From assembly GCA_014360055.1 (NCBI GenBank), contig JACIYH010000020.1:1-42217 (forward strand): a stretch of 42,217 nt of DNA, in the 5' to 3' direction. Made by a program: the position numbers and the translations under genes. Shown piece by piece: positions 1 through 42,217 of this stretch (position 1 is its first letter; each line of letters opens with the position of its first letter). Origin of the DNA: Bacillota bacterium (GTDB lineage: Bacteria > Bacillota > Sulfobacillia > JACIYH01). The notes under the pieces are model-generated. The model searched no databases. It saw only the letters and a list, made by a program, of their open reading frames with translations, and was not told the origin of the DNA.

Positions 1-213
1 ATATGCAGTGCACCATGGATGGGGGGCAGCCGAGAGATAGCCGTGTGGCGGGACGGTCTATGTCCAAGGTACGAATTTTCCTCAGGTCCGACAGCAGGTG
101 GCGGACCAGGAACACGAATGTTGGGCGTCGTACGAACAGTTATGACACTCGTGATCGGCGGGCGAGGCCGAGGAAGCCCTCTGTTCAGGAACCCGTCGGG
201 AAGGTGAGAGTGC
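1..213. other. Region upstream of Zorya, no gene seen
   Basis: I see no convincing coding region here. An open frame runs through it on the plus strand into zorA, but its translation is Arg-rich and it overlaps zorA out of frame, so I treat it as a shadow. The last bases (about 199-207, GGGAAGGTGAG) supply a ribosome binding site for zorA. No good -35/-10 pair stands out, so the promoter may lie left of the window. Confidence 0.5.
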
Positions 214-1956
214 GTGGATCTCATGAATTGGTTTCTGCGCCTGCTACAGTCGGCGGGGCTAAACAAGGTGACGTCCGTCTGGGTATACGTCACGCTAGTT
301 GGGGCCGTGGGAGTGGGGCTGTATTTCTGGGCCCAGCTGTGGCAACTGAGGCGCGAAATCATAGCCTTTCTCCGCCACACCAGAGACATGGCTCCTCGCT
401 CGCCCGCCAATACGGAAGCCCTGGATCAGTACTTCGGGAGCAGGGGAGGAAGCCTGGCCGCATGCTGGGAAGCCTACCGCCAGGCCCGGAATGATCCGGT
501 CCTTCAGTGGGCCGACAGCCGCTACCCCGATGTCACCTGCTTTTTCCCCGCCAGTACATTGATAGAAAGGACTGGCCGCAGGAGGCTGGCCGAGGCTATC
601 CCCGGGATGTTGACGGCGTTCGGGATCCTGGGCACCTTCATAGGGTTGTCGGTTGGACTGAGGGACCTCAGGGTGGTAGATGTGGAGCGCATTCGGATGA
701 GTATACAGATGCTCCTCGGCGGGATGAATGTGGCCTTCTACTCCTCGGTGGTGGCAATATCTTGCTCCATCGTATGGCTGGCGGTGGATCGCTACTTCCT
801 GGGTAGGGCTCTGGCGGACGTGGATCGGCTTCATGAGCGCCTGCTCATGCTCCTTCCCTCACCCGGGGAACCGGAACTCCTGCAACAGATGCTCCAGGCC
901 CAGCAGGAACATGCCAGCGACGTCAGGAGTTTCTTGAGTGACGCCCTGCTGCCAAAGCTGGTGGAGGGCTTTAGCACCGCAGTGCAACAAGCCTTGGTAC
1001 CGGAGTTGGAGAGGAGCACGAAGTCTCTGGCAGAAGCGTTGCCCGGGATTGCAGCGGTGTTCCGTGAGGCGGTGGAGAGTTCTCTGGTGCCCCACGTACG
1101 CGCCACTGCCGTTGCCGTGGAGGAGTTTACCCGGGCAGGGACGGCAAAGCAGGTGGAAGGTGTGCAACAGATGGCGACCGAGTTCTTACGCGCTCTGGAT
1201 GGACAGGTGAGAGACCAGTTCGACAACCTGGCGTTGCTGGTCCGCGAACTCATGGATGCCAGCACGAAGCTAACAGTGGACGCCTCCAGTTTTGCTCAAC
1301 GCATGGAGGAGTTTGCTATTCTCAATGAGAGCGTGGGCAAGAAGGTAGGCGACATGCTGTCCGTCTTGGGCGCCTACACTGAGGAGTTCCGTCATTTCCA
1401 CGGTTCTCTGGAGTCCGCCCTTCGAGGAATGAGTGAACTGGCCGAGTCCGCTAGGGGGTTTCAGGCCGAGCTCGGGGAACACATCTCGAGCATGGCTCGC
1501 GTCCAGACGAGTCTAAACGATACCTGGGCACGACTATCGATGGACTTGCAGCCCAGGGTTGTCGAATTAGCCAAGGTGTGGGAGGAAACCGAGGAGAAGC
1601 TATCCATCCTGAACGGCAATCTGGAGCACAGCGCGGAGGCGTTCGCCAGCCACCTACATGCGGGTCTGGACCGCACCTTCAACAGCTTCGATGACAACCT
1701 GGCGCGGGCCACAACTCACCTTGCCCATACCCTTAGCCAGATGAACGAGACCGTAGACCAGGTCTCCAGTCAGGTGGGGCAGTTCCACCGTCTGGTGAAC
1801 GACGTCTCAGGGGTCCTGGTGGGTTTGCACAAGTCCGTCGTAGGAATGTCCGAGGGACTGGGTGCGCTGGAGCGGGTAATTGCGGAGGCGATCACTTCGG
1901 CCAGCAAAGAAGCGCGTCAGTTGACGGCTGGGACAGCGGAAGAAGGCGCCAGATGA
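214..1956 (+). CDS. zorA: ZorA, MotA/TolQ/ExbB-like proton channel subunit with long cytoplasmic tail (Zorya)
   Basis: This is the ion-channel subunit of a Zorya anti-phage system; with ZorB it forms an inner-membrane proton-driven motor whose long tail reaches into the cytoplasm. The 580-aa protein has a transmembrane segment near residues 20-40 and two more in a MotA/ExbB-like block at about 125-190 (AIPGMLTAFGILGTFIGLSV, then GGMNVAFYSSVVAISCSIVW). Residues from about 210 to the end are a Glu/Leu/Ala-rich helical, coiled-coil-like tail, longer than in ordinary TolQ and typical of ZorA. I chose GTG at 214, which has a GGGAAGGTGAG ribosome site; ATG at 223 is an alternative. Next comes zorB after 27 bases. 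The identification is firm because all four type I genes follow in order. Confidence 0.93.
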   Translation: MDLMNWFLRLLQSAGLNKVTSVWVYVTLVGAVGVGLYFWAQLWQLRREIIAFLRHTRDMAPRSPANTEALDQYFGSRGGSLAACWEAYRQARNDPVLQWADSRYPDVTCFFPASTLIERTGRRRLAEAIPGMLTAFGILGTFIGLSVGLRDLRVVDVERIRMSIQMLLGGMNVAFYSSVVAISCSIVWLAVDRYFLGRALADVDRLHERLLMLLPSPGEPELLQQMLQAQQEHASDVRSFLSDALLPKLVEGFSTAVQQALVPELERSTKSLAEALPGIAAVFREAVESSLVPHVRATAVAVEEFTRAGTAKQVEGVQQMATEFLRALDGQVRDQFDNLALLVRELMDASTKLTVDASSFAQRMEEFAILNESVGKKVGDMLSVLGAYTEEFRHFHGSLESALRGMSELAESARGFQAELGEHISSMARVQTSLNDTWARLSMDLQPRVVELAKVWEETEEKLSILNGNLEHSAEAFASHLHAGLDRTFNSFDDNLARATTHLAHTLSQMNETVDQVSSQVGQFHRLVNDVSGVLVGLHKSVVGMSEGLGALERVIAEAITSASKEARQLTAGTAEEGAR

Positions 1957-1983
1957 CGGCAGGCCTAGGGAGGAGGGTGTCGG

Positions 1984-2673
1984 ATGAGGGCGTCGGCCAG
2001 GGTAAGGCTTGCGGGGCTAAAGGAGAGCGAAAGGACTGACTACTGGATGTCGTATTCCGACGTGATGGCGGCGCTTATACTCATGTTCGTTCTCCTCCTC
2101 ACCCTGGTGATGCTAGATTACGTGGCGGCCAAGCAGAAAGGTATCGAACGTGTGTTGGGGATACGGGCGCAACTCATCCGCGAACTGAATGAGGAGTTTA
2201 AGGACAGCAAGTTGAAGATGAGAATCGACCCGGCTACCGGTGCGGTGACGTTCCCAGCGGGCGTTTTCTTTGCTTTCGACAGTGACGTGATTTCCCCTGA
2301 AGGCATGGCTTACCTCAAGGATTTCGTGCCCAAGTACGTAAAGACGATCTTGAAGCCCGAATACGAGAGGTACTTGGCGCAGGTCATCGTGGAGGGTCAT
2401 ACTGACCAGCGAGGATCGTATCTGTATAACCTCGATCTCTCCCAGCGTCGTGCCTATGCAGTGGTGCGCGCGATTTTCAGTGAGGATTTCCCCGACTTCC
2501 CCGGTCGGCAGAAGCTTCAGACGTACATAACGGCCAATGGCCGCTCCTACACATGCCCGGTCCCGGGAGAGACTGACCCACAGAAGCTTCGGCGGGTAGA
2601 GTTCCATTTTCGGCTGAAAGAGGACGAGTTTATAAAGGAACTCAAGTCCTTGCTGGGGGAGGATGGCGGGTAG
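1984..2673 (+). CDS. zorB: ZorB, MotB/OmpA-like peptidoglycan-binding stator subunit (Zorya)
   Basis: This is the partner of ZorA: it anchors the motor to the cell wall and carries the proton-accepting aspartate. The N-terminal membrane helix at about residues 24-46 begins YSDVMAALILMFVLLL, with Asp26 in the position of the MotB/ExbD proton-binding aspartate. The C-terminal half is OmpA-like (VEGHTDQRGS, then NLDLSQRRAYAVVRA), the fold that grips peptidoglycan. At 229 aa its length fits ZorB. The ATG at 1984 is preceded by AGGGAGGAGGGT. The stop lies two bases before the zorC start, so the genes are probably translationally coupled. Confidence 0.93.
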   Translation: MRASARVRLAGLKESERTDYWMSYSDVMAALILMFVLLLTLVMLDYVAAKQKGIERVLGIRAQLIRELNEEFKDSKLKMRIDPATGAVTFPAGVFFAFDSDVISPEGMAYLKDFVPKYVKTILKPEYERYLAQVIVEGHTDQRGSYLYNLDLSQRRAYAVVRAIFSEDFPDFPGRQKLQTYITANGRSYTCPVPGETDPQKLRRVEFHFRLKEDEFIKELKSLLGEDGG

Positions 2674-2675
2674 AC

Positions 2676-3857
2676 GTGCTGTGGGCGGATACGCATCGCT
2701 GGCGTTTTGTCTACCGCCCGGCTAAGCTGGAGGCGGCGGTGGAGGAAATATCCCGGCGGCACAACTCCGTGGCGGTAATGGAGCGTCGGCGGCGCGAATC
2801 ATCGTCTGTGGACGTGCAATCGTTGTTGGAAACCCTAACGGGTGCCCCTTCTGACGAAGCCCTCCAGGAGATTGCTCTGTCGCTCAGCACCCGGGAAATC
2901 ACCGCCCTCTTCTTTGCCCTGCCCAAGGTGCAGGAGGCCGAAGCAGCCGTGAAGGTGGCCAAGGTCATTATCTGGAGGCCCCAGCGGTGTCTCCTTGTTG
3001 ACGCCTGGCCGATGTTCAAAGGTTACCCGCGGCATCCGGGGTCCCGTATGTTAGTGGCCGAGGTGCTTGCCCGGGGTGTGGGCCCCGATCTCCCGGAACG
3101 GTACCGGGTCCTTGTCCAGAAGAGCGTTGGGACCGACGACCCGGCGGGAGCAATGGCGGCCGAACTGCTACTAGCGGAAGACCTGCTGTTCTCCGACCTG
3201 ATTAGGAACATGGATGTGGAACCTGATTGTACGCTTGCCGTTGAGATACTCCAGTACTATATGCTGGGGTCCACCAAGAAGCACTTCTTGCGGGAGGGCG
3301 GTGCTCTCCTGGCTTCCTACGCCCGGTCGCTTCGGATGTCACCCTTCAAGCGGTTTACGGAGCGTTACTTGCTCGAGATGGAGCCCACGTTCTTTCAGGA
3401 GGAGGTCGCCTCACTGATTCTTGAGAGGCTGGGGAAACCAGGTGATCCTCACAACCGGCGCTGGGAGGGGATCGATGAGGAGGCCAGGAGAAAGTTCCAG
3501 CGCTGGCTCGTTGAATCGGACCTCAAGCAGTTCTTCGAAGGGATCGCAGGGGATCGGGCCCGCTGGGAGTACTGGGCGCGTTACAGCGACAAAATCCAGG
3601 ATGTGACCCGGCATGATGACCCCCCCATCCTGGTGATGCATTTCCTGCGGGGCGTCGCCGTTGAATTCGGGCAACCGGGCAACGCTGCCTATCTGTACAC
3701 CCACGAGGTGTGGAACGTGATTTACCATGACCACCTCTGCTGGCGCACGGTCTGGAGACCACAGGACCTGAAGTACCGCGAGTGGTGCGTGGGCAGGATT
3801 GAACACCGGGGGTGGTGGGAGCTGGAGGCTGATGATGTGGTTGAACGAATCCTCTGA
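2676..3857 (+). CDS. zorC: ZorC, EH-signature domain protein (type I Zorya)
   Basis: ZorC is the type I specific component, thought to work with ZorD on invading DNA in the cytoplasm. The 393-aa protein has no membrane segment. The C-terminal third carries the EH-signature pattern: RARWEYWARYSDKIQDV, then VAVEFGQPGNAAYLYTHEVW, then a conserved-looking His in RIEHRGWW near residue 380. These Glu and His positions give the family its name. The start is GTG at 2676; the GGGGGAGGATGG at the end of zorB gives the ribosome site. It ends 17 bases before zorD. I base the call on the motif and on its place between zorB and a SNF2 helicase, and exclude type II Zorya, which has ZorE instead. Confidence 0.9.
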   Translation: MLWADTHRWRFVYRPAKLEAAVEEISRRHNSVAVMERRRRESSSVDVQSLLETLTGAPSDEALQEIALSLSTREITALFFALPKVQEAEAAVKVAKVIIWRPQRCLLVDAWPMFKGYPRHPGSRMLVAEVLARGVGPDLPERYRVLVQKSVGTDDPAGAMAAELLLAEDLLFSDLIRNMDVEPDCTLAVEILQYYMLGSTKKHFLREGGALLASYARSLRMSPFKRFTERYLLEMEPTFFQEEVASLILERLGKPGDPHNRRWEGIDEEARRKFQRWLVESDLKQFFEGIAGDRARWEYWARYSDKIQDVTRHDDPPILVMHFLRGVAVEFGQPGNAAYLYTHEVWNVIYHDHLCWRTVWRPQDLKYREWCVGRIEHRGWWELEADDVVERIL

Positions 3858-3874
3858 CATAGGGGGGATGCCCG

Positions 3875-6652
3875 ATGCTCAGATTGGGACCGACGCGGGA
3901 CGCCCTCAGGGTAGAGAAGTCTTATGAATGGGATGGCGTCGCCTTCACCATATGCGTGACCAGCGGGGCCGACCGCGTCACCCTCCGTTTCCCCATCGAT
4001 TTCCGACCCCACATGTCGCTGCGAGACTTTCTCCGCCAGAGCTGCCTTACCCAGCTTGAATGCCTGGAAGACCTGTGGATGAGCGGTGAGTTGGTTGAGC
4101 GCGAAGGGGCCTACGTCCTGCCGTATGAAAAGCTCGATGCACTGGACCCGGAGATACGCCGCACCCTCGCACTTCCCGAACCGGCTGATGTGGATGTATC
4201 CCTGCGCTCGATTGGTGCGGTTGGCCAGCCTCATTTCGAGATCAGGCCTGTGTTGCGTCACTCGCTACACGGGTTCCTCGACGCCATGTGGGAACGCCGG
4301 GGATGCGTGATGGTCCACGGGGAAGATGCGGTTTTGTTGCCCCCCGGGGTGGTGGCCTTGCTCGATGCCCTCGCGGACAGACCGCCTGCCTGGGCGGGGC
4401 AGATGGCGAGGCAGCCGGAATACGCAGCCAGGGTGCGAACCAGGGCCCTGCAAGCGGGAGCTAGGCTCGACCCCTACCTGGAGCGTGAACAGTACCTGTT
4501 CCCCGAAAAGGTAGGCGTGGACGTCAGCAGCCCCGAGCCGGGGACGATCAACCTCCGGCCCGTCCTTGATGGCGTACCGCCCGCCGTAAACGAGCATCTC
4601 GACACCGTCCTTCCCTCCGGCAGGAAGTACGGCACCTATACATTTCGGGATGGCAGTGGCAGGCGTATCCGCGTCTTTGTCGGAGACAAGGTGGTAGAAC
4701 AGCTGCAGGCCATCCGCAGCAGACGGGTCCTGCGGGGGCCGGATGCGGCCAGGTTCGTCCAGAACCCAACTGCCTTTCTCCCTGAGGACTTGGAGCTTGA
4801 CCTAGCTGATTTCAGCGACCGGGTCAAGGGGTTGGCCCTTCGGGTCTACCGGGCTCAGCCTTTCATTTCGGCTACCCCCAGCGGTAGGGGTTGGTTCGAC
4901 GTTCAGACGGGTGTCAGGCTCAGGAATGTGTCGGACCCGGACGAGGATATCGACATACCGGTCGACGAGTTTCGCGACATAGCCGAAAGGGCGCTGCAGT
5001 CGGGTCAGGAGTATGTGGAGTGGAAGGGCAAGTGGATACAGGTACCGGCCTCGATGCAAACCTTCCTGGCCGGGGACGATAAACTCAGGCGCCTGGCTCC
5101 CGCAAGTCGTGTGGACGTTACCCGGCTCCCGTACGTACTGGAGATCTTCGAGAACGTCGTCGACCTGGAGTACAGCGCTATTCTGGTGGAAGAGAAGGCA
5201 AAATTGGACGCTGACGTCGAAGCCAGCGACGCTGTACCGGCAACATTCAAGCTGGAGTTACGGCCGTTTCAGCGGGCCGGCTACGCGTGGATGAGGCGGC
5301 AGCACCTGCGCAAGCTGGGGTGCCTGCTGGCCGACGAAATGGGGCTGGGGAAAACCATCCAGACACTTGCCTTTCTCTGCCACCTCCACGAGCGGGGGCA
5401 ACTGAGGCCCTCGCTGGTGGTGGCACCGCTGGCCATCATCGACAACTGGGTGGCGGAGTTGGAGCGTTGCCTCCCCCCCATCGTTTGCTATGTACACCTG
5501 GGGCCCCGCCGGCTGAAGGATCTCAATTCCATCAGCAGGGCCGACCTGGTGTTCACAAGCTACGAGACCCTGGTAAGGGACCAACTTTTGTTGGGTCAGG
5601 TTGACTGGCAGGTGGTGGTCTGCGATGAAGCCCAGAAGATTAAGAACTACACCGCTATGGCAACGCAAGTCGCCAAAGCGCTCAAGGCCACCATTCGCCT
5701 GGGCCTGACCGGCACCCCGGTAGAAAACAGCCTGGGTGAACTCTGGTGCATAGGGGATTTCGTGCAGCCAGGGTTGCTGGGCAGCTACCGGGAGTTCCGG
5801 GCTGAGTTCGAGCTTCCCCTAGCGAGGGCTGCGCCGCCGGAGAAGGGGGGCGTGGAGTCGCGCCTGCATGAGAGGCTGATTCCCATCTACCTCCGGCGGA
5901 CCAAGAAAGAGGTGCTCGAGAACCTACCGGCAATCACCGAGCACGAGTGGACGGCCGACATGACGGACCTGGAGACCGAACTGTACCTGGACGTTCTCGC
6001 CAGGGTGCGGAGGAGGGAAATCGAGCCGCTGGTGGCTATAAGGCGTCTTCTTGATATCTGTGCCCATCCCGACCTGCCGGCCAACGGAGGCCTGGTTCTG
6101 GACCCCGGCCAAATGGTTCGTCGCTCGAGCAAACTCCAGCTCACCTTGCGCCTCATGGACCAGGTCGCCGCCCAGGGAGAAAAGGCGGTGGTCTTTTGTC
6201 ACCTCCGGAACATGCAGCGCATTCTGAAGCGAGCGTTCATGTGGCGGTACGGACTCCCGGAATGCTTTATCCTTAACGGGGAGACCCAAAACCGGCTGGA
6301 CATGGTTGAGCGCTTCAACCGGCAACCGGACTTCGGCGCCATGATAATCTCGCCCAAGGCGGGTGGGGTGGGCCTCAACATCACGGGAGCAAACCACGTT
6401 ATCCACTACGTGCGCTGGTGGAATCCGGCCGTCGAAAGCCAAGCGACGGCGCGCGTGCACCGGATTGGTCAGTCGCGGGCGGTGCACGTGCACTACCCCA
6501 TCTTGACCCATCCGGAGTTTAAAACGGCCGACGTCATCCTGGACGAACTGCTGAAGGAGAAACGTGAACTGGCCGACTCCGTACTGGTGCCCACGAGCCG
6601 GCTGGAGATCTCCGAGAAAGAGTTCGCCGCCCGCATGGGGCTTGGTACATAG
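3875..6652 (+). CDS. zorD: ZorD, SNF2-family helicase/translocase (type I Zorya)
   Basis: This is the cytoplasmic DNA-acting effector of the Zorya system, an SNF2-type ATPase. The 925-aa protein has an N-terminal region of about 460 residues without recognisable motif, then a complete helicase core: Walker A (ADEMGLGKT), motif II (VVCDEAQKIKN), motif III (LGLTGTPVENS), and in the second RecA lobe ISPKAGGVGLNITGANHVIH and the motif VI signature ARVHRIGQ. In ZorD homologues a nuclease activity has been described; I cannot assign its active site by eye. ATG at 3875 has AGGGGGGATG just upstream. It is the last gene of the operon, followed by a GGGAGGAG site that leads only into a broken reading frame. 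Confidence 0.93.
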   Translation: MLRLGPTRDALRVEKSYEWDGVAFTICVTSGADRVTLRFPIDFRPHMSLRDFLRQSCLTQLECLEDLWMSGELVEREGAYVLPYEKLDALDPEIRRTLALPEPADVDVSLRSIGAVGQPHFEIRPVLRHSLHGFLDAMWERRGCVMVHGEDAVLLPPGVVALLDALADRPPAWAGQMARQPEYAARVRTRALQAGARLDPYLEREQYLFPEKVGVDVSSPEPGTINLRPVLDGVPPAVNEHLDTVLPSGRKYGTYTFRDGSGRRIRVFVGDKVVEQLQAIRSRRVLRGPDAARFVQNPTAFLPEDLELDLADFSDRVKGLALRVYRAQPFISATPSGRGWFDVQTGVRLRNVSDPDEDIDIPVDEFRDIAERALQSGQEYVEWKGKWIQVPASMQTFLAGDDKLRRLAPASRVDVTRLPYVLEIFENVVDLEYSAILVEEKAKLDADVEASDAVPATFKLELRPFQRAGYAWMRRQHLRKLGCLLADEMGLGKTIQTLAFLCHLHERGQLRPSLVVAPLAIIDNWVAELERCLPPIVCYVHLGPRRLKDLNSISRADLVFTSYETLVRDQLLLGQVDWQVVVCDEAQKIKNYTAMATQVAKALKATIRLGLTGTPVENSLGELWCIGDFVQPGLLGSYREFRAEFELPLARAAPPEKGGVESRLHERLIPIYLRRTKKEVLENLPAITEHEWTADMTDLETELYLDVLARVRRREIEPLVAIRRLLDICAHPDLPANGGLVLDPGQMVRRSSKLQLTLRLMDQVAAQGEKAVVFCHLRNMQRILKRAFMWRYGLPECFILNGETQNRLDMVERFNRQPDFGAMIISPKAGGVGLNITGANHVIHYVRWWNPAVESQATARVHRIGQSRAVHVHYPILTHPEFKTADVILDELLKEKRELADSVLVPTSRLEISEKEFAARMGLGT

Positions 6653-6659
6653 GGAGGAG

Positions 6660-6938
6660 TGGGCATGCGGTCAGGTCAGGGTCAGCCCGGCCGTGGCCAT
6701 TGGTCTCGCCGCCCTGGCCTTTGGAGAGGGACACATCCCCGACTTTGTGCTTCGAGTTTACGACGGCATGTTTCCTTTGGCCGTGGGGCAGGCGGCCGGT
6801 GTAGCCTCACTCGGTGCCCTTATGGGCTATGGGGTCCACCGATCCGGGATGTTGTGTCCGTGGAGGGTAGTACATGCCCTTAGTGACGGTCGGCTAGCCA
6901 TTCACTCCAAGGCTAGAGTAGCCGATCCACGTCGTTAG
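6660..6938 (+). pseudogene. Possible membrane-protein gene remnant after zorD
   Basis: A good ribosome site (GGGAGGAG, 6653-6660) follows the zorD stop and leads to a GTG/ATG at 6659-6667, but that frame soon becomes Arg/Pro-rich. The neighbouring frame instead reads like a real membrane protein from about 6687 (AVAIGLAALAFGEGHIPDF, later ALMGYGVHRSGMLCPW) to a stop at 6938. The simplest reading is a small membrane gene, or fragment of one, with a frameshift near 6685. I do not recognise the family. Confidence 0.3.
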
Positions 6939-7339
6939 GGTCTGGGGCGGCCCCACACCAGGCGATCCTCGTAGCACCCGTCGCGGACGGCGGCCATGCG
7001 GTATCTGGCTTCCACGGCGAAACCGAGCCGGCGAAGCACCGGGAACAACCACTCTTCGTCTGGGTACGTATCGAGGCGCAGCTGCTCAAGCAGAAGCCAT
7101 CGGTCCGCCAGGCCCAGGGCTGCCTCGAGCAGGGCCCGGGCTACCGCCGGGGCGGGGAAGCCCAGGTTTTCGGCCAGAGGGCTGCCGGGTGGTGGCACCA
7201 GCAGGCTGATCTGGGCGCTGCGGGCGGTCCGTGAGCGGCCGGGTGCCAGTTGGACCTCTCCGCACAGCCCTCCGCGGAAGACGGCGACGAACGCGTGCAG
7301 TGGTGTCCTGGGCGTCCCGACCTTACCACGGCCTGCCAT
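6935..7339 (-). CDS. GNAT-family N-acetyltransferase (short)
   Basis: This is a putative acetyl-CoA dependent N-acetyltransferase; its substrate is unknown. The 134-aa protein reads as the C-terminal two thirds of a GNAT fold: a beta strand SAQISLLVPPP, a helix with PAVARALLEAALGLAD where the acetyl-CoA loop normally lies, a strand LRLDTYPDEEW, then the family-typical LRRLGFAVEARYR and DGCYEDRLVWGRPRP. The usual R/Q-x-x-G-x-G/A loop is not obvious, and the protein is shorter than the usual 150-180 aa, so the N terminus may be lost or the cofactor site degenerate. ATG at 7339 has GAGGGA seven bases upstream. Its 3' end overlaps the remnant at 6660-6938. Confidence 0.6.
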   Translation of the reverse strand: MAGRGKVGTPRTPLHAFVAVFRGGLCGEVQLAPGRSRTARSAQISLLVPPPGSPLAENLGFPAPAVARALLEAALGLADRWLLLEQLRLDTYPDEEWLFPVLRRLGFAVEARYRMAAVRDGCYEDRLVWGRPRP

Positions 7340-7392
7340 TTCCTTGTCCCTCGGTTGGCAGGACGGCAGCCCGGCGGGCGCGAAGATGGGAT

Positions 7393-7472
7393 GTGCCGCG
7401 GCCGCAGCAGGCAGGCCACAGCAAGAAGAGAGGTGCCGTCGGCCGCAACAGGCGGGCCACCGGGAAGAAGGG
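7393..7472. repeat. Two imperfect tandem 40-bp units
   Basis: Positions 7393-7432 and 7433-7472 are two adjacent copies of a unit beginning GTGCCG and containing GGCCGCARCAGGCRGGCC followed by an AAGAAG tract. The second copy ends in the ribosome binding site region of the alcohol dehydrogenase. Between the divergent GNAT and dehydrogenase genes there is little else, so the repeat probably overlaps the control region. Confidence 0.6.
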
Positions 7473-7479
7473 ATGGAGT

Positions 7480-8598
7480 TTGAGCAGGAATCAAGTGCGG
7501 GCAGCGGTGATGGCGGGGCCGGAGAAACCCATCGAGGTGCGCGGGTTTCCTCCGCCCCGGATGGAGCCGGGGGGCGTCCTGCTCAGGACGGTGTACAGTG
7601 AGGTATGCGGTACCGACGTGCACCTGTACCACGGGCGGCTGGCCGGGGTACCCTACCCCATAATCCCCGGTCACGTGAGCGTGGGCATAGTGGAAGAGGT
7701 GATCCCCCCCGCAGCCGGCCAGGAGGTGCTCACGCCCCTGGGGCAGCCGGTGCGCAGGGGCGACCTGGTCACCTTCCTCGACGTCCACGAGACCTGCGGG
7801 CGGTGCTGGACCTGTCTGGTGGCGAAGGCCGCCACCCGGTGTCCCCAGAGGCGGGTGTACGGGATCACGTACTCGGCCCTGGAGGGACTCCTGGGAGGAT
7901 GGAGTGAGAAGATCTATCTCAAGCCGGGCGTGCTCATCATGCACCTGCCGGACGGGCTCAGCGCCGAGAAGTTCATCGCGGGCGGGTGCGGTCTGCCTAC
8001 GGGATTCCACGCCGTGGAGCGAGCGGGCATCCGCCTGGGTGACACCGTGGTGGTGCAGGGGGCGGGGCCCGTGGGTCTGAGCGCCTGCTTCTTTGCCCGG
8101 TTGGCCGGCGCCCGCCGGGTGATCGTGATCGGTGCGCCCCGGTTACGGCTGGACATGGCGTTGTCCCTGGGCGCCGACGAGGCGGTCGACCTGGCGGACT
8201 ACCCCTCGCCGGAAGGGCGTGTGGAGCTCATCCGGGAGTTGACGGCCGGGAGGGGCGCCGATGTCACCATCGAGGCGTCGGGTGCTCCCTCGGCGGTGGC
8301 GGAGGGCATGCGCATGACCCGGGACGCGGGCACCTACGTGGTGGTGGGCCAGTACACTGACAACGGCCCCGTCGAGATCAACCCCCACCTTGACATCAAC
8401 CGCAAGCACCTCGACATCCGCGGCTGCTGGGGGACCGAGTTCACCCACCTGTACCGGGCGACGGACCTGCTGGCTATCAGGGGACGGGATGCCCCCTACG
8501 AGCAGGCGATATCCCGGTTCTACTCCCTCGACGAGTGCCAGCAGGCCCTGCTCGACGTCGAACACCTGCGGGTCATCAAGGCCGTCATAAAGCCCTGA
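7480..8598 (+). CDS. Zinc-dependent medium-chain alcohol dehydrogenase family oxidoreductase
   Basis: This is an NAD(P)-dependent oxidoreductase of the MDR/threonine dehydrogenase-like group; its substrate is unknown. Visible parts: the catalytic zinc Cys in SEVCGTDVHLYHG, four structural zinc cysteines in CGRCWTCLVAKAATRC, the Rossmann loop VVQGAGPVGLS, and DVTIEASGAPSAVAEGM. The usual GHE motif reads PGHVSVG, so the Glu that helps position the catalytic zinc is replaced by Val. The last ligand region ends in the common VIKAVIKP. I chose TTG at 7480 (AAGGGATGG upstream); GTG at 7495, giving MRAAVMAGP, is equally plausible and closer to the family's usual start. The longer open frame upstream to 7231 overlaps the GNAT gene and the repeats and is not believed. 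Confidence 0.85.
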   Translation: MSRNQVRAAVMAGPEKPIEVRGFPPPRMEPGGVLLRTVYSEVCGTDVHLYHGRLAGVPYPIIPGHVSVGIVEEVIPPAAGQEVLTPLGQPVRRGDLVTFLDVHETCGRCWTCLVAKAATRCPQRRVYGITYSALEGLLGGWSEKIYLKPGVLIMHLPDGLSAEKFIAGGCGLPTGFHAVERAGIRLGDTVVVQGAGPVGLSACFFARLAGARRVIVIGAPRLRLDMALSLGADEAVDLADYPSPEGRVELIRELTAGRGADVTIEASGAPSAVAEGMRMTRDAGTYVVVGQYTDNGPVEINPHLDINRKHLDIRGCWGTEFTHLYRATDLLAIRGRDAPYEQAISRFYSLDECQQALLDVEHLRVIKAVIKP

Positions 8599-8602
8599 CT
8601 CT

Positions 8603-8809
8603 GGCGCCCCCAGGATCGGGCGTGCGGAATGGCGGTGGGGCGACGTGGTCTACTGGCGTTTCCCGGTTGGCCAGCTCCACTGCGGCATAGTGTCCGACCG
8701 CGTGGGGCGGTCGGGGTTGCCCCTGGTCATCCACAACGCCGCTTTGGCCCGGGAGGAGGATTGCCTCGACCGCTGGGAGATCATCGGCCATTTCCGTTAT
8801 CCCCGCTGA
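8603..8809 (+). pseudogene. C-terminal fragment of a DUF1287 protein (copy 1)
   Basis: Directly after the dehydrogenase stop, an open frame without a start reads EWRWGDVVYWRFPVGQLHCG, then IVSDRVGRSGLPLVIHNAAL, then DRWEIIGHFRYPR and stop. The pattern W-x-GD-V-W, H-x-GIVSD, VIHN and W-x-I-x-GH-x-RYP is the C terminus of DUF1287 proteins, probably NlpC/P60-like secreted cell-wall hydrolases. The rest of the gene, its signal peptide and start are missing, so it is a deletion remnant. A second, more decayed piece lies at 18783-18878. Confidence 0.7.
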
Positions 8810-8820
8810 CGCGCGCGGGG

Positions 8821-9741
8821 TCAGACCGGCTTTCTCCTTCGCCGCCACCACGCGGCCGACAGGCGCGCCAACCCGAAAGGAACGCTGGTGGCATGGCTGG
8901 TGGACACGTCGTAGGCGAACACATGCCCGGCCGCGGACACGTCGCCCAGCAGGACGCGCAGGGCCACCCCCGCTTCCCACGCCGCCATGATCGCCGGTAC
9001 CGGCGGGGCGACCCCTATCTCGACGATTTCCTCGGGCGTGGGGACGTCCCCATCATCATAGAAGTGCTCCAGACCGGGGCCGTCTGGCATGATGAGCATG
9101 ACGCGCCCGCGCCATCCGCTTACGGCGCCGTGCACGAGGGGGAGCCCCAACTCGCGGCAGCCACGTTGCAGGATAAGGCGGTCGCGCCCGCTGTCAAGGC
9201 AGTCCACCACTACCCGGTTGCGCCTGGTTCCGCCCGAAGGTTCCTCCAGCAGGCTCCGCACCGTCTCAGGGGTGAGCGCCTGCCACCTCACCACTACCTG
9301 GGTGTGGGGGTTGACCTTCGGTATGTGCTCGCAGGCCACTTCGGCCTTTGACCTGCCAATGGTGGAGGAGTTGGCGAGAAGTTGCCGGTTCAGGTTGGTT
9401 TCCTCGAAGGTGTCACGGTCCACCAGCACCAGGGTGCCCACGCCGGCGCGGGCCAGTATCTCCGCCGCCAGCCCGCCCGCACCCCCGAGCCCGACCACCG
9501 TGGCCTGCGCGTCCAGAAGGCGAAGTTGGCCCTCCGTACCCAGGACCCCCACGTTACGCAGGAAGCGGGCGGGTACCACGCCGGCGGCCAGGCCCAGTCG
9601 GAGGAGTTTTCCTACCGGAAAGCCCCACTCGTCGGCCACTGCCTGCAGGTCGGCTTCCCCCACCACCAGCCACCGTCCCTGGCGGCGGCCCCGCTCCTGC
9701 AGGGCCGCCACCGCCCCCGCGGCGTGCCCATTCTGCTCCAT
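8821..9741 (-). CDS. ThiF/MoeB/HesA-family adenylyltransferase (E1-like)
   Basis: This is an E1-like enzyme expected to adenylate the C terminus of a small ubiquitin-like sulfur carrier, as in thiamine or molybdopterin synthesis. The 306-aa protein has the nucleotide loop ATVVGLGGAGGLAAEILARA at about residue 90, then LVLVDRDTFEETNLNRQLL with the conserved Arg and Gln, the magnesium-region Asp in VVVDCLDSGRDR, and a typical VPAIMAAWEAGVALRVLLG helix. The two CxxC zinc pairs of classical MoeB/ThiF are not visible, and an extra N-terminal region of about 85 residues precedes the fold. ATG at 9741 follows GGTGGAGGTGCGCG. Longer upstream frames are not supported. No carrier protein gene is adjacent. 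Confidence 0.82.
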   Translation of the reverse strand: MEQNGHAAGAVAALQERGRRQGRWLVVGEADLQAVADEWGFPVGKLLRLGLAAGVVPARFLRNVGVLGTEGQLRLLDAQATVVGLGGAGGLAAEILARAGVGTLVLVDRDTFEETNLNRQLLANSSTIGRSKAEVACEHIPKVNPHTQVVVRWQALTPETVRSLLEEPSGGTRRNRVVVDCLDSGRDRLILQRGCRELGLPLVHGAVSGWRGRVMLIMPDGPGLEHFYDDGDVPTPEEIVEIGVAPPVPAIMAAWEAGVALRVLLGDVSAAGHVFAYDVSTSHATSVPFGLARLSAAWWRRRRKPV

Positions 9742-9869
9742 CGCGCACCTCCACCGTGCCTGTTCGCCGCCGCGGAGCACAGTCCTCCCACCCCCGGCAC
9801 GGTGTCCGGGCTGCGGCAGGCATTGAGGCCGGGGTAGACGGGATCCGCCTCCGGCTGCAAGCCGCGGGG

Positions 9870-9898
9870 TCGCTGCGCTTCCCCCGGGTGCGGTATAA
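9870..9898 (+). promoter_or_regulatory. Candidate promoter for padR
   Basis: A perfect -10 hexamer TATAAT lies at 9893-9898, in the gap between the divergent ThiF-like and padR genes. No convincing -35 hexamer is seen at the expected distance, so activation or an atypical -35 is possible. The start of padR is about 70 bases downstream. Confidence 0.45.
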
Positions 9899-9967
9899 TG
9901 CTGGCGGCGGATGCATGGTCGCCTGTATGTGCACGGGGCAGATATACAGACCTGACCCATTAGGGGG

Positions 9968-10369
9968 ATGTGCCATATGTGCGTCGGGGAGGAAGACGTT
10001 CAAGGGGTCCCTTGCAGTTGCAGGGGCCCGCGCCATGAGGGTTTCCTGGAGGCGTGGCTGCTTCTCCTGCTAAAGGGCTCGCCCTCTCACGGCTACGAGT
10101 TGCTCGAGCGTCTTGGCCAGGTGACGGGTCACGGGGTGGCTCCCGACCCCGGTACGGTGTACAGGAATCTGCGCCGGATGGAGGACGAGGGGCTGGTGAC
10201 CTCCAACTGGGATTTCTCCGATGCGGGTCCTCCACGGCGGCTGTACCGCCTCACCGAACAGGGGGAGGAACTCCTTCAGGCTTGGGCTGCCGAAGTTGAG
10301 AATTACCGCTCCCGGCTCGACCGTTTCCTGAGCATCTACAGCGAGCTGAGGGGCCGCCCGCGAGCGTAG
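9968..10369 (+). CDS. PadR-family transcriptional regulator with N-terminal Cys cluster
   Basis: This is a winged-helix DNA-binding regulator of the PadR family, usually a repressor that dimerises through its C-terminal helix. Helix-turn-helix region: FLEAWLLLLLKGSPSHGYEL, then PGTVYRNLRRMEDEGLV, followed by the wing PPRRLYRLTEQGEELL and a C-terminal helix to residue 133. The N terminus carries several cysteines (MCHMC, then CSCRG), as in a Firmicutes PadR subfamily, suggesting metal or redox sensing; that is inference. ATG at 9968 sits very close to the GGGGG, so ATG at 9977 may be the true start and would remove the first CxxC half. It probably regulates the small Cys-rich gene downstream, whose promoter carries twin repeats. 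Confidence 0.88.
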   Translation: MCHMCVGEEDVQGVPCSCRGPRHEGFLEAWLLLLLKGSPSHGYELLERLGQVTGHGVAPDPGTVYRNLRRMEDEGLVTSNWDFSDAGPPRRLYRLTEQGEELLQAWAAEVENYRSRLDRFLSIYSELRGRPRA

Positions 10370-10419
10370 CATCGCCCGGTGAGCCCCGCAGCGGGCCAGG
10401 GGGATCGCGGGTCGGCCGC

Positions 10420-10452
10420 TCCCGCCCCGGGGGCTGTCCCGCCCCGGGGGCT
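10420..10452. repeat. Twin 16-bp direct repeats, candidate operator
   Basis: The 16-mer TCCCGCCCCGGGGGCT occurs exactly twice, at 10420-10435 and 10437-10452, a 17-base period. Each contains the palindrome CCCCGGGG. The second copy ends on the first T of the -35 box of the promoter at 10452-10480, so a protein bound here would touch the polymerase site. The adjacent PadR regulator is the obvious candidate binder. Confidence 0.55.
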
Positions 10453-10480
10453 TGACACTGGTGCGTCCCAGCGGTATGAT
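10452..10480 (+). promoter_or_regulatory. Strong sigma-A type promoter
   Basis: TTGACA at 10452-10457, 17 bases, then TATGAT at 10475-10480: a perfect -35 and a 5/6 match at -10 with ideal spacing. It drives the small Cys-rich gene that starts at 10597, leaving a leader of about 110 bases. Confidence 0.8.
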
Positions 10481-10596
10481 GGGCGCAGGTATGTGTCTTG
10501 TGCACTTACCGGCACCGTCCCAGTGAGTGCCGGCGCAGCCGGGAAGGTGCGCTGATTTGCGCCGGGGTAGCGGAGTCCCAAAAGGGAGGGGAGAGC

Positions 10597-10803
10597 ATGT
10601 GTTGTCACGGTACGCCCCATCGGTCACATGGCTGGCACGGGCAAGCCGGAGTGGGAGGATGCTGCTGCGCGGGCCCGGGGATGCGCCGCCACTTCCTCAG
10701 TAAGGAGGAACGGCTGGCCAGGTTGCGGGCCTACCTGGAGGATTTGAAGGCGGAGGCCCACGAGGTAGAGAGGGTAATCCGGAAGCTGGAGACCGAGGAA
10801 TGA
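10597..10803 (+). CDS. Small Cys/His-rich N-terminus protein with helical C-terminal half
   Basis: This is a 68-aa protein of unknown function. The N-terminal half has MCCHG, two HG/WHG motifs and GGCCCAGPGMRR, giving a cluster of cysteines and histidines able to bind metal. The C-terminal half, beginning HFLSKEERLARLRAYLEDLK, is a single predicted amphipathic helix. Small proteins of this plan (MCC..., then FLxxEE, then YLxxLKxE) are common in Firmicutes but uncharacterised. The ATG has an excellent ribosome site (GGGAGGGGAG). The longer open frame upstream starts inside the promoter leader and is rejected. It follows padR on the same strand but has its own promoter. A metal-related or redox role is inference from the residues alone. 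Confidence 0.72.
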   Translation: MCCHGTPHRSHGWHGQAGVGGCCCAGPGMRRHFLSKEERLARLRAYLEDLKAEAHEVERVIRKLETEE

Positions 10804-10865
10804 AGGGAGGTCCCCGTCGGACGCCCGGGGTCCCGCGAGGGGCACCACGGTTCCAGGTTTGCCTG

Positions 10866-10889
10866 CCGGGCGGTCGTACGACCGCCCGG
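10866..10889. repeat. Perfect 24-bp palindrome
   Basis: The half-site CCGGGCGGTCGT (10866-10877) is followed directly by its exact reverse complement. There is no loop and no T-run, which suits a protein binding site or cruciform better than an intrinsic terminator, although it lies about 60 bases after the stop of the small Cys-rich gene. The 349-base stretch 10804-11152 holds this palindrome and one dispersed repeat and no gene I can support. Confidence 0.7.
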
Positions 10890-10922
10890 TTGGCGCCTGT
10901 GAGGGCAGTGGCGGAGGCAAGC

Positions 10923-10976
10923 GGGGAAAATTTCACCGCCTCTCCCGTAACCGGACGCGGATTTTTTCGCCACAAC
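10923..10976. repeat. Dispersed palindrome-like repeat, copy 1
   Basis: This copy starts GGGGAAAATTTCACCGCCT and ends GGATTTTTTCGCCAC. Start and end match the copy at 11153-11208 (GGGGAATTTTTCACCACCT and AAAAAATCGCCAC). The unit is about 50 bp with A/T-runs flanked by G/C blocks near both ends. Confidence 0.55.
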
Positions 10977-11149
10977 CCGGCCAGCGGGTGGGTGCCGGGC
11001 TGCGAAAGGGGTTCCCCGGGACCTATCGTGCAGCCCGAAGGTGCCAAACCCTGCCAATCTTCGACAGGAATGCGCTGCACTTCCCGAGGCCTTCGACCCG
11101 GATGATGCAGCGGGGGCGGGATAACCCCCCCTCCACGGGGTCCGCCCTC

Positions 11150-11785
11150 TCAGGTGGGGAATTTTTCACCACCTGTTAAGCGCAGATGTGGGGAAAAAAT
11201 CGCCACACCAGTCGGGCTAAGCGCGGGCGGGTGTGCCGTCTCGGCCCGGAAGTAGCGACCGGAGAAAGCCAGGGCCACATTGACCAGGCCCAGCATCACG
11301 GGAACCTCGATGAGGGGACCGATGACGGCGGCGAACGCCTGCCCCGAGTTTAGACCGAAGACGGCCACCGCCACCGCGATGGCCAACTCGAAATTGTTGC
11401 TGGCGGCCGTGAAAGAGAGGCTGGCGGTCTGGGGGTAGTTGACCCCCAGGCGCTTGCCCAGGAAGAACGAGGCCAGGAACATGACCACAAAGTAGAAGAT
11501 GAGCGGGATGGCTATCCGGACCACGTCCAGGGGCAGGCGCACGATGTAGTCCCCCTTGAGGGAGAACATGATCACGATGGTGAACAGCAGGGCTATGAGC
11601 GCCAGGGGGCTGATGCGGGGTACAAACCGCTCTTCGTACCATTTTTCACCCCGGGCGGGGGCGAGGATCGTCCTGGTGAGGAATCCCGCCACGAAGGGGA
11701 TGCCCAGGTAGATGGCCACGCTCTTGGCCACCTCGCCGATGGTCACGCGCACGATGGCCCCCTTCAGGCCGAAGACCAGCCCCAT
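11150..11785 (-). pseudogene. ACR3-type arsenite efflux permease, 5'-truncated
   Basis: The reading frame encodes the C-terminal half of an ACR3 (BASS superfamily) arsenite exporter: hydrophobic helices with [54 protein letters not shown] and [19 protein letters not shown]3 proteins are about 350 aa with ten membrane helices; only 211 codons are open here, and the N-terminal half with the essential cysteine is absent. The first ATG (11785) lacks a ribosome site and no missing half is visible upstream. The natural C terminus would be near SGRYF (about 11250); the last 30 codons run into a dispersed repeat. It is probably non-functional, although the neighbouring disulfide protein and permease suggest a former metalloid-handling cluster. 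Confidence 0.75.
11153..11208. repeat. Dispersed palindrome-like repeat, copy 2
   Basis: It starts GGTGGGGAATTTTTCACCACC, itself a small hairpin, and ends GTGGGGAAAAAATCGCCAC. It forms the 3' end of the ACR3 remnant and might act as its terminator. Confidence 0.55.
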
Positions 11786-11985
11786 TGGTAACGGCCATTA
11801 CTCTCTGAGCATATCTTCATGCTTCGGTCCTGTCAAGGCTCCACGCGGTCGTCTTCCGGCTCGCTTCCGGTCTCTGTCGGCTTGCCACGCGCATGCCGTG
11901 CTCAGCCCTCCAGATGCCTGGCGCGGCCCCCGCCTGCCGCGCTCCACCCGGATGCCGGACGCCGGAGTGCCTGCGCAACCAGGCA

Positions 11986-12014
11986 TTGACACCGGCACCA
12001 ACCAGGGGTAAATT
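11986..12014 (+). promoter_or_regulatory. Candidate promoter for the disulfide-protein gene
   Basis: TTGACA at 11986-11991, a 17-base spacer, then TAAATT (4/6) at 12009-12014. A second TATAAT lies at 12028-12033 but has no -35 at a sensible distance. The region 11786-11985 between the ACR3 remnant and this promoter shows no gene. Confidence 0.5.
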
Positions 12015-12052
12015 GAACGTAGTATCATATAATCATGGGCGGAGGGAGACCG

Positions 12053-12289
12053 GTGAGGATCGAAGTCCTGGGCCCGGGTTGCCAGAAGTGCCAGGCCCTC
12101 CTGGCCAACGTGAAGGAGGCGCTGTCCCGGAGCGCGGTTGACGCGGAGGTCGTCAAGGTGGAGGATGTATTCGAGATCATGCAGCGCGGGGTCAATCGCA
12201 CGCCGGCCATCATTATCGACGGCGAGCTGAAGCTTCAGGGCCGCGTGGCCACGGTCCGGGAGATCGCGGACTGGATCTCGGGCAGGTGA
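12053..12289 (+). CDS. Small thioredoxin-like redox-active disulfide protein
   Basis: This is a 78-aa cytoplasmic thioredoxin-fold mini-protein (Thioredoxin_3 / redox-active disulfide protein group). The active site is GPGCQKCQALLANVKEAL with a CxxC pair at the start of the first helix; the cis-proline loop is NRTPAIIIDGEL and the C terminus is VREIADWISGR. I chose GTG at 12053 because GGAGGGAG at 12041-12048 is correctly placed; an ATG 18 bases upstream lies on the ribosome site. Proteins of this kind are very often encoded next to PF03773-type permeases, as here, and may deliver or release the transported thiophilic ion; that role is inference. Confidence 0.85.
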   Translation: MRIEVLGPGCQKCQALLANVKEALSRSAVDAEVVKVEDVFEIMQRGVNRTPAIIIDGELKLQGRVATVREIADWISGR

Positions 12290-12308
12290 TCGGAAAACAC
12301 GGGGTAGC

Positions 12309-12371
12309 GGCCACCGGCGGGTGGCCAGCCATGTCCCCCGGAGACGATGTAACGGCCACCGGTGGGTGGCC
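12309..12371 (+). promoter_or_regulatory. Twin hairpins between disulfide protein and permease genes
   Basis: Two nearly identical stem-loops: GGCCACC-GGCG-GGTGGCC at 12309-12326 and GGCCACC-GGTG-GGTGGCC at 12354-12371. The second is followed by TTTCATTT, so it resembles a weak intrinsic terminator. They lie between two genes that should be co-transcribed, so attenuation, stepped expression or mRNA processing are possible. Confidence 0.5.
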
Positions 12372-12426
12372 TTTCATTTCCGGCCGAGTAAGAATCCTTG
12401 ATCATAAAGGAAAGGAGGCGCTAACC

Positions 12427-13608
12427 ATGGATGAGTTGCGGAAGCTCTTCGGACTGCTGGCGGTGTTCCTTGCCGCATACCTGGTGCCGTTTGGCCACCC
12501 GCGCGTGTCGGGCGCCATCATGGAAGCGTTCTACATGCTGCAGGAGTACGCCCGCGAGCACGTCCTCTTCTGTCTGGTGCCGGCGCTCTTCATCGCGGGG
12601 GCGATCGCCAGCTTCGTCTCGCAGTCCGCGGTCATCAAGTACTTCAGCGCCCAGGCCAGGAAGTGGCTCTCGTACTCAGTGGCCTCGGTGTCAGGAGCGG
12701 TGCTGGCGGTGTGCTCCTGCACCGTGCTCCCCCTGTTCGCGGGGATATACCAGCAGGGTGCCGGGCTGGGGCCGGCCATAGCGTTCCTGTACTCGGGTCC
12801 CGCCATCAACATCCTGGCCATCATCCTCACCGCCAGGGTGCTGGGCTGGAAGCTGGGGCTGGCCCGTGCGGTGGGTGCGGTGATGTTTTCGGTGGTAATC
12901 GGCCTCATCATGGCCTACCTCTACCGGGGAGAGGAGAAGCGGCGCAGCGAGGCGGCATCGCAGCTCATAGCGCAGGCAGTGCGCCAGCCCGAGGCGCGCA
13001 GCGGCATCCAGAACCTGCTCTATTTCGCCACTTTGGTAGGGATCCTGGTGTTCGCCGCCTGGGGCAAGCCCGCTCAGCGGGTGGGGTTCTGGAGCGCGGT
13101 GTTCGAGGTTAGGTGGTACCTCACCGGGGCTCTGCTCGTCCTCCTGGCCTACATGCTGGTGAGGTGGTTCCGGCGGGCGGAACTGTCCTCGTGGATGGAC
13201 GCCACCTGGGGGTTCGCGCAGCAGATCCTACCCCTCCTCTTCGCCGGGGTCCTGGTGGCCGGCGCCCTCATGGGCCGCCCGGGCACGGATGCCGGGCTCA
13301 TCCCCTCGCGCTGGGTTGAGGCTGCCGTGGGCGGCAACTCTCTGGCCGCCAACCTCCTGGCTTCCGTGGCCGGGGCACTCATGTACTTCGCCACCCTCAC
13401 TGAGGTGCCCATCCTGCAGGGGCTGATAGGTTCGGGCATGGGTCAGGGCCCCGCGCTGGCACTGTTGCTGGCGGGGCCGGCCCTGAGCCTTCCCAGCATG
13501 CTCGTCATCCGCAGTGTCATCGGGACCAGGAAGACGCTCACCTTTGTGGGCCTGGTGGTGATCATGGCCACCGTCAGCGGAGTGATCTTCGGCGCCATCG
13601 CGGGCTGA
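12427..13608 (+). CDS. Permease, PF03773 (ArsP/YraQ, DUF318) family
   Basis: This is an inner-membrane permease of the family that includes organoarsenical exporter ArsP and metal-linked permeases. The 393-aa protein has two repeated bundles of about four to five helices; the family signature VCSCTVLPLFAGIYQQGAGL with the SGPAINI motif is in the first, and GALMYFATLTEVPILQGLIG with LAGPALSLPSM in the second. The paired cysteines in CSC are candidate thiol ligands. ATG at 12427 has AAAGGAAAGGAGG nine bases upstream; the open frame upstream of it covers the hairpins and is not translated. Together with the disulfide protein and ACR3 remnant it points to efflux of a thiophilic metal or metalloid; the substrate cannot be told from sequence. 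Confidence 0.85.
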   Translation: MDELRKLFGLLAVFLAAYLVPFGHPRVSGAIMEAFYMLQEYAREHVLFCLVPALFIAGAIASFVSQSAVIKYFSAQARKWLSYSVASVSGAVLAVCSCTVLPLFAGIYQQGAGLGPAIAFLYSGPAINILAIILTARVLGWKLGLARAVGAVMFSVVIGLIMAYLYRGEEKRRSEAASQLIAQAVRQPEARSGIQNLLYFATLVGILVFAAWGKPAQRVGFWSAVFEVRWYLTGALLVLLAYMLVRWFRRAELSSWMDATWGFAQQILPLLFAGVLVAGALMGRPGTDAGLIPSRWVEAAVGGNSLAANLLASVAGALMYFATLTEVPILQGLIGSGMGQGPALALLLAGPALSLPSMLVIRSVIGTRKTLTFVGLVVIMATVSGVIFGAIAG

Positions 13609-13742
13609 ACCCGCGGACGGCACTGGCCGACGCGCCGCGGTCGGGAGGGCCGACGGGGCTGCGCCCGATGAGCGGGGGAGCGGGGCGAGACGGCGGCGTG
13701 GAAGGGCCAGACGCCCCCGTATACAATAACAGGGAGGGGGTG

Positions 13743-14354
13743 GTGCCACTGCGCCGAATGAGGACCGTGCTTGCAGCCCCGGTAGCGCTCGTCATGGCCC
13801 CGCTACTCCTGGCCGGCGCGGGCTGCACCGGGTCGAGGTGCAGAACGACCTCAACCAGCTCAAGGAGCGGGTGGGGAGGCTCGAGCAGGAGCTGGCGGCC
13901 CTCCGGGCTTCCCTGGATGCGCTCAGCCAGGAACTGCGGGGGGCGAAGGTTACCATCTACCTGAAGGCGCCGGGCGAGGATCTCCTGGTGCCGGTCACAC
14001 GGCCGGTGCCGCCGGGAGAGGACCCGCCCACGGCGGCGTTGCGGGCACTGGTGGCCGGGCCGCAGGCCGGGGAAGGGGCGGAGGCCGTCCTGCCCGCAGC
14101 GGTGAAGGTGTTGTCGGTGCAGCAGAAGAGGGTACGGCGACGGCGGACTTCTCCGGTGACATCACCCGCATGAACGTGGGTTCCCTGGGAGAAGCACTGG
14201 CGGTGGCCGCCATCGTCAACACCCTCACCGAGTTCCCCCAGATACGCCAGGTGCAGATCCTGGTGGAGGGCAAGCAGGTGGAGTCGCTCGCCGGCCACGT
14301 GGACGTCTCCCGCCCGCTGACGAGGAACGAGAAGCTCATCAAGCGCCGACCTGA
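13743..14354 (+). pseudogene. GerMN-domain lipoprotein, broken by two frameshifts
   Basis: This is a remnant of a GerM-like spore germination/sporulation lipoprotein. It starts with GTG at 13743 (AGGGAGGGGG upstream) and a lipoprotein-like signal TVLAAPVALVMAPLLLAGAG before Cys. Near 13830 the frame must change to continue VEVQNDLNQLKERVGRLEQE (coiled coil) and the first half of a GerMN domain (LLVPVTRPVPPGEDPPTAAL, VAGPQAGEGAEAVLP). Near 14125 it must change again to read GTATADFSGDITRMNVGS, NTLTEFPQIRQVQILVEGK and SLAGHVDVSRPLTRNE. Each segment matches the family in order, so this was one gene of about 200 codons. Whether the breaks are real or assembly errors cannot be told here. Its 3' end runs into a dispersed repeat. 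Confidence 0.75.
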
Positions 14355-14410
14355 GGGATTTCTCCCCACCTCGAAAAGCCGATCAGTGGCAAAAACCCCC
14401 ACGTGGCGGT
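14351..14410. repeat. Dispersed palindrome-like repeat, copy 3
   Basis: Core: GAGGGATTTCTCCCCACCTC, then AAAAGCCGATCAGTGGC, then AAAAACCCCCACGTGGCGG. It aligns closely with the copy at 19124-19186 over about 60 bases (shared GATCAG, A-run, ACGTG and CGG at the same spacings). Confidence 0.6.
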
Positions 14411-14590
14411 GGCGGTCAGGGATGGGCTCGTCAGGGTGCCCGTCGGCACATGAGCCGCACCTGCAACAACCACATTCCCCAGCGCCATAGTGCAAGCCCC
14501 CTCCCGGGCGCTCTCATGGCCGGCAGGGTGGGTGAGCCGAACCCGTCACGCCGGGCACCGGAGAGGAGCAACGCTTCGGGTGTAGAAGTG

Positions 14591-14695
14591 TCTCTTACAT
14601 GAGCGGGGGGCCGGTGGATCGGCCGCCATGAGAGTGGGTGTCTACCGACCGGCCGCCACGAGGACGGGGGCCCGTCGGCCGGCCGCCGTCGGCGC
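14591..14695. repeat. Degenerate 30-bp tandem repeats upstream of pepF remnant
   Basis: GGCCGCC recurs exactly every 30 bases (14621, 14651, 14681), with a further ATGAGCGGGG-like match in the preceding 30 bases. The units share a G-rich middle (GAGAGTGGG, GAGGACGGG). The 233-base region 14491-14723 otherwise contains no gene. There are no spacers, so it is not CRISPR. Confidence 0.5.
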
Positions 14696-14723
14696 CTTTC
14701 GCCCCGCAACAGGAGGGATGGTC

Positions 14724-15227
14724 ATGCCCAAGCGCCTCACCCGCGCAGAGCTGCCCGTGGAACAGACCTGGAACCTGGCGGACATATTCCCGACCGTGGA
14801 GGCCTGGGAAGCAGAACTGGCCGCGGTATCCGCCGACATGCCCACCGTGACCCGCTACGCGGGCAGGCTCGGCGAGGGGGCCGGCACCCTCCTCGCCTGC
14901 CTGGAGGCCCTGGAGGAGCTGCAGGAGCGGTTCGGCAGAGTCGCCTCGTACGCCTTGCTGTTCGAACCGGTCAGGGACGGTCAGGGGAACGAGTTATCCA
15001 CGTCCTTCGCCATCTACGAGGGTGACTACGAGCGTTCGCCCGACACCGTCCTGCGCCGCAACGCCTTCGCCTCCTTCACGAAGCGCCTGAAGGCCTACCA
15101 GAACACCTACGCCGCCACCTGGGCCACCGAGGTGCGCAAGAACGTGGTGATGGCGCGGCTCCGGGGCTATCCGTCGGCCACCCACATGATCCTTGACCGG
15201 TAGGAGGTCACCCTGGACGTTTACTAG
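14724..15227 (+). pseudogene. pepF: Oligoendopeptidase F (PepF, M3 family) remnant
   Basis: The N terminus MPKRLTRAELPVEQTWNLAD and the segments PVRDGQGNELSTSFAIYEGD and NVVMARLRGYPSATHMILDR are characteristic of PepF, a zinc oligopeptidase of about 600 aa. Here an internal stretch is deleted (RVASYALL joins directly to FEPVRDGQ), a TAG at 15201 replaces the codon where a Gln would be expected before EVTLDVY, and a second stop follows at 15225. The HExxH catalytic part is completely missing. ATG at 14724 retains a perfect AGGAGGG site. It is a decayed gene. Confidence 0.82.
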
Positions 15228-15306
15228 AGCGCGCCCCGGGTGCTGAGACAAACGGCCTGCCCAGATCGGTGAGATTTCTCCAACACGGGTGGTCGAGGCC
15301 TCGTTT

Positions 15307-15331
15307 TGAACCTTTTCCCCTCCCTGTTCGT
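15307..15331 (+). promoter_or_regulatory. ECF-type promoter of the sigY-like operon
   Basis: TGAACC at 15307-15312, exactly 16 bases, then CGT at 15329-15331. The AAC motif at -35 and CGT at -10 with this spacing are the classic ECF sigma signature, placed 33 bases before the sigma gene start, so autoregulation is likely. A sigma-A promoter with proper spacing is not seen in the same stretch. Confidence 0.65.
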
Positions 15332-15363
15332 TTATATTACGGATACAGGGTAGGGGCGAAGAC

Positions 15364-15939
15364 ATGCCTGACCACGAACTTGAATCCCTCGTGATAGCAG
15401 CGAAGGCGGTGGACAGGGCAGCGTCTACCTCCGCGCTGGAGGCCCTCCTTACCCGGGTCTATCCCAGGCTCCTCGGCTATGCTCTCAAACTTACCTGCAA
15501 CAGGTGCCTGGCGGAAGAGGTGTGCCAGGAGACGATGGTAAGAGCCATTACGGGGTGGCGCCGCTATCGTCCGGTTCGAGGAAGGGCAGGAGTAAGCTTT
15601 CAGGCCTGGCTGTTCAGGATCGCCACCAATGTGTACCGGGACATAAGACGTAAGTCGGCGCGAACGGCCAGCGCGGGACGGCCGGCTCCGGGCGGAGGGG
15701 GACTGGCTGCGTCCGCCGAGGACGAGGCCATCCATAGCATCGAACGGGAGGCCATGATGGAGGCGCTAGCAGCCCTGCCGGAGGAGCAGAGAGCTGTACT
15801 GGTCCTGCGGACCTATCATGACTGCTCGTACAGGGAAATCAGCGAGATCGTAGGGTGTCCAGAGGGGACGGTCAAGTCGCGGTTGCACTATGCCGTTCTT
15901 GCCCTGCGAGAAGAGCTCAGGAGGAGGGGCGTGCTGTGA
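15364..15939 (+). CDS. sigY: ECF RNA polymerase sigma factor (SigY-like)
   Basis: This is an extracytoplasmic-function sigma-70 factor of 191 aa. Region 2 is ALLTRVYPRLLGYALKLTCN with LAEEVCQETMVRAITGWRRY and FQAWLFRIATNVYRDIRRK; region 4 is LPEEQRAVLVLRTYHDCSYR followed by the helix-turn-helix EISEIVGCPEGTVKSRLHYA. A Gly/Ala/Pro linker separates the two. ATG at 15364 follows GGGCGAAG. It overlaps the anti-sigma gene by four bases. The order sigma, anti-sigma, two small membrane proteins, ABC ATPase, ABC permease equals the Bacillus sigY-yxlC-yxlD-yxlE-yxlF-yxlG operon; I use the symbol on that basis, not on sequence identity that I could measure. Confidence 0.88.
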   Translation: MPDHELESLVIAAKAVDRAASTSALEALLTRVYPRLLGYALKLTCNRCLAEEVCQETMVRAITGWRRYRPVRGRAGVSFQAWLFRIATNVYRDIRRKSARTASAGRPAPGGGGLAASAEDEAIHSIEREAMMEALAALPEEQRAVLVLRTYHDCSYREISEIVGCPEGTVKSRLHYAVLALREELRRRGVL

Positions 15940-16415
15940 GGACGCGGGGCCGGCAACCGACGCAGGGTCGGCACCCACGGGTGGACCTCCTGGAAGCGGC
16001 CTGGATGCCCGCCGGGTTCCACCTGGATTCGGTCCCGGCCGAGGTCAGGGATCACCTGGAGGGTTGCCCGGAATGCAGGGCGTTTCTCGATGAGTTAGTG
16101 GCGACGAGGCGACTGGCGGGCGCCCTTCCGGCAGAGGCCGAGGTATCGCTGCTGGAGGTGCAAGCCGCCGTTCGGCGGGCGGTGGCTGCGGCCGGACGCC
16201 AGGCTGCAGTTGCGCAGCCCAACTGGCGGGAGAGGCTGGGGTTTGTCCTCATGGCGGGGGCCATGCTGGGGGCCCAGGCGCTGCTGCTTGAGCTACTGGA
16301 GCCAGCCGGCTTCATGGCATTCCAAGTTGCTTTGAACTGGCTGGCGCCGTTCCTCTTCTACATCATCTTCCGCCTGGATAACCGAGTTACGGACAAGCGG
16401 GCCGGGGAGACCTGA
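15936..16415 (+). CDS. yxlC: Membrane-anchored zinc-finger anti-sigma factor (YxlC-like)
   Basis: This is the likely anti-sigma factor for the adjacent ECF sigma. The 159-aa protein has a ZAS-type motif DHLEGCPECRAFLDELVATR near residues 36-55 (His-x3-Cys-x2-Cys), which in this family binds zinc or clasps the sigma factor. Two hydrophobic segments follow, ERLGFVLMAGAMLGAQALLL and NWLAPFLFYIIF, anchoring it in the membrane with a short basic C terminus. GTG at 15936 overlaps the sigma gene stop (GTGA), with AGGAGGGG upstream, so production is coupled to the sigma factor. Confidence 0.8.
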   Translation: MRTRGRQPTQGRHPRVDLLEAAWMPAGFHLDSVPAEVRDHLEGCPECRAFLDELVATRRLAGALPAEAEVSLLEVQAAVRRAVAAAGRQAAVAQPNWRERLGFVLMAGAMLGAQALLLELLEPAGFMAFQVALNWLAPFLFYIIFRLDNRVTDKRAGET

Positions 16416-16429
16416 GAGGGGGGAACGGC

Positions 16430-16654
16430 GTGAACTCCCACTTTACAATGCCGGTGTGGGCGTGGGTCCTATTGGGTGTACTCCTGACGGCGCAGGGATG
16501 GTGGATTTTCCGCGATGCGAAGCGCCGGGGGTATAACCCCTGGTTGTGGGGGGCGTTCGGTCTTCTCAACGTCCCCAGTTCGCTCATCATCTATCTTCTC
16601 GTTCGGAACTACCGCGAGAAGGGAAAGGAGCGGATTGATGGTGACGGTTGCTGA
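16430..16654 (+). CDS. yxlD: Small membrane protein (YxlD-like)
   Basis: This 74-aa protein has two hydrophobic segments, MPVWAWVLLGVLLTAQGWWI and WLWGAFGLLNVPSSLIIYLL, separated by a charged loop FRDAKRRGYNP. Its position third in a sigY-type operon and its size match YxlD, which in Bacillus helps hold SigY inactive. GTG at 16430 follows GAGGGGGGAACG. The last 17 bases overlap the start of the next gene. Confidence 0.7.
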   Translation: MNSHFTMPVWAWVLLGVLLTAQGWWIFRDAKRRGYNPWLWGAFGLLNVPSSLIIYLLVRNYREKGKERIDGDGC

Positions 16655-16838
16655 GGTGCTGGCCCGGTTCTGGCCCCTGCTCGTGCTCCAGTTGGCTTTG
16701 CTGGTGGCCGGGCTGGTGGACATCAGCCGGCGGAAAGCCACAAAGTACCTTCCCAGGGTGGCATGGGTGGCCATCATCGTGCTGGTAGGGACGTTGGGCC
16801 CCATCGCTTACTTTCTGCTGGGCCGCGGAGAAGAATGA
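16638..16838 (+). CDS. yxlE: Small PLDc_N-like membrane protein (YxlE-like)
   Basis: This 66-aa protein has two membrane helices: FWPLLVLQLALLVAGLVDIS and VAWVAIIVLVGTLGPIAYFL, with LLGRGEE at the end. The loop and the GPIAYFLLGR ending are typical of the PLDc_N (phospholipase D nuclease N-terminal-like) domain found in YxlE. ATG at 16638 has AAAGGAG seven bases upstream and lies inside the preceding gene; its TGA overlaps the ATG of the ABC ATPase gene. It is expected to act in the membrane with the anti-sigma complex. Confidence 0.75.
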   Translation: MVTVAEVLARFWPLLVLQLALLVAGLVDISRRKATKYLPRVAWVAIIVLVGTLGPIAYFLLGRGEE

Positions 16839-17944
16839 TCGGGGTGAGGCCATTGGGCACCGCTCAGGAGGCCGTTTCTGGCGACCACCGACACCAGGCG
16901 GACGCTGAGGTGGCCATCTGTGACGCCCACCGGCACGGGGCGGACGCTGAGGTGGCCATCTGTGACGCCCACCGGCACGGGGCAGGCGCCGAGGTGGCCA
17001 TTCGCATCGAGGGTCTTTCCAAGAGCTTCGGGCCGGTCAAGGCCCTGGACGGGCTGTCTCTGAGCGTACCGACTGGCAAGGTCTGCGGTTTCATCGGGCC
17101 AAACGGGGCGGGCAAGACGACCACCATGAGGATCCTGCTGGGCCTGCTGCCGCGGGACGCGGGAACGGTGAGGGTCCTCGGCGAGGACGTAGTCTTCGGG
17201 AAGGAACTGGGAGTCAGGAGCCGCATGGCCTATCTGCCCGAGAACCCCGTCTTTCCGGAGAAGCACACCGGACTTGAAGTCATGGACCTGGTGGCGGGCC
17301 TTTACCGGCTGGACCCCCGCACTGCCCGCAAGCGCGCGCAGATGCTCCTGGGGGAGTTTCATCTGGAGAAAGCCTCCAGGCGCAGTGTGGGCACTTACTC
17401 CCGGGGCATGAAGCAAAGGCTCGGCCTGGCCGCCTGTTTCCTGCCCGAGCCCGAGGTTATGATCCTGGACGAGCCCGTTTCCGCCCTGGACCCGGAAGGT
17501 CGGGTGGAGGTGTTCGACATCCTCACGAGGCTAAAGGGTAAATCCACGGTGCTGTTCAGCAGCCACATCCTGGAAGATGTGGAGCGGGTTTCAGATTCCC
17601 TCCTCATGATCAAGGGCGGGAGGAAGGTTGCCGAGGGACCGATGGAGGAACTCCTGACCCGTTTCGCCGCCGACCGGCTCAAGGTGAGGTTCAGGCCGGA
17701 CCATGTCGCCCGCGGGAAGGACGTACTGGCCGGGCTCCCGTGGGTGGAGAGGGTTTCAGACGCCGACCCACCCGGTACGGTCCTGGTGGACGTCCGCCCG
17801 GCGATGATGGACGAAGCCCTGGAGGAGACCGCCTTCCGGCTGGCGGGAGAGGGTCTGAGGGTCATGGAGTACAGCAGGGTCCGCACCGACCTGGAGACGG
17901 TGTTCCTCCGCCTGACCGGGGGACAGCCCCCGGCAGGCCGCTAA
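16835..17944 (+). CDS. yxlF: ABC transporter ATP-binding protein (YxlF-like) with repeated N-terminal extension
   Basis: This is the ATPase subunit of an ABC exporter. Walker A FIGPNGAGKTTTMRILLGLL, signature YSRGMKQRLGLAACF, Walker B PEVMILDEPVSALDP and switch His in VLFSSHILEDVE are all intact, followed by a C-terminal domain of about 90 residues as in drug/antibiotic exporter ATPases. ATG at 16835 overlaps the previous stop (ATGA). The ABC fold proper begins at VAIRIEGLSKSFGPVKALDG; before it lies an odd extension of about 50 residues containing ADAEVAICDAHRHG twice in tandem. The extension could be skipped by an internal GTG start around 16996. It partners with the permease 27 bases downstream. 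Confidence 0.88.
   Translation: MIGVRPLGTAQEAVSGDHRHQADAEVAICDAHRHGADAEVAICDAHRHGAGAEVAIRIEGLSKSFGPVKALDGLSLSVPTGKVCGFIGPNGAGKTTTMRILLGLLPRDAGTVRVLGEDVVFGKELGVRSRMAYLPENPVFPEKHTGLEVMDLVAGLYRLDPRTARKRAQMLLGEFHLEKASRRSVGTYSRGMKQRLGLAACFLPEPEVMILDEPVSALDPEGRVEVFDILTRLKGKSTVLFSSHILEDVERVSDSLLMIKGGRKVAEGPMEELLTRFAADRLKVRFRPDHVARGKDVLAGLPWVERVSDADPPGTVLVDVRPAMMDEALEETAFRLAGEGLRVMEYSRVRTDLETVFLRLTGGQPPAGR
16901..17000 (+). repeat. 42-bp in-frame tandem repeat in yxlF 5' end
   Basis: Unit 16901-16942 is repeated essentially without change at 16943-16984 and a third partial copy begins at 16985 (GGCGCCGAGGTGGCCAT versus GACGCTGAGGTGGCCAT). 42 bases is 14 codons, so the frame is kept. The unit contains the codons that normally begin the ABC domain (EVAI), suggesting duplication of the gene start itself. 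Confidence 0.85.
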
Positions 17945-17971
17945 GCAGAGCCCGGTAAGGAGAGAGGCAGC

Positions 17972-18745
17972 ATGGGAGTCCTGGTGGGAAAAGAGATCCG
18001 GCAGGCGTGGAGGTCCTTCCGGCTGCCGGCGCTTTTCCTGGTGTCGTTGTTTCTGGCCATCATGGACCCCCTGACGGCCAGGTACATGGGCGAGATCCTG
18101 GCCCGGCTCGCTCAGGGTGTAACCATAGTGGTGCCCCCGCCTTCGCCGGGGCAGGCGGTGGCGCAATACCTGGGAGATATCGTGGAGATCGGGCTGCTGG
18201 TGGTCATCGCCATCACCATGGGGTCGGTGGCGAACGAGAAGGCGAGTGGGGTCACCACATTCGTCGTGACCAGGCCGGCCTCCAGGAGGTCCTACGTCGC
18301 CGCCAAGTTCGTGGTTCTGGCGGGCGGAGTAATGGCCGCCATTATCGCGGGGACGCTTGTCGCGGGGCTTTACACGTGGACCCTGCTGGGGGCTCCGGAA
18401 TGGGGAAGGGTCGGCCTGGCGGCGCTTTCTGTGGCCCTTTATGTGTGGCTGGTGTTCAGCGCCACCTTCGCCGCTTCCATGGTCGCGGGCAGCGGGCTCG
18501 CCGCCGGCGGGTTGGGCCTGGCCACCATGATAGTCATGGGCGCGGCGGGAGCCGTCCTGGGGGGCACGGAGGTCGGGCCTTACCTCCCCTCGGTTCTGGT
18601 GGGCAACGTGCAGTTCCTCCTCGCGGGGACCGGCGATGTGGACATATGGGCGCGGCTGGTCAGGCCCGGAATCACGGCCCTCGTGCTGTCCGCCCTGTTC
18701 CTGCTCCTCGGCTATGGGAGGTTCAGGCGCCAACCCCTCCCGTAG
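17972..18745 (+). CDS. yxlG: ABC-2 type exporter permease (YxlG-like)
   Basis: This is the membrane subunit for the preceding ATPase, 257 aa with about six membrane helices, including RLPALFLVSLFLAIMDPLTA, VEIGLLVVIAITMGSVANEK, FVVLAGGVMAAIIAGTLVAG, YVWLVFSATFAASMVAGSGL and GITALVLSALFLLLGYGRFR. EKASGVTTFVVTRPASRRSY is the cytoplasmic coupling region typical of ABC-2 permeases. ATG at 17972 follows AAGGAGAGAGG. It closes the operon; the substrate is unknown. The 3' flank contains only gene debris and dispersed repeats. Confidence 0.82.
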   Translation: MGVLVGKEIRQAWRSFRLPALFLVSLFLAIMDPLTARYMGEILARLAQGVTIVVPPPSPGQAVAQYLGDIVEIGLLVVIAITMGSVANEKASGVTTFVVTRPASRRSYVAAKFVVLAGGVMAAIIAGTLVAGLYTWTLLGAPEWGRVGLAALSVALYVWLVFSATFAASMVAGSGLAAGGLGLATMIVMGAAGAVLGGTEVGPYLPSVLVGNVQFLLAGTGDVDIWARLVRPGITALVLSALFLLLGYGRFRRQPLP

Positions 18746-18782
18746 CTCCCTGGTTGCGACTCTCTGCCGCAGGAACCGCGCC

Positions 18783-18878
18783 ATGTCCCGTCGCGTGGGG
18801 TGGTCCGGGTTGCCCCCAGCCCTCCACGGTGCGGGCACAGCGCGGGAGGACGATCGCCTCGATGGTGGGGATCACTGA
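18783..18878 (+). pseudogene. Decayed DUF1287 C-terminal fragment (copy 2)
   Basis: A short frame reads MSRRVGWSGLP and later AREDDRLDGGDH. It aligns with VSDRVGRSGLP and AREEDCLDRWEIIGH in the DUF1287 remnant at 8603-8809, and the DNA matches over about 85 bases (GTCGCGTGGGGTGGTC against ACCGCGTGGGGCGGTC). The terminal GHFRYP is lost. It is too short and damaged to be a gene. Confidence 0.55.
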
Positions 18879-18884
18879 TATGCT

Positions 18885-18935
18885 GAGAAAAAATCGCTGC
18901 CACGAAGGCAGGGACATGCTGATTTTTTCCCCACA
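18885..18935. repeat. Dispersed palindrome-like repeat, copy 4 (inverted)
   Basis: GAGAAAAAATCGCTGCCACG at the left and GCTGATTTTTTCCCCACA at the right. Read on the minus strand it ends like copy 2 (GTGGGGAAAAAATC). Confidence 0.45.
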
Positions 18936-19123
18936 ATAGGGTCGCTCAGCCGGTGCCGGGGTGGGGCGGGGGGTACAATGGTGTCCAGAGGCCACCAAAC
19001 ACGGGCGGTTGGGCGCCTATGTTCTACAAGAGTGTAGCGGGAGACCAAGCTGTTCGACTCAAAGACCTCATAGGCGGTCCCGGGCGCCCGGCCTCGCCCG
19101 ACGGAGGGGGCGTCTGGACTCAA

Positions 19124-19186
19124 CCTGGGGAATTTCTCGCTCCCTCGGAAGGCGGATCAGGGGGAAAAAATCCCTACGTGACGGCC
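19124..19186. repeat. Dispersed palindrome-like repeat, copy 5
   Basis: CCTGGGGAATTTCTCGCTCC, GGCGGATCAGGGGG, AAAAAATCCCTACGTGACGG. It is the closest relative of the copy at 14351-14410. The 457-base region 18746-19202 holds only this repeat, copy 4 and the DUF1287 fragment; I see no intact gene. Confidence 0.6.
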
Positions 19187-19202
19187 CGCCATGCGGTTCC
19201 TC

Positions 19203-19413
19203 TGGTATAGTTGGGTAAGGAGTGATGCGGATGAAGGTGCTGGTAGCCGTGGCGAGCAGGCACGGCAGCACCCGCGAGATGGCGCACGCCATCGCGGATG
19301 AACTGCGGGCCGCTCGGCCCGGACGATCCCCGCTTCCACCCCCGGCAGGTCCCGGACCTCATGCAGGCGACGCATGCGCGGGATCACCGGATCTTCGCCG
19401 GCAGGCTCGACGC
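19203..19413. repeat. Duplicated about 205-bp segment, copy A (partner 28889-29093)
   Basis: From TGGTATAGTTGG through the deletion join to CGGCAGG, this segment matches 28889-29093 in the same orientation with scattered substitutions and two small indels. Both copies contain the identical deletion junction of the flavodoxin gene. Confidence 0.85.
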
Positions 19414-19531
19414 CAGCACCTTGAGCCTGGGCGAGCGGGTGGCCGTGAGGGCGGTGCGCGCCCCCGAGGGCGACTTCCGCGACTGGGCGGCCATCCGGGG
19501 TTGGGCGCGAGAAATCGCCGCCGCCCCTTAG
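19222..19531 (+). pseudogene. Flavodoxin-domain protein, internally deleted (copy A)
   Basis: The start is good (AAGGAG, then GTGATGCGGATG) and reads MKVLVAVASRHGSTREMAHA, the FMN phosphate-binding start of a flavodoxin-like / protoporphyrinogen oxidase HemG-like protein. After DELRA the middle of the fold is missing: the sequence jumps, in another frame, to CGPLGPDDP, VPDLMQATHARDHRIFAGRL and APEGDFRDWAAIRGWAREIA with stop at 19529. Such proteins are about 165-175 aa; roughly 60-70 residues are lost and the frames disagree, so it is not functional. A partial copy with the same join lies at 28889-29093. Confidence 0.78.
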
Positions 19532-20018
19532 GCGCACCCGGCTGCACAAGAGACGGTGACCCCGGCGGCCGGGCCGTCGACGATGGTGAGCGGCCCCGTC
19601 GTATCCACGGCCGGATCCGGGAAGTCGAGCATCCAGTGCTGGCCCAGGGGAAGCTGCACCAGCCCCAGGCGGCGCGCCTCATCCACCAGAGCAGGATCCG
19701 CCACCAGTTCCCGGGCTCGCGCCTCTGCCCCCGTGCTGAGGGCCACCACGAAATCGACCAGCGTGGCGTAGGCACTGGGGAGCGTCTCGGCTTCCATTCG
19801 GTCGTATCTCACCGGCGCATACGCGTCGCCGCCGGGCGGCAGACGCCACAGGTAGAAAACGGGACGGGGAGAGCCACTTCTCCCCGCCGCCTCGTCGTAT
19901 ACCACACCAAGCTCTACCGACCCGCCGGGTCCCGGTGCCAGCACCGCCTGACCGGTGAGGGCACAGGTCTCCCCCAGGCCGTGCCAGGACGCGTCCGCCG
20001 CGTAAAGCGCCTGGCTAC
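19528..20018 (-). pseudogene. Unrecognised protein, 5'-truncated
   Basis: The minus-strand frame reads like a real protein: ALYAADASWHGLGETCALTG, PVFYLWRLPPGGDAYAPVRY, AYATLVDFVVALSTGAEARA and a C terminus HWMLDFPDPAVDTTGPLTIV followed by VSCAAGCA. I do not recognise the family; the layout resembles the C-terminal part of a secreted or lipoprotein-type protein. No start codon with a ribosome site exists, and at about 20010 it meets a 5'-truncated gene on the other strand, so both seem to have lost their fronts in one deletion. Its stop overlaps that of the flavodoxin remnant. Confidence 0.5.
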
Positions 20019-20797
20019 CGCCTGGTGTACGACCTTTACCGCCGCTGGGAGAGCCTCCACCGGCACCCCGAAGACAAATTCCTGGGGGGCGTGGCCGCCT
20101 TCAACCTGGGCAAGTACCGGCAGGCGGCACGCATCTGGCGCCGGGTGCTCGATCCCCGTTGGGAGTTCGTGCAGGCCTATGTGGCCGGCCGACGGGATAG
20201 TGCCCCCGTTCCCCATGGAATACGACTATGGCTATGACGAGGAGGATTTCCAGGAGGACCTGCGGATGATCTCAGCCCTCGAGCAGGCAGACCATGTCCG
20301 CGCTGCCCGTGGAGCTGAAGGCGGCAGCGGTGGAGGCTGTGGTGAAGCTGGGCGTGCACCCGCCCGACCAGCCCGCCGAGATCGTCCACAATGGCGAGCG
20401 CGTACGGGTCCAGATCAGGCAGATGGAACTCATCACGCGGGAGGACCCCGAACTGGGGCGCCTGACTGAGAAGGCGACGCAGTTGCGGGACGCCGGTCGC
20501 CGCGAGGAGGCCAAGGAGATCCTGGAGTCGATGCTTGTGGACGGTCGGGCCTACCCTCCGGCCATGCTGGCGCTGGCCAACCTGTACCGCAGCGAAGGGG
20601 ACCTGGATCGCGCTCACCCCTTACTGGAGATCCTCGACCACGCCTTTCCCGACCACCCCATCGTGCAGTTCAACCTGGCGGGATTCTGGTTGCAAAAGGC
20701 CGACCCCGGACGGGCACTCTCCCACTTCCGTCGCGTGGATCGCGCCGCCCTCCCCGCCGAAGCCCGGTCCAGGTACGACGCCCTCCTCGGGGGCTAG
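20010..20797 (+). pseudogene. TPR-like protein, 5'-truncated with two frame changes
   Basis: Three successive frames give consecutive pieces of one protein: LVYDLYRRWESLHRHPEDKF and GGVAAFNLGKYRQAARIWRR (20019-20190), then PPFPMEYDYGYDEEDFQEDL (about 20206-20290), then ALPVELKAAAVEAVVKLGVH to the stop at 20797. The last piece has tetratricopeptide-like helix pairs (YPPAMLALANLYRSEGDLDR, IVQFNLAGFWLQKADPGRAL). The first piece lacks a start, and two single-base shifts are needed, so the intact ancestor was a cytoplasmic TPR protein of unknown role. The last frame alone (from 20294, 167 aa) could still be translated. Confidence 0.6.
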
Positions 20798-21795
20798 GCG
20801 GTGACGAGCAGGCGGGTCATCATCCCGCCCGGGAAGCTGCTCACGTTGACGATGCGGAGGTAGTCGCGGGCGCGCAGGTAGTGCTCCCCCGGGTGGCCCG
20901 GCGTGACGATGACCTCAACGCTCTGGCCGGCGCCCAGCGTCACGGCGGTTTTCTCGTAGGTGGTGTCAAGCTCGGAGGAGGCCAGGGGGAACGCGTCTTC
21001 GGCGACCACGCGCCCGTGCAGGCCTCCCAGGGTGACGGTATGGTTGAGGAAGCCCGCGTTTACCAGCCGGAGAAGTATGCGCTGGCCCGTCTTGGCCGCC
21101 ACCGCCGACCCCAGGGGCTGGTGGGGTAGGGTGGCGTCGTAGTCCGGGCGGTCGGTGTCCGGGTAAGAACGCCCGTTTATCACCCAGTACTCGGGTGCGA
21201 AGTCGAGGATGTTGAATTCCGCCCCTGCGGCCACCCTGGCGTGCATGGCGGTATCGACCTCTCCGAGGACGAGCAGCTTCTCGATGTCGAAGCCCGTTCC
21301 CGTTCGGGCGCCGTACGCGGTCCTGTAGTTAGGGCTGGACGGCCTCTCGAACCCTAGCGGCCTCACCACGATCAGCCCGTAGAGACCCATCTGCACCTGG
21401 ACCCCGGGGTTGGTGCCCGACTGGTACAGGTACACCCCGGGCTTGCCGGCCCGGAACTGATACCTGATCCAGTCATCAGTTCCGGGATCCAGCGCGTCGG
21501 TCAGGGAGACCATCCTGCCCGCCTCATAGCGGGGGCTGACCGGTTTCCAGCGGGTGGCCGGCCGTCTGGTGAGGACCTGCGTCTGCCCGGGGAACATCAG
21601 GGAGACCGGCACGGGCAGTTCCGTGTTGCGCAGGGTTACCAGGATGACGTCGCCCGCGGTGGCCGTGATCACGGGTCCGGGCAGGACCGGCGGGGCTGAG
21701 GGAGAGGGGGCAAACCCCCAGAACGGCACCTGCGCCCCCGGCAGCTTCAGGAGACCTCTTCTCACCCACAGATCCTTCCTGACCAGGGCCGGCAT
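20794..21795 (-). CDS. Multicopper-oxidase-like protein C, no copper ligands retained
   Basis: This 333-aa protein comprises two cupredoxin-type domains, paralogous to the two upstream genes: compare KPGVYLYQSGTNPGVQVQMG here with RPGTFLYESGTHPHKQVPMG and DPGTYMYHCHFEPVEHIQMG in the others. All copper-ligand positions are replaced (HWHG absent; NHTVTLGGLHG in place of HPVHPHG; ARDYLRIVN in place of HAHEEHKITN), so it is probably a structural subunit. SSFPGGMMTRLLV is the shared C-terminal strand. No signal peptide is visible. ATG at 21795 has AAAGGAG nine bases upstream. Last gene of the minus-strand cluster; its stop meets that of the TPR remnant. Confidence 0.82.
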   Translation of the reverse strand: MPALVRKDLWVRRGLLKLPGAQVPFWGFAPSPSAPPVLPGPVITATAGDVILVTLRNTELPVPVSLMFPGQTQVLTRRPATRWKPVSPRYEAGRMVSLTDALDPGTDDWIRYQFRAGKPGVYLYQSGTNPGVQVQMGLYGLIVVRPLGFERPSSPNYRTAYGARTGTGFDIEKLLVLGEVDTAMHARVAAGAEFNILDFAPEYWVINGRSYPDTDRPDYDATLPHQPLGSAVAAKTGQRILLRLVNAGFLNHTVTLGGLHGRVVAEDAFPLASSELDTTYEKTAVTLGAGQSVEVIVTPGHPGEHYLRARDYLRIVNVSSFPGGMMTRLLVTA

Positions 21796-21815
21796 GGTGG
21801 CTCTCCTTTCCGGCA

Positions 21816-22976
21816 CTAAGGCAGCGTTCCCACGGCGGGGCTGAGGGAGGGGTAGATGGCTACCATGCTCATCATGCCCCCGGGGAACTCGCCCCAGTTG
21901 GTTATCTTGTGTTCCTCGTGGGCGTGCAGCATGAAGTAGTACTCCCCGAACTCGTTGAAGGAGACGACCCCCACGGGGATGTCGCCCTTTTGCCCCAGGT
22001 AAGGGCTGCCGCTCCACATGGTCCACCCGGCGTCCCCGACCCCCAGGTTCCTCCTGTTGGGCAGGACGGTGGGGATGGGGTTTTCGGGTGTGAATCCCAG
22101 GCCGGTCCACGAGAAAACCAGGTCCCAGGTCTGCCCGGCCCCCACCAGCACCGTGAACCTCCTGCCGGAGAGGTCGGTGCCACCCCGGAGCAACCTGCCG
22201 TCCGCGCCCACCACCCGGACGTGATTGCCGTGGGGGTGGACGGGGTGATTGTCCACGCCCGCCCCGGCGAGGCGGATGAGGATCTTTTCCCCCGGTTGCC
22301 CCATGACCATGGAGCCGTACGGCTGGTGGGGAAGGTGGGGTACCCGGTCGGGTAGCATGGTGTCGGGGGCACAGCGTCCGTTCAGGGTCCAGTAGCGAGG
22401 CCGGAACCTCGGCACCGGGTAGGGCCTTCCCTCCCCCACGGCGTTGTTCAGTTCGGGGTCGATCTCACCCGTGATGAGAAGATACTCCCGGTCGAACTCG
22501 GTGTCGGTGCCGAAGCCGTAGGCGGTCTTATGCGCGGGGTCGCCCGGGTCGTAGTCCGCGGGCCGGACGACCAGCGCCCCGTAGAGCCCCATGGGTACCT
22601 GCTTGTGCGGGTGGGTCCCGCTCTCGTACAGGAACGTCCCCGGGCGCTCGGGCGTGAAGGTGTAAGAGATCACCCCGCGGTCCGGCGGGGCGTGATCGGC
22701 GAAGGAGACCAGGTTTCCCGCTTGATCGTACTGGGGCCGCGCCAGCCTGCCGTCCACCGAGACCGGCCACTGCCCGGGGAACACGATCGATACGGGTTCG
22801 AGGGGTAGGGTGTTCATGAGGTTGACGGTTACCTGCTCGCCCTGCCGCACCACCAGGTGGGGCCCGGGGACCTGGGCGCGCCCGTCGGGGCTGGCCGAGA
22901 AGCCCCAGAAGTATATGCTGTTGCCGTCAGGGGTGCTGAGGTACCCGTCTTTCACCCACAGGTCGATTGTCGCCAT
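21816..22976 (-). CDS. Multicopper-oxidase-like protein B, carries half of a trinuclear site
   Basis: This 386-aa protein consists of two cupredoxin domains. Domain 1 has no full ligand set (SGTHPHKQVPMGLYGALVV). Domain 2 carries NHPVHPHGNHVRVVG and YYFMLHAHEEHKITN, which match multicopper oxidase motifs III and IV except that the type 1 cysteine of HCH is alanine. It therefore has histidines for type 2/3 copper but no blue copper. With protein A, which has the complementary HWHG and HCH motifs, a full site could form at an interface; this is inference from known two-domain and six-domain oxidases. ATG at 22976 (GAAGAAGG upstream) lies within the 3' end of gene A, an overlap of 50 bases. Confidence 0.85.
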   Translation of the reverse strand: MATIDLWVKDGYLSTPDGNSIYFWGFSASPDGRAQVPGPHLVVRQGEQVTVNLMNTLPLEPVSIVFPGQWPVSVDGRLARPQYDQAGNLVSFADHAPPDRGVISYTFTPERPGTFLYESGTHPHKQVPMGLYGALVVRPADYDPGDPAHKTAYGFGTDTEFDREYLLITGEIDPELNNAVGEGRPYPVPRFRPRYWTLNGRCAPDTMLPDRVPHLPHQPYGSMVMGQPGEKILIRLAGAGVDNHPVHPHGNHVRVVGADGRLLRGGTDLSGRRFTVLVGAGQTWDLVFSWTGLGFTPENPIPTVLPNRRNLGVGDAGWTMWSGSPYLGQKGDIPVGVVSFNEFGEYYFMLHAHEEHKITNWGEFPGGMMSMVAIYPSLSPAVGTLP

Positions 22977-24033
22977 GGGACCACCTTCTTCTTCCGACCG
23001 GTCGGGCCCGGCTGCGCTCAGGGCGGGCTCGCCGGGGTGAAACCCTCACCTCGGTGACCATCCCGCCGAAAGACGACCCGTCGTTGGTGTTCCTGTGGAA
23101 GTTGGTGCTGTAGAGCGGATAGACGCCGGGTTCGGGTGCCGTGAATATGGCGTCTGCGGTCTGGCCGGGAGCGAGGTAGAGGGTGTTCCTCCGGCGGGAC
23201 AGGTCTTCCCCGTGCACTCCCAGCAGTCGTCGTGCGTCCTCGCCCACCACCCTGAGCGGGATGCCCAGTATCTGCACGGTATGCTGCTGGTACCCCAGGT
23301 TCACGAAGCGCAGCAGGACCCGCTCCCCCGTGCGGACGGAGACGAGTGCGGAGTACGGCTGGGCGGGCAGTTCGGCTGCGCCTGCGGGTTTCACCGTGTC
23401 CGGGTACGCTCGGCCGTTGAGCAGCCAGTAGTTGGGGCGGTACTCGGTCCAGTCGAACTCCTGCACGTTTGCCACCAGGTGGTGGGCGCGGCTGTCCATC
23501 TCGGTGAGGAAGATGAGGTACTCCCGATCGAACTCCGTGGCGGGGTCGTTGTAGGCGAACTTCCTGCCCGCGTACCCGGGCGCCTTTTCGATCAGGGGGC
23601 GCACCACCAGCGGGCCCACCATACCCATCTGGATGTGTTCCACCGGCTCGAAGTGGCAGTGGTACATGTAGGTCCCCGGATCGCGAGGGCGGTAGTAGTA
23701 AACGAAATCCCTTCCCACCGGCACCGAGAGCGACACTTCGGGGACGCCGTCCCACAGGGGAATCTGGTTGGGGAAGCCGTGCCAGTGGATGGTATGCGCG
23801 TCGTCCAGGTCGGGTCTCCCGGGCATACCCAGGTTGGTCAACGTGAGGTAGACATCGTCTCCCTCGTACGCCTCGAGCAGGGGAGCCGGGAGCTGGGCCC
23901 GGCCCCTCGACTCAAAGATCATGTGTTCTGGCACGCCGGTGATGTCTACGAAGCCGAAGATGTAGTGGGTGGTGCCGTCGGGCATCATGACGAAACCGTC
24001 CGTCGCCCCGTATCGCCTGCTCACTGTGCCCAC
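22927..24033 (-). CDS. Multicopper oxidase A, carries type 1 copper and half of a trinuclear site
   Basis: This 368-aa protein has two cupredoxin domains. Domain 1 has HTIHWHGFPNQIP (motif I) and MYHCHFEPVEHIQMGM, which combines the type 3 histidines with type 1 ligands Cys, His and Met. Domain 2 (QHTVQILGIPLRVVG) lacks ligands. The natural end is near SSFGGMVTEVRV; the last 40 or so codons are Arg-rich read-through into the next gene. The start is GTG at 24033 with GGGGAG about 11 bases upstream. No signal peptide is seen. It is closest in plan to MnxG-like manganese-oxidising enzymes, but here only one third of the usual length. Confidence 0.85.
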   Translation of the reverse strand: MGTVSRRYGATDGFVMMPDGTTHYIFGFVDITGVPEHMIFESRGRAQLPAPLLEAYEGDDVYLTLTNLGMPGRPDLDDAHTIHWHGFPNQIPLWDGVPEVSLSVPVGRDFVYYYRPRDPGTYMYHCHFEPVEHIQMGMVGPLVVRPLIEKAPGYAGRKFAYNDPATEFDREYLIFLTEMDSRAHHLVANVQEFDWTEYRPNYWLLNGRAYPDTVKPAGAAELPAQPYSALVSVRTGERVLLRFVNLGYQQHTVQILGIPLRVVGEDARRLLGVHGEDLSRRRNTLYLAPGQTADAIFTAPEPGVYPLYSTNFHRNTNDGSSFGGMVTEVRVSPRRARPERSRARPVGRRRWSHGDNRPVGERRVPQHP

Positions 24034-24078
24034 GGTATCACGCTCCCCGGTGGGTAGCCGCGCCCCCGACCGCGAGGG

Positions 24079-27000
24079 TCAAAGTTCGTCGGCACCGATG
24101 TCGTAGCCGGCCCCCTGGGGCCGCACGCCGCCGTCGAAATCGTAGGCCGGAGCTTCGAAGACCTGAAGCTGCCCGGCCACCACCCGGGTGACGCGCGGAG
24201 TCCCCCTGTCTATGGCGGTGGTGGAGGCTGCCGTCAGGTGATAATCCCCCTCCGCTTCGGGGATGGCCGTCACTATCCTCACGGTCTTGAAGTCGGGCTC
24301 CATGTTGAAGGCCACCGCCGTGAGCCGGGTCTCGTACTCGCGCACGAACATGGGGTTGCCGACCCGGTTGTTGCTCCCTCCCGGATAGGGCCGGGTCAGG
24401 GTGCAGAACTGGGGTTCCAGGAACCCGGGCGCGCCGAAGACCTCGAGGTCAATGACGTTCACCGGTCGCGGGTCCCCGGGGGCACCGATTCCGGCGATAC
24501 CGCCCCGGCCCGCCTCCAGCGTCTGGTCGAACACGCCCGCCCGGTTGTCCCAGAAGATGTTGTTGAAGAGGACCGGGTTGCTGAATCCGGGATCGTCCGG
24601 GGGCAGGGTGGCCCGGAAAGCGTCGCTGTGGGTTTCGCTCACCAGCCCCGCCGCGTGGGGCTGGCCATCACTGTCCTCTGCCGTGGCGGTGGTGATGTTC
24701 TTGGCGATGGTGTTGTTGCAGATCACCACCGTAGACGCATCGTCCAGGGCGATGCCCCCGCCCAGGTCGGTGGAGACGTTGTTGACGATGAAGTTGTTGT
24801 AGATGTTGATGCGGTAGTCCCTCGGCTGCAGGAGGCGGATGCCCCCTCCGTCGTCGTTGGCCACGTTACCCGCGATGAGGTTGTTGTAGATGTCCACACG
24901 GCCCGAACCCGCGGTGAGCACCTCGGGAGGTAGCGGCTGCTCCCCGCCCACGAACACGCCCGCCCCTTCGTCGAAAGAGGCGTTGAAGAGGATGCAGTTG
25001 TGGTGGATGCTGCCACCGTCGCTCAGGCCGAAGTGGGAGACGCCGCCCCCGTACTCGGCCGAGTAGTTCCCGCAGATCTCGTTGTGGTCGACCTCGTAGT
25101 GGTCCGCCCCGTTGAAGATGCCGATGCCGCCGGCCAGGCTGATGCCGCCGTTGTTGACCACGCGGTTGTGGTGGATGCGGATGTGGTCGTTGTGGTTGTC
25201 GCCAACGTACGCCTTCCCTATGGTGACGCCGCCTCCGAACCCGCCGCCGTTGCTGCGGATTACGTTGTTGCTGATGATGAGGTGCTGGCAGTGGGCGTTC
25301 ACGTAGATCCCGCCCCCTTCTTCACCGCGCGCGCCCGTAATGGTGAAGCCGTCCACCTGGGGCGGGAAGGAGGGGCTGAAGGAGCCGGCCCTGGCGACCA
25401 CGGTAATGACCTGGCCCCGGCTGATCTCCTTGACCTGATCGGGTGGAACGAACTCGGGACCGTCGAACTCGATGGATTGGAGTTTGGCGAGCCAGTCGTC
25501 CAGGTAGGAAAGGAAGAAGCGCCCGTCGATGACCGTATCGCCGGCCCCCATCCCCTGAAGCTTGACGTTCTTGTAGATGATAGGGCTCTCGTGGTAGGTG
25601 CCGGGCGCCACGATGATCAGGGTGCCGTCGGCGGCGGCGTCGATGGCGGACTGGATGGTGGGATGGGCTGCGTCGGGGACGGTGACGATGGGGGGATGGT
25701 AACCGGCGTCCAGCACGTGCACGGTGATCCCGCTGGAGCAGGTCTGCCCGGCCGCGTTCGTGATCAGGAGCTGCTTCGGCCCTCCGGGGATGGCGGGCAC
25801 CTCGAAGGTGATGGAGGTGTCCGCCCAGGTGCTGACGGGCATGGCCAGGCCGTCCAGCGTCACTACCCCCGGGGTCGCCCCGAAGCCCCGTCCGGTGACG
25901 GTGATCTGCCTGGGCCCGCCCGGCTCCACGTGCACCCTGTCCAGGCGGAAGAGTTCTGGCCTTCCCGCGGGCACGTCACACCGCGGCGGCTGCGAGAACT
26001 GGGCCCCCGGCCTGGCCACAAAGGCCGTGATGGGGAAGAGGGCCACGTCGGCGTACGTGGTCTTGCCCGGCCACACGTCGAAGACCATCTTGAGGGTTTG
26101 GTAGTTGGGGTTGTACCTGGCGCTGGGCCGGTCCGGGTCTCCGGGGTCGTTGCCGACGATCTGGTACATGCCGGGCGCGACCCCCGAGGGGGTGGGGACG
26201 TTCCTGGTGTAGGTGGAGGGGAGCAGCACCTCGAAGATGCCGTTGATGTCCGAGTGGACGGTGGTGATGAGCCTCCCCCGGAAGTCCCGGATGCCGACGG
26301 GGGTGTCGGGGATGCCCCTCTTCTCGCCGTAATAGATGCGGTTGGGGTCGGTCTCGATGTTCACGTCGTCGAGCAGGAACCCCACGATCCTGCCCGGCAC
26401 GGGGACGTCCGTGTAGATGAAGAAGTCGGCGGTGGCGTTCAGGCCGTCTCGGACGGTGACCACCTTCCGGGTGGGGTCGTAGTAGGGCGGGTGGGGGAGG
26501 GGAAGGTAGGGAGCGGGGGCCATGCGCACGCCCGCGCCTGCGGGGAGGGCGGGGCCGGCAGCTGCGGCGCCGCCTGGTCGCGGAGCGGGGCCGGGGTGCG
26601 TCGCAGTGCCAGGCAGGTCTTGAGCATGGGGGGCCGGGGGCTTGCCGCGCCGGCCCCGCGCCCGCACGGCGAGAGCGGTACCTGCAGGGGCAAACACGTC
26701 TCCCTCGCCGGTGTTCACCGCGTTCTCGTCCAGGACGCGGTATCCGGGAGGTGGTACCACCTCGACCACGTAGGTCCCCGGGGGGAGGGGGGCGAAGGCG
26801 TATGCCCCGTCGAACACCCCCGGCCTCACCTGGTTGGAGATGCCGGGCACCTCTATACAGGGCACGGGGTTGCCCTCGGGGTCGCGGCAGCCGGTGGGGT
26901 GCTCCCAGGCATCGGTGGTCACGGAGGCGCGGAGCTGGCCCGGGGTGACGGCTCCCGTCACGTGGTCGACGGTGGCGTCGTAGAGGTTGACCCGCACCCC

Positions 27001-28719
27001 GGGCACGCCCGGCTCGTAGTCTTCGGCCACCGCGTACCTGGGGTCGATCTCGTTGCGCATGGTGGCGTAGTAAACCATCCCGCTGATGCCGCCGTTTTCG
27101 CCCCGGACGTACGGCTTCTTGCCCCAGTCGATGCGGTTGGTCTTGGCGGCCCAGGTGAGCTCGGCCAGGGTGAGTGCCCCGGGGTGCGTTTCCGGGCAGC
27201 GGACGTATCGCCCTTGGGGATCGGTGCAGCCGGTGGGTACCGGTACGGGTATGCCGGAGTCCGGGGTGGCGGTGGCCCCCGTGGCGGCCAGGCGGGTGAA
27301 GCCCACCTCCGCCACCGCGAACCTCTCCAGCTCGAACACTTCATCGAGGGCGTAGTAGCCGCGCATGTCGCTGACGGTGCGGTACTGGACGCTCCCGTCC
27401 ATGAAGCGCGTCCCCACCTCCACGTTGGGGATGCCGCCCTCACCCGGCTGGCGAACCGCGTCGCCGTCGGGGTCGTGGAAGATGCTGCCCCTGATGTACC
27501 CGAACCACCGCGGGATGCCGATGTCGCCCATGTCCACCGTCTGGCCGGCCTCCACCTGCACGGTGCGGAAGGAGATGATGTGGTCCAGGGGTTCGTCCCA
27601 GATGGCCATCTGGTACACGCCGGGCGGGACGTTCTTGATGGTGAAGGTGCCGTCGGCGTCCCCGCGGCCGGTGTACACCTGGCGGTCGGTGCGCCCGATG
27701 TCGGTGAGGGCGATCCAGGGACGGTCCACCGGGTCCCCCAGGACGAGGGGCCGCACGGGAGGGACGAACTCGATGATGGTCCGCACCCTGCCCCTGATTT
27801 CTCCCGTCGCCCACGGCACGGGCGGGGGGAACTCCATGGGTCGCACGAAACCTATCGACACCAGGGGGGCCCTGAACCCCTCGCGGGGGCTGTAGCCGTC
27901 GTTTCCCTCCTCGATCCAGACGTCGATGACGTGGGTCCCCTCGATGGTGCTGGTCTGAATCCAGTCGGTCCCGTCGGGGGGGATGGCCTGCACCCCGTAC
28001 TTGCCGGGGGGCAGGTTTTCTATCACGGCTTCGCCATTGGCGTCGGTGAGTATCCTGCCACCGGTGCCCGGGATGCGGACGGGGTTTCCCAGTTCGTCGA
28101 ACAGGATATTACCCTCGGCGTCAACCTCGTACCGCGTCCCCAGGGGGTTGCCGAAGTAGTCCACGGTGACTTCGCCGCCGGCGTCTTCGATAACGATACG
28201 AAAGCCTTCCAGTCCCGTCTCCAGCGGGATGTCGTCCTCGCCGTTCACGGGGCTGTTGTCGTGGAACACCCGCACCCTGATCTTCGAGAGGGGGAGCGGG
28301 TGGGGGTGGAGCCAGGCTTCGGCCGTGACCGGGGAGCCGGCCACGGTGACCCAGGTTCCCCCCATCTTGTACCCCGGGGCGAGCACAGAGACGAGGTAGC
28401 TGCCGTCGGGGACGGTGACCGCGCCGGGAGAGCCGGGGGAGGCTTCCCCCGCCGCCACCACGGGGCTGTGGCTGGCAGCCGGCTTCAGCGACGGGAAGCG
28501 GGCGGGGTCCCGCTGCTCCTCGGGGAGATCGACCTGGGGATCACCCACGTTGTTCTCGTTGACGATGAACTTGAACTCGGGTATGAGTGCGCCCGTGGTG
28601 ATGTCCCTGGCCACCACGGTGACGGTCCCGCCCGCGCTGGTGCCCGCAGTGGAGCGGTCCTCCCCGGTGCGGCCGCGGCTGCTCCTGTCGCCCACGACGA
28701 TCCCCCCGGAACCACGCAT
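24079..28719 (-). CDS. Giant SdrD-like / IPT / right-handed beta-helix protein linked to multicopper oxidases
   Basis: This 1546-aa protein begins with several SdrD/carboxypeptidase-regulatory-like beta-sandwich repeats (GGRILTDANGEAVIENLPPG, DADGTFTIKNVPPGVYQMAI, FGYIRGSIFHDPDGDAVRQP, PLPPGTYVVEVVPPPGYRVL), then a Pro/Ala-rich linker near 680-745. An IPT/TIG domain follows at about 930-1005 (RQITVTGRGFGATPGVVTLD), then a beta-helix at about 1015-1420 with Asn ladders (IRIHHNRVVNNGGISLAGGI, RINIYNNFIVNNVSTDLGGG) and a choice-of-anchor-type end YDFDGGVRPQGAGYDIGADE. Such proteins are normally exported, yet no signal peptide is visible at ATG 28719 or at the in-frame GTG a few codons later. The multicopper oxidase genes follow within 46 bases, so they probably form one transcription unit. 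Confidence 0.8.
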   Translation of the reverse strand: MRGSGGIVVGDRSSRGRTGEDRSTAGTSAGGTVTVVARDITTGALIPEFKFIVNENNVGDPQVDLPEEQRDPARFPSLKPAASHSPVVAAGEASPGSPGAVTVPDGSYLVSVLAPGYKMGGTWVTVAGSPVTAEAWLHPHPLPLSKIRVRVFHDNSPVNGEDDIPLETGLEGFRIVIEDAGGEVTVDYFGNPLGTRYEVDAEGNILFDELGNPVRIPGTGGRILTDANGEAVIENLPPGKYGVQAIPPDGTDWIQTSTIEGTHVIDVWIEEGNDGYSPREGFRAPLVSIGFVRPMEFPPPVPWATGEIRGRVRTIIEFVPPVRPLVLGDPVDRPWIALTDIGRTDRQVYTGRGDADGTFTIKNVPPGVYQMAIWDEPLDHIISFRTVQVEAGQTVDMGDIGIPRWFGYIRGSIFHDPDGDAVRQPGEGGIPNVEVGTRFMDGSVQYRTVSDMRGYYALDEVFELERFAVAEVGFTRLAATGATATPDSGIPVPVPTGCTDPQGRYVRCPETHPGALTLAELTWAAKTNRIDWGKKPYVRGENGGISGMVYYATMRNEIDPRYAVAEDYEPGVPGVRVNLYDATVDHVTGAVTPGQLRASVTTDAWEHPTGCRDPEGNPVPCIEVPGISNQVRPGVFDGAYAFAPLPPGTYVVEVVPPPGYRVLDENAVNTGEGDVFAPAGTALAVRARGRRGKPPAPHAQDLPGTATHPGPAPRPGGAAAAGPALPAGAGVRMAPAPYLPLPHPPYYDPTRKVVTVRDGLNATADFFIYTDVPVPGRIVGFLLDDVNIETDPNRIYYGEKRGIPDTPVGIRDFRGRLITTVHSDINGIFEVLLPSTYTRNVPTPSGVAPGMYQIVGNDPGDPDRPSARYNPNYQTLKMVFDVWPGKTTYADVALFPITAFVARPGAQFSQPPRCDVPAGRPELFRLDRVHVEPGGPRQITVTGRGFGATPGVVTLDGLAMPVSTWADTSITFEVPAIPGGPKQLLITNAAGQTCSSGITVHVLDAGYHPPIVTVPDAAHPTIQSAIDAAADGTLIIVAPGTYHESPIIYKNVKLQGMGAGDTVIDGRFFLSYLDDWLAKLQSIEFDGPEFVPPDQVKEISRGQVITVVARAGSFSPSFPPQVDGFTITGARGEEGGGIYVNAHCQHLIISNNVIRSNGGGFGGGVTIGKAYVGDNHNDHIRIHHNRVVNNGGISLAGGIGIFNGADHYEVDHNEICGNYSAEYGGGVSHFGLSDGGSIHHNCILFNASFDEGAGVFVGGEQPLPPEVLTAGSGRVDIYNNLIAGNVANDDGGGIRLLQPRDYRINIYNNFIVNNVSTDLGGGIALDDASTVVICNNTIAKNITTATAEDSDGQPHAAGLVSETHSDAFRATLPPDDPGFSNPVLFNNIFWDNRAGVFDQTLEAGRGGIAGIGAPGDPRPVNVIDLEVFGAPGFLEPQFCTLTRPYPGGSNNRVGNPMFVREYETRLTAVAFNMEPDFKTVRIVTAIPEAEGDYHLTAASTTAIDRGTPRVTRVVAGQLQVFEAPAYDFDGGVRPQGAGYDIGADEL

Positions 28720-28746
28720 CGGTGGTCGGTCACAATAGCTCGATAC

Positions 28747-28776
28747 ATAATACGCAGCACGGGTGGCGGCGGTCAG
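28747..28776 (-). promoter_or_regulatory. Candidate promoter of the beta-helix / multicopper oxidase cluster
   Basis: On the minus strand: CTGACC at 28776-28771, 18 bases, TATTAT at 28752-28747. The start codon at 28719 would lie about 20 bases after the transcript start. The -35 match is weak (4/6). The rest of 28777-28888 shows no gene. Confidence 0.4.
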
Positions 28777-28888
28777 AAAGGGGGACTGGAGGGTGCCCCG
28801 GAGGAGGCCGGGGAACGACCCCGGGGGGACAGGAAAACACCGGCGGGGGACGGGCGGGCGAGTAACACCCCCGCGTGCGGTTGCTGGG

Positions 28889-29093
28889 TGGTATAGTTGG
28901 AGCAGAGGAGTGATGCGGATGAAGGTGCTGGTGGCCGTGGCGAGCGGGCACGGCAGCACCCGCGAGATAGCGGGTGCCATCGCGGACGTGCTGCGGGCCG
29001 CTCGGCCCGGACGACCCCCGCTTCCATGGCAGGTGCCGGACCTCATGCAGGCGACGCACGTGCGGGATCACGGACCGTCGTCGGCAGGATTGG
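28889..29093 (+). pseudogene. Flavodoxin-domain remnant, copy B of the duplicated segment
   Basis: It begins TGGTATAGTTGG, has its own ribosome site (AGAGGAG) and reads MKVLVAVASGHGSTREIAGA, then passes through the same deletion junction as copy A (CTGCGGGCCGCTCGGCCCGG) into VPDLMQATHVRDHG. The C-terminal part present in copy A is missing. The frame stays open and continues into the membrane protein gene at 29108, so a fused product is formally possible. Confidence 0.78.
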
Positions 29094-29107
29094 CGGAGGT
29101 GGAAAAC

Positions 29108-29482
29108 ATGATCCCGCGTGAGTTCCTCGGAGCGGTGATCGGATCCAACGTGGTCTCTCTCGGGTTGGTGCTGCTCGCCATCAGGTGGCCCCGGCTCGCC
29201 AGGGTGCTCTTCGCCCTCATCTTTCTGGGGGCCGGTGTGTTCAACTTGACGATGGCCGTCAGGGATCCGGAGGTGTACCTCGTGTACGCCCGGTGGGCCG
29301 TGGACTTCTACCGCCGCTTCCTCTGGCTGGGCGTGGCTGGGGGGATAGTCTTTCTGCTGGCGATCGCACCCCTCGGCGTCGGCTCCGCGTTCCCTTCCAC
29401 GTTACTGATGGCGGTGGCCCTGTACCTTATGTGGCGCAGGCTGGGTGGGCGAAGGCTACCGTCCCCTGCCAGAGTGACCTGA
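29108..29482 (+). CDS. Small membrane protein, unknown function
   Basis: This 124-aa protein has about four membrane helices: FLGAVIGSNVVSLGLVLLAI, LARVLFALIFLGAGVFNLTM, FLWLGVAGGIVFLLAIAPLG and AFPSTLLMAVALYLMWRRLG. DPEVYLVYARWAVDFYRR forms the central loop. I do not recognise a characterised family; the layout is loosely DoxX-like. ATG at 29108 has GGAGG about nine bases upstream. The upstream frame is open into the flavodoxin remnant, but a separate start is more likely. Confidence 0.6.
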   Translation: MIPREFLGAVIGSNVVSLGLVLLAIRWPRLARVLFALIFLGAGVFNLTMAVRDPEVYLVYARWAVDFYRRFLWLGVAGGIVFLLAIAPLGVGSAFPSTLLMAVALYLMWRRLGGRRLPSPARVT

Positions 29483-29769
29483 ACGCCGCAGGCCCCGGCC
29501 CCACCCCTCCCGTCAGGAGCCCGGCGCCTTCGATCGCAGGTGGAGCGAGGAAGATGGCTGGCGGGAAGGTTTCTGCCCGCGATCGCGTCGGTGATGAGGG
29601 GAAGCTTCAACACGCGTGCCGTGACTGGACCCCCATTCTACCCAGCAGAGGGCAAGGCAGCAAGGACTCGACGAACGCACGACACGAGGTCGCTGACGAG
29701 CTGGCCCCCGGGGGGTGGCGGGACCAGCGGACCGGTGGGGTAATGGACTGTCGCGGTCGTGAAGATAGA

Positions 29770-29862
29770 GTTCGATCCGAACTCGTGGCAGTAACCCGCC
29801 CGCGGGCATATTATGTTAAGGACTGAGGGCCGGTTGAGCGGCCCACCTCCAGGCCGGAGGTG
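29770..29862 (+). promoter_or_regulatory. Promoter and two-hairpin leader before a 31-aa peptide gene
   Basis: An inverted repeat GTTCG-ATC-CGAAC at 29770-29782 is followed by GTGGCA (29785-29790), 18 bases, TATTAT (29809-29814). The presumed leader then folds into two hairpins: GGGCC/GGCCC at 29827-29844 and CACCTCC/GGAGGTG at 29844-29862, followed by CTCTTT. The second stem contains an anti-Shine-Dalgarno-like CACCTCC. Between 29483 and 29769 I see no gene. Confidence 0.45.
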
Positions 29863-29889
29863 CTCTTTCGGGTAGAGGGGGTGCAAGGC

Positions 29890-29985
29890 GTGGAAATCGG
29901 CGGCGGTCGGGGTACGGCTTTCTGGCACTGGATAATCATCCTGGCTGTATTCACCATTGCAGCACTCGCAGTTTGGTCTTGCTGA
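29890..29985 (+). CDS. Putative 31-aa single-span membrane peptide
   Basis: GTG at 29890, preceded nine bases earlier by AGAGGGGG, encodes a 31-aa peptide: a short Gly-rich start (EIGGGRG), then one hydrophobic helix TAFWHWIIILAVFTIAALAV and the ending WSC. Another in-frame GTG lies at 29881. The plan (short tail, one helix, terminal Cys) recalls small spore or stress membrane peptides, but I cannot assign it. A stem-loop follows at 30016. Its compact unit of promoter, structured leader, ribosome site and hairpin supports expression. Confidence 0.5.
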   Translation: MEIGGGRGTAFWHWIIILAVFTIAALAVWSC

Positions 29986-30015
29986 GTGTCAACCGGCCAC
30001 GAGTCCCACCAGCGA

Positions 30016-30036
30016 GCCGACCCTACGCGGGTCGGC
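30016..30036 (+). terminator. Stem-loop after the 31-aa gene
   Basis: GCCGACCC-TACGC-GGGTCGGC is a perfect 8-bp stem. It is followed by CATCGCTTTGG without a proper T-run, so terminator function is only possible. It lies between convergent genes and could serve both. Confidence 0.4.
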
Positions 30037-30099
30037 ATCGCTTTGGCGTCATCTACGGCCCCTCACGACCACCAGGGCCGATGATCCACCCGGGGAAGA

Positions 30100-31272
30100 T
30101 CACGCGAGGTGGGTGTAGTACTCGCAGTCGTCATCGTACTCTCGCGCCCAAACGCCGGGCGAGCTGTGGTACCCGATGGCATGGTACTCGCTTCCGTTTT
30201 TGTACTCGTGCAATGCCGCGTTCTTGGCCGCGCGGTCCTGCGGCGTGAGGGCGTACGTGACCGCATGAGGGGGCAGGAGGGGCCGGTCGGAATACACGCA
30301 GTACCACCGCTTGAGGTCGTCCGCCACGGAAGACTGGCGCAACCCATCCGCCAGCGCCTGGTGATCCGGATGGTACTCCCATGGCAGGCCCTGGGTCGCA
30401 AGGACGAGAGAGGCACCACCCACATACGCGTTCACGTACTCGACGATGCCGGTGGCCTCTGCCACGGTGAGGTCCTGGTCACCGCAGTCGTAGCAGAACC
30501 GGAGTGCGACGGGTGCTATGCGATACGTCGCGTCATACCACTCCTCCACCCGGTAGCTCCCGAACTCCTCCCGGGAACTCCACCAGCCCCTCGACCACCC
30601 GTAGCGGTAGTAAGACGACGCTTCTCCGCGGGTGCACAGGACCTGCGCCACGCTCCACCCACTGCGGTAGAGGTGGTGCGTGAAGCCGGCAATGCCGTAC
30701 GTTTCGTCGTCGGGATGGGGTGCCAGCACGATCGCCCACGGGACAGATGTGGCACCCACCCGGGACCGGTATGCGGTCGGGTCTCTGTAGACGTTGCCCT
30801 CGGGGGTCACCAGGATCAGCTTCTCCCTCACGTTGGCCGCGCGCTTGGGCTTGAGATTCAGCCATATGTTTGTTGGAATCGAGTGCGCCAGTTCATCCGG
30901 GGTCATCGCCGCGAGTAGCCGCAGCCCGTACCTATCCAGGTAACGCCCGGGAACAACCCTGGCCAGCTCCTCCTCTGACATGGAGGCGAGCTGCTCCGGG
31001 CTGAAATCGACCGACAGGGGATAGTCGCGCCTGACCTTCATGATGCACGCGAGCTCTTCCGGGCTCATCCCGGCAATCCTACTCACCGGCACCCGTTGCA
31101 GAAGGGCAGGGTCGACCACCTCTTTGAGCCGTTGCACCGGTATGCGGGCGATCTCTTCCGCCGTGAACCTCCCCGTCGTCCCCTTGCCGCGTGCCGCCCG
31201 GACGGAACGGGAGGCTGCCCCCAAGATGACCACAGCCACACCGCACGCCCCCATCACCATCTTCCCCGTCAA
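30100..31272 (-). CDS. PIG-L/LmbE-family deacetylase, probably secreted
   Basis: This is a zinc-dependent N-deacetylase of the LmbE/PIG-L family acting on an N-acetyl sugar or related conjugate. The zinc motif is WAIVLAPHPDDETYGIAGF near residue 200, and the distal His pair is EYHPDHQALADGLRQ; TRGEASSYYRYGWS fits the substrate loop. The first 175 residues are an extra helical region (FTAEEIARIPVQRLKEVVDP, MSPEELACIMKVRRDYPLSV, MTPDELAHSIPTNIWL) with a repeated pattern that I do not recognise. I chose TTG at 31272 because GGAGGGGAG lies just upstream and it yields a signal-like MTGKMVMGACGVAVVILGAA; ATG at 31260 has no ribosome site. It stands alone on its strand. Confidence 0.8.
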   Translation of the reverse strand: MTGKMVMGACGVAVVILGAASRSVRAARGKGTTGRFTAEEIARIPVQRLKEVVDPALLQRVPVSRIAGMSPEELACIMKVRRDYPLSVDFSPEQLASMSEEELARVVPGRYLDRYGLRLLAAMTPDELAHSIPTNIWLNLKPKRAANVREKLILVTPEGNVYRDPTAYRSRVGATSVPWAIVLAPHPDDETYGIAGFTHHLYRSGWSVAQVLCTRGEASSYYRYGWSRGWWSSREEFGSYRVEEWYDATYRIAPVALRFCYDCGDQDLTVAEATGIVEYVNAYVGGASLVLATQGLPWEYHPDHQALADGLRQSSVADDLKRWYCVYSDRPLLPPHAVTYALTPQDRAAKNAALHEYKNGSEYHAIGYHSSPGVWAREYDDDCEYYTHLA

Positions 31273-31489
31273 CGGTGCTCCCCTCCGGTCACGTGTGACT
31301 CTGTCTGCCCGCGCAAGCCCTGCGGAGGAAAGGGCTCCGCGCCTCAGGCGCACCCCCCGCAGGCGCCGCCCCTAAGCCATATATAGGACCCACGGGGTGG
31401 CAAGCGTGCCGGGGGTACCTGGCGCCGGGGTGCCGCCCTACCCCCGGTCTCAAGGAGATCCCGTCCCTCCCCGCTTCCAAGGCAAGCCG

Positions 31490-31757
31490 CCGCGCCCGGC
31501 CATACTGGCGGACGAGACTCCCTGCGCCATCCTCTACACGTCCGGGACCACGGGCAGGCCCAAGGGTGCCGTGCTCAGCCACAAGAACCTGCTGGCCAAC
31601 GTCCGGCGCACGGTACGGCGGAACCGGTGCCGCTACCCCGCCTGAAGCTCACCGCATCGGGCGGGGCGCCCCTGCCGGAAGCGGTGATCAGGGCGTTCGA
31701 AGCGAGGTTCCGGGCCACGCTGATCGAGGGATACGGCCTGTCCGAAGCCTCGCCCAG
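31490..31757 (+). pseudogene. AMP-dependent acyl-CoA synthetase/ligase remnant
   Basis: Two pieces of an adenylate-forming enzyme remain in different frames. First, the ATP-binding P-loop [20 protein letters not shown] followed by [10 protein letters not shown] (to about 31610); second, [20 protein letters not shown] and ATLIEGYGLSEASP (31640-31757), the A5 region. About 100 residues between them, the N-terminal part and the whole C-terminal part are missing. Remnants end where the minus-strand nuclease gene begins, marking the left edge of the second island. The 31273-31489 stretch shows no gene. Confidence 0.78.
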
Positions 31758-31862
31758 CTGGGGTGGTGATCCCACGAGAACCCGCAACCGCCGCAGGCGG
31801 AAGGGCCAGGATCGGCGTCCGCCCCGGGGGTTGTCGTCATGCCCCAATTCGGCCTGGGGATC

Positions 31863-32909
31863 TCAGTTGAACGGGAACTGGAGCTGACGGTCTTGCCCCT
31901 CGTGTTCCGCCTGTTCGGCAGGAGAGGCCGTCTCAAGGCAGGTTCGCACAGCAACGAGCTCCTCGGCAGACGAAAGTCGAAAAGTGATGCTGTTGCCGTC
32001 AGCCGCCCATTCGAATGGCGGTAGATCCCTCTCCTTGCGGAATGCACGCGACAGAAACTCCCTGGTGCGCCTGCGGACGCTGGTAACATCATTCCGACTG
32101 CGCCAGCGTTCCCACAGGCCGTGCGTGGCTTTGACCAGCACCTCGTCCAGAGAGAGGACAAAGTCGGCCGGCCAGCACTCCAGACGTGCCTGACCGACGA
32201 TAGAAAGGGCGGCTTGCCAAACCGCGGCCAGGAACCGCCGAAGACAATATTGTTTCTCTTCCGGCCTTTGCTGTACCGACGGCAGCCACGGCAGCAGGTA
32301 AAACGGTCGCGTTAGAGGAGCCCGTTGTACGCGCAGCCGGACGGCCAGTTTCCGCCCAGTATCCTCTGGGAGCTCATGACTGCCGTGACAGGTGACGTAC
32401 AGTCCGTCCTCCCCAACCTCTAGCCCCAAGCTACATACTGGCGACACGGCAAGGCCCAGGTCCTGCAGTTGCTCCCTGACCCTGAGCAGGGTCTGCCGCA
32501 TCCGCTCGGCATCGCCCTCCGGCAATACGTAGGCAACGCAGCCGTAGGGCGGGGGACGGTCAGTTGCCATGGCGAGGGGCCCCCGCAAGTCGGCTGCCGC
32601 GAGGATAAGCCCTCGGGCCTGACCGGCAGTCCCTGACTCCGGGCCAAACGAACTCCCTTTGCACTCAATGATGAGGTACGCATTGGCCTCACGAGAGGCT
32701 AGCACGTCCGGTGAGGGCTGGTTGGTCACGTCCAGGGAGGCAGCGACCATCTGGACGGCGGGGGGAAGTGGCAGGCTGCGGTCCACTGAGTCCAACGCAA
32801 ATCCGAGCTCCCACAAAAACGGCCGGATGGGGACGGCCTCCGGGGGTGCTTTCATGAGAAAATGAAGGACGAGATTCAGTTGGTAGACAGGATCATCTAC
32901 GGGGACCAC
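31863..32909 (-). CDS. Putative PD-(D/E)XK nuclease of an unknown two-gene module
   Basis: This is a 348-aa protein that I cannot place in a named family. Residues 67-84 read PDVLASREANAYLIIECKGS: Pro-Asp, 13 residues, then Glu-Cys-Lys at the end of a hydrophobic strand, the layout of a PD-(D/E)XK restriction-endonuclease-like core. A Gln soon after (GTAGQARGLILAAADL) fits the following helix. The C-terminal third is helical and basic (RRRTREFLSRAFRKERD). Start: GTG at 32909, with GGGGAGG about seven bases upstream, inside the 3' end of the partner gene (17-base overlap); ATG at 32954 is an alternative. The tight overlap shows a coupled pair. Metal-dependent DNA cleavage is inferred from the motif only. 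Confidence 0.6.
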   Translation of the reverse strand: MVPVDDPVYQLNLVLHFLMKAPPEAVPIRPFLWELGFALDSVDRSLPLPPAVQMVAASLDVTNQPSPDVLASREANAYLIIECKGSSFGPESGTAGQARGLILAAADLRGPLAMATDRPPPYGCVAYVLPEGDAERMRQTLLRVREQLQDLGLAVSPVCSLGLEVGEDGLYVTCHGSHELPEDTGRKLAVRLRVQRAPLTRPFYLLPWLPSVQQRPEEKQYCLRRFLAAVWQAALSIVGQARLECWPADFVLSLDEVLVKATHGLWERWRSRNDVTSVRRRTREFLSRAFRKERDLPPFEWAADGNSITFRLSSAEELVAVRTCLETASPAEQAEHEGQDRQLQFPFN

Positions 32910-34155
32910 CGTCGACCCTCCCCGGGCGAGGCTCGGTTGCCACCACGGCCTCATATGGAAGGTTACCGATCCACACCTTAACAGCTGGATCGATAAGGCG
33001 CTGTACGTTCGTCACGAGGCGGTGGACCGTGTTGCCGCAGGTACCCTCGGGGAGGAAAGCCAGGAGATGGCCTCTGGCAAACTCTAGATAGATCCTCTGC
33101 CACAGATGGCGGTCAATCCCATAGACGTGCACTGTGTCCGGTCCGCCCTCGATGGGGTGGCCCCAGAGACGAAAGGCGTTGTTGCGTCGCCTGAATATAC
33201 TGTTGACCCATCTCTTGAACACGTCTTCAGGGAGCGGCTCGGCGAACTGCATCAGGACAGGTGCACCTTGAGCCAGCAGACCCTCCGGCCCCCCGTCGAG
33301 CCGTGTCCAGAGGATGTCCTCCGCCTTCTCGGTTGTCCGGCGGTACAACTCGAGGACGTACGATAGTTGCTGCCTGTGGTCGGCAAAGCTGTCGCTCCGG
33401 TTGGTCACCTGACCGTCAAAGTAGAAGTCGTGACCCCCGCGCCCGGATGCCGGAATGCGGAGCTGGATGATGGAGTGGAAGGGTCGGTAGATGTCCCGCA
33501 GCCTGTCGATCTTTTCTTGCACTTCCCGCAGCCGATCGAGGAGTGTGCATCTGGCAGACCTCCTCTCAGGCAAAGCCGTGTCCTGGGATCGCTCATCTGC
33601 TTCTTCGTCCGGGTCGCTCTCAGGTTGACAACCGTCGTTGGGCTCCCGTCCCTCTACCTCGTAGCGCGCATCGTATTCGAAGGACAGCTTTACATAGCGG
33701 TGAGGCGCACAGCGAGCCTTCACGTGCTCCCATAGTTGCTCGAACACCGGGCGGCTGATCCATACCCTGTCCAGCCAGACACACCCGTCGACCAGCGCGC
33801 GCACCCGGGGGCGCACATCCTTCACGGGGAGAGTCGTGTACAGAGCAAAGAACCTGTGGTCGATGACCTCCGCCAAAGCCCATGGGTCCGCCCCCGGCGC
33901 CGATGCCACCCGAAACAAGGTGTCATCGACCGGCTCAACGAATGCGCCTGCCTGCCTTAGCATCTCTTGAGGGGTTGGATTCTTGTCACCGGTGCGTACC
34001 GTCTCCACGAGGAAGGACTTCACCACCGGAGTGCGGTGACTCCGAATATCGGCGCTCCATGCCCCGGACTGCCAGCCCTCGAAGTAGTCCCAATACTCCT
34101 CCCGCGATGGCAAACGGGGCATGCTCAGCGACTCGGCCGTCGGCTCTGGACCCAT
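32893..34155 (-). CDS. Unknown 420-aa partner of the putative nuclease
   Basis: I do not recognise this protein. It starts MGPEPTAESLSMPRLPSREE with a Trp/Tyr-rich beginning (YWDYFEGWQSGAWSADIRSH). A strongly acidic segment lies near residues 165-190 (CQPESDPDEEADERSQD), followed by a coiled-coil-like helix LLDRLREVQEKIDRLRDIYR. The C-terminal half has HDFYFDGQVTNRSDSFADHR and HLLAFLPEGTCGNTVHRLVT. No Walker, HTH or membrane segment is visible. ATG at 34155 has GGGGGAG eight bases upstream; ATG at 34122 is an alternative with a poor site. It precedes and overlaps the nuclease-like gene, so the two probably act together, possibly as recognition and cleavage parts; that division is inference. 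Confidence 0.6.
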   Translation of the reverse strand: MGPEPTAESLSMPRLPSREEYWDYFEGWQSGAWSADIRSHRTPVVKSFLVETVRTGDKNPTPQEMLRQAGAFVEPVDDTLFRVASAPGADPWALAEVIDHRFFALYTTLPVKDVRPRVRALVDGCVWLDRVWISRPVFEQLWEHVKARCAPHRYVKLSFEYDARYEVEGREPNDGCQPESDPDEEADERSQDTALPERRSARCTLLDRLREVQEKIDRLRDIYRPFHSIIQLRIPASGRGGHDFYFDGQVTNRSDSFADHRQQLSYVLELYRRTTEKAEDILWTRLDGGPEGLLAQGAPVLMQFAEPLPEDVFKRWVNSIFRRRNNAFRLWGHPIEGGPDTVHVYGIDRHLWQRIYLEFARGHLLAFLPEGTCGNTVHRLVTNVQRLIDPAVKVWIGNLPYEAVVATEPRPGRVDGGPRR

Positions 34156-34548
34156 CCCCCTCACTCCCCCGTGCCCCGTCCATACCTGCGCGATCCCAGT
34201 ATACCCAACTCCCAGGTGGCTGCCAACGGACGTGGCCATCCAGTCTTCCGCGCCAGAGGTCATCCGGCTCCCGAATGCGGTCCCAATGCGGCGCGTATGT
34301 CAGGTGAGGGCGTAGTGGCTCGCTCAGGAAGTTTGCTGTCGCGGTGGATTGCCCAACCAACTGCTGGCGAGCCCCGCTTTGCGGGTACGTTTCCCAACAC
34401 GGCTCACCGCGCGCAGTGGCTGGTCCGCTACAGGTGGCGGAGTAGGAAAAGTACCGCTCCATGTCGTACTACCGATCAAGCGGCCGCATGTCCGGATTGG
34501 TGGTAGCGAACGCGGCGGCTGTCTTAACCCGGGGGTTGAGGTGTTCAT
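34156..34548. other. Divergent intergenic region of the second island
   Basis: This 393-base region separates the minus-strand pair from the plus-strand genes and should carry promoters for both. A minus-strand open frame with ATG at 34462 (MERYFSYSATCSGPATARGE) crosses it, but it lacks a ribosome site and overlaps the 420-aa gene out of frame. I found no clear -35/-10 pair, tRNA or repeat. Confidence 0.4.
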
Positions 34549-35211
34549 ATGGCAGATCTTGCGCTGCTCCTGTTCGGGCTTGTGCGGGCTTTGAAGCTCG
34601 CGCCCGGGAAGTACACCATACTCCCCAACGTTTTTGGGGGCCAGTCCATCACAGATGCAACGGGGTTTCCGGTGGTCACAGGACTGCCCAATCCTTTCGA
34701 CGGTCTAGATCTCTTCGTGGGTTCCCACATAGTTGCCCATACACAGGGGGGTCCCCTCGGCGTCGACGTTTACGAGGGGGCTGATCTGGTAGGGCGGGTG
34801 GTGGATACTCCGTTCGGGGGGGAGGAACTGATAGAGGGCGTCGAACCCGTGGCCGCCGTTTTCCCGGCTGGTCCCACCGCTCAAATCGTTGACTCGAGCG
34901 GTGATCTGCTTGGTCAGGAAGCCCCGGGTGCGTTCGGGACCGACGTGGATGTACTCGCCCCGCTTGATTCTGCCGATGGTGATCTGGTGATCGCAGCAGC
35001 AGACGCGGGGAGTGGGCTTGACCTGCTGCAGGGGATCGACGGGACGGCGGCGTCGGTCGAATACGCTCAGGCCATGGACATGTTGGCGGGGTTTGATGGG
35101 ATTGACATCTTTGACGGGATTGATGCAGTCGATGCTGCCGCCGCGGCGGCTGATCTTGACTCAGTCCTGGACACGGTCGACCTGGTTGGCCTTCTTGACC
35201 TAACTCCCTAG
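34549..35211 (+). CDS. Acidic, Asp/Gly-rich 220-aa protein of unknown function
   Basis: Family not recognised. The N terminus MADLALLLFGLVRALKLAPG is hydrophobic; the rest is rich in Asp, Gly, Ala and Val with very few basic residues. The C-terminal 60 residues repeat a D-G-I-D motif (LLQGIDGT, MLAGFDGIDIFDGIDAVDAA, ADLDSVLDTVDLVGLLDLTP), like a helical or calcium-ligand-rich repeat. ATG at 34549 has TTGAGGTG six bases upstream. It is followed by the 621-aa gene on the same strand after 138 bases. The reverse strand is also open over much of it, so the call rests on the start site, composition and neighbour spacing. Negative charge suggests DNA mimicry, ion binding or surface repulsion; none is shown. 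Confidence 0.5.
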   Translation: MADLALLLFGLVRALKLAPGKYTILPNVFGGQSITDATGFPVVTGLPNPFDGLDLFVGSHIVAHTQGGPLGVDVYEGADLVGRVVDTPFGGEELIEGVEPVAAVFPAGPTAQIVDSSGDLLGQEAPGAFGTDVDVLAPLDSADGDLVIAAADAGSGLDLLQGIDGTAASVEYAQAMDMLAGFDGIDIFDGIDAVDAAAAAADLDSVLDTVDLVGLLDLTP

Positions 35212-35349
35212 TGCCCAGGACGCCGTGCTGTGCCATGCTTGATGGTGCGGGGGCGAGTGGGTGTTACATGAGCGTGCCTGCGGGTTATGGGCCGTCAGCC
35301 AGCCCTGACTAGCTATTGGCCCCAGTCGGACCGCGGGGGGGGCGGGGGT

Positions 35350-37215
35350 GTGTCCGCGAACGAAAGGAGCAACGAGGGGGCCAACTCGCAGGAAAGGCCT
35401 ACTACGGAGGATTGGGTCCGATTCTGGACGGAGATGCGGCGGCTTTTCGGAGGCGCCTACGCAAGTGTTGTCCGCCAGGAGGCGGGTGGTTCGGTGAGCG
35501 CCGCGATGACTCTTGCACAGTTTCAGGAACTACGTATGCGTCTTTATGCCAGGGCCCGGCGCGGGGGCCCCTTGGGTCAATTGCCTGCTAAGGCAGCCGA
35601 GCGCGATCTGATTGAGGAGTGGTTTTCACCGGACTCTGTGGAGAAACTGCAGGAAAGCCTGCGGAAGGGACTGCCGACGGCCGTATACGATGCTCTGGTG
35701 GAATGGGCGAGAGCGAGTTCTCAACAACAGATAGCCTCGTGGCAGGGTCGCATTCGTCCCCGGCTGGAAAAAGTCGCGTGGGCCAAACAGGCGGACAATT
35801 CCCCTCGCCAGGGTAACTCGGCGGCCCTGCGGGCGGCGTACCAACTCATGAATCCGAAAGATTGGTTAGATTCGTTCAAGGCCACATTCGAGGTCTCGGA
35901 CATACGGTTGGGCTACAATAGGTTTCTGAGGTCCGCCAATTCATCGCTGCCCTTTCTTGACTTGCCGAACCGTTATCAACTTCCGGAAGCGTCCTTCAAA
36001 GCCCTGGAGGCAGGTGTTTTGTTGGGACTGACTCAGGTATATGAAGCCCTGGGTCAACTTGCGATGCGGCTCAGCAGTCAGGTGAAGTTGTTAAAGGAAG
36101 TCAAGGAGGCTCTGGGTTTCAACATCGGATTCAAACTTGTTGCCAAGCTGGTAGGGGGGGCCATTGCCGGCCCGCTCGGCTCCCTCGCGGCCGGTCTGTT
36201 CTTCAATCCGCTCGCCGAGGATCGCCAGCGGGTCAGGGAGGGCCACAACCAGGTGTTGGCTGCGTGGGAACTGTTCCTGAACCGCCTTGACTCATGTTGG
36301 CCGGCATTGGAAGCGAGGTATCGCCATGCACTGATGTGCCTGTACGGGGGCTTGATGTTGCGCCTGGTGCAGGATCTTCGGTCTGCCGGAATCGATCTCA
36401 TAGGCGTTGATTTGGGGACGGGGCAAATCACGACTACGGTGGCTGAAAACGACATCGATCGAGTTATATCGTGGGCGCACAACTGGTCCACGAAACTCGA
36501 TGACCTGATATCGGCCAATGCTTGGTCCGAAGCTGAGATGGTTTCGAGGGAGGTCGCCAAAGCGGTCCTGGCCCAACCACACGTCGGGCGGGTCGTATAT
36601 CGGGACCGGTCTCTCCTGTGTTGGTCGGTGATTTACCGCACTGTGCTCGTCTTCCATCACGCACAGGATCTTTGGTCAAATGGCAGAAAACGGGAGGCTG
36701 CCGGGCTGTACTGGAAGTGGTTCGAGGAATCGCCGGTTTGCCCCGATGACCAAGCATTACTCCAACGGAAGGTACTTCCGGTTCACGCGGCCGCGTCTCG
36801 CTTGATTAACCAATTGCTTAGGAATTCCGATTGGATTAGCGAGGGGAAGCAGGGTGTGTCTCTATCAGAGGCACCGTTCTTCAAATTCTTGGGCCGCCGC
36901 GTTCAGGCGCGGCAGTCGCCTTTTCCGTGGCAAGGAGAAGTGATCGCCCCAGCGCTGGTTCGCCTTCTGGTCAGTTACGCTTCGTTCGCACGAGTCAAGC
37001 CCGGGGTGCTCAATACACTAAACAAACGGGAAAAGAGAGCCTCTTATGTGTCCGTTGCGCGTCTCTACCGACGGGCCGCCAGACCTCGTTGGTCGGAGGA
37101 TCCTTTCTACCGATGGCTGGTTTGGCGATTCTTGCGAGCCACACTGCTGTGGGTGGGGTCGGCGGTTGCGCTCGGATCGGTAGCATGGTTGATTGCTACT
37201 GTAGCGATTAAGTGA
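35350..37215 (+). CDS. Unknown 621-aa protein with C-terminal membrane anchor
   Basis: Family not recognised. The first 35 residues are polar, then mostly helical sequence (TTEDWVRFWTEMRRLFGGAY). At about residues 255-290 there is a Gly-rich hydrophobic stretch IGFKLVAKLVGGAIAGPLGS continuing LAAGLFFNP, able to dip into a membrane. A basic segment (NKREKRASYVSVARLYRRAA) precedes a single C-terminal transmembrane helix LLWVGSAVALGSVAWLIATV ending AIK, so it is tail-anchored with its bulk in the cytoplasm. GTG at 35350 sits after a long G-run; the upstream extension to 35287 is less likely. By eye the gene is much less GC-rich than the host genes, a sign of transfer. In a defence-like island it could be a membrane effector; that is speculation. 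Confidence 0.55.
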   Translation: MSANERSNEGANSQERPTTEDWVRFWTEMRRLFGGAYASVVRQEAGGSVSAAMTLAQFQELRMRLYARARRGGPLGQLPAKAAERDLIEEWFSPDSVEKLQESLRKGLPTAVYDALVEWARASSQQQIASWQGRIRPRLEKVAWAKQADNSPRQGNSAALRAAYQLMNPKDWLDSFKATFEVSDIRLGYNRFLRSANSSLPFLDLPNRYQLPEASFKALEAGVLLGLTQVYEALGQLAMRLSSQVKLLKEVKEALGFNIGFKLVAKLVGGAIAGPLGSLAAGLFFNPLAEDRQRVREGHNQVLAAWELFLNRLDSCWPALEARYRHALMCLYGGLMLRLVQDLRSAGIDLIGVDLGTGQITTTVAENDIDRVISWAHNWSTKLDDLISANAWSEAEMVSREVAKAVLAQPHVGRVVYRDRSLLCWSVIYRTVLVFHHAQDLWSNGRKREAAGLYWKWFEESPVCPDDQALLQRKVLPVHAAASRLINQLLRNSDWISEGKQGVSLSEAPFFKFLGRRVQARQSPFPWQGEVIAPALVRLLVSYASFARVKPGVLNTLNKREKRASYVSVARLYRRAARPRWSEDPFYRWLVWRFLRATLLWVGSAVALGSVAWLIATVAIK

Positions 37216-37332
37216 GATGCACAGTAGGCCAGGGCTGGCGCACGGGGGGTAGGGAGGCCGTTGGGTAATACATACGGAGCGGGGTATCCGCCGTCGGGCG
37301 AGGCGATCAAGCAGGGCAGGGAGTGTCAGTGG

Positions 37333-38595
37333 ATGCATCTCTCGGCGCGGCTGACGTGGCATGACGGCGGGTGGGACGGGAGGATCTGCAGGAACCCTAC
37401 CGGGAACGTCTGGTGCCTGATGCACGAGCACATCCGCTCCTCGCGGGATGATGAGCGGGAAGAGGCGCACAGGGGAAAGCTGCTCGCGGATATTCGGGAC
37501 TGGGGTCCGCCGTGCGGACGGGACCCCGGCGCGTTCTCGCCGGTGGGATACCGTATCACGCACCGTGATCCCCTCGACTGGCGCGGCTTGCCACCTGCGG
37601 AAGAAGAGATCCCGCCGTATTCCTGGTGCGCCTCCCCGTACGGTCGTATGTTCTCTTCCGACCCGGAGGCGACGTGGGAAAGCGATCCGGTAGAGCAGGA
37701 GCGGCGGCTCCGGGAGTTCTGGGCCAGTGTCAAACCGGGGCGTTCCCTGGTGTTCTTCTACCTTAACCACGCCAACCCACTGCAGGACGAAAGCGGTACC
37801 CGCCTCCTGGTCGGGATCGGGCGGGTCAAGGAGATAGGGCTGCTCCAGTACTTCGGCCAGAGCCCGAAGTACCCGGGGAAGAAGTTCCCGGTATGGTCCC
37901 GTCGCGTCACGCACGACTATCCGCGCCAGGGGTTCCGCCTGCCCTATCAGGAGTACGTGCAGCTCGGCCTGGACCCCAGCGGCATCCTGTGCCCGATTCC
38001 GTCGTCGGCGATCCCGGCCTTCTCCTATGTGACCGAGCACGTGACGGACGACGTTGCCATCGCCGTCATCGAGCGTGCCATCCAGTCCCTGCAGGCCGTG
38101 ATCAGCGAGGGCAGAGTCCCCGGGAACTGGGGTGAGGCCCTGGCATGGCTTAACGATGTGCTGGCCGAATGCTGGACCGGCCGGGGCCGCTATCCGGGGA
38201 TAGGGGCCGTGCTGGATCACCTGGGGTTCGGTCAGGGCGCGGTCTTCCACTACAGGGTGCTCGCTCCCATGGCGGAGAGGGGCGATGACCCGCTAGCCTA
38301 CGTGATCGCCCTGCTCGAGGGCCGCGAGGAACTCACGGACCCTTCCTACGCCGGCGGTCTCAGGGCGGCCGCGCAAATGTGGGGTCAACTGCCCCAGACA
38401 CGCAGGGAGTTGCTCAAGACCCTTTGCCGGTTCGAGCTCACCAGGGCGCAGGTGGATCGTATTGCGCACCCTCAGAAGAGGGCGGAGGCAGGTTTCCGGC
38501 CACGGTGGCGCTTGACTGGCTGGCAGACATGGAAAAAGACATCCGGAACGTTGTACTGGAGTTCCTGGGTAAGACGTACCAGCCCAGTGGGTTAG
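37333..38595 (+). CDS. RecD-like helicase-nuclease, N-terminal part (frame broken near 38490)
   Basis: This is the front of a helicase of which the rest lies in another frame (38529-40523). It starts MHLSARLTWHDGGWDGRICR, and contains SLVFFYLNHANPLQDESGTR and LLVGIGRVKEIGLLQYFGQS, a region that precedes the ATPase core in this group of RecD-like proteins. The sensible sequence stops at about RIAHPQKRAEAG (38490); the remaining codons to the stop at 38595 are out of frame and Trp/Arg-rich. ATG at 37333 with AGGGAG nine bases upstream is better than TTG at 37261. If the shift is real the ATPase half is separated; if it is an assembly error, this is one protein of about 1060 aa. Confidence 0.65.
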   Translation: MHLSARLTWHDGGWDGRICRNPTGNVWCLMHEHIRSSRDDEREEAHRGKLLADIRDWGPPCGRDPGAFSPVGYRITHRDPLDWRGLPPAEEEIPPYSWCASPYGRMFSSDPEATWESDPVEQERRLREFWASVKPGRSLVFFYLNHANPLQDESGTRLLVGIGRVKEIGLLQYFGQSPKYPGKKFPVWSRRVTHDYPRQGFRLPYQEYVQLGLDPSGILCPIPSSAIPAFSYVTEHVTDDVAIAVIERAIQSLQAVISEGRVPGNWGEALAWLNDVLAECWTGRGRYPGIGAVLDHLGFGQGAVFHYRVLAPMAERGDDPLAYVIALLEGREELTDPSYAGGLRAAAQMWGQLPQTRRELLKTLCRFELTRAQVDRIAHPQKRAEAGFRPRWRLTGWQTWKKTSGTLYWSSWVRRTSPVG

Positions 38596-40523
38596 ACTGG
38601 GCGCAGATCATCCGGAGCATCCCGGGTGCCATCCCGGCCGACGCCGACGAGCGGGCGGTCGCTGAGGCCCTGGTGGGGCAGGCCGATGCCCTCGAGCTGG
38701 TCTTCCGATCCCGGTTTGCCGTCATCCACGGGCCGGCCGGGACCGGGAAGACGACCATCGTGGCGGCGCTTCTGCGGGGCATCGAAGAGACGGAGGGCAG
38801 AAGGCCCGTACTTCTCCTGGCCCCTACGGGCAAGGCCCGGGTCCGCCTGGCAGAGAAAACCGGTCTCAAGGATCGGGCGTTCACCATACACCAGTTCCTC
38901 CTCCGGAACGGGTGGTTGAGAGAGGAGAACTTCACGCTGAAGCTCTCAGGGGGCCAGACGGAGGGGGCAGCTACCGTCATCGTCGATGAGGCCTCCATGA
39001 TCACCGTCGACCTGCTGGCCACCATGCTGCGAGCGCTCAAGAAGAACGAGGTGCGGCGCTTCATACTGGTGGGGGATCCCAACCAGCTGCCCCCCATTGG
39101 CCCGGGCCGGCCGTTCGTGGACATCATCTCGTGGCTGGAGCAAGATGAGACTATCCGCCGCTACGGCCGGCACGTAGCCCACCTGCGCCAGCGGGTCCGT
39201 CACAAGCACCGCGGTAGCGAAGCCCTCCGGCTGGCGGATGCCTTCGCCGCCGAGGACCCCAGCCCGGATGACGACGCCATCCTGTCCGCGGTGGCACTCG
39301 GGCGGGTCGATCCCGCCTCGGACCTGGAAGTTCACTATTGGAACGACGCAGTCGAACTGTCGCACCTGCTGTCGGAACGCATGAAGGCCGTCCTTGGGGT
39401 GGCGGCAGATGGTCCCAAACCGTGGGACACCCTCGATGAGTCGCTGGGTCACGGCAAGGAGAAGCCGCATCCCGAACGCTGGCAGATACTGAGTCCGGTC
39501 AGGGGCGACTTGCACGGCACCAGCGAGCTCAACCGAGTCATCCAGCGTACCTACCGGCGCGGCCTGATGGTTACTGCGAAACCGAGACCGTTCGGTGAGC
39601 AGGAGATCGTCTGGCGCGACAAGGTCATCCAGATCGCCAATGCGCGCATGCCCTGGTGGGACGGGAAACAACAGCGCGAGGAGTACGTGGCCAACGGCGA
39701 AGTGGGCCTGGTGGTGGGGACGCAACGAAAGGGTAAGCACGGCAAGCCCCCCTGGGACGTCCTCTACGTTCGCTTTCCCGCCCGGGATTTCGAACTGCAA
39801 TACCGGTGCCCGATCGTCGACAGTTACCTTGAGTTGGCCTACGCCATCACCGTGCACAAGGCCCAGGGGAGCGACTTCGATTACGTATTCCTCATCATCC
39901 CCCAGAAGGCACCCACGCTTTCTCGCGAGCTTCTCTACACCGGCCTCACCAGGTTCAAGGAGCGCCTGATACTGCTCATCGAGAAGGACTGCGGTCCGCT
40001 CCTCCGTTGCCGCAGCCCGGAGGCGTCTGCCACCGCCCGGCGCAACACCAACCTGTTCTCACTGCAGATGCACCCCGAGACCGTTGGCCCGTACCGCCCG
40101 GATCTCCTCATCCACCGCACGCGCGAGGGGACCCTGGTGCGCTCGAAGTCGGAGGTGGTGGTGGCCGACGTCCTCACCAGCGTCCTGGGCGAGGGCTGCT
40201 ACAGGTATGAGCAGAAGCTGGAGAACCCGGCAGATCCCCGCGACTTCCGCCTGCCGGACTTCACTATCACTTATGCGGGCGATACCTTCTACTGGGAGCA
40301 CCTGGGCATGCTCGGCAACCCGGCCTATCGCCAGGAGTGGGAGCGCAAGCGGGCCTGGTACGAGGGCCTGGGCATCCCGGTGGTGGGCATCGGTGCAGCG
40401 CCGGGTCAGGAGCCGCCGCACCCCACACCCCCGTTCGTCATCACCTCAGCCGATGGGCGGGACGGCAGCATCGACGCCCAGGAGATCGCCCACCTCGCCC
40501 GCAAATGGATCCTCAACACGTAG
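38529..40523 (+). CDS. RecD-like SF1 helicase with C-terminal PD-(D/E)XK-like nuclease domain
   Basis: This is a DNA helicase core of the RecD/UvrD_C_2 type. Walker A is VIHGPAGTGKTTIVAALLRG, Walker B TVIVDEASMITVDLLA, motif III RRFILVGDPNQLPPIGPGRP, then late motifs AYAITVHKAQGSDFDYVFLI and RELLYTGLTRFKERLI. The last 160 residues look like a restriction-type nuclease: VRSKSEVVVADVL, YEQKLENP, FRLPDFTI, YWEHLGMLGNPAYRQEWERK, giving Glu, Asp, Glu-x-His and Lys in the expected order. The reading frame is open from 38379, but meaningful sequence begins near 38491 (RFPATVALDWLADMEKD); the ATG at 38529 has no ribosome site, so this half is probably expressed only if the frameshift is an error or is bypassed. 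Confidence 0.75.
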   Translation: MEKDIRNVVLEFLGKTYQPSGLDWAQIIRSIPGAIPADADERAVAEALVGQADALELVFRSRFAVIHGPAGTGKTTIVAALLRGIEETEGRRPVLLLAPTGKARVRLAEKTGLKDRAFTIHQFLLRNGWLREENFTLKLSGGQTEGAATVIVDEASMITVDLLATMLRALKKNEVRRFILVGDPNQLPPIGPGRPFVDIISWLEQDETIRRYGRHVAHLRQRVRHKHRGSEALRLADAFAAEDPSPDDDAILSAVALGRVDPASDLEVHYWNDAVELSHLLSERMKAVLGVAADGPKPWDTLDESLGHGKEKPHPERWQILSPVRGDLHGTSELNRVIQRTYRRGLMVTAKPRPFGEQEIVWRDKVIQIANARMPWWDGKQQREEYVANGEVGLVVGTQRKGKHGKPPWDVLYVRFPARDFELQYRCPIVDSYLELAYAITVHKAQGSDFDYVFLIIPQKAPTLSRELLYTGLTRFKERLILLIEKDCGPLLRCRSPEASATARRNTNLFSLQMHPETVGPYRPDLLIHRTREGTLVRSKSEVVVADVLTSVLGEGCYRYEQKLENPADPRDFRLPDFTITYAGDTFYWEHLGMLGNPAYRQEWERKRAWYEGLGIPVVGIGAAPGQEPPHPTPPFVITSADGRDGSIDAQEIAHLARKWILNT

Positions 40524-40747
40524 TCGTGACTGCCTGCTCGCGACCGGCCCACCGAAGTGCTCAGCGGGCCCGTCGACCATGGAGAGGACGCTGGCCCTGG
40601 CCGTCAACGCCTGGCTCGGCAGCGAGCGGGGCGGCGGGAGTTCCCTCCCAAAGGACCGGAGTACGATCCTTGCGGGCTACAAGTGGAGATGGTCACCGCC
40701 CGCTGGGAAGGGCTCGCCCCGGAGTAGCTTTTCCGGGACCTTCCGTA
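40524..40747. other. Gap between convergent helicase and mcrC genes
   Basis: I see no gene or clear terminator here. A short plus-strand frame from 40579 (MERTLALAVNAWLGSERGGG) has no good ribosome site and decays into Arg/Ser-rich sequence, so it is not called. Confidence 0.4.
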
Positions 40748-42193
40748 TCAACGCGCGCAACACCCCTGGGGTGGGTGGATACCCGAGCTTTCATGCCGGG
40801 GGGAGCGGGAGAAGGCGAGGTAATGCGCGTACTGCCGCCGCCGGCGGAGGAGGACGGCCGACGGGGTTGCGGACCCGTCTATGAGTGAGGCGAGGTAGTC
40901 TATGTGGACGGGGCGCAGGTCTACCAGGGCATGGCGGGTGCCGGAAGCGGGGTCGCGTACCTCAACACGCTGCTCGCTGGCCGCGGGGCAGGTCGTCGGA
41001 TACAGGATGGCGGCGGAGCGGCCCGGCATGCTGAGGGCGTACATCGCCAGCTGGTAGAGCATGTCCCGCGGAGGGGGATTCTCCCACAGGTCGCGGTACT
41101 TGGCGTCGAGTACCACCGGCGTCGCCGCAGCACCGGAACCCGATGGGCCAGCAGCGCCAGTGGCGGGTACGACGAGCATGTCGGGGCGGGGTGTGGGCGA
41201 TGCCCGGCCGCGAGGGTTGTAGTCGGGGTGGTAGCCGAGCATTCCCGTGAGCCGGTATTCGGGGCGTACCGTATATCCCTCCAGGTTCTCAGTCAGGAAG
41301 CGCGTGAGGAGCCCCTGGAAGAACCGGTTCATGTCGAAGAGGAATCCCGGGAGTTGCAGCGGGTGCGCCTCGCCGTCGGCAGACAGCCCCTGGCCCTCCA
41401 CCAGCATCTCAATCAGCGTCAGGGCGGGCCGGTAGGATCGGGTAAGCCGGTCCATTTGCAGGTGAAGCCGGCGGAAGGTGGGGCGGTCGAGCCGCGCCGG
41501 GGTAACGTCGTCCGCCAGCAGGGCGGCTACCCGGCGCAGGTTCCCGCGCAGAGCCACGTCCTCGGTGATGGTCGTCCCAAACTGCAGGCCGGCCAGGAGT
41601 ACCTGGTTGGGCAGGCAGTCGGCGAGGCGGGGATGGTGCCAGCAGGGCAGGGCAGCTTCGGCAGGGTGCCGCCGCGCCAGGGTCGCAAAGTCGATGCGGC
41701 CCCGCGGTGCTGGGAGTACCTCGTGCTGGCGGATGTAGCGGCGATGCAGGCCACGGGCGACGAGCTCCCCTGCCTCGGCGGCCAGTTGATGCAGCAGGAG
41801 GTCGGGAAAGGACAGTTGCCCTGCGGTGATGTCAACCTCACCCACCAGCCTGAGCTGCCTCAGGCCGTAGGCGTAGCGGAGCAGGGAGAGCAGGGCCGGA
41901 CCCGGGATCTTGGGCTCGATGCTGATGTGCAGGGGGCCCAGGCGCAGCACACCCACGTACGAGCTGGTACGGATGTGCAGCCCGTCGACCAGCTCGAGGA
42001 CCTCCAGTATCCCCTCGCGGGACAACTCTTCAGCCAGCCGGCGGGCGCCGGGGTGAGCGGACAGGTTCAGGCCCACCAGCCTGCTGCCGAGGGGATCACG
42101 CGGATCAGGGGCAGCCGTCTGCCATTCGCTCATGCGCAGGCGAATGGCGCCGCCCCCGCTCGCCCCCTCCCCGTTCCGGCCCTCACGGTCCAT
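40748..42193 (-). CDS. mcrC: McrC-family subunit of a McrBC-type modification-dependent restriction system
   Basis: This is the nuclease subunit of a McrBC-like system that cuts modified DNA together with the GTPase McrB. The 481-aa protein has the family N-terminal region (SYVGVLRLGPLHISIEPKIP, SLLRYAYGLRQLRL), the middle PAPRGRIDFATLARR, and a PD-(D/E)XK centre in the C-terminal half: PRPDMLVVPATG, then TPVVLDAKYRDLWENPPPRD and LYQLAMYALSM. This D...DAK pattern is the McrC active site. ATG at 42193 follows a GGGGGG tract six bases away; ATG at 42133 (MSEWQTAAPD) is possible. McrB would be expected immediately upstream, beyond the right edge. The last 35 residues are basic and possibly unstructured. 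Confidence 0.88.
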   Translation of the reverse strand: MDREGRNGEGASGGGAIRLRMSEWQTAAPDPRDPLGSRLVGLNLSAHPGARRLAEELSREGILEVLELVDGLHIRTSSYVGVLRLGPLHISIEPKIPGPALLSLLRYAYGLRQLRLVGEVDITAGQLSFPDLLLHQLAAEAGELVARGLHRRYIRQHEVLPAPRGRIDFATLARRHPAEAALPCWHHPRLADCLPNQVLLAGLQFGTTITEDVALRGNLRRVAALLADDVTPARLDRPTFRRLHLQMDRLTRSYRPALTLIEMLVEGQGLSADGEAHPLQLPGFLFDMNRFFQGLLTRFLTENLEGYTVRPEYRLTGMLGYHPDYNPRGRASPTPRPDMLVVPATGAAGPSGSGAAATPVVLDAKYRDLWENPPPRDMLYQLAMYALSMPGRSAAILYPTTCPAASEQRVEVRDPASGTRHALVDLRPVHIDYLASLIDGSATPSAVLLRRRRQYAHYLAFSRSPRHESSGIHPPQGCCAR

Positions 42194-42217
42194 GGTGACC
42201 CCCCACCGACCCCAGCA

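Follow-up and report, generated by a model that had tools for sequence, protein, structure and literature searches.

A candidate two-gene defence module consisting of a CENP-L/RdgC-like predicted protein and a predicted PD-(D/E)XK-type nuclease

Hachiman (HamAB), Shedu, Gabija and McrBC are two-part or stand-alone nuclease defences, which follow a compact recognition-plus-nuclease or nuclease-only logic and are found in defence islands. The gene pair described here resembles them in its compact logic and its defence-island setting, but it comes without a helicase, an AAA+ or an OLD-type ATPase and matches no PADLOC model. RnlA/RnlB, also called RNase LS, is an anti-T4 toxin-antitoxin. Proteins with the CENP-L/RdgC-type fold act in recombination control and at the eukaryotic kinetochore. 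CENP-L has been reported to be similar to RdgC and TBP (PMC5095916), and a fusion of a TBP-like domain to HEPN domains related to that of RNase LS has been described (PMC3710099).

The two genes lie in what we call the window, the whole analysed stretch of 42,217 nucleotides (Table 1). By computation, they form a conserved, overlapping and co-varying unit in which gene 2 carries the PD-(D/E)XK pattern and gene 1 is predicted to fold like CENP-L and RdgC, and which occurs patchily and among defence genes. An earlier note on this DNA had proposed two overlapping minus-strand genes; both frames and their 17-nt overlap are present, with the stop codon of gene 1 at 32895-32893 and the GTG of gene 2 at 32909-32907. 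The ribosome site, which the note took to be shared, is not: the GGGGAGGG in the terminal part of gene 1 would act for gene 2, and gene 1 has a purine-rich stretch of its own upstream.

Table 1. Coordinates of the gene pair and of its sequence features in the window
Feature	Position	Strand	Description and basis
Gene 1	32893..34155	minus	420 aa; alpha/beta protein with a predicted CENP-L/RdgC-like (TBP-like) fold, put forward as a DNA clamp/sensor; ORF, alignment, AlphaFold2, Foldseek
Gene 2	31863..32909	minus	GTG start, 348 aa; predicted PD-(D/E)XK-type nuclease with C-terminal helical/winged-helix-like part
17 nt in which the end of gene 1 overlaps the start of gene 2	32893..32909	minus	Sequence; recurs as a short stop/start overlap in homologous loci
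Shine-Dalgarno-like GGGGAGGG for gene 2	32916..32923	minus	Inside gene 1 end, 6 nt upstream of the GTG
Acidic linker of gene 1, about residues 165-199	33559..33663	minus	Low pLDDT
Gene 1 signature G-T-C-G-N-T-V-H-R, residues 371-379	33019..33045	minus	Between the last sheet strand and the next helix
Gene 2 Pro67-Asp68 (motif PD)	32706..32711	minus	P in 41/43, D in 35 and E in 8 of 43 homologues
Gene 2 Glu82-Cys83-Lys84 (motif ExK)	32658..32666	minus	E and K in 43/43
Gene 2 Gln97	32619..32621	minus	43/43; in the helix (95-106) after the ExK strand

Pairing, distribution and database searches

One genome per species was scanned via gene 1, which yielded 57 gene-1 loci. These belong to Acidimicrobiia, Chloroflexota, Bacilli, Acidobacteriota, Nitrospirota, Planctomycetota, several candidate phyla and archaea; as many of the loci come from metagenome bins, such taxon labels can err. 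At most of them gene 1 is followed immediately by gene 2, with stop/start overlaps of mostly 4-17 nt. The distance matrices of the two genes correlate with r = 0.94 over 40 loci, a value to which shared descent contributes and which was not reached in any of 2000 permutations. Counting how often homologues occur as the same pair, as the note had proposed, gave a gene 2 in 33 of 36 gene-1 genomes, essentially only at the gene-1 locus. The recurring order and overlap, the correlation and the near absence of solitary gene 2 copies bear out the fixed partnership that had been postulated and mark the pair as an old unit. No fusion of the two genes was seen in the 57-locus set, nor was there a constant third component; the upstream genes vary by clade, and only a PemK-like gene in Bacilli recurs.

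The pair is patchily distributed. In the window's own class, gene 1 occurs in only 4 of 154 genomes including that of the window, and the other three carry an adjacent gene 2; in one class the pair was present in 3-4 of 247 genomes. Both same-genus genomes lack it. In one of them, homology to the window breaks off at 34406, some 250 bp short of gene 1. In that region (G031:C17 106954-128920; L113, L114), McrB/McrC-like genes take the place of the pair beside a PDC-S68 that is intact, and BREX-type genes (PglZ, DUF6079, methylase, helicase) come after them. This same-genus difference is module gain and loss in a defence island.

Relatives of the pair are found in Methanocaldococcus, haloarchaea and many bacterial phyla, and they are still annotated as ‘hypothetical protein’. 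The same label is attached to all copies on annotated plasmids, which were seen in Metabacillus, Lysinibacillus, Halobacterium and Methanocaldococcus jannaschii. In the last of these, a distant pair (MJ_RS09135/MJ_RS09130) lies on plasmid pDSM2661_1 (L072 7794-10305), with an ‘ATP-dependent endonuclease’ and a gene for an EVE-domain protein close by.

Searches of Pfam, NCBIfam, PADLOC, PHROGs and PDB sequences returned no family that names gene 1 or gene 2. Gene 1, which the note could liken to nothing known, is accordingly not named by any Pfam, NCBIfam or PADLOC family; it is a distant relative of phrog_22469, a PHROG of unknown function. In PADLOC 2.0, none of the 5027 models matched either protein at E up to 1, which rules out membership of a named defence system there and agrees with the impression that neither protein belongs to one. 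A phage structural module was rejected as well, and this possible refutation fell away: there were no matches in 50,697 phage records, and only one of 2.9 million viral contigs carried a copy. Queries of open papers for RdgC-like or TBP-like defence proteins brought up nothing beyond the HEPN review and the kinetochore work. The novelty of the pair rests on its absence from Pfam, NCBIfam, PADLOC 2.0 and searchable open papers.

The predicted nuclease and its partner

The earlier note had read a PD-(D/E)XK-like layout into gene 2, and the Pro-Asp at residues 67-68 and the Glu-Cys-Lys at 82-84 are indeed there. In an alignment of 43 homologues E82, K84, F88, Q97 and P207 are invariant, and the more remote archaeal and Lysinibacillus partners retain PD..ECK, PD..DCK or D..EIK. 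The constancy of E82 and K84, like the recurring gene order and overlap, goes well beyond what chance would give. The AlphaFold2 model (pLDDT 88.3) contains a strand at 37-42, a second at 69-73 that begins at the PD, a third at 77-83 that ends in ECK, the helix with Q97 and a further strand at 122-130, which is the canonical order. Its secondary structure thus has the alpha-beta-beta-beta-alpha-beta arrangement of the PD-(D/E)XK core with the motifs on the second and third strands, so that the conserved E and K sit where the fold requires them. In hhalign comparisons, the gene 2 profile matched the HSDR_N_2 nuclease domains with 86.6% probability (E = 4e-6, computed for one comparison) and placed ECK on the ExK of that family, while controls reached up to 1.7%. 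Together, the conserved (P)D/E...(D/E)xK, the fitting topology and this profile match sustain the proposed layout.

In the structure search suggested in the note, Foldseek gave weak matches for gene 2, among them BstEII (prob 0.51) and MmcB-like proteins (0.63). Winged-helix proteins were also among the matches, probably via the C-terminal part. For neither gene 1 nor gene 2 was there a Foldseek match with E < 0.001, and TM-scores were low. The Pfam matches of gene 2 (Hjc, HSDR_N_2 and PDDEXK_11) were likewise weak and all under the Pfam cut-offs, and an Hjc profile search across 14 of the genomes yielded nothing to compare. Because the direct fold search is weak, the assignment leans on motifs, topology and profile match jointly; on this basis, gene 2 very probably encodes a PD-(D/E)XK nuclease. 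It shares the PD...(E)xK motifs and the strand/helix order with the HSDR_N_2, Hjc and PDDEXK groups, but differs from them in being a protein without helicase or methyltransferase and in having its own conserved F88, Q97 and P207 and a C-terminal helical part.

For gene 1, AlphaFold2 predicts a well-ordered alpha/beta protein (pLDDT 86.9). The acidic segment pointed out in the note is real and corresponds to the low-confidence linker, whereas the coiled coil is unsupported, since the longest helix of the model has only 26 residues (257-282). The signature of gene 1 is LPxGTCGNTxHRL, a run of invariant residues at the junction preceding the last long helix; G371-T376, H378 and R379 are identical in all 51 members of the alignment, and remote archaeal and Lysinibacillus proteins have the versions GSCGNT, DACGNT and GACANT. 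A seeming N-terminal extension of 300 aa in two loci (L019, L022) was rejected because the homologous start lies inside that frame and the codon composition differs; it is an upstream open frame.

In Foldseek, gene 1 matches human CENP-L best (prob 0.97) and E. coli RdgC next (0.63); RnlA follows as a weak match (up to 0.41). The order of strands and helices at residues 45-123 and 300-387 fits tandem beta-alpha-beta4-alpha saddles, which suggests that the predicted protein is built of two TBP-like units, with modest E-values and TM-scores (E = 0.003 and TM 0.26-0.33). Profile comparison revealed no internal duplication or repeat of the two halves. The structural alignment with RdgC and CENP-L spans about 300 columns, but gene 1 is set apart from both by an identity of 8-9%, low TM-scores, the lack of a Pfam or PDB sequence match and its own signature. 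As none of the 51 members matches the Pfam RdgC profile, the likeness is one of fold and not of membership in the RdgC family. In comparison with RnlA/RnlB, gene 1 has no HEPN domain detected by Pfam, and its partner is a predicted nuclease instead of an antitoxin. An enzymatic or ligand-binding site would be another way to account for the large number of invariant polar residues in gene 1.

Defence genes around the pair and alternative readings

The enrichment near known defence genes, which the note had named as a check, was found. The 101 nearest neighbour genes match 306 PADLOC families at E up to 1e-15, and 101 control genes from elsewhere on the same long contigs match 24, in counts that refer to families and not to genes. 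Genes of DISARM, Gabija, Hma, or type I or III restriction occur at 25 of the 57 loci (14 of the 24 long ones), and 16 control stretches of 20 kb contained no homologues of the labelled defence genes; these labels were drawn from the same loci, which leaves the PADLOC family counts as the one independent contrast. Over half of the 57 loci have no labelled defence genes within reach, and many contigs are short. In some Bacilli, the pair is located near TniQ/TnsD, that is, Tn7-like genes.

In several loci (L027, L028, L029, L056, L067 and L070), gene 2 is damaged by internal deletion, truncation or frameshift while gene 1 is kept, and the nuclease core is often lost. Among Acidimicrobiia, residues 54-239 are missing in L027 and 25-305 in L028, and L029 retains only 1-67; intact close relatives exist (e.g. 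L032, L035). Repeated damage to gene 2 beside an intact gene 1, in a search made through gene 1, points to a nuclease that is dispensable or costly. Such losses would fit a toxin-antitoxin-like or abortive module, in which the nuclease is toxic to the host and gene 1 restrains it until infection disturbs the complex. The position of gene 1 ahead of gene 2 with overlapping stop and start agrees with this, as does the PemK/MazF-like gene that directly precedes the pair in the observed Bacilli copies (L047-L051, L053, L055, L071) and on the viral contig L104. Nevertheless, we consider this reading unlikely: in its large size, high conservation and good folding gene 1 is unlike typical antitoxins, the recent losses of gene 2 may simply reflect a costly effector, and losses of gene 1 would be missed because the loci were found through it.

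The pair might instead be an accessory of restriction or DISARM operons that cuts DNA unmarked by the neighbouring methyltransferase. It does lie between or beside DISARM genes in several Acidimicrobiia and beside HsdM-HsdS or a type III Mod at other loci. However, there is no single methyltransferase or operon throughout, and over half of the loci, the window included, have none adjoining. DISARM-type genes are near about 11 loci, mostly of Acidimicrobiia, and occur neither in the window nor in the Bacilli loci, so the pair was not found to be a fixed part of a drmA/drmB/drmC operon. As the partners are of unrelated kinds, a shared island fits better than a shared machine, and we regard an accessory role as quite improbable. 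Finally, a housekeeping pair for DNA repair or recombination, made up of an RdgC-like protein and a structure-specific nuclease such as Hjc, would account for the RdgC and Holliday-junction resolvase resemblances, but is very hard to reconcile with a distribution that is patchy even inside genus and class, with defence-island and Tn7-like neighbours and with plasmid copies.

We therefore favour the reading that the pair is a self-contained two-gene module for DNA-targeting defence, composed of a clamp-like sensor and a nuclease, and judge such a defence role to be reasonably probable. In this module, the two proteins would bind one another. Gene 1 may grip DNA as a clamp or saddle and may detect a feature of incoming DNA, such as an end, a replication intermediate or a modified base; this detection would position gene 2 to cut, and the C-terminal helical part of gene 2 may also touch DNA. 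As the unit includes no ATPase or methyltransferase, the choice between self and non-self would have to come from what gene 1 recognises. The more specific proposal, that bacteria and archaea share a defence system in which a CENP-L/RdgC-type DNA clamp senses foreign DNA and turns on a PD-(D/E)XK nuclease without ATPase or methylation mark, is put forward tentatively. If true, it would represent a compact, ATP-free means of finding and cutting foreign DNA and would give the TBP/RdgC/CENP-L fold group a role in defence. The pair is small and present in culturable Bacilli, and the proposal is thus directly testable.

Immediate neighbourhood in the window

As neighbours of the pair, the window contains a Zorya system of type I, PDC-S68 and McrC. 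A helicase-nuclease and McrC had been noted beside the pair, and both are there, but the helicase-nuclease is the PADLOC candidate PDC-S68 and is split over two frames (window 37261-40523). Compared with an intact same-genus copy, a 1263-aa frame of 98% identity, about 387 bp are missing and there is a 1-nt indel; PDC-S68 is thus broken in the window or misassembled. Between it and the pair, a 642-aa gene at 35287-37215 falls into no known family; its C-terminal segment is hydrophobic and membrane-like, and its relatives, all distant, are confined to a single genus of the class. The Zorya operon at 214-6652 is complete, with ZorA, ZorB, ZorC and ZorD all identified by PADLOC.
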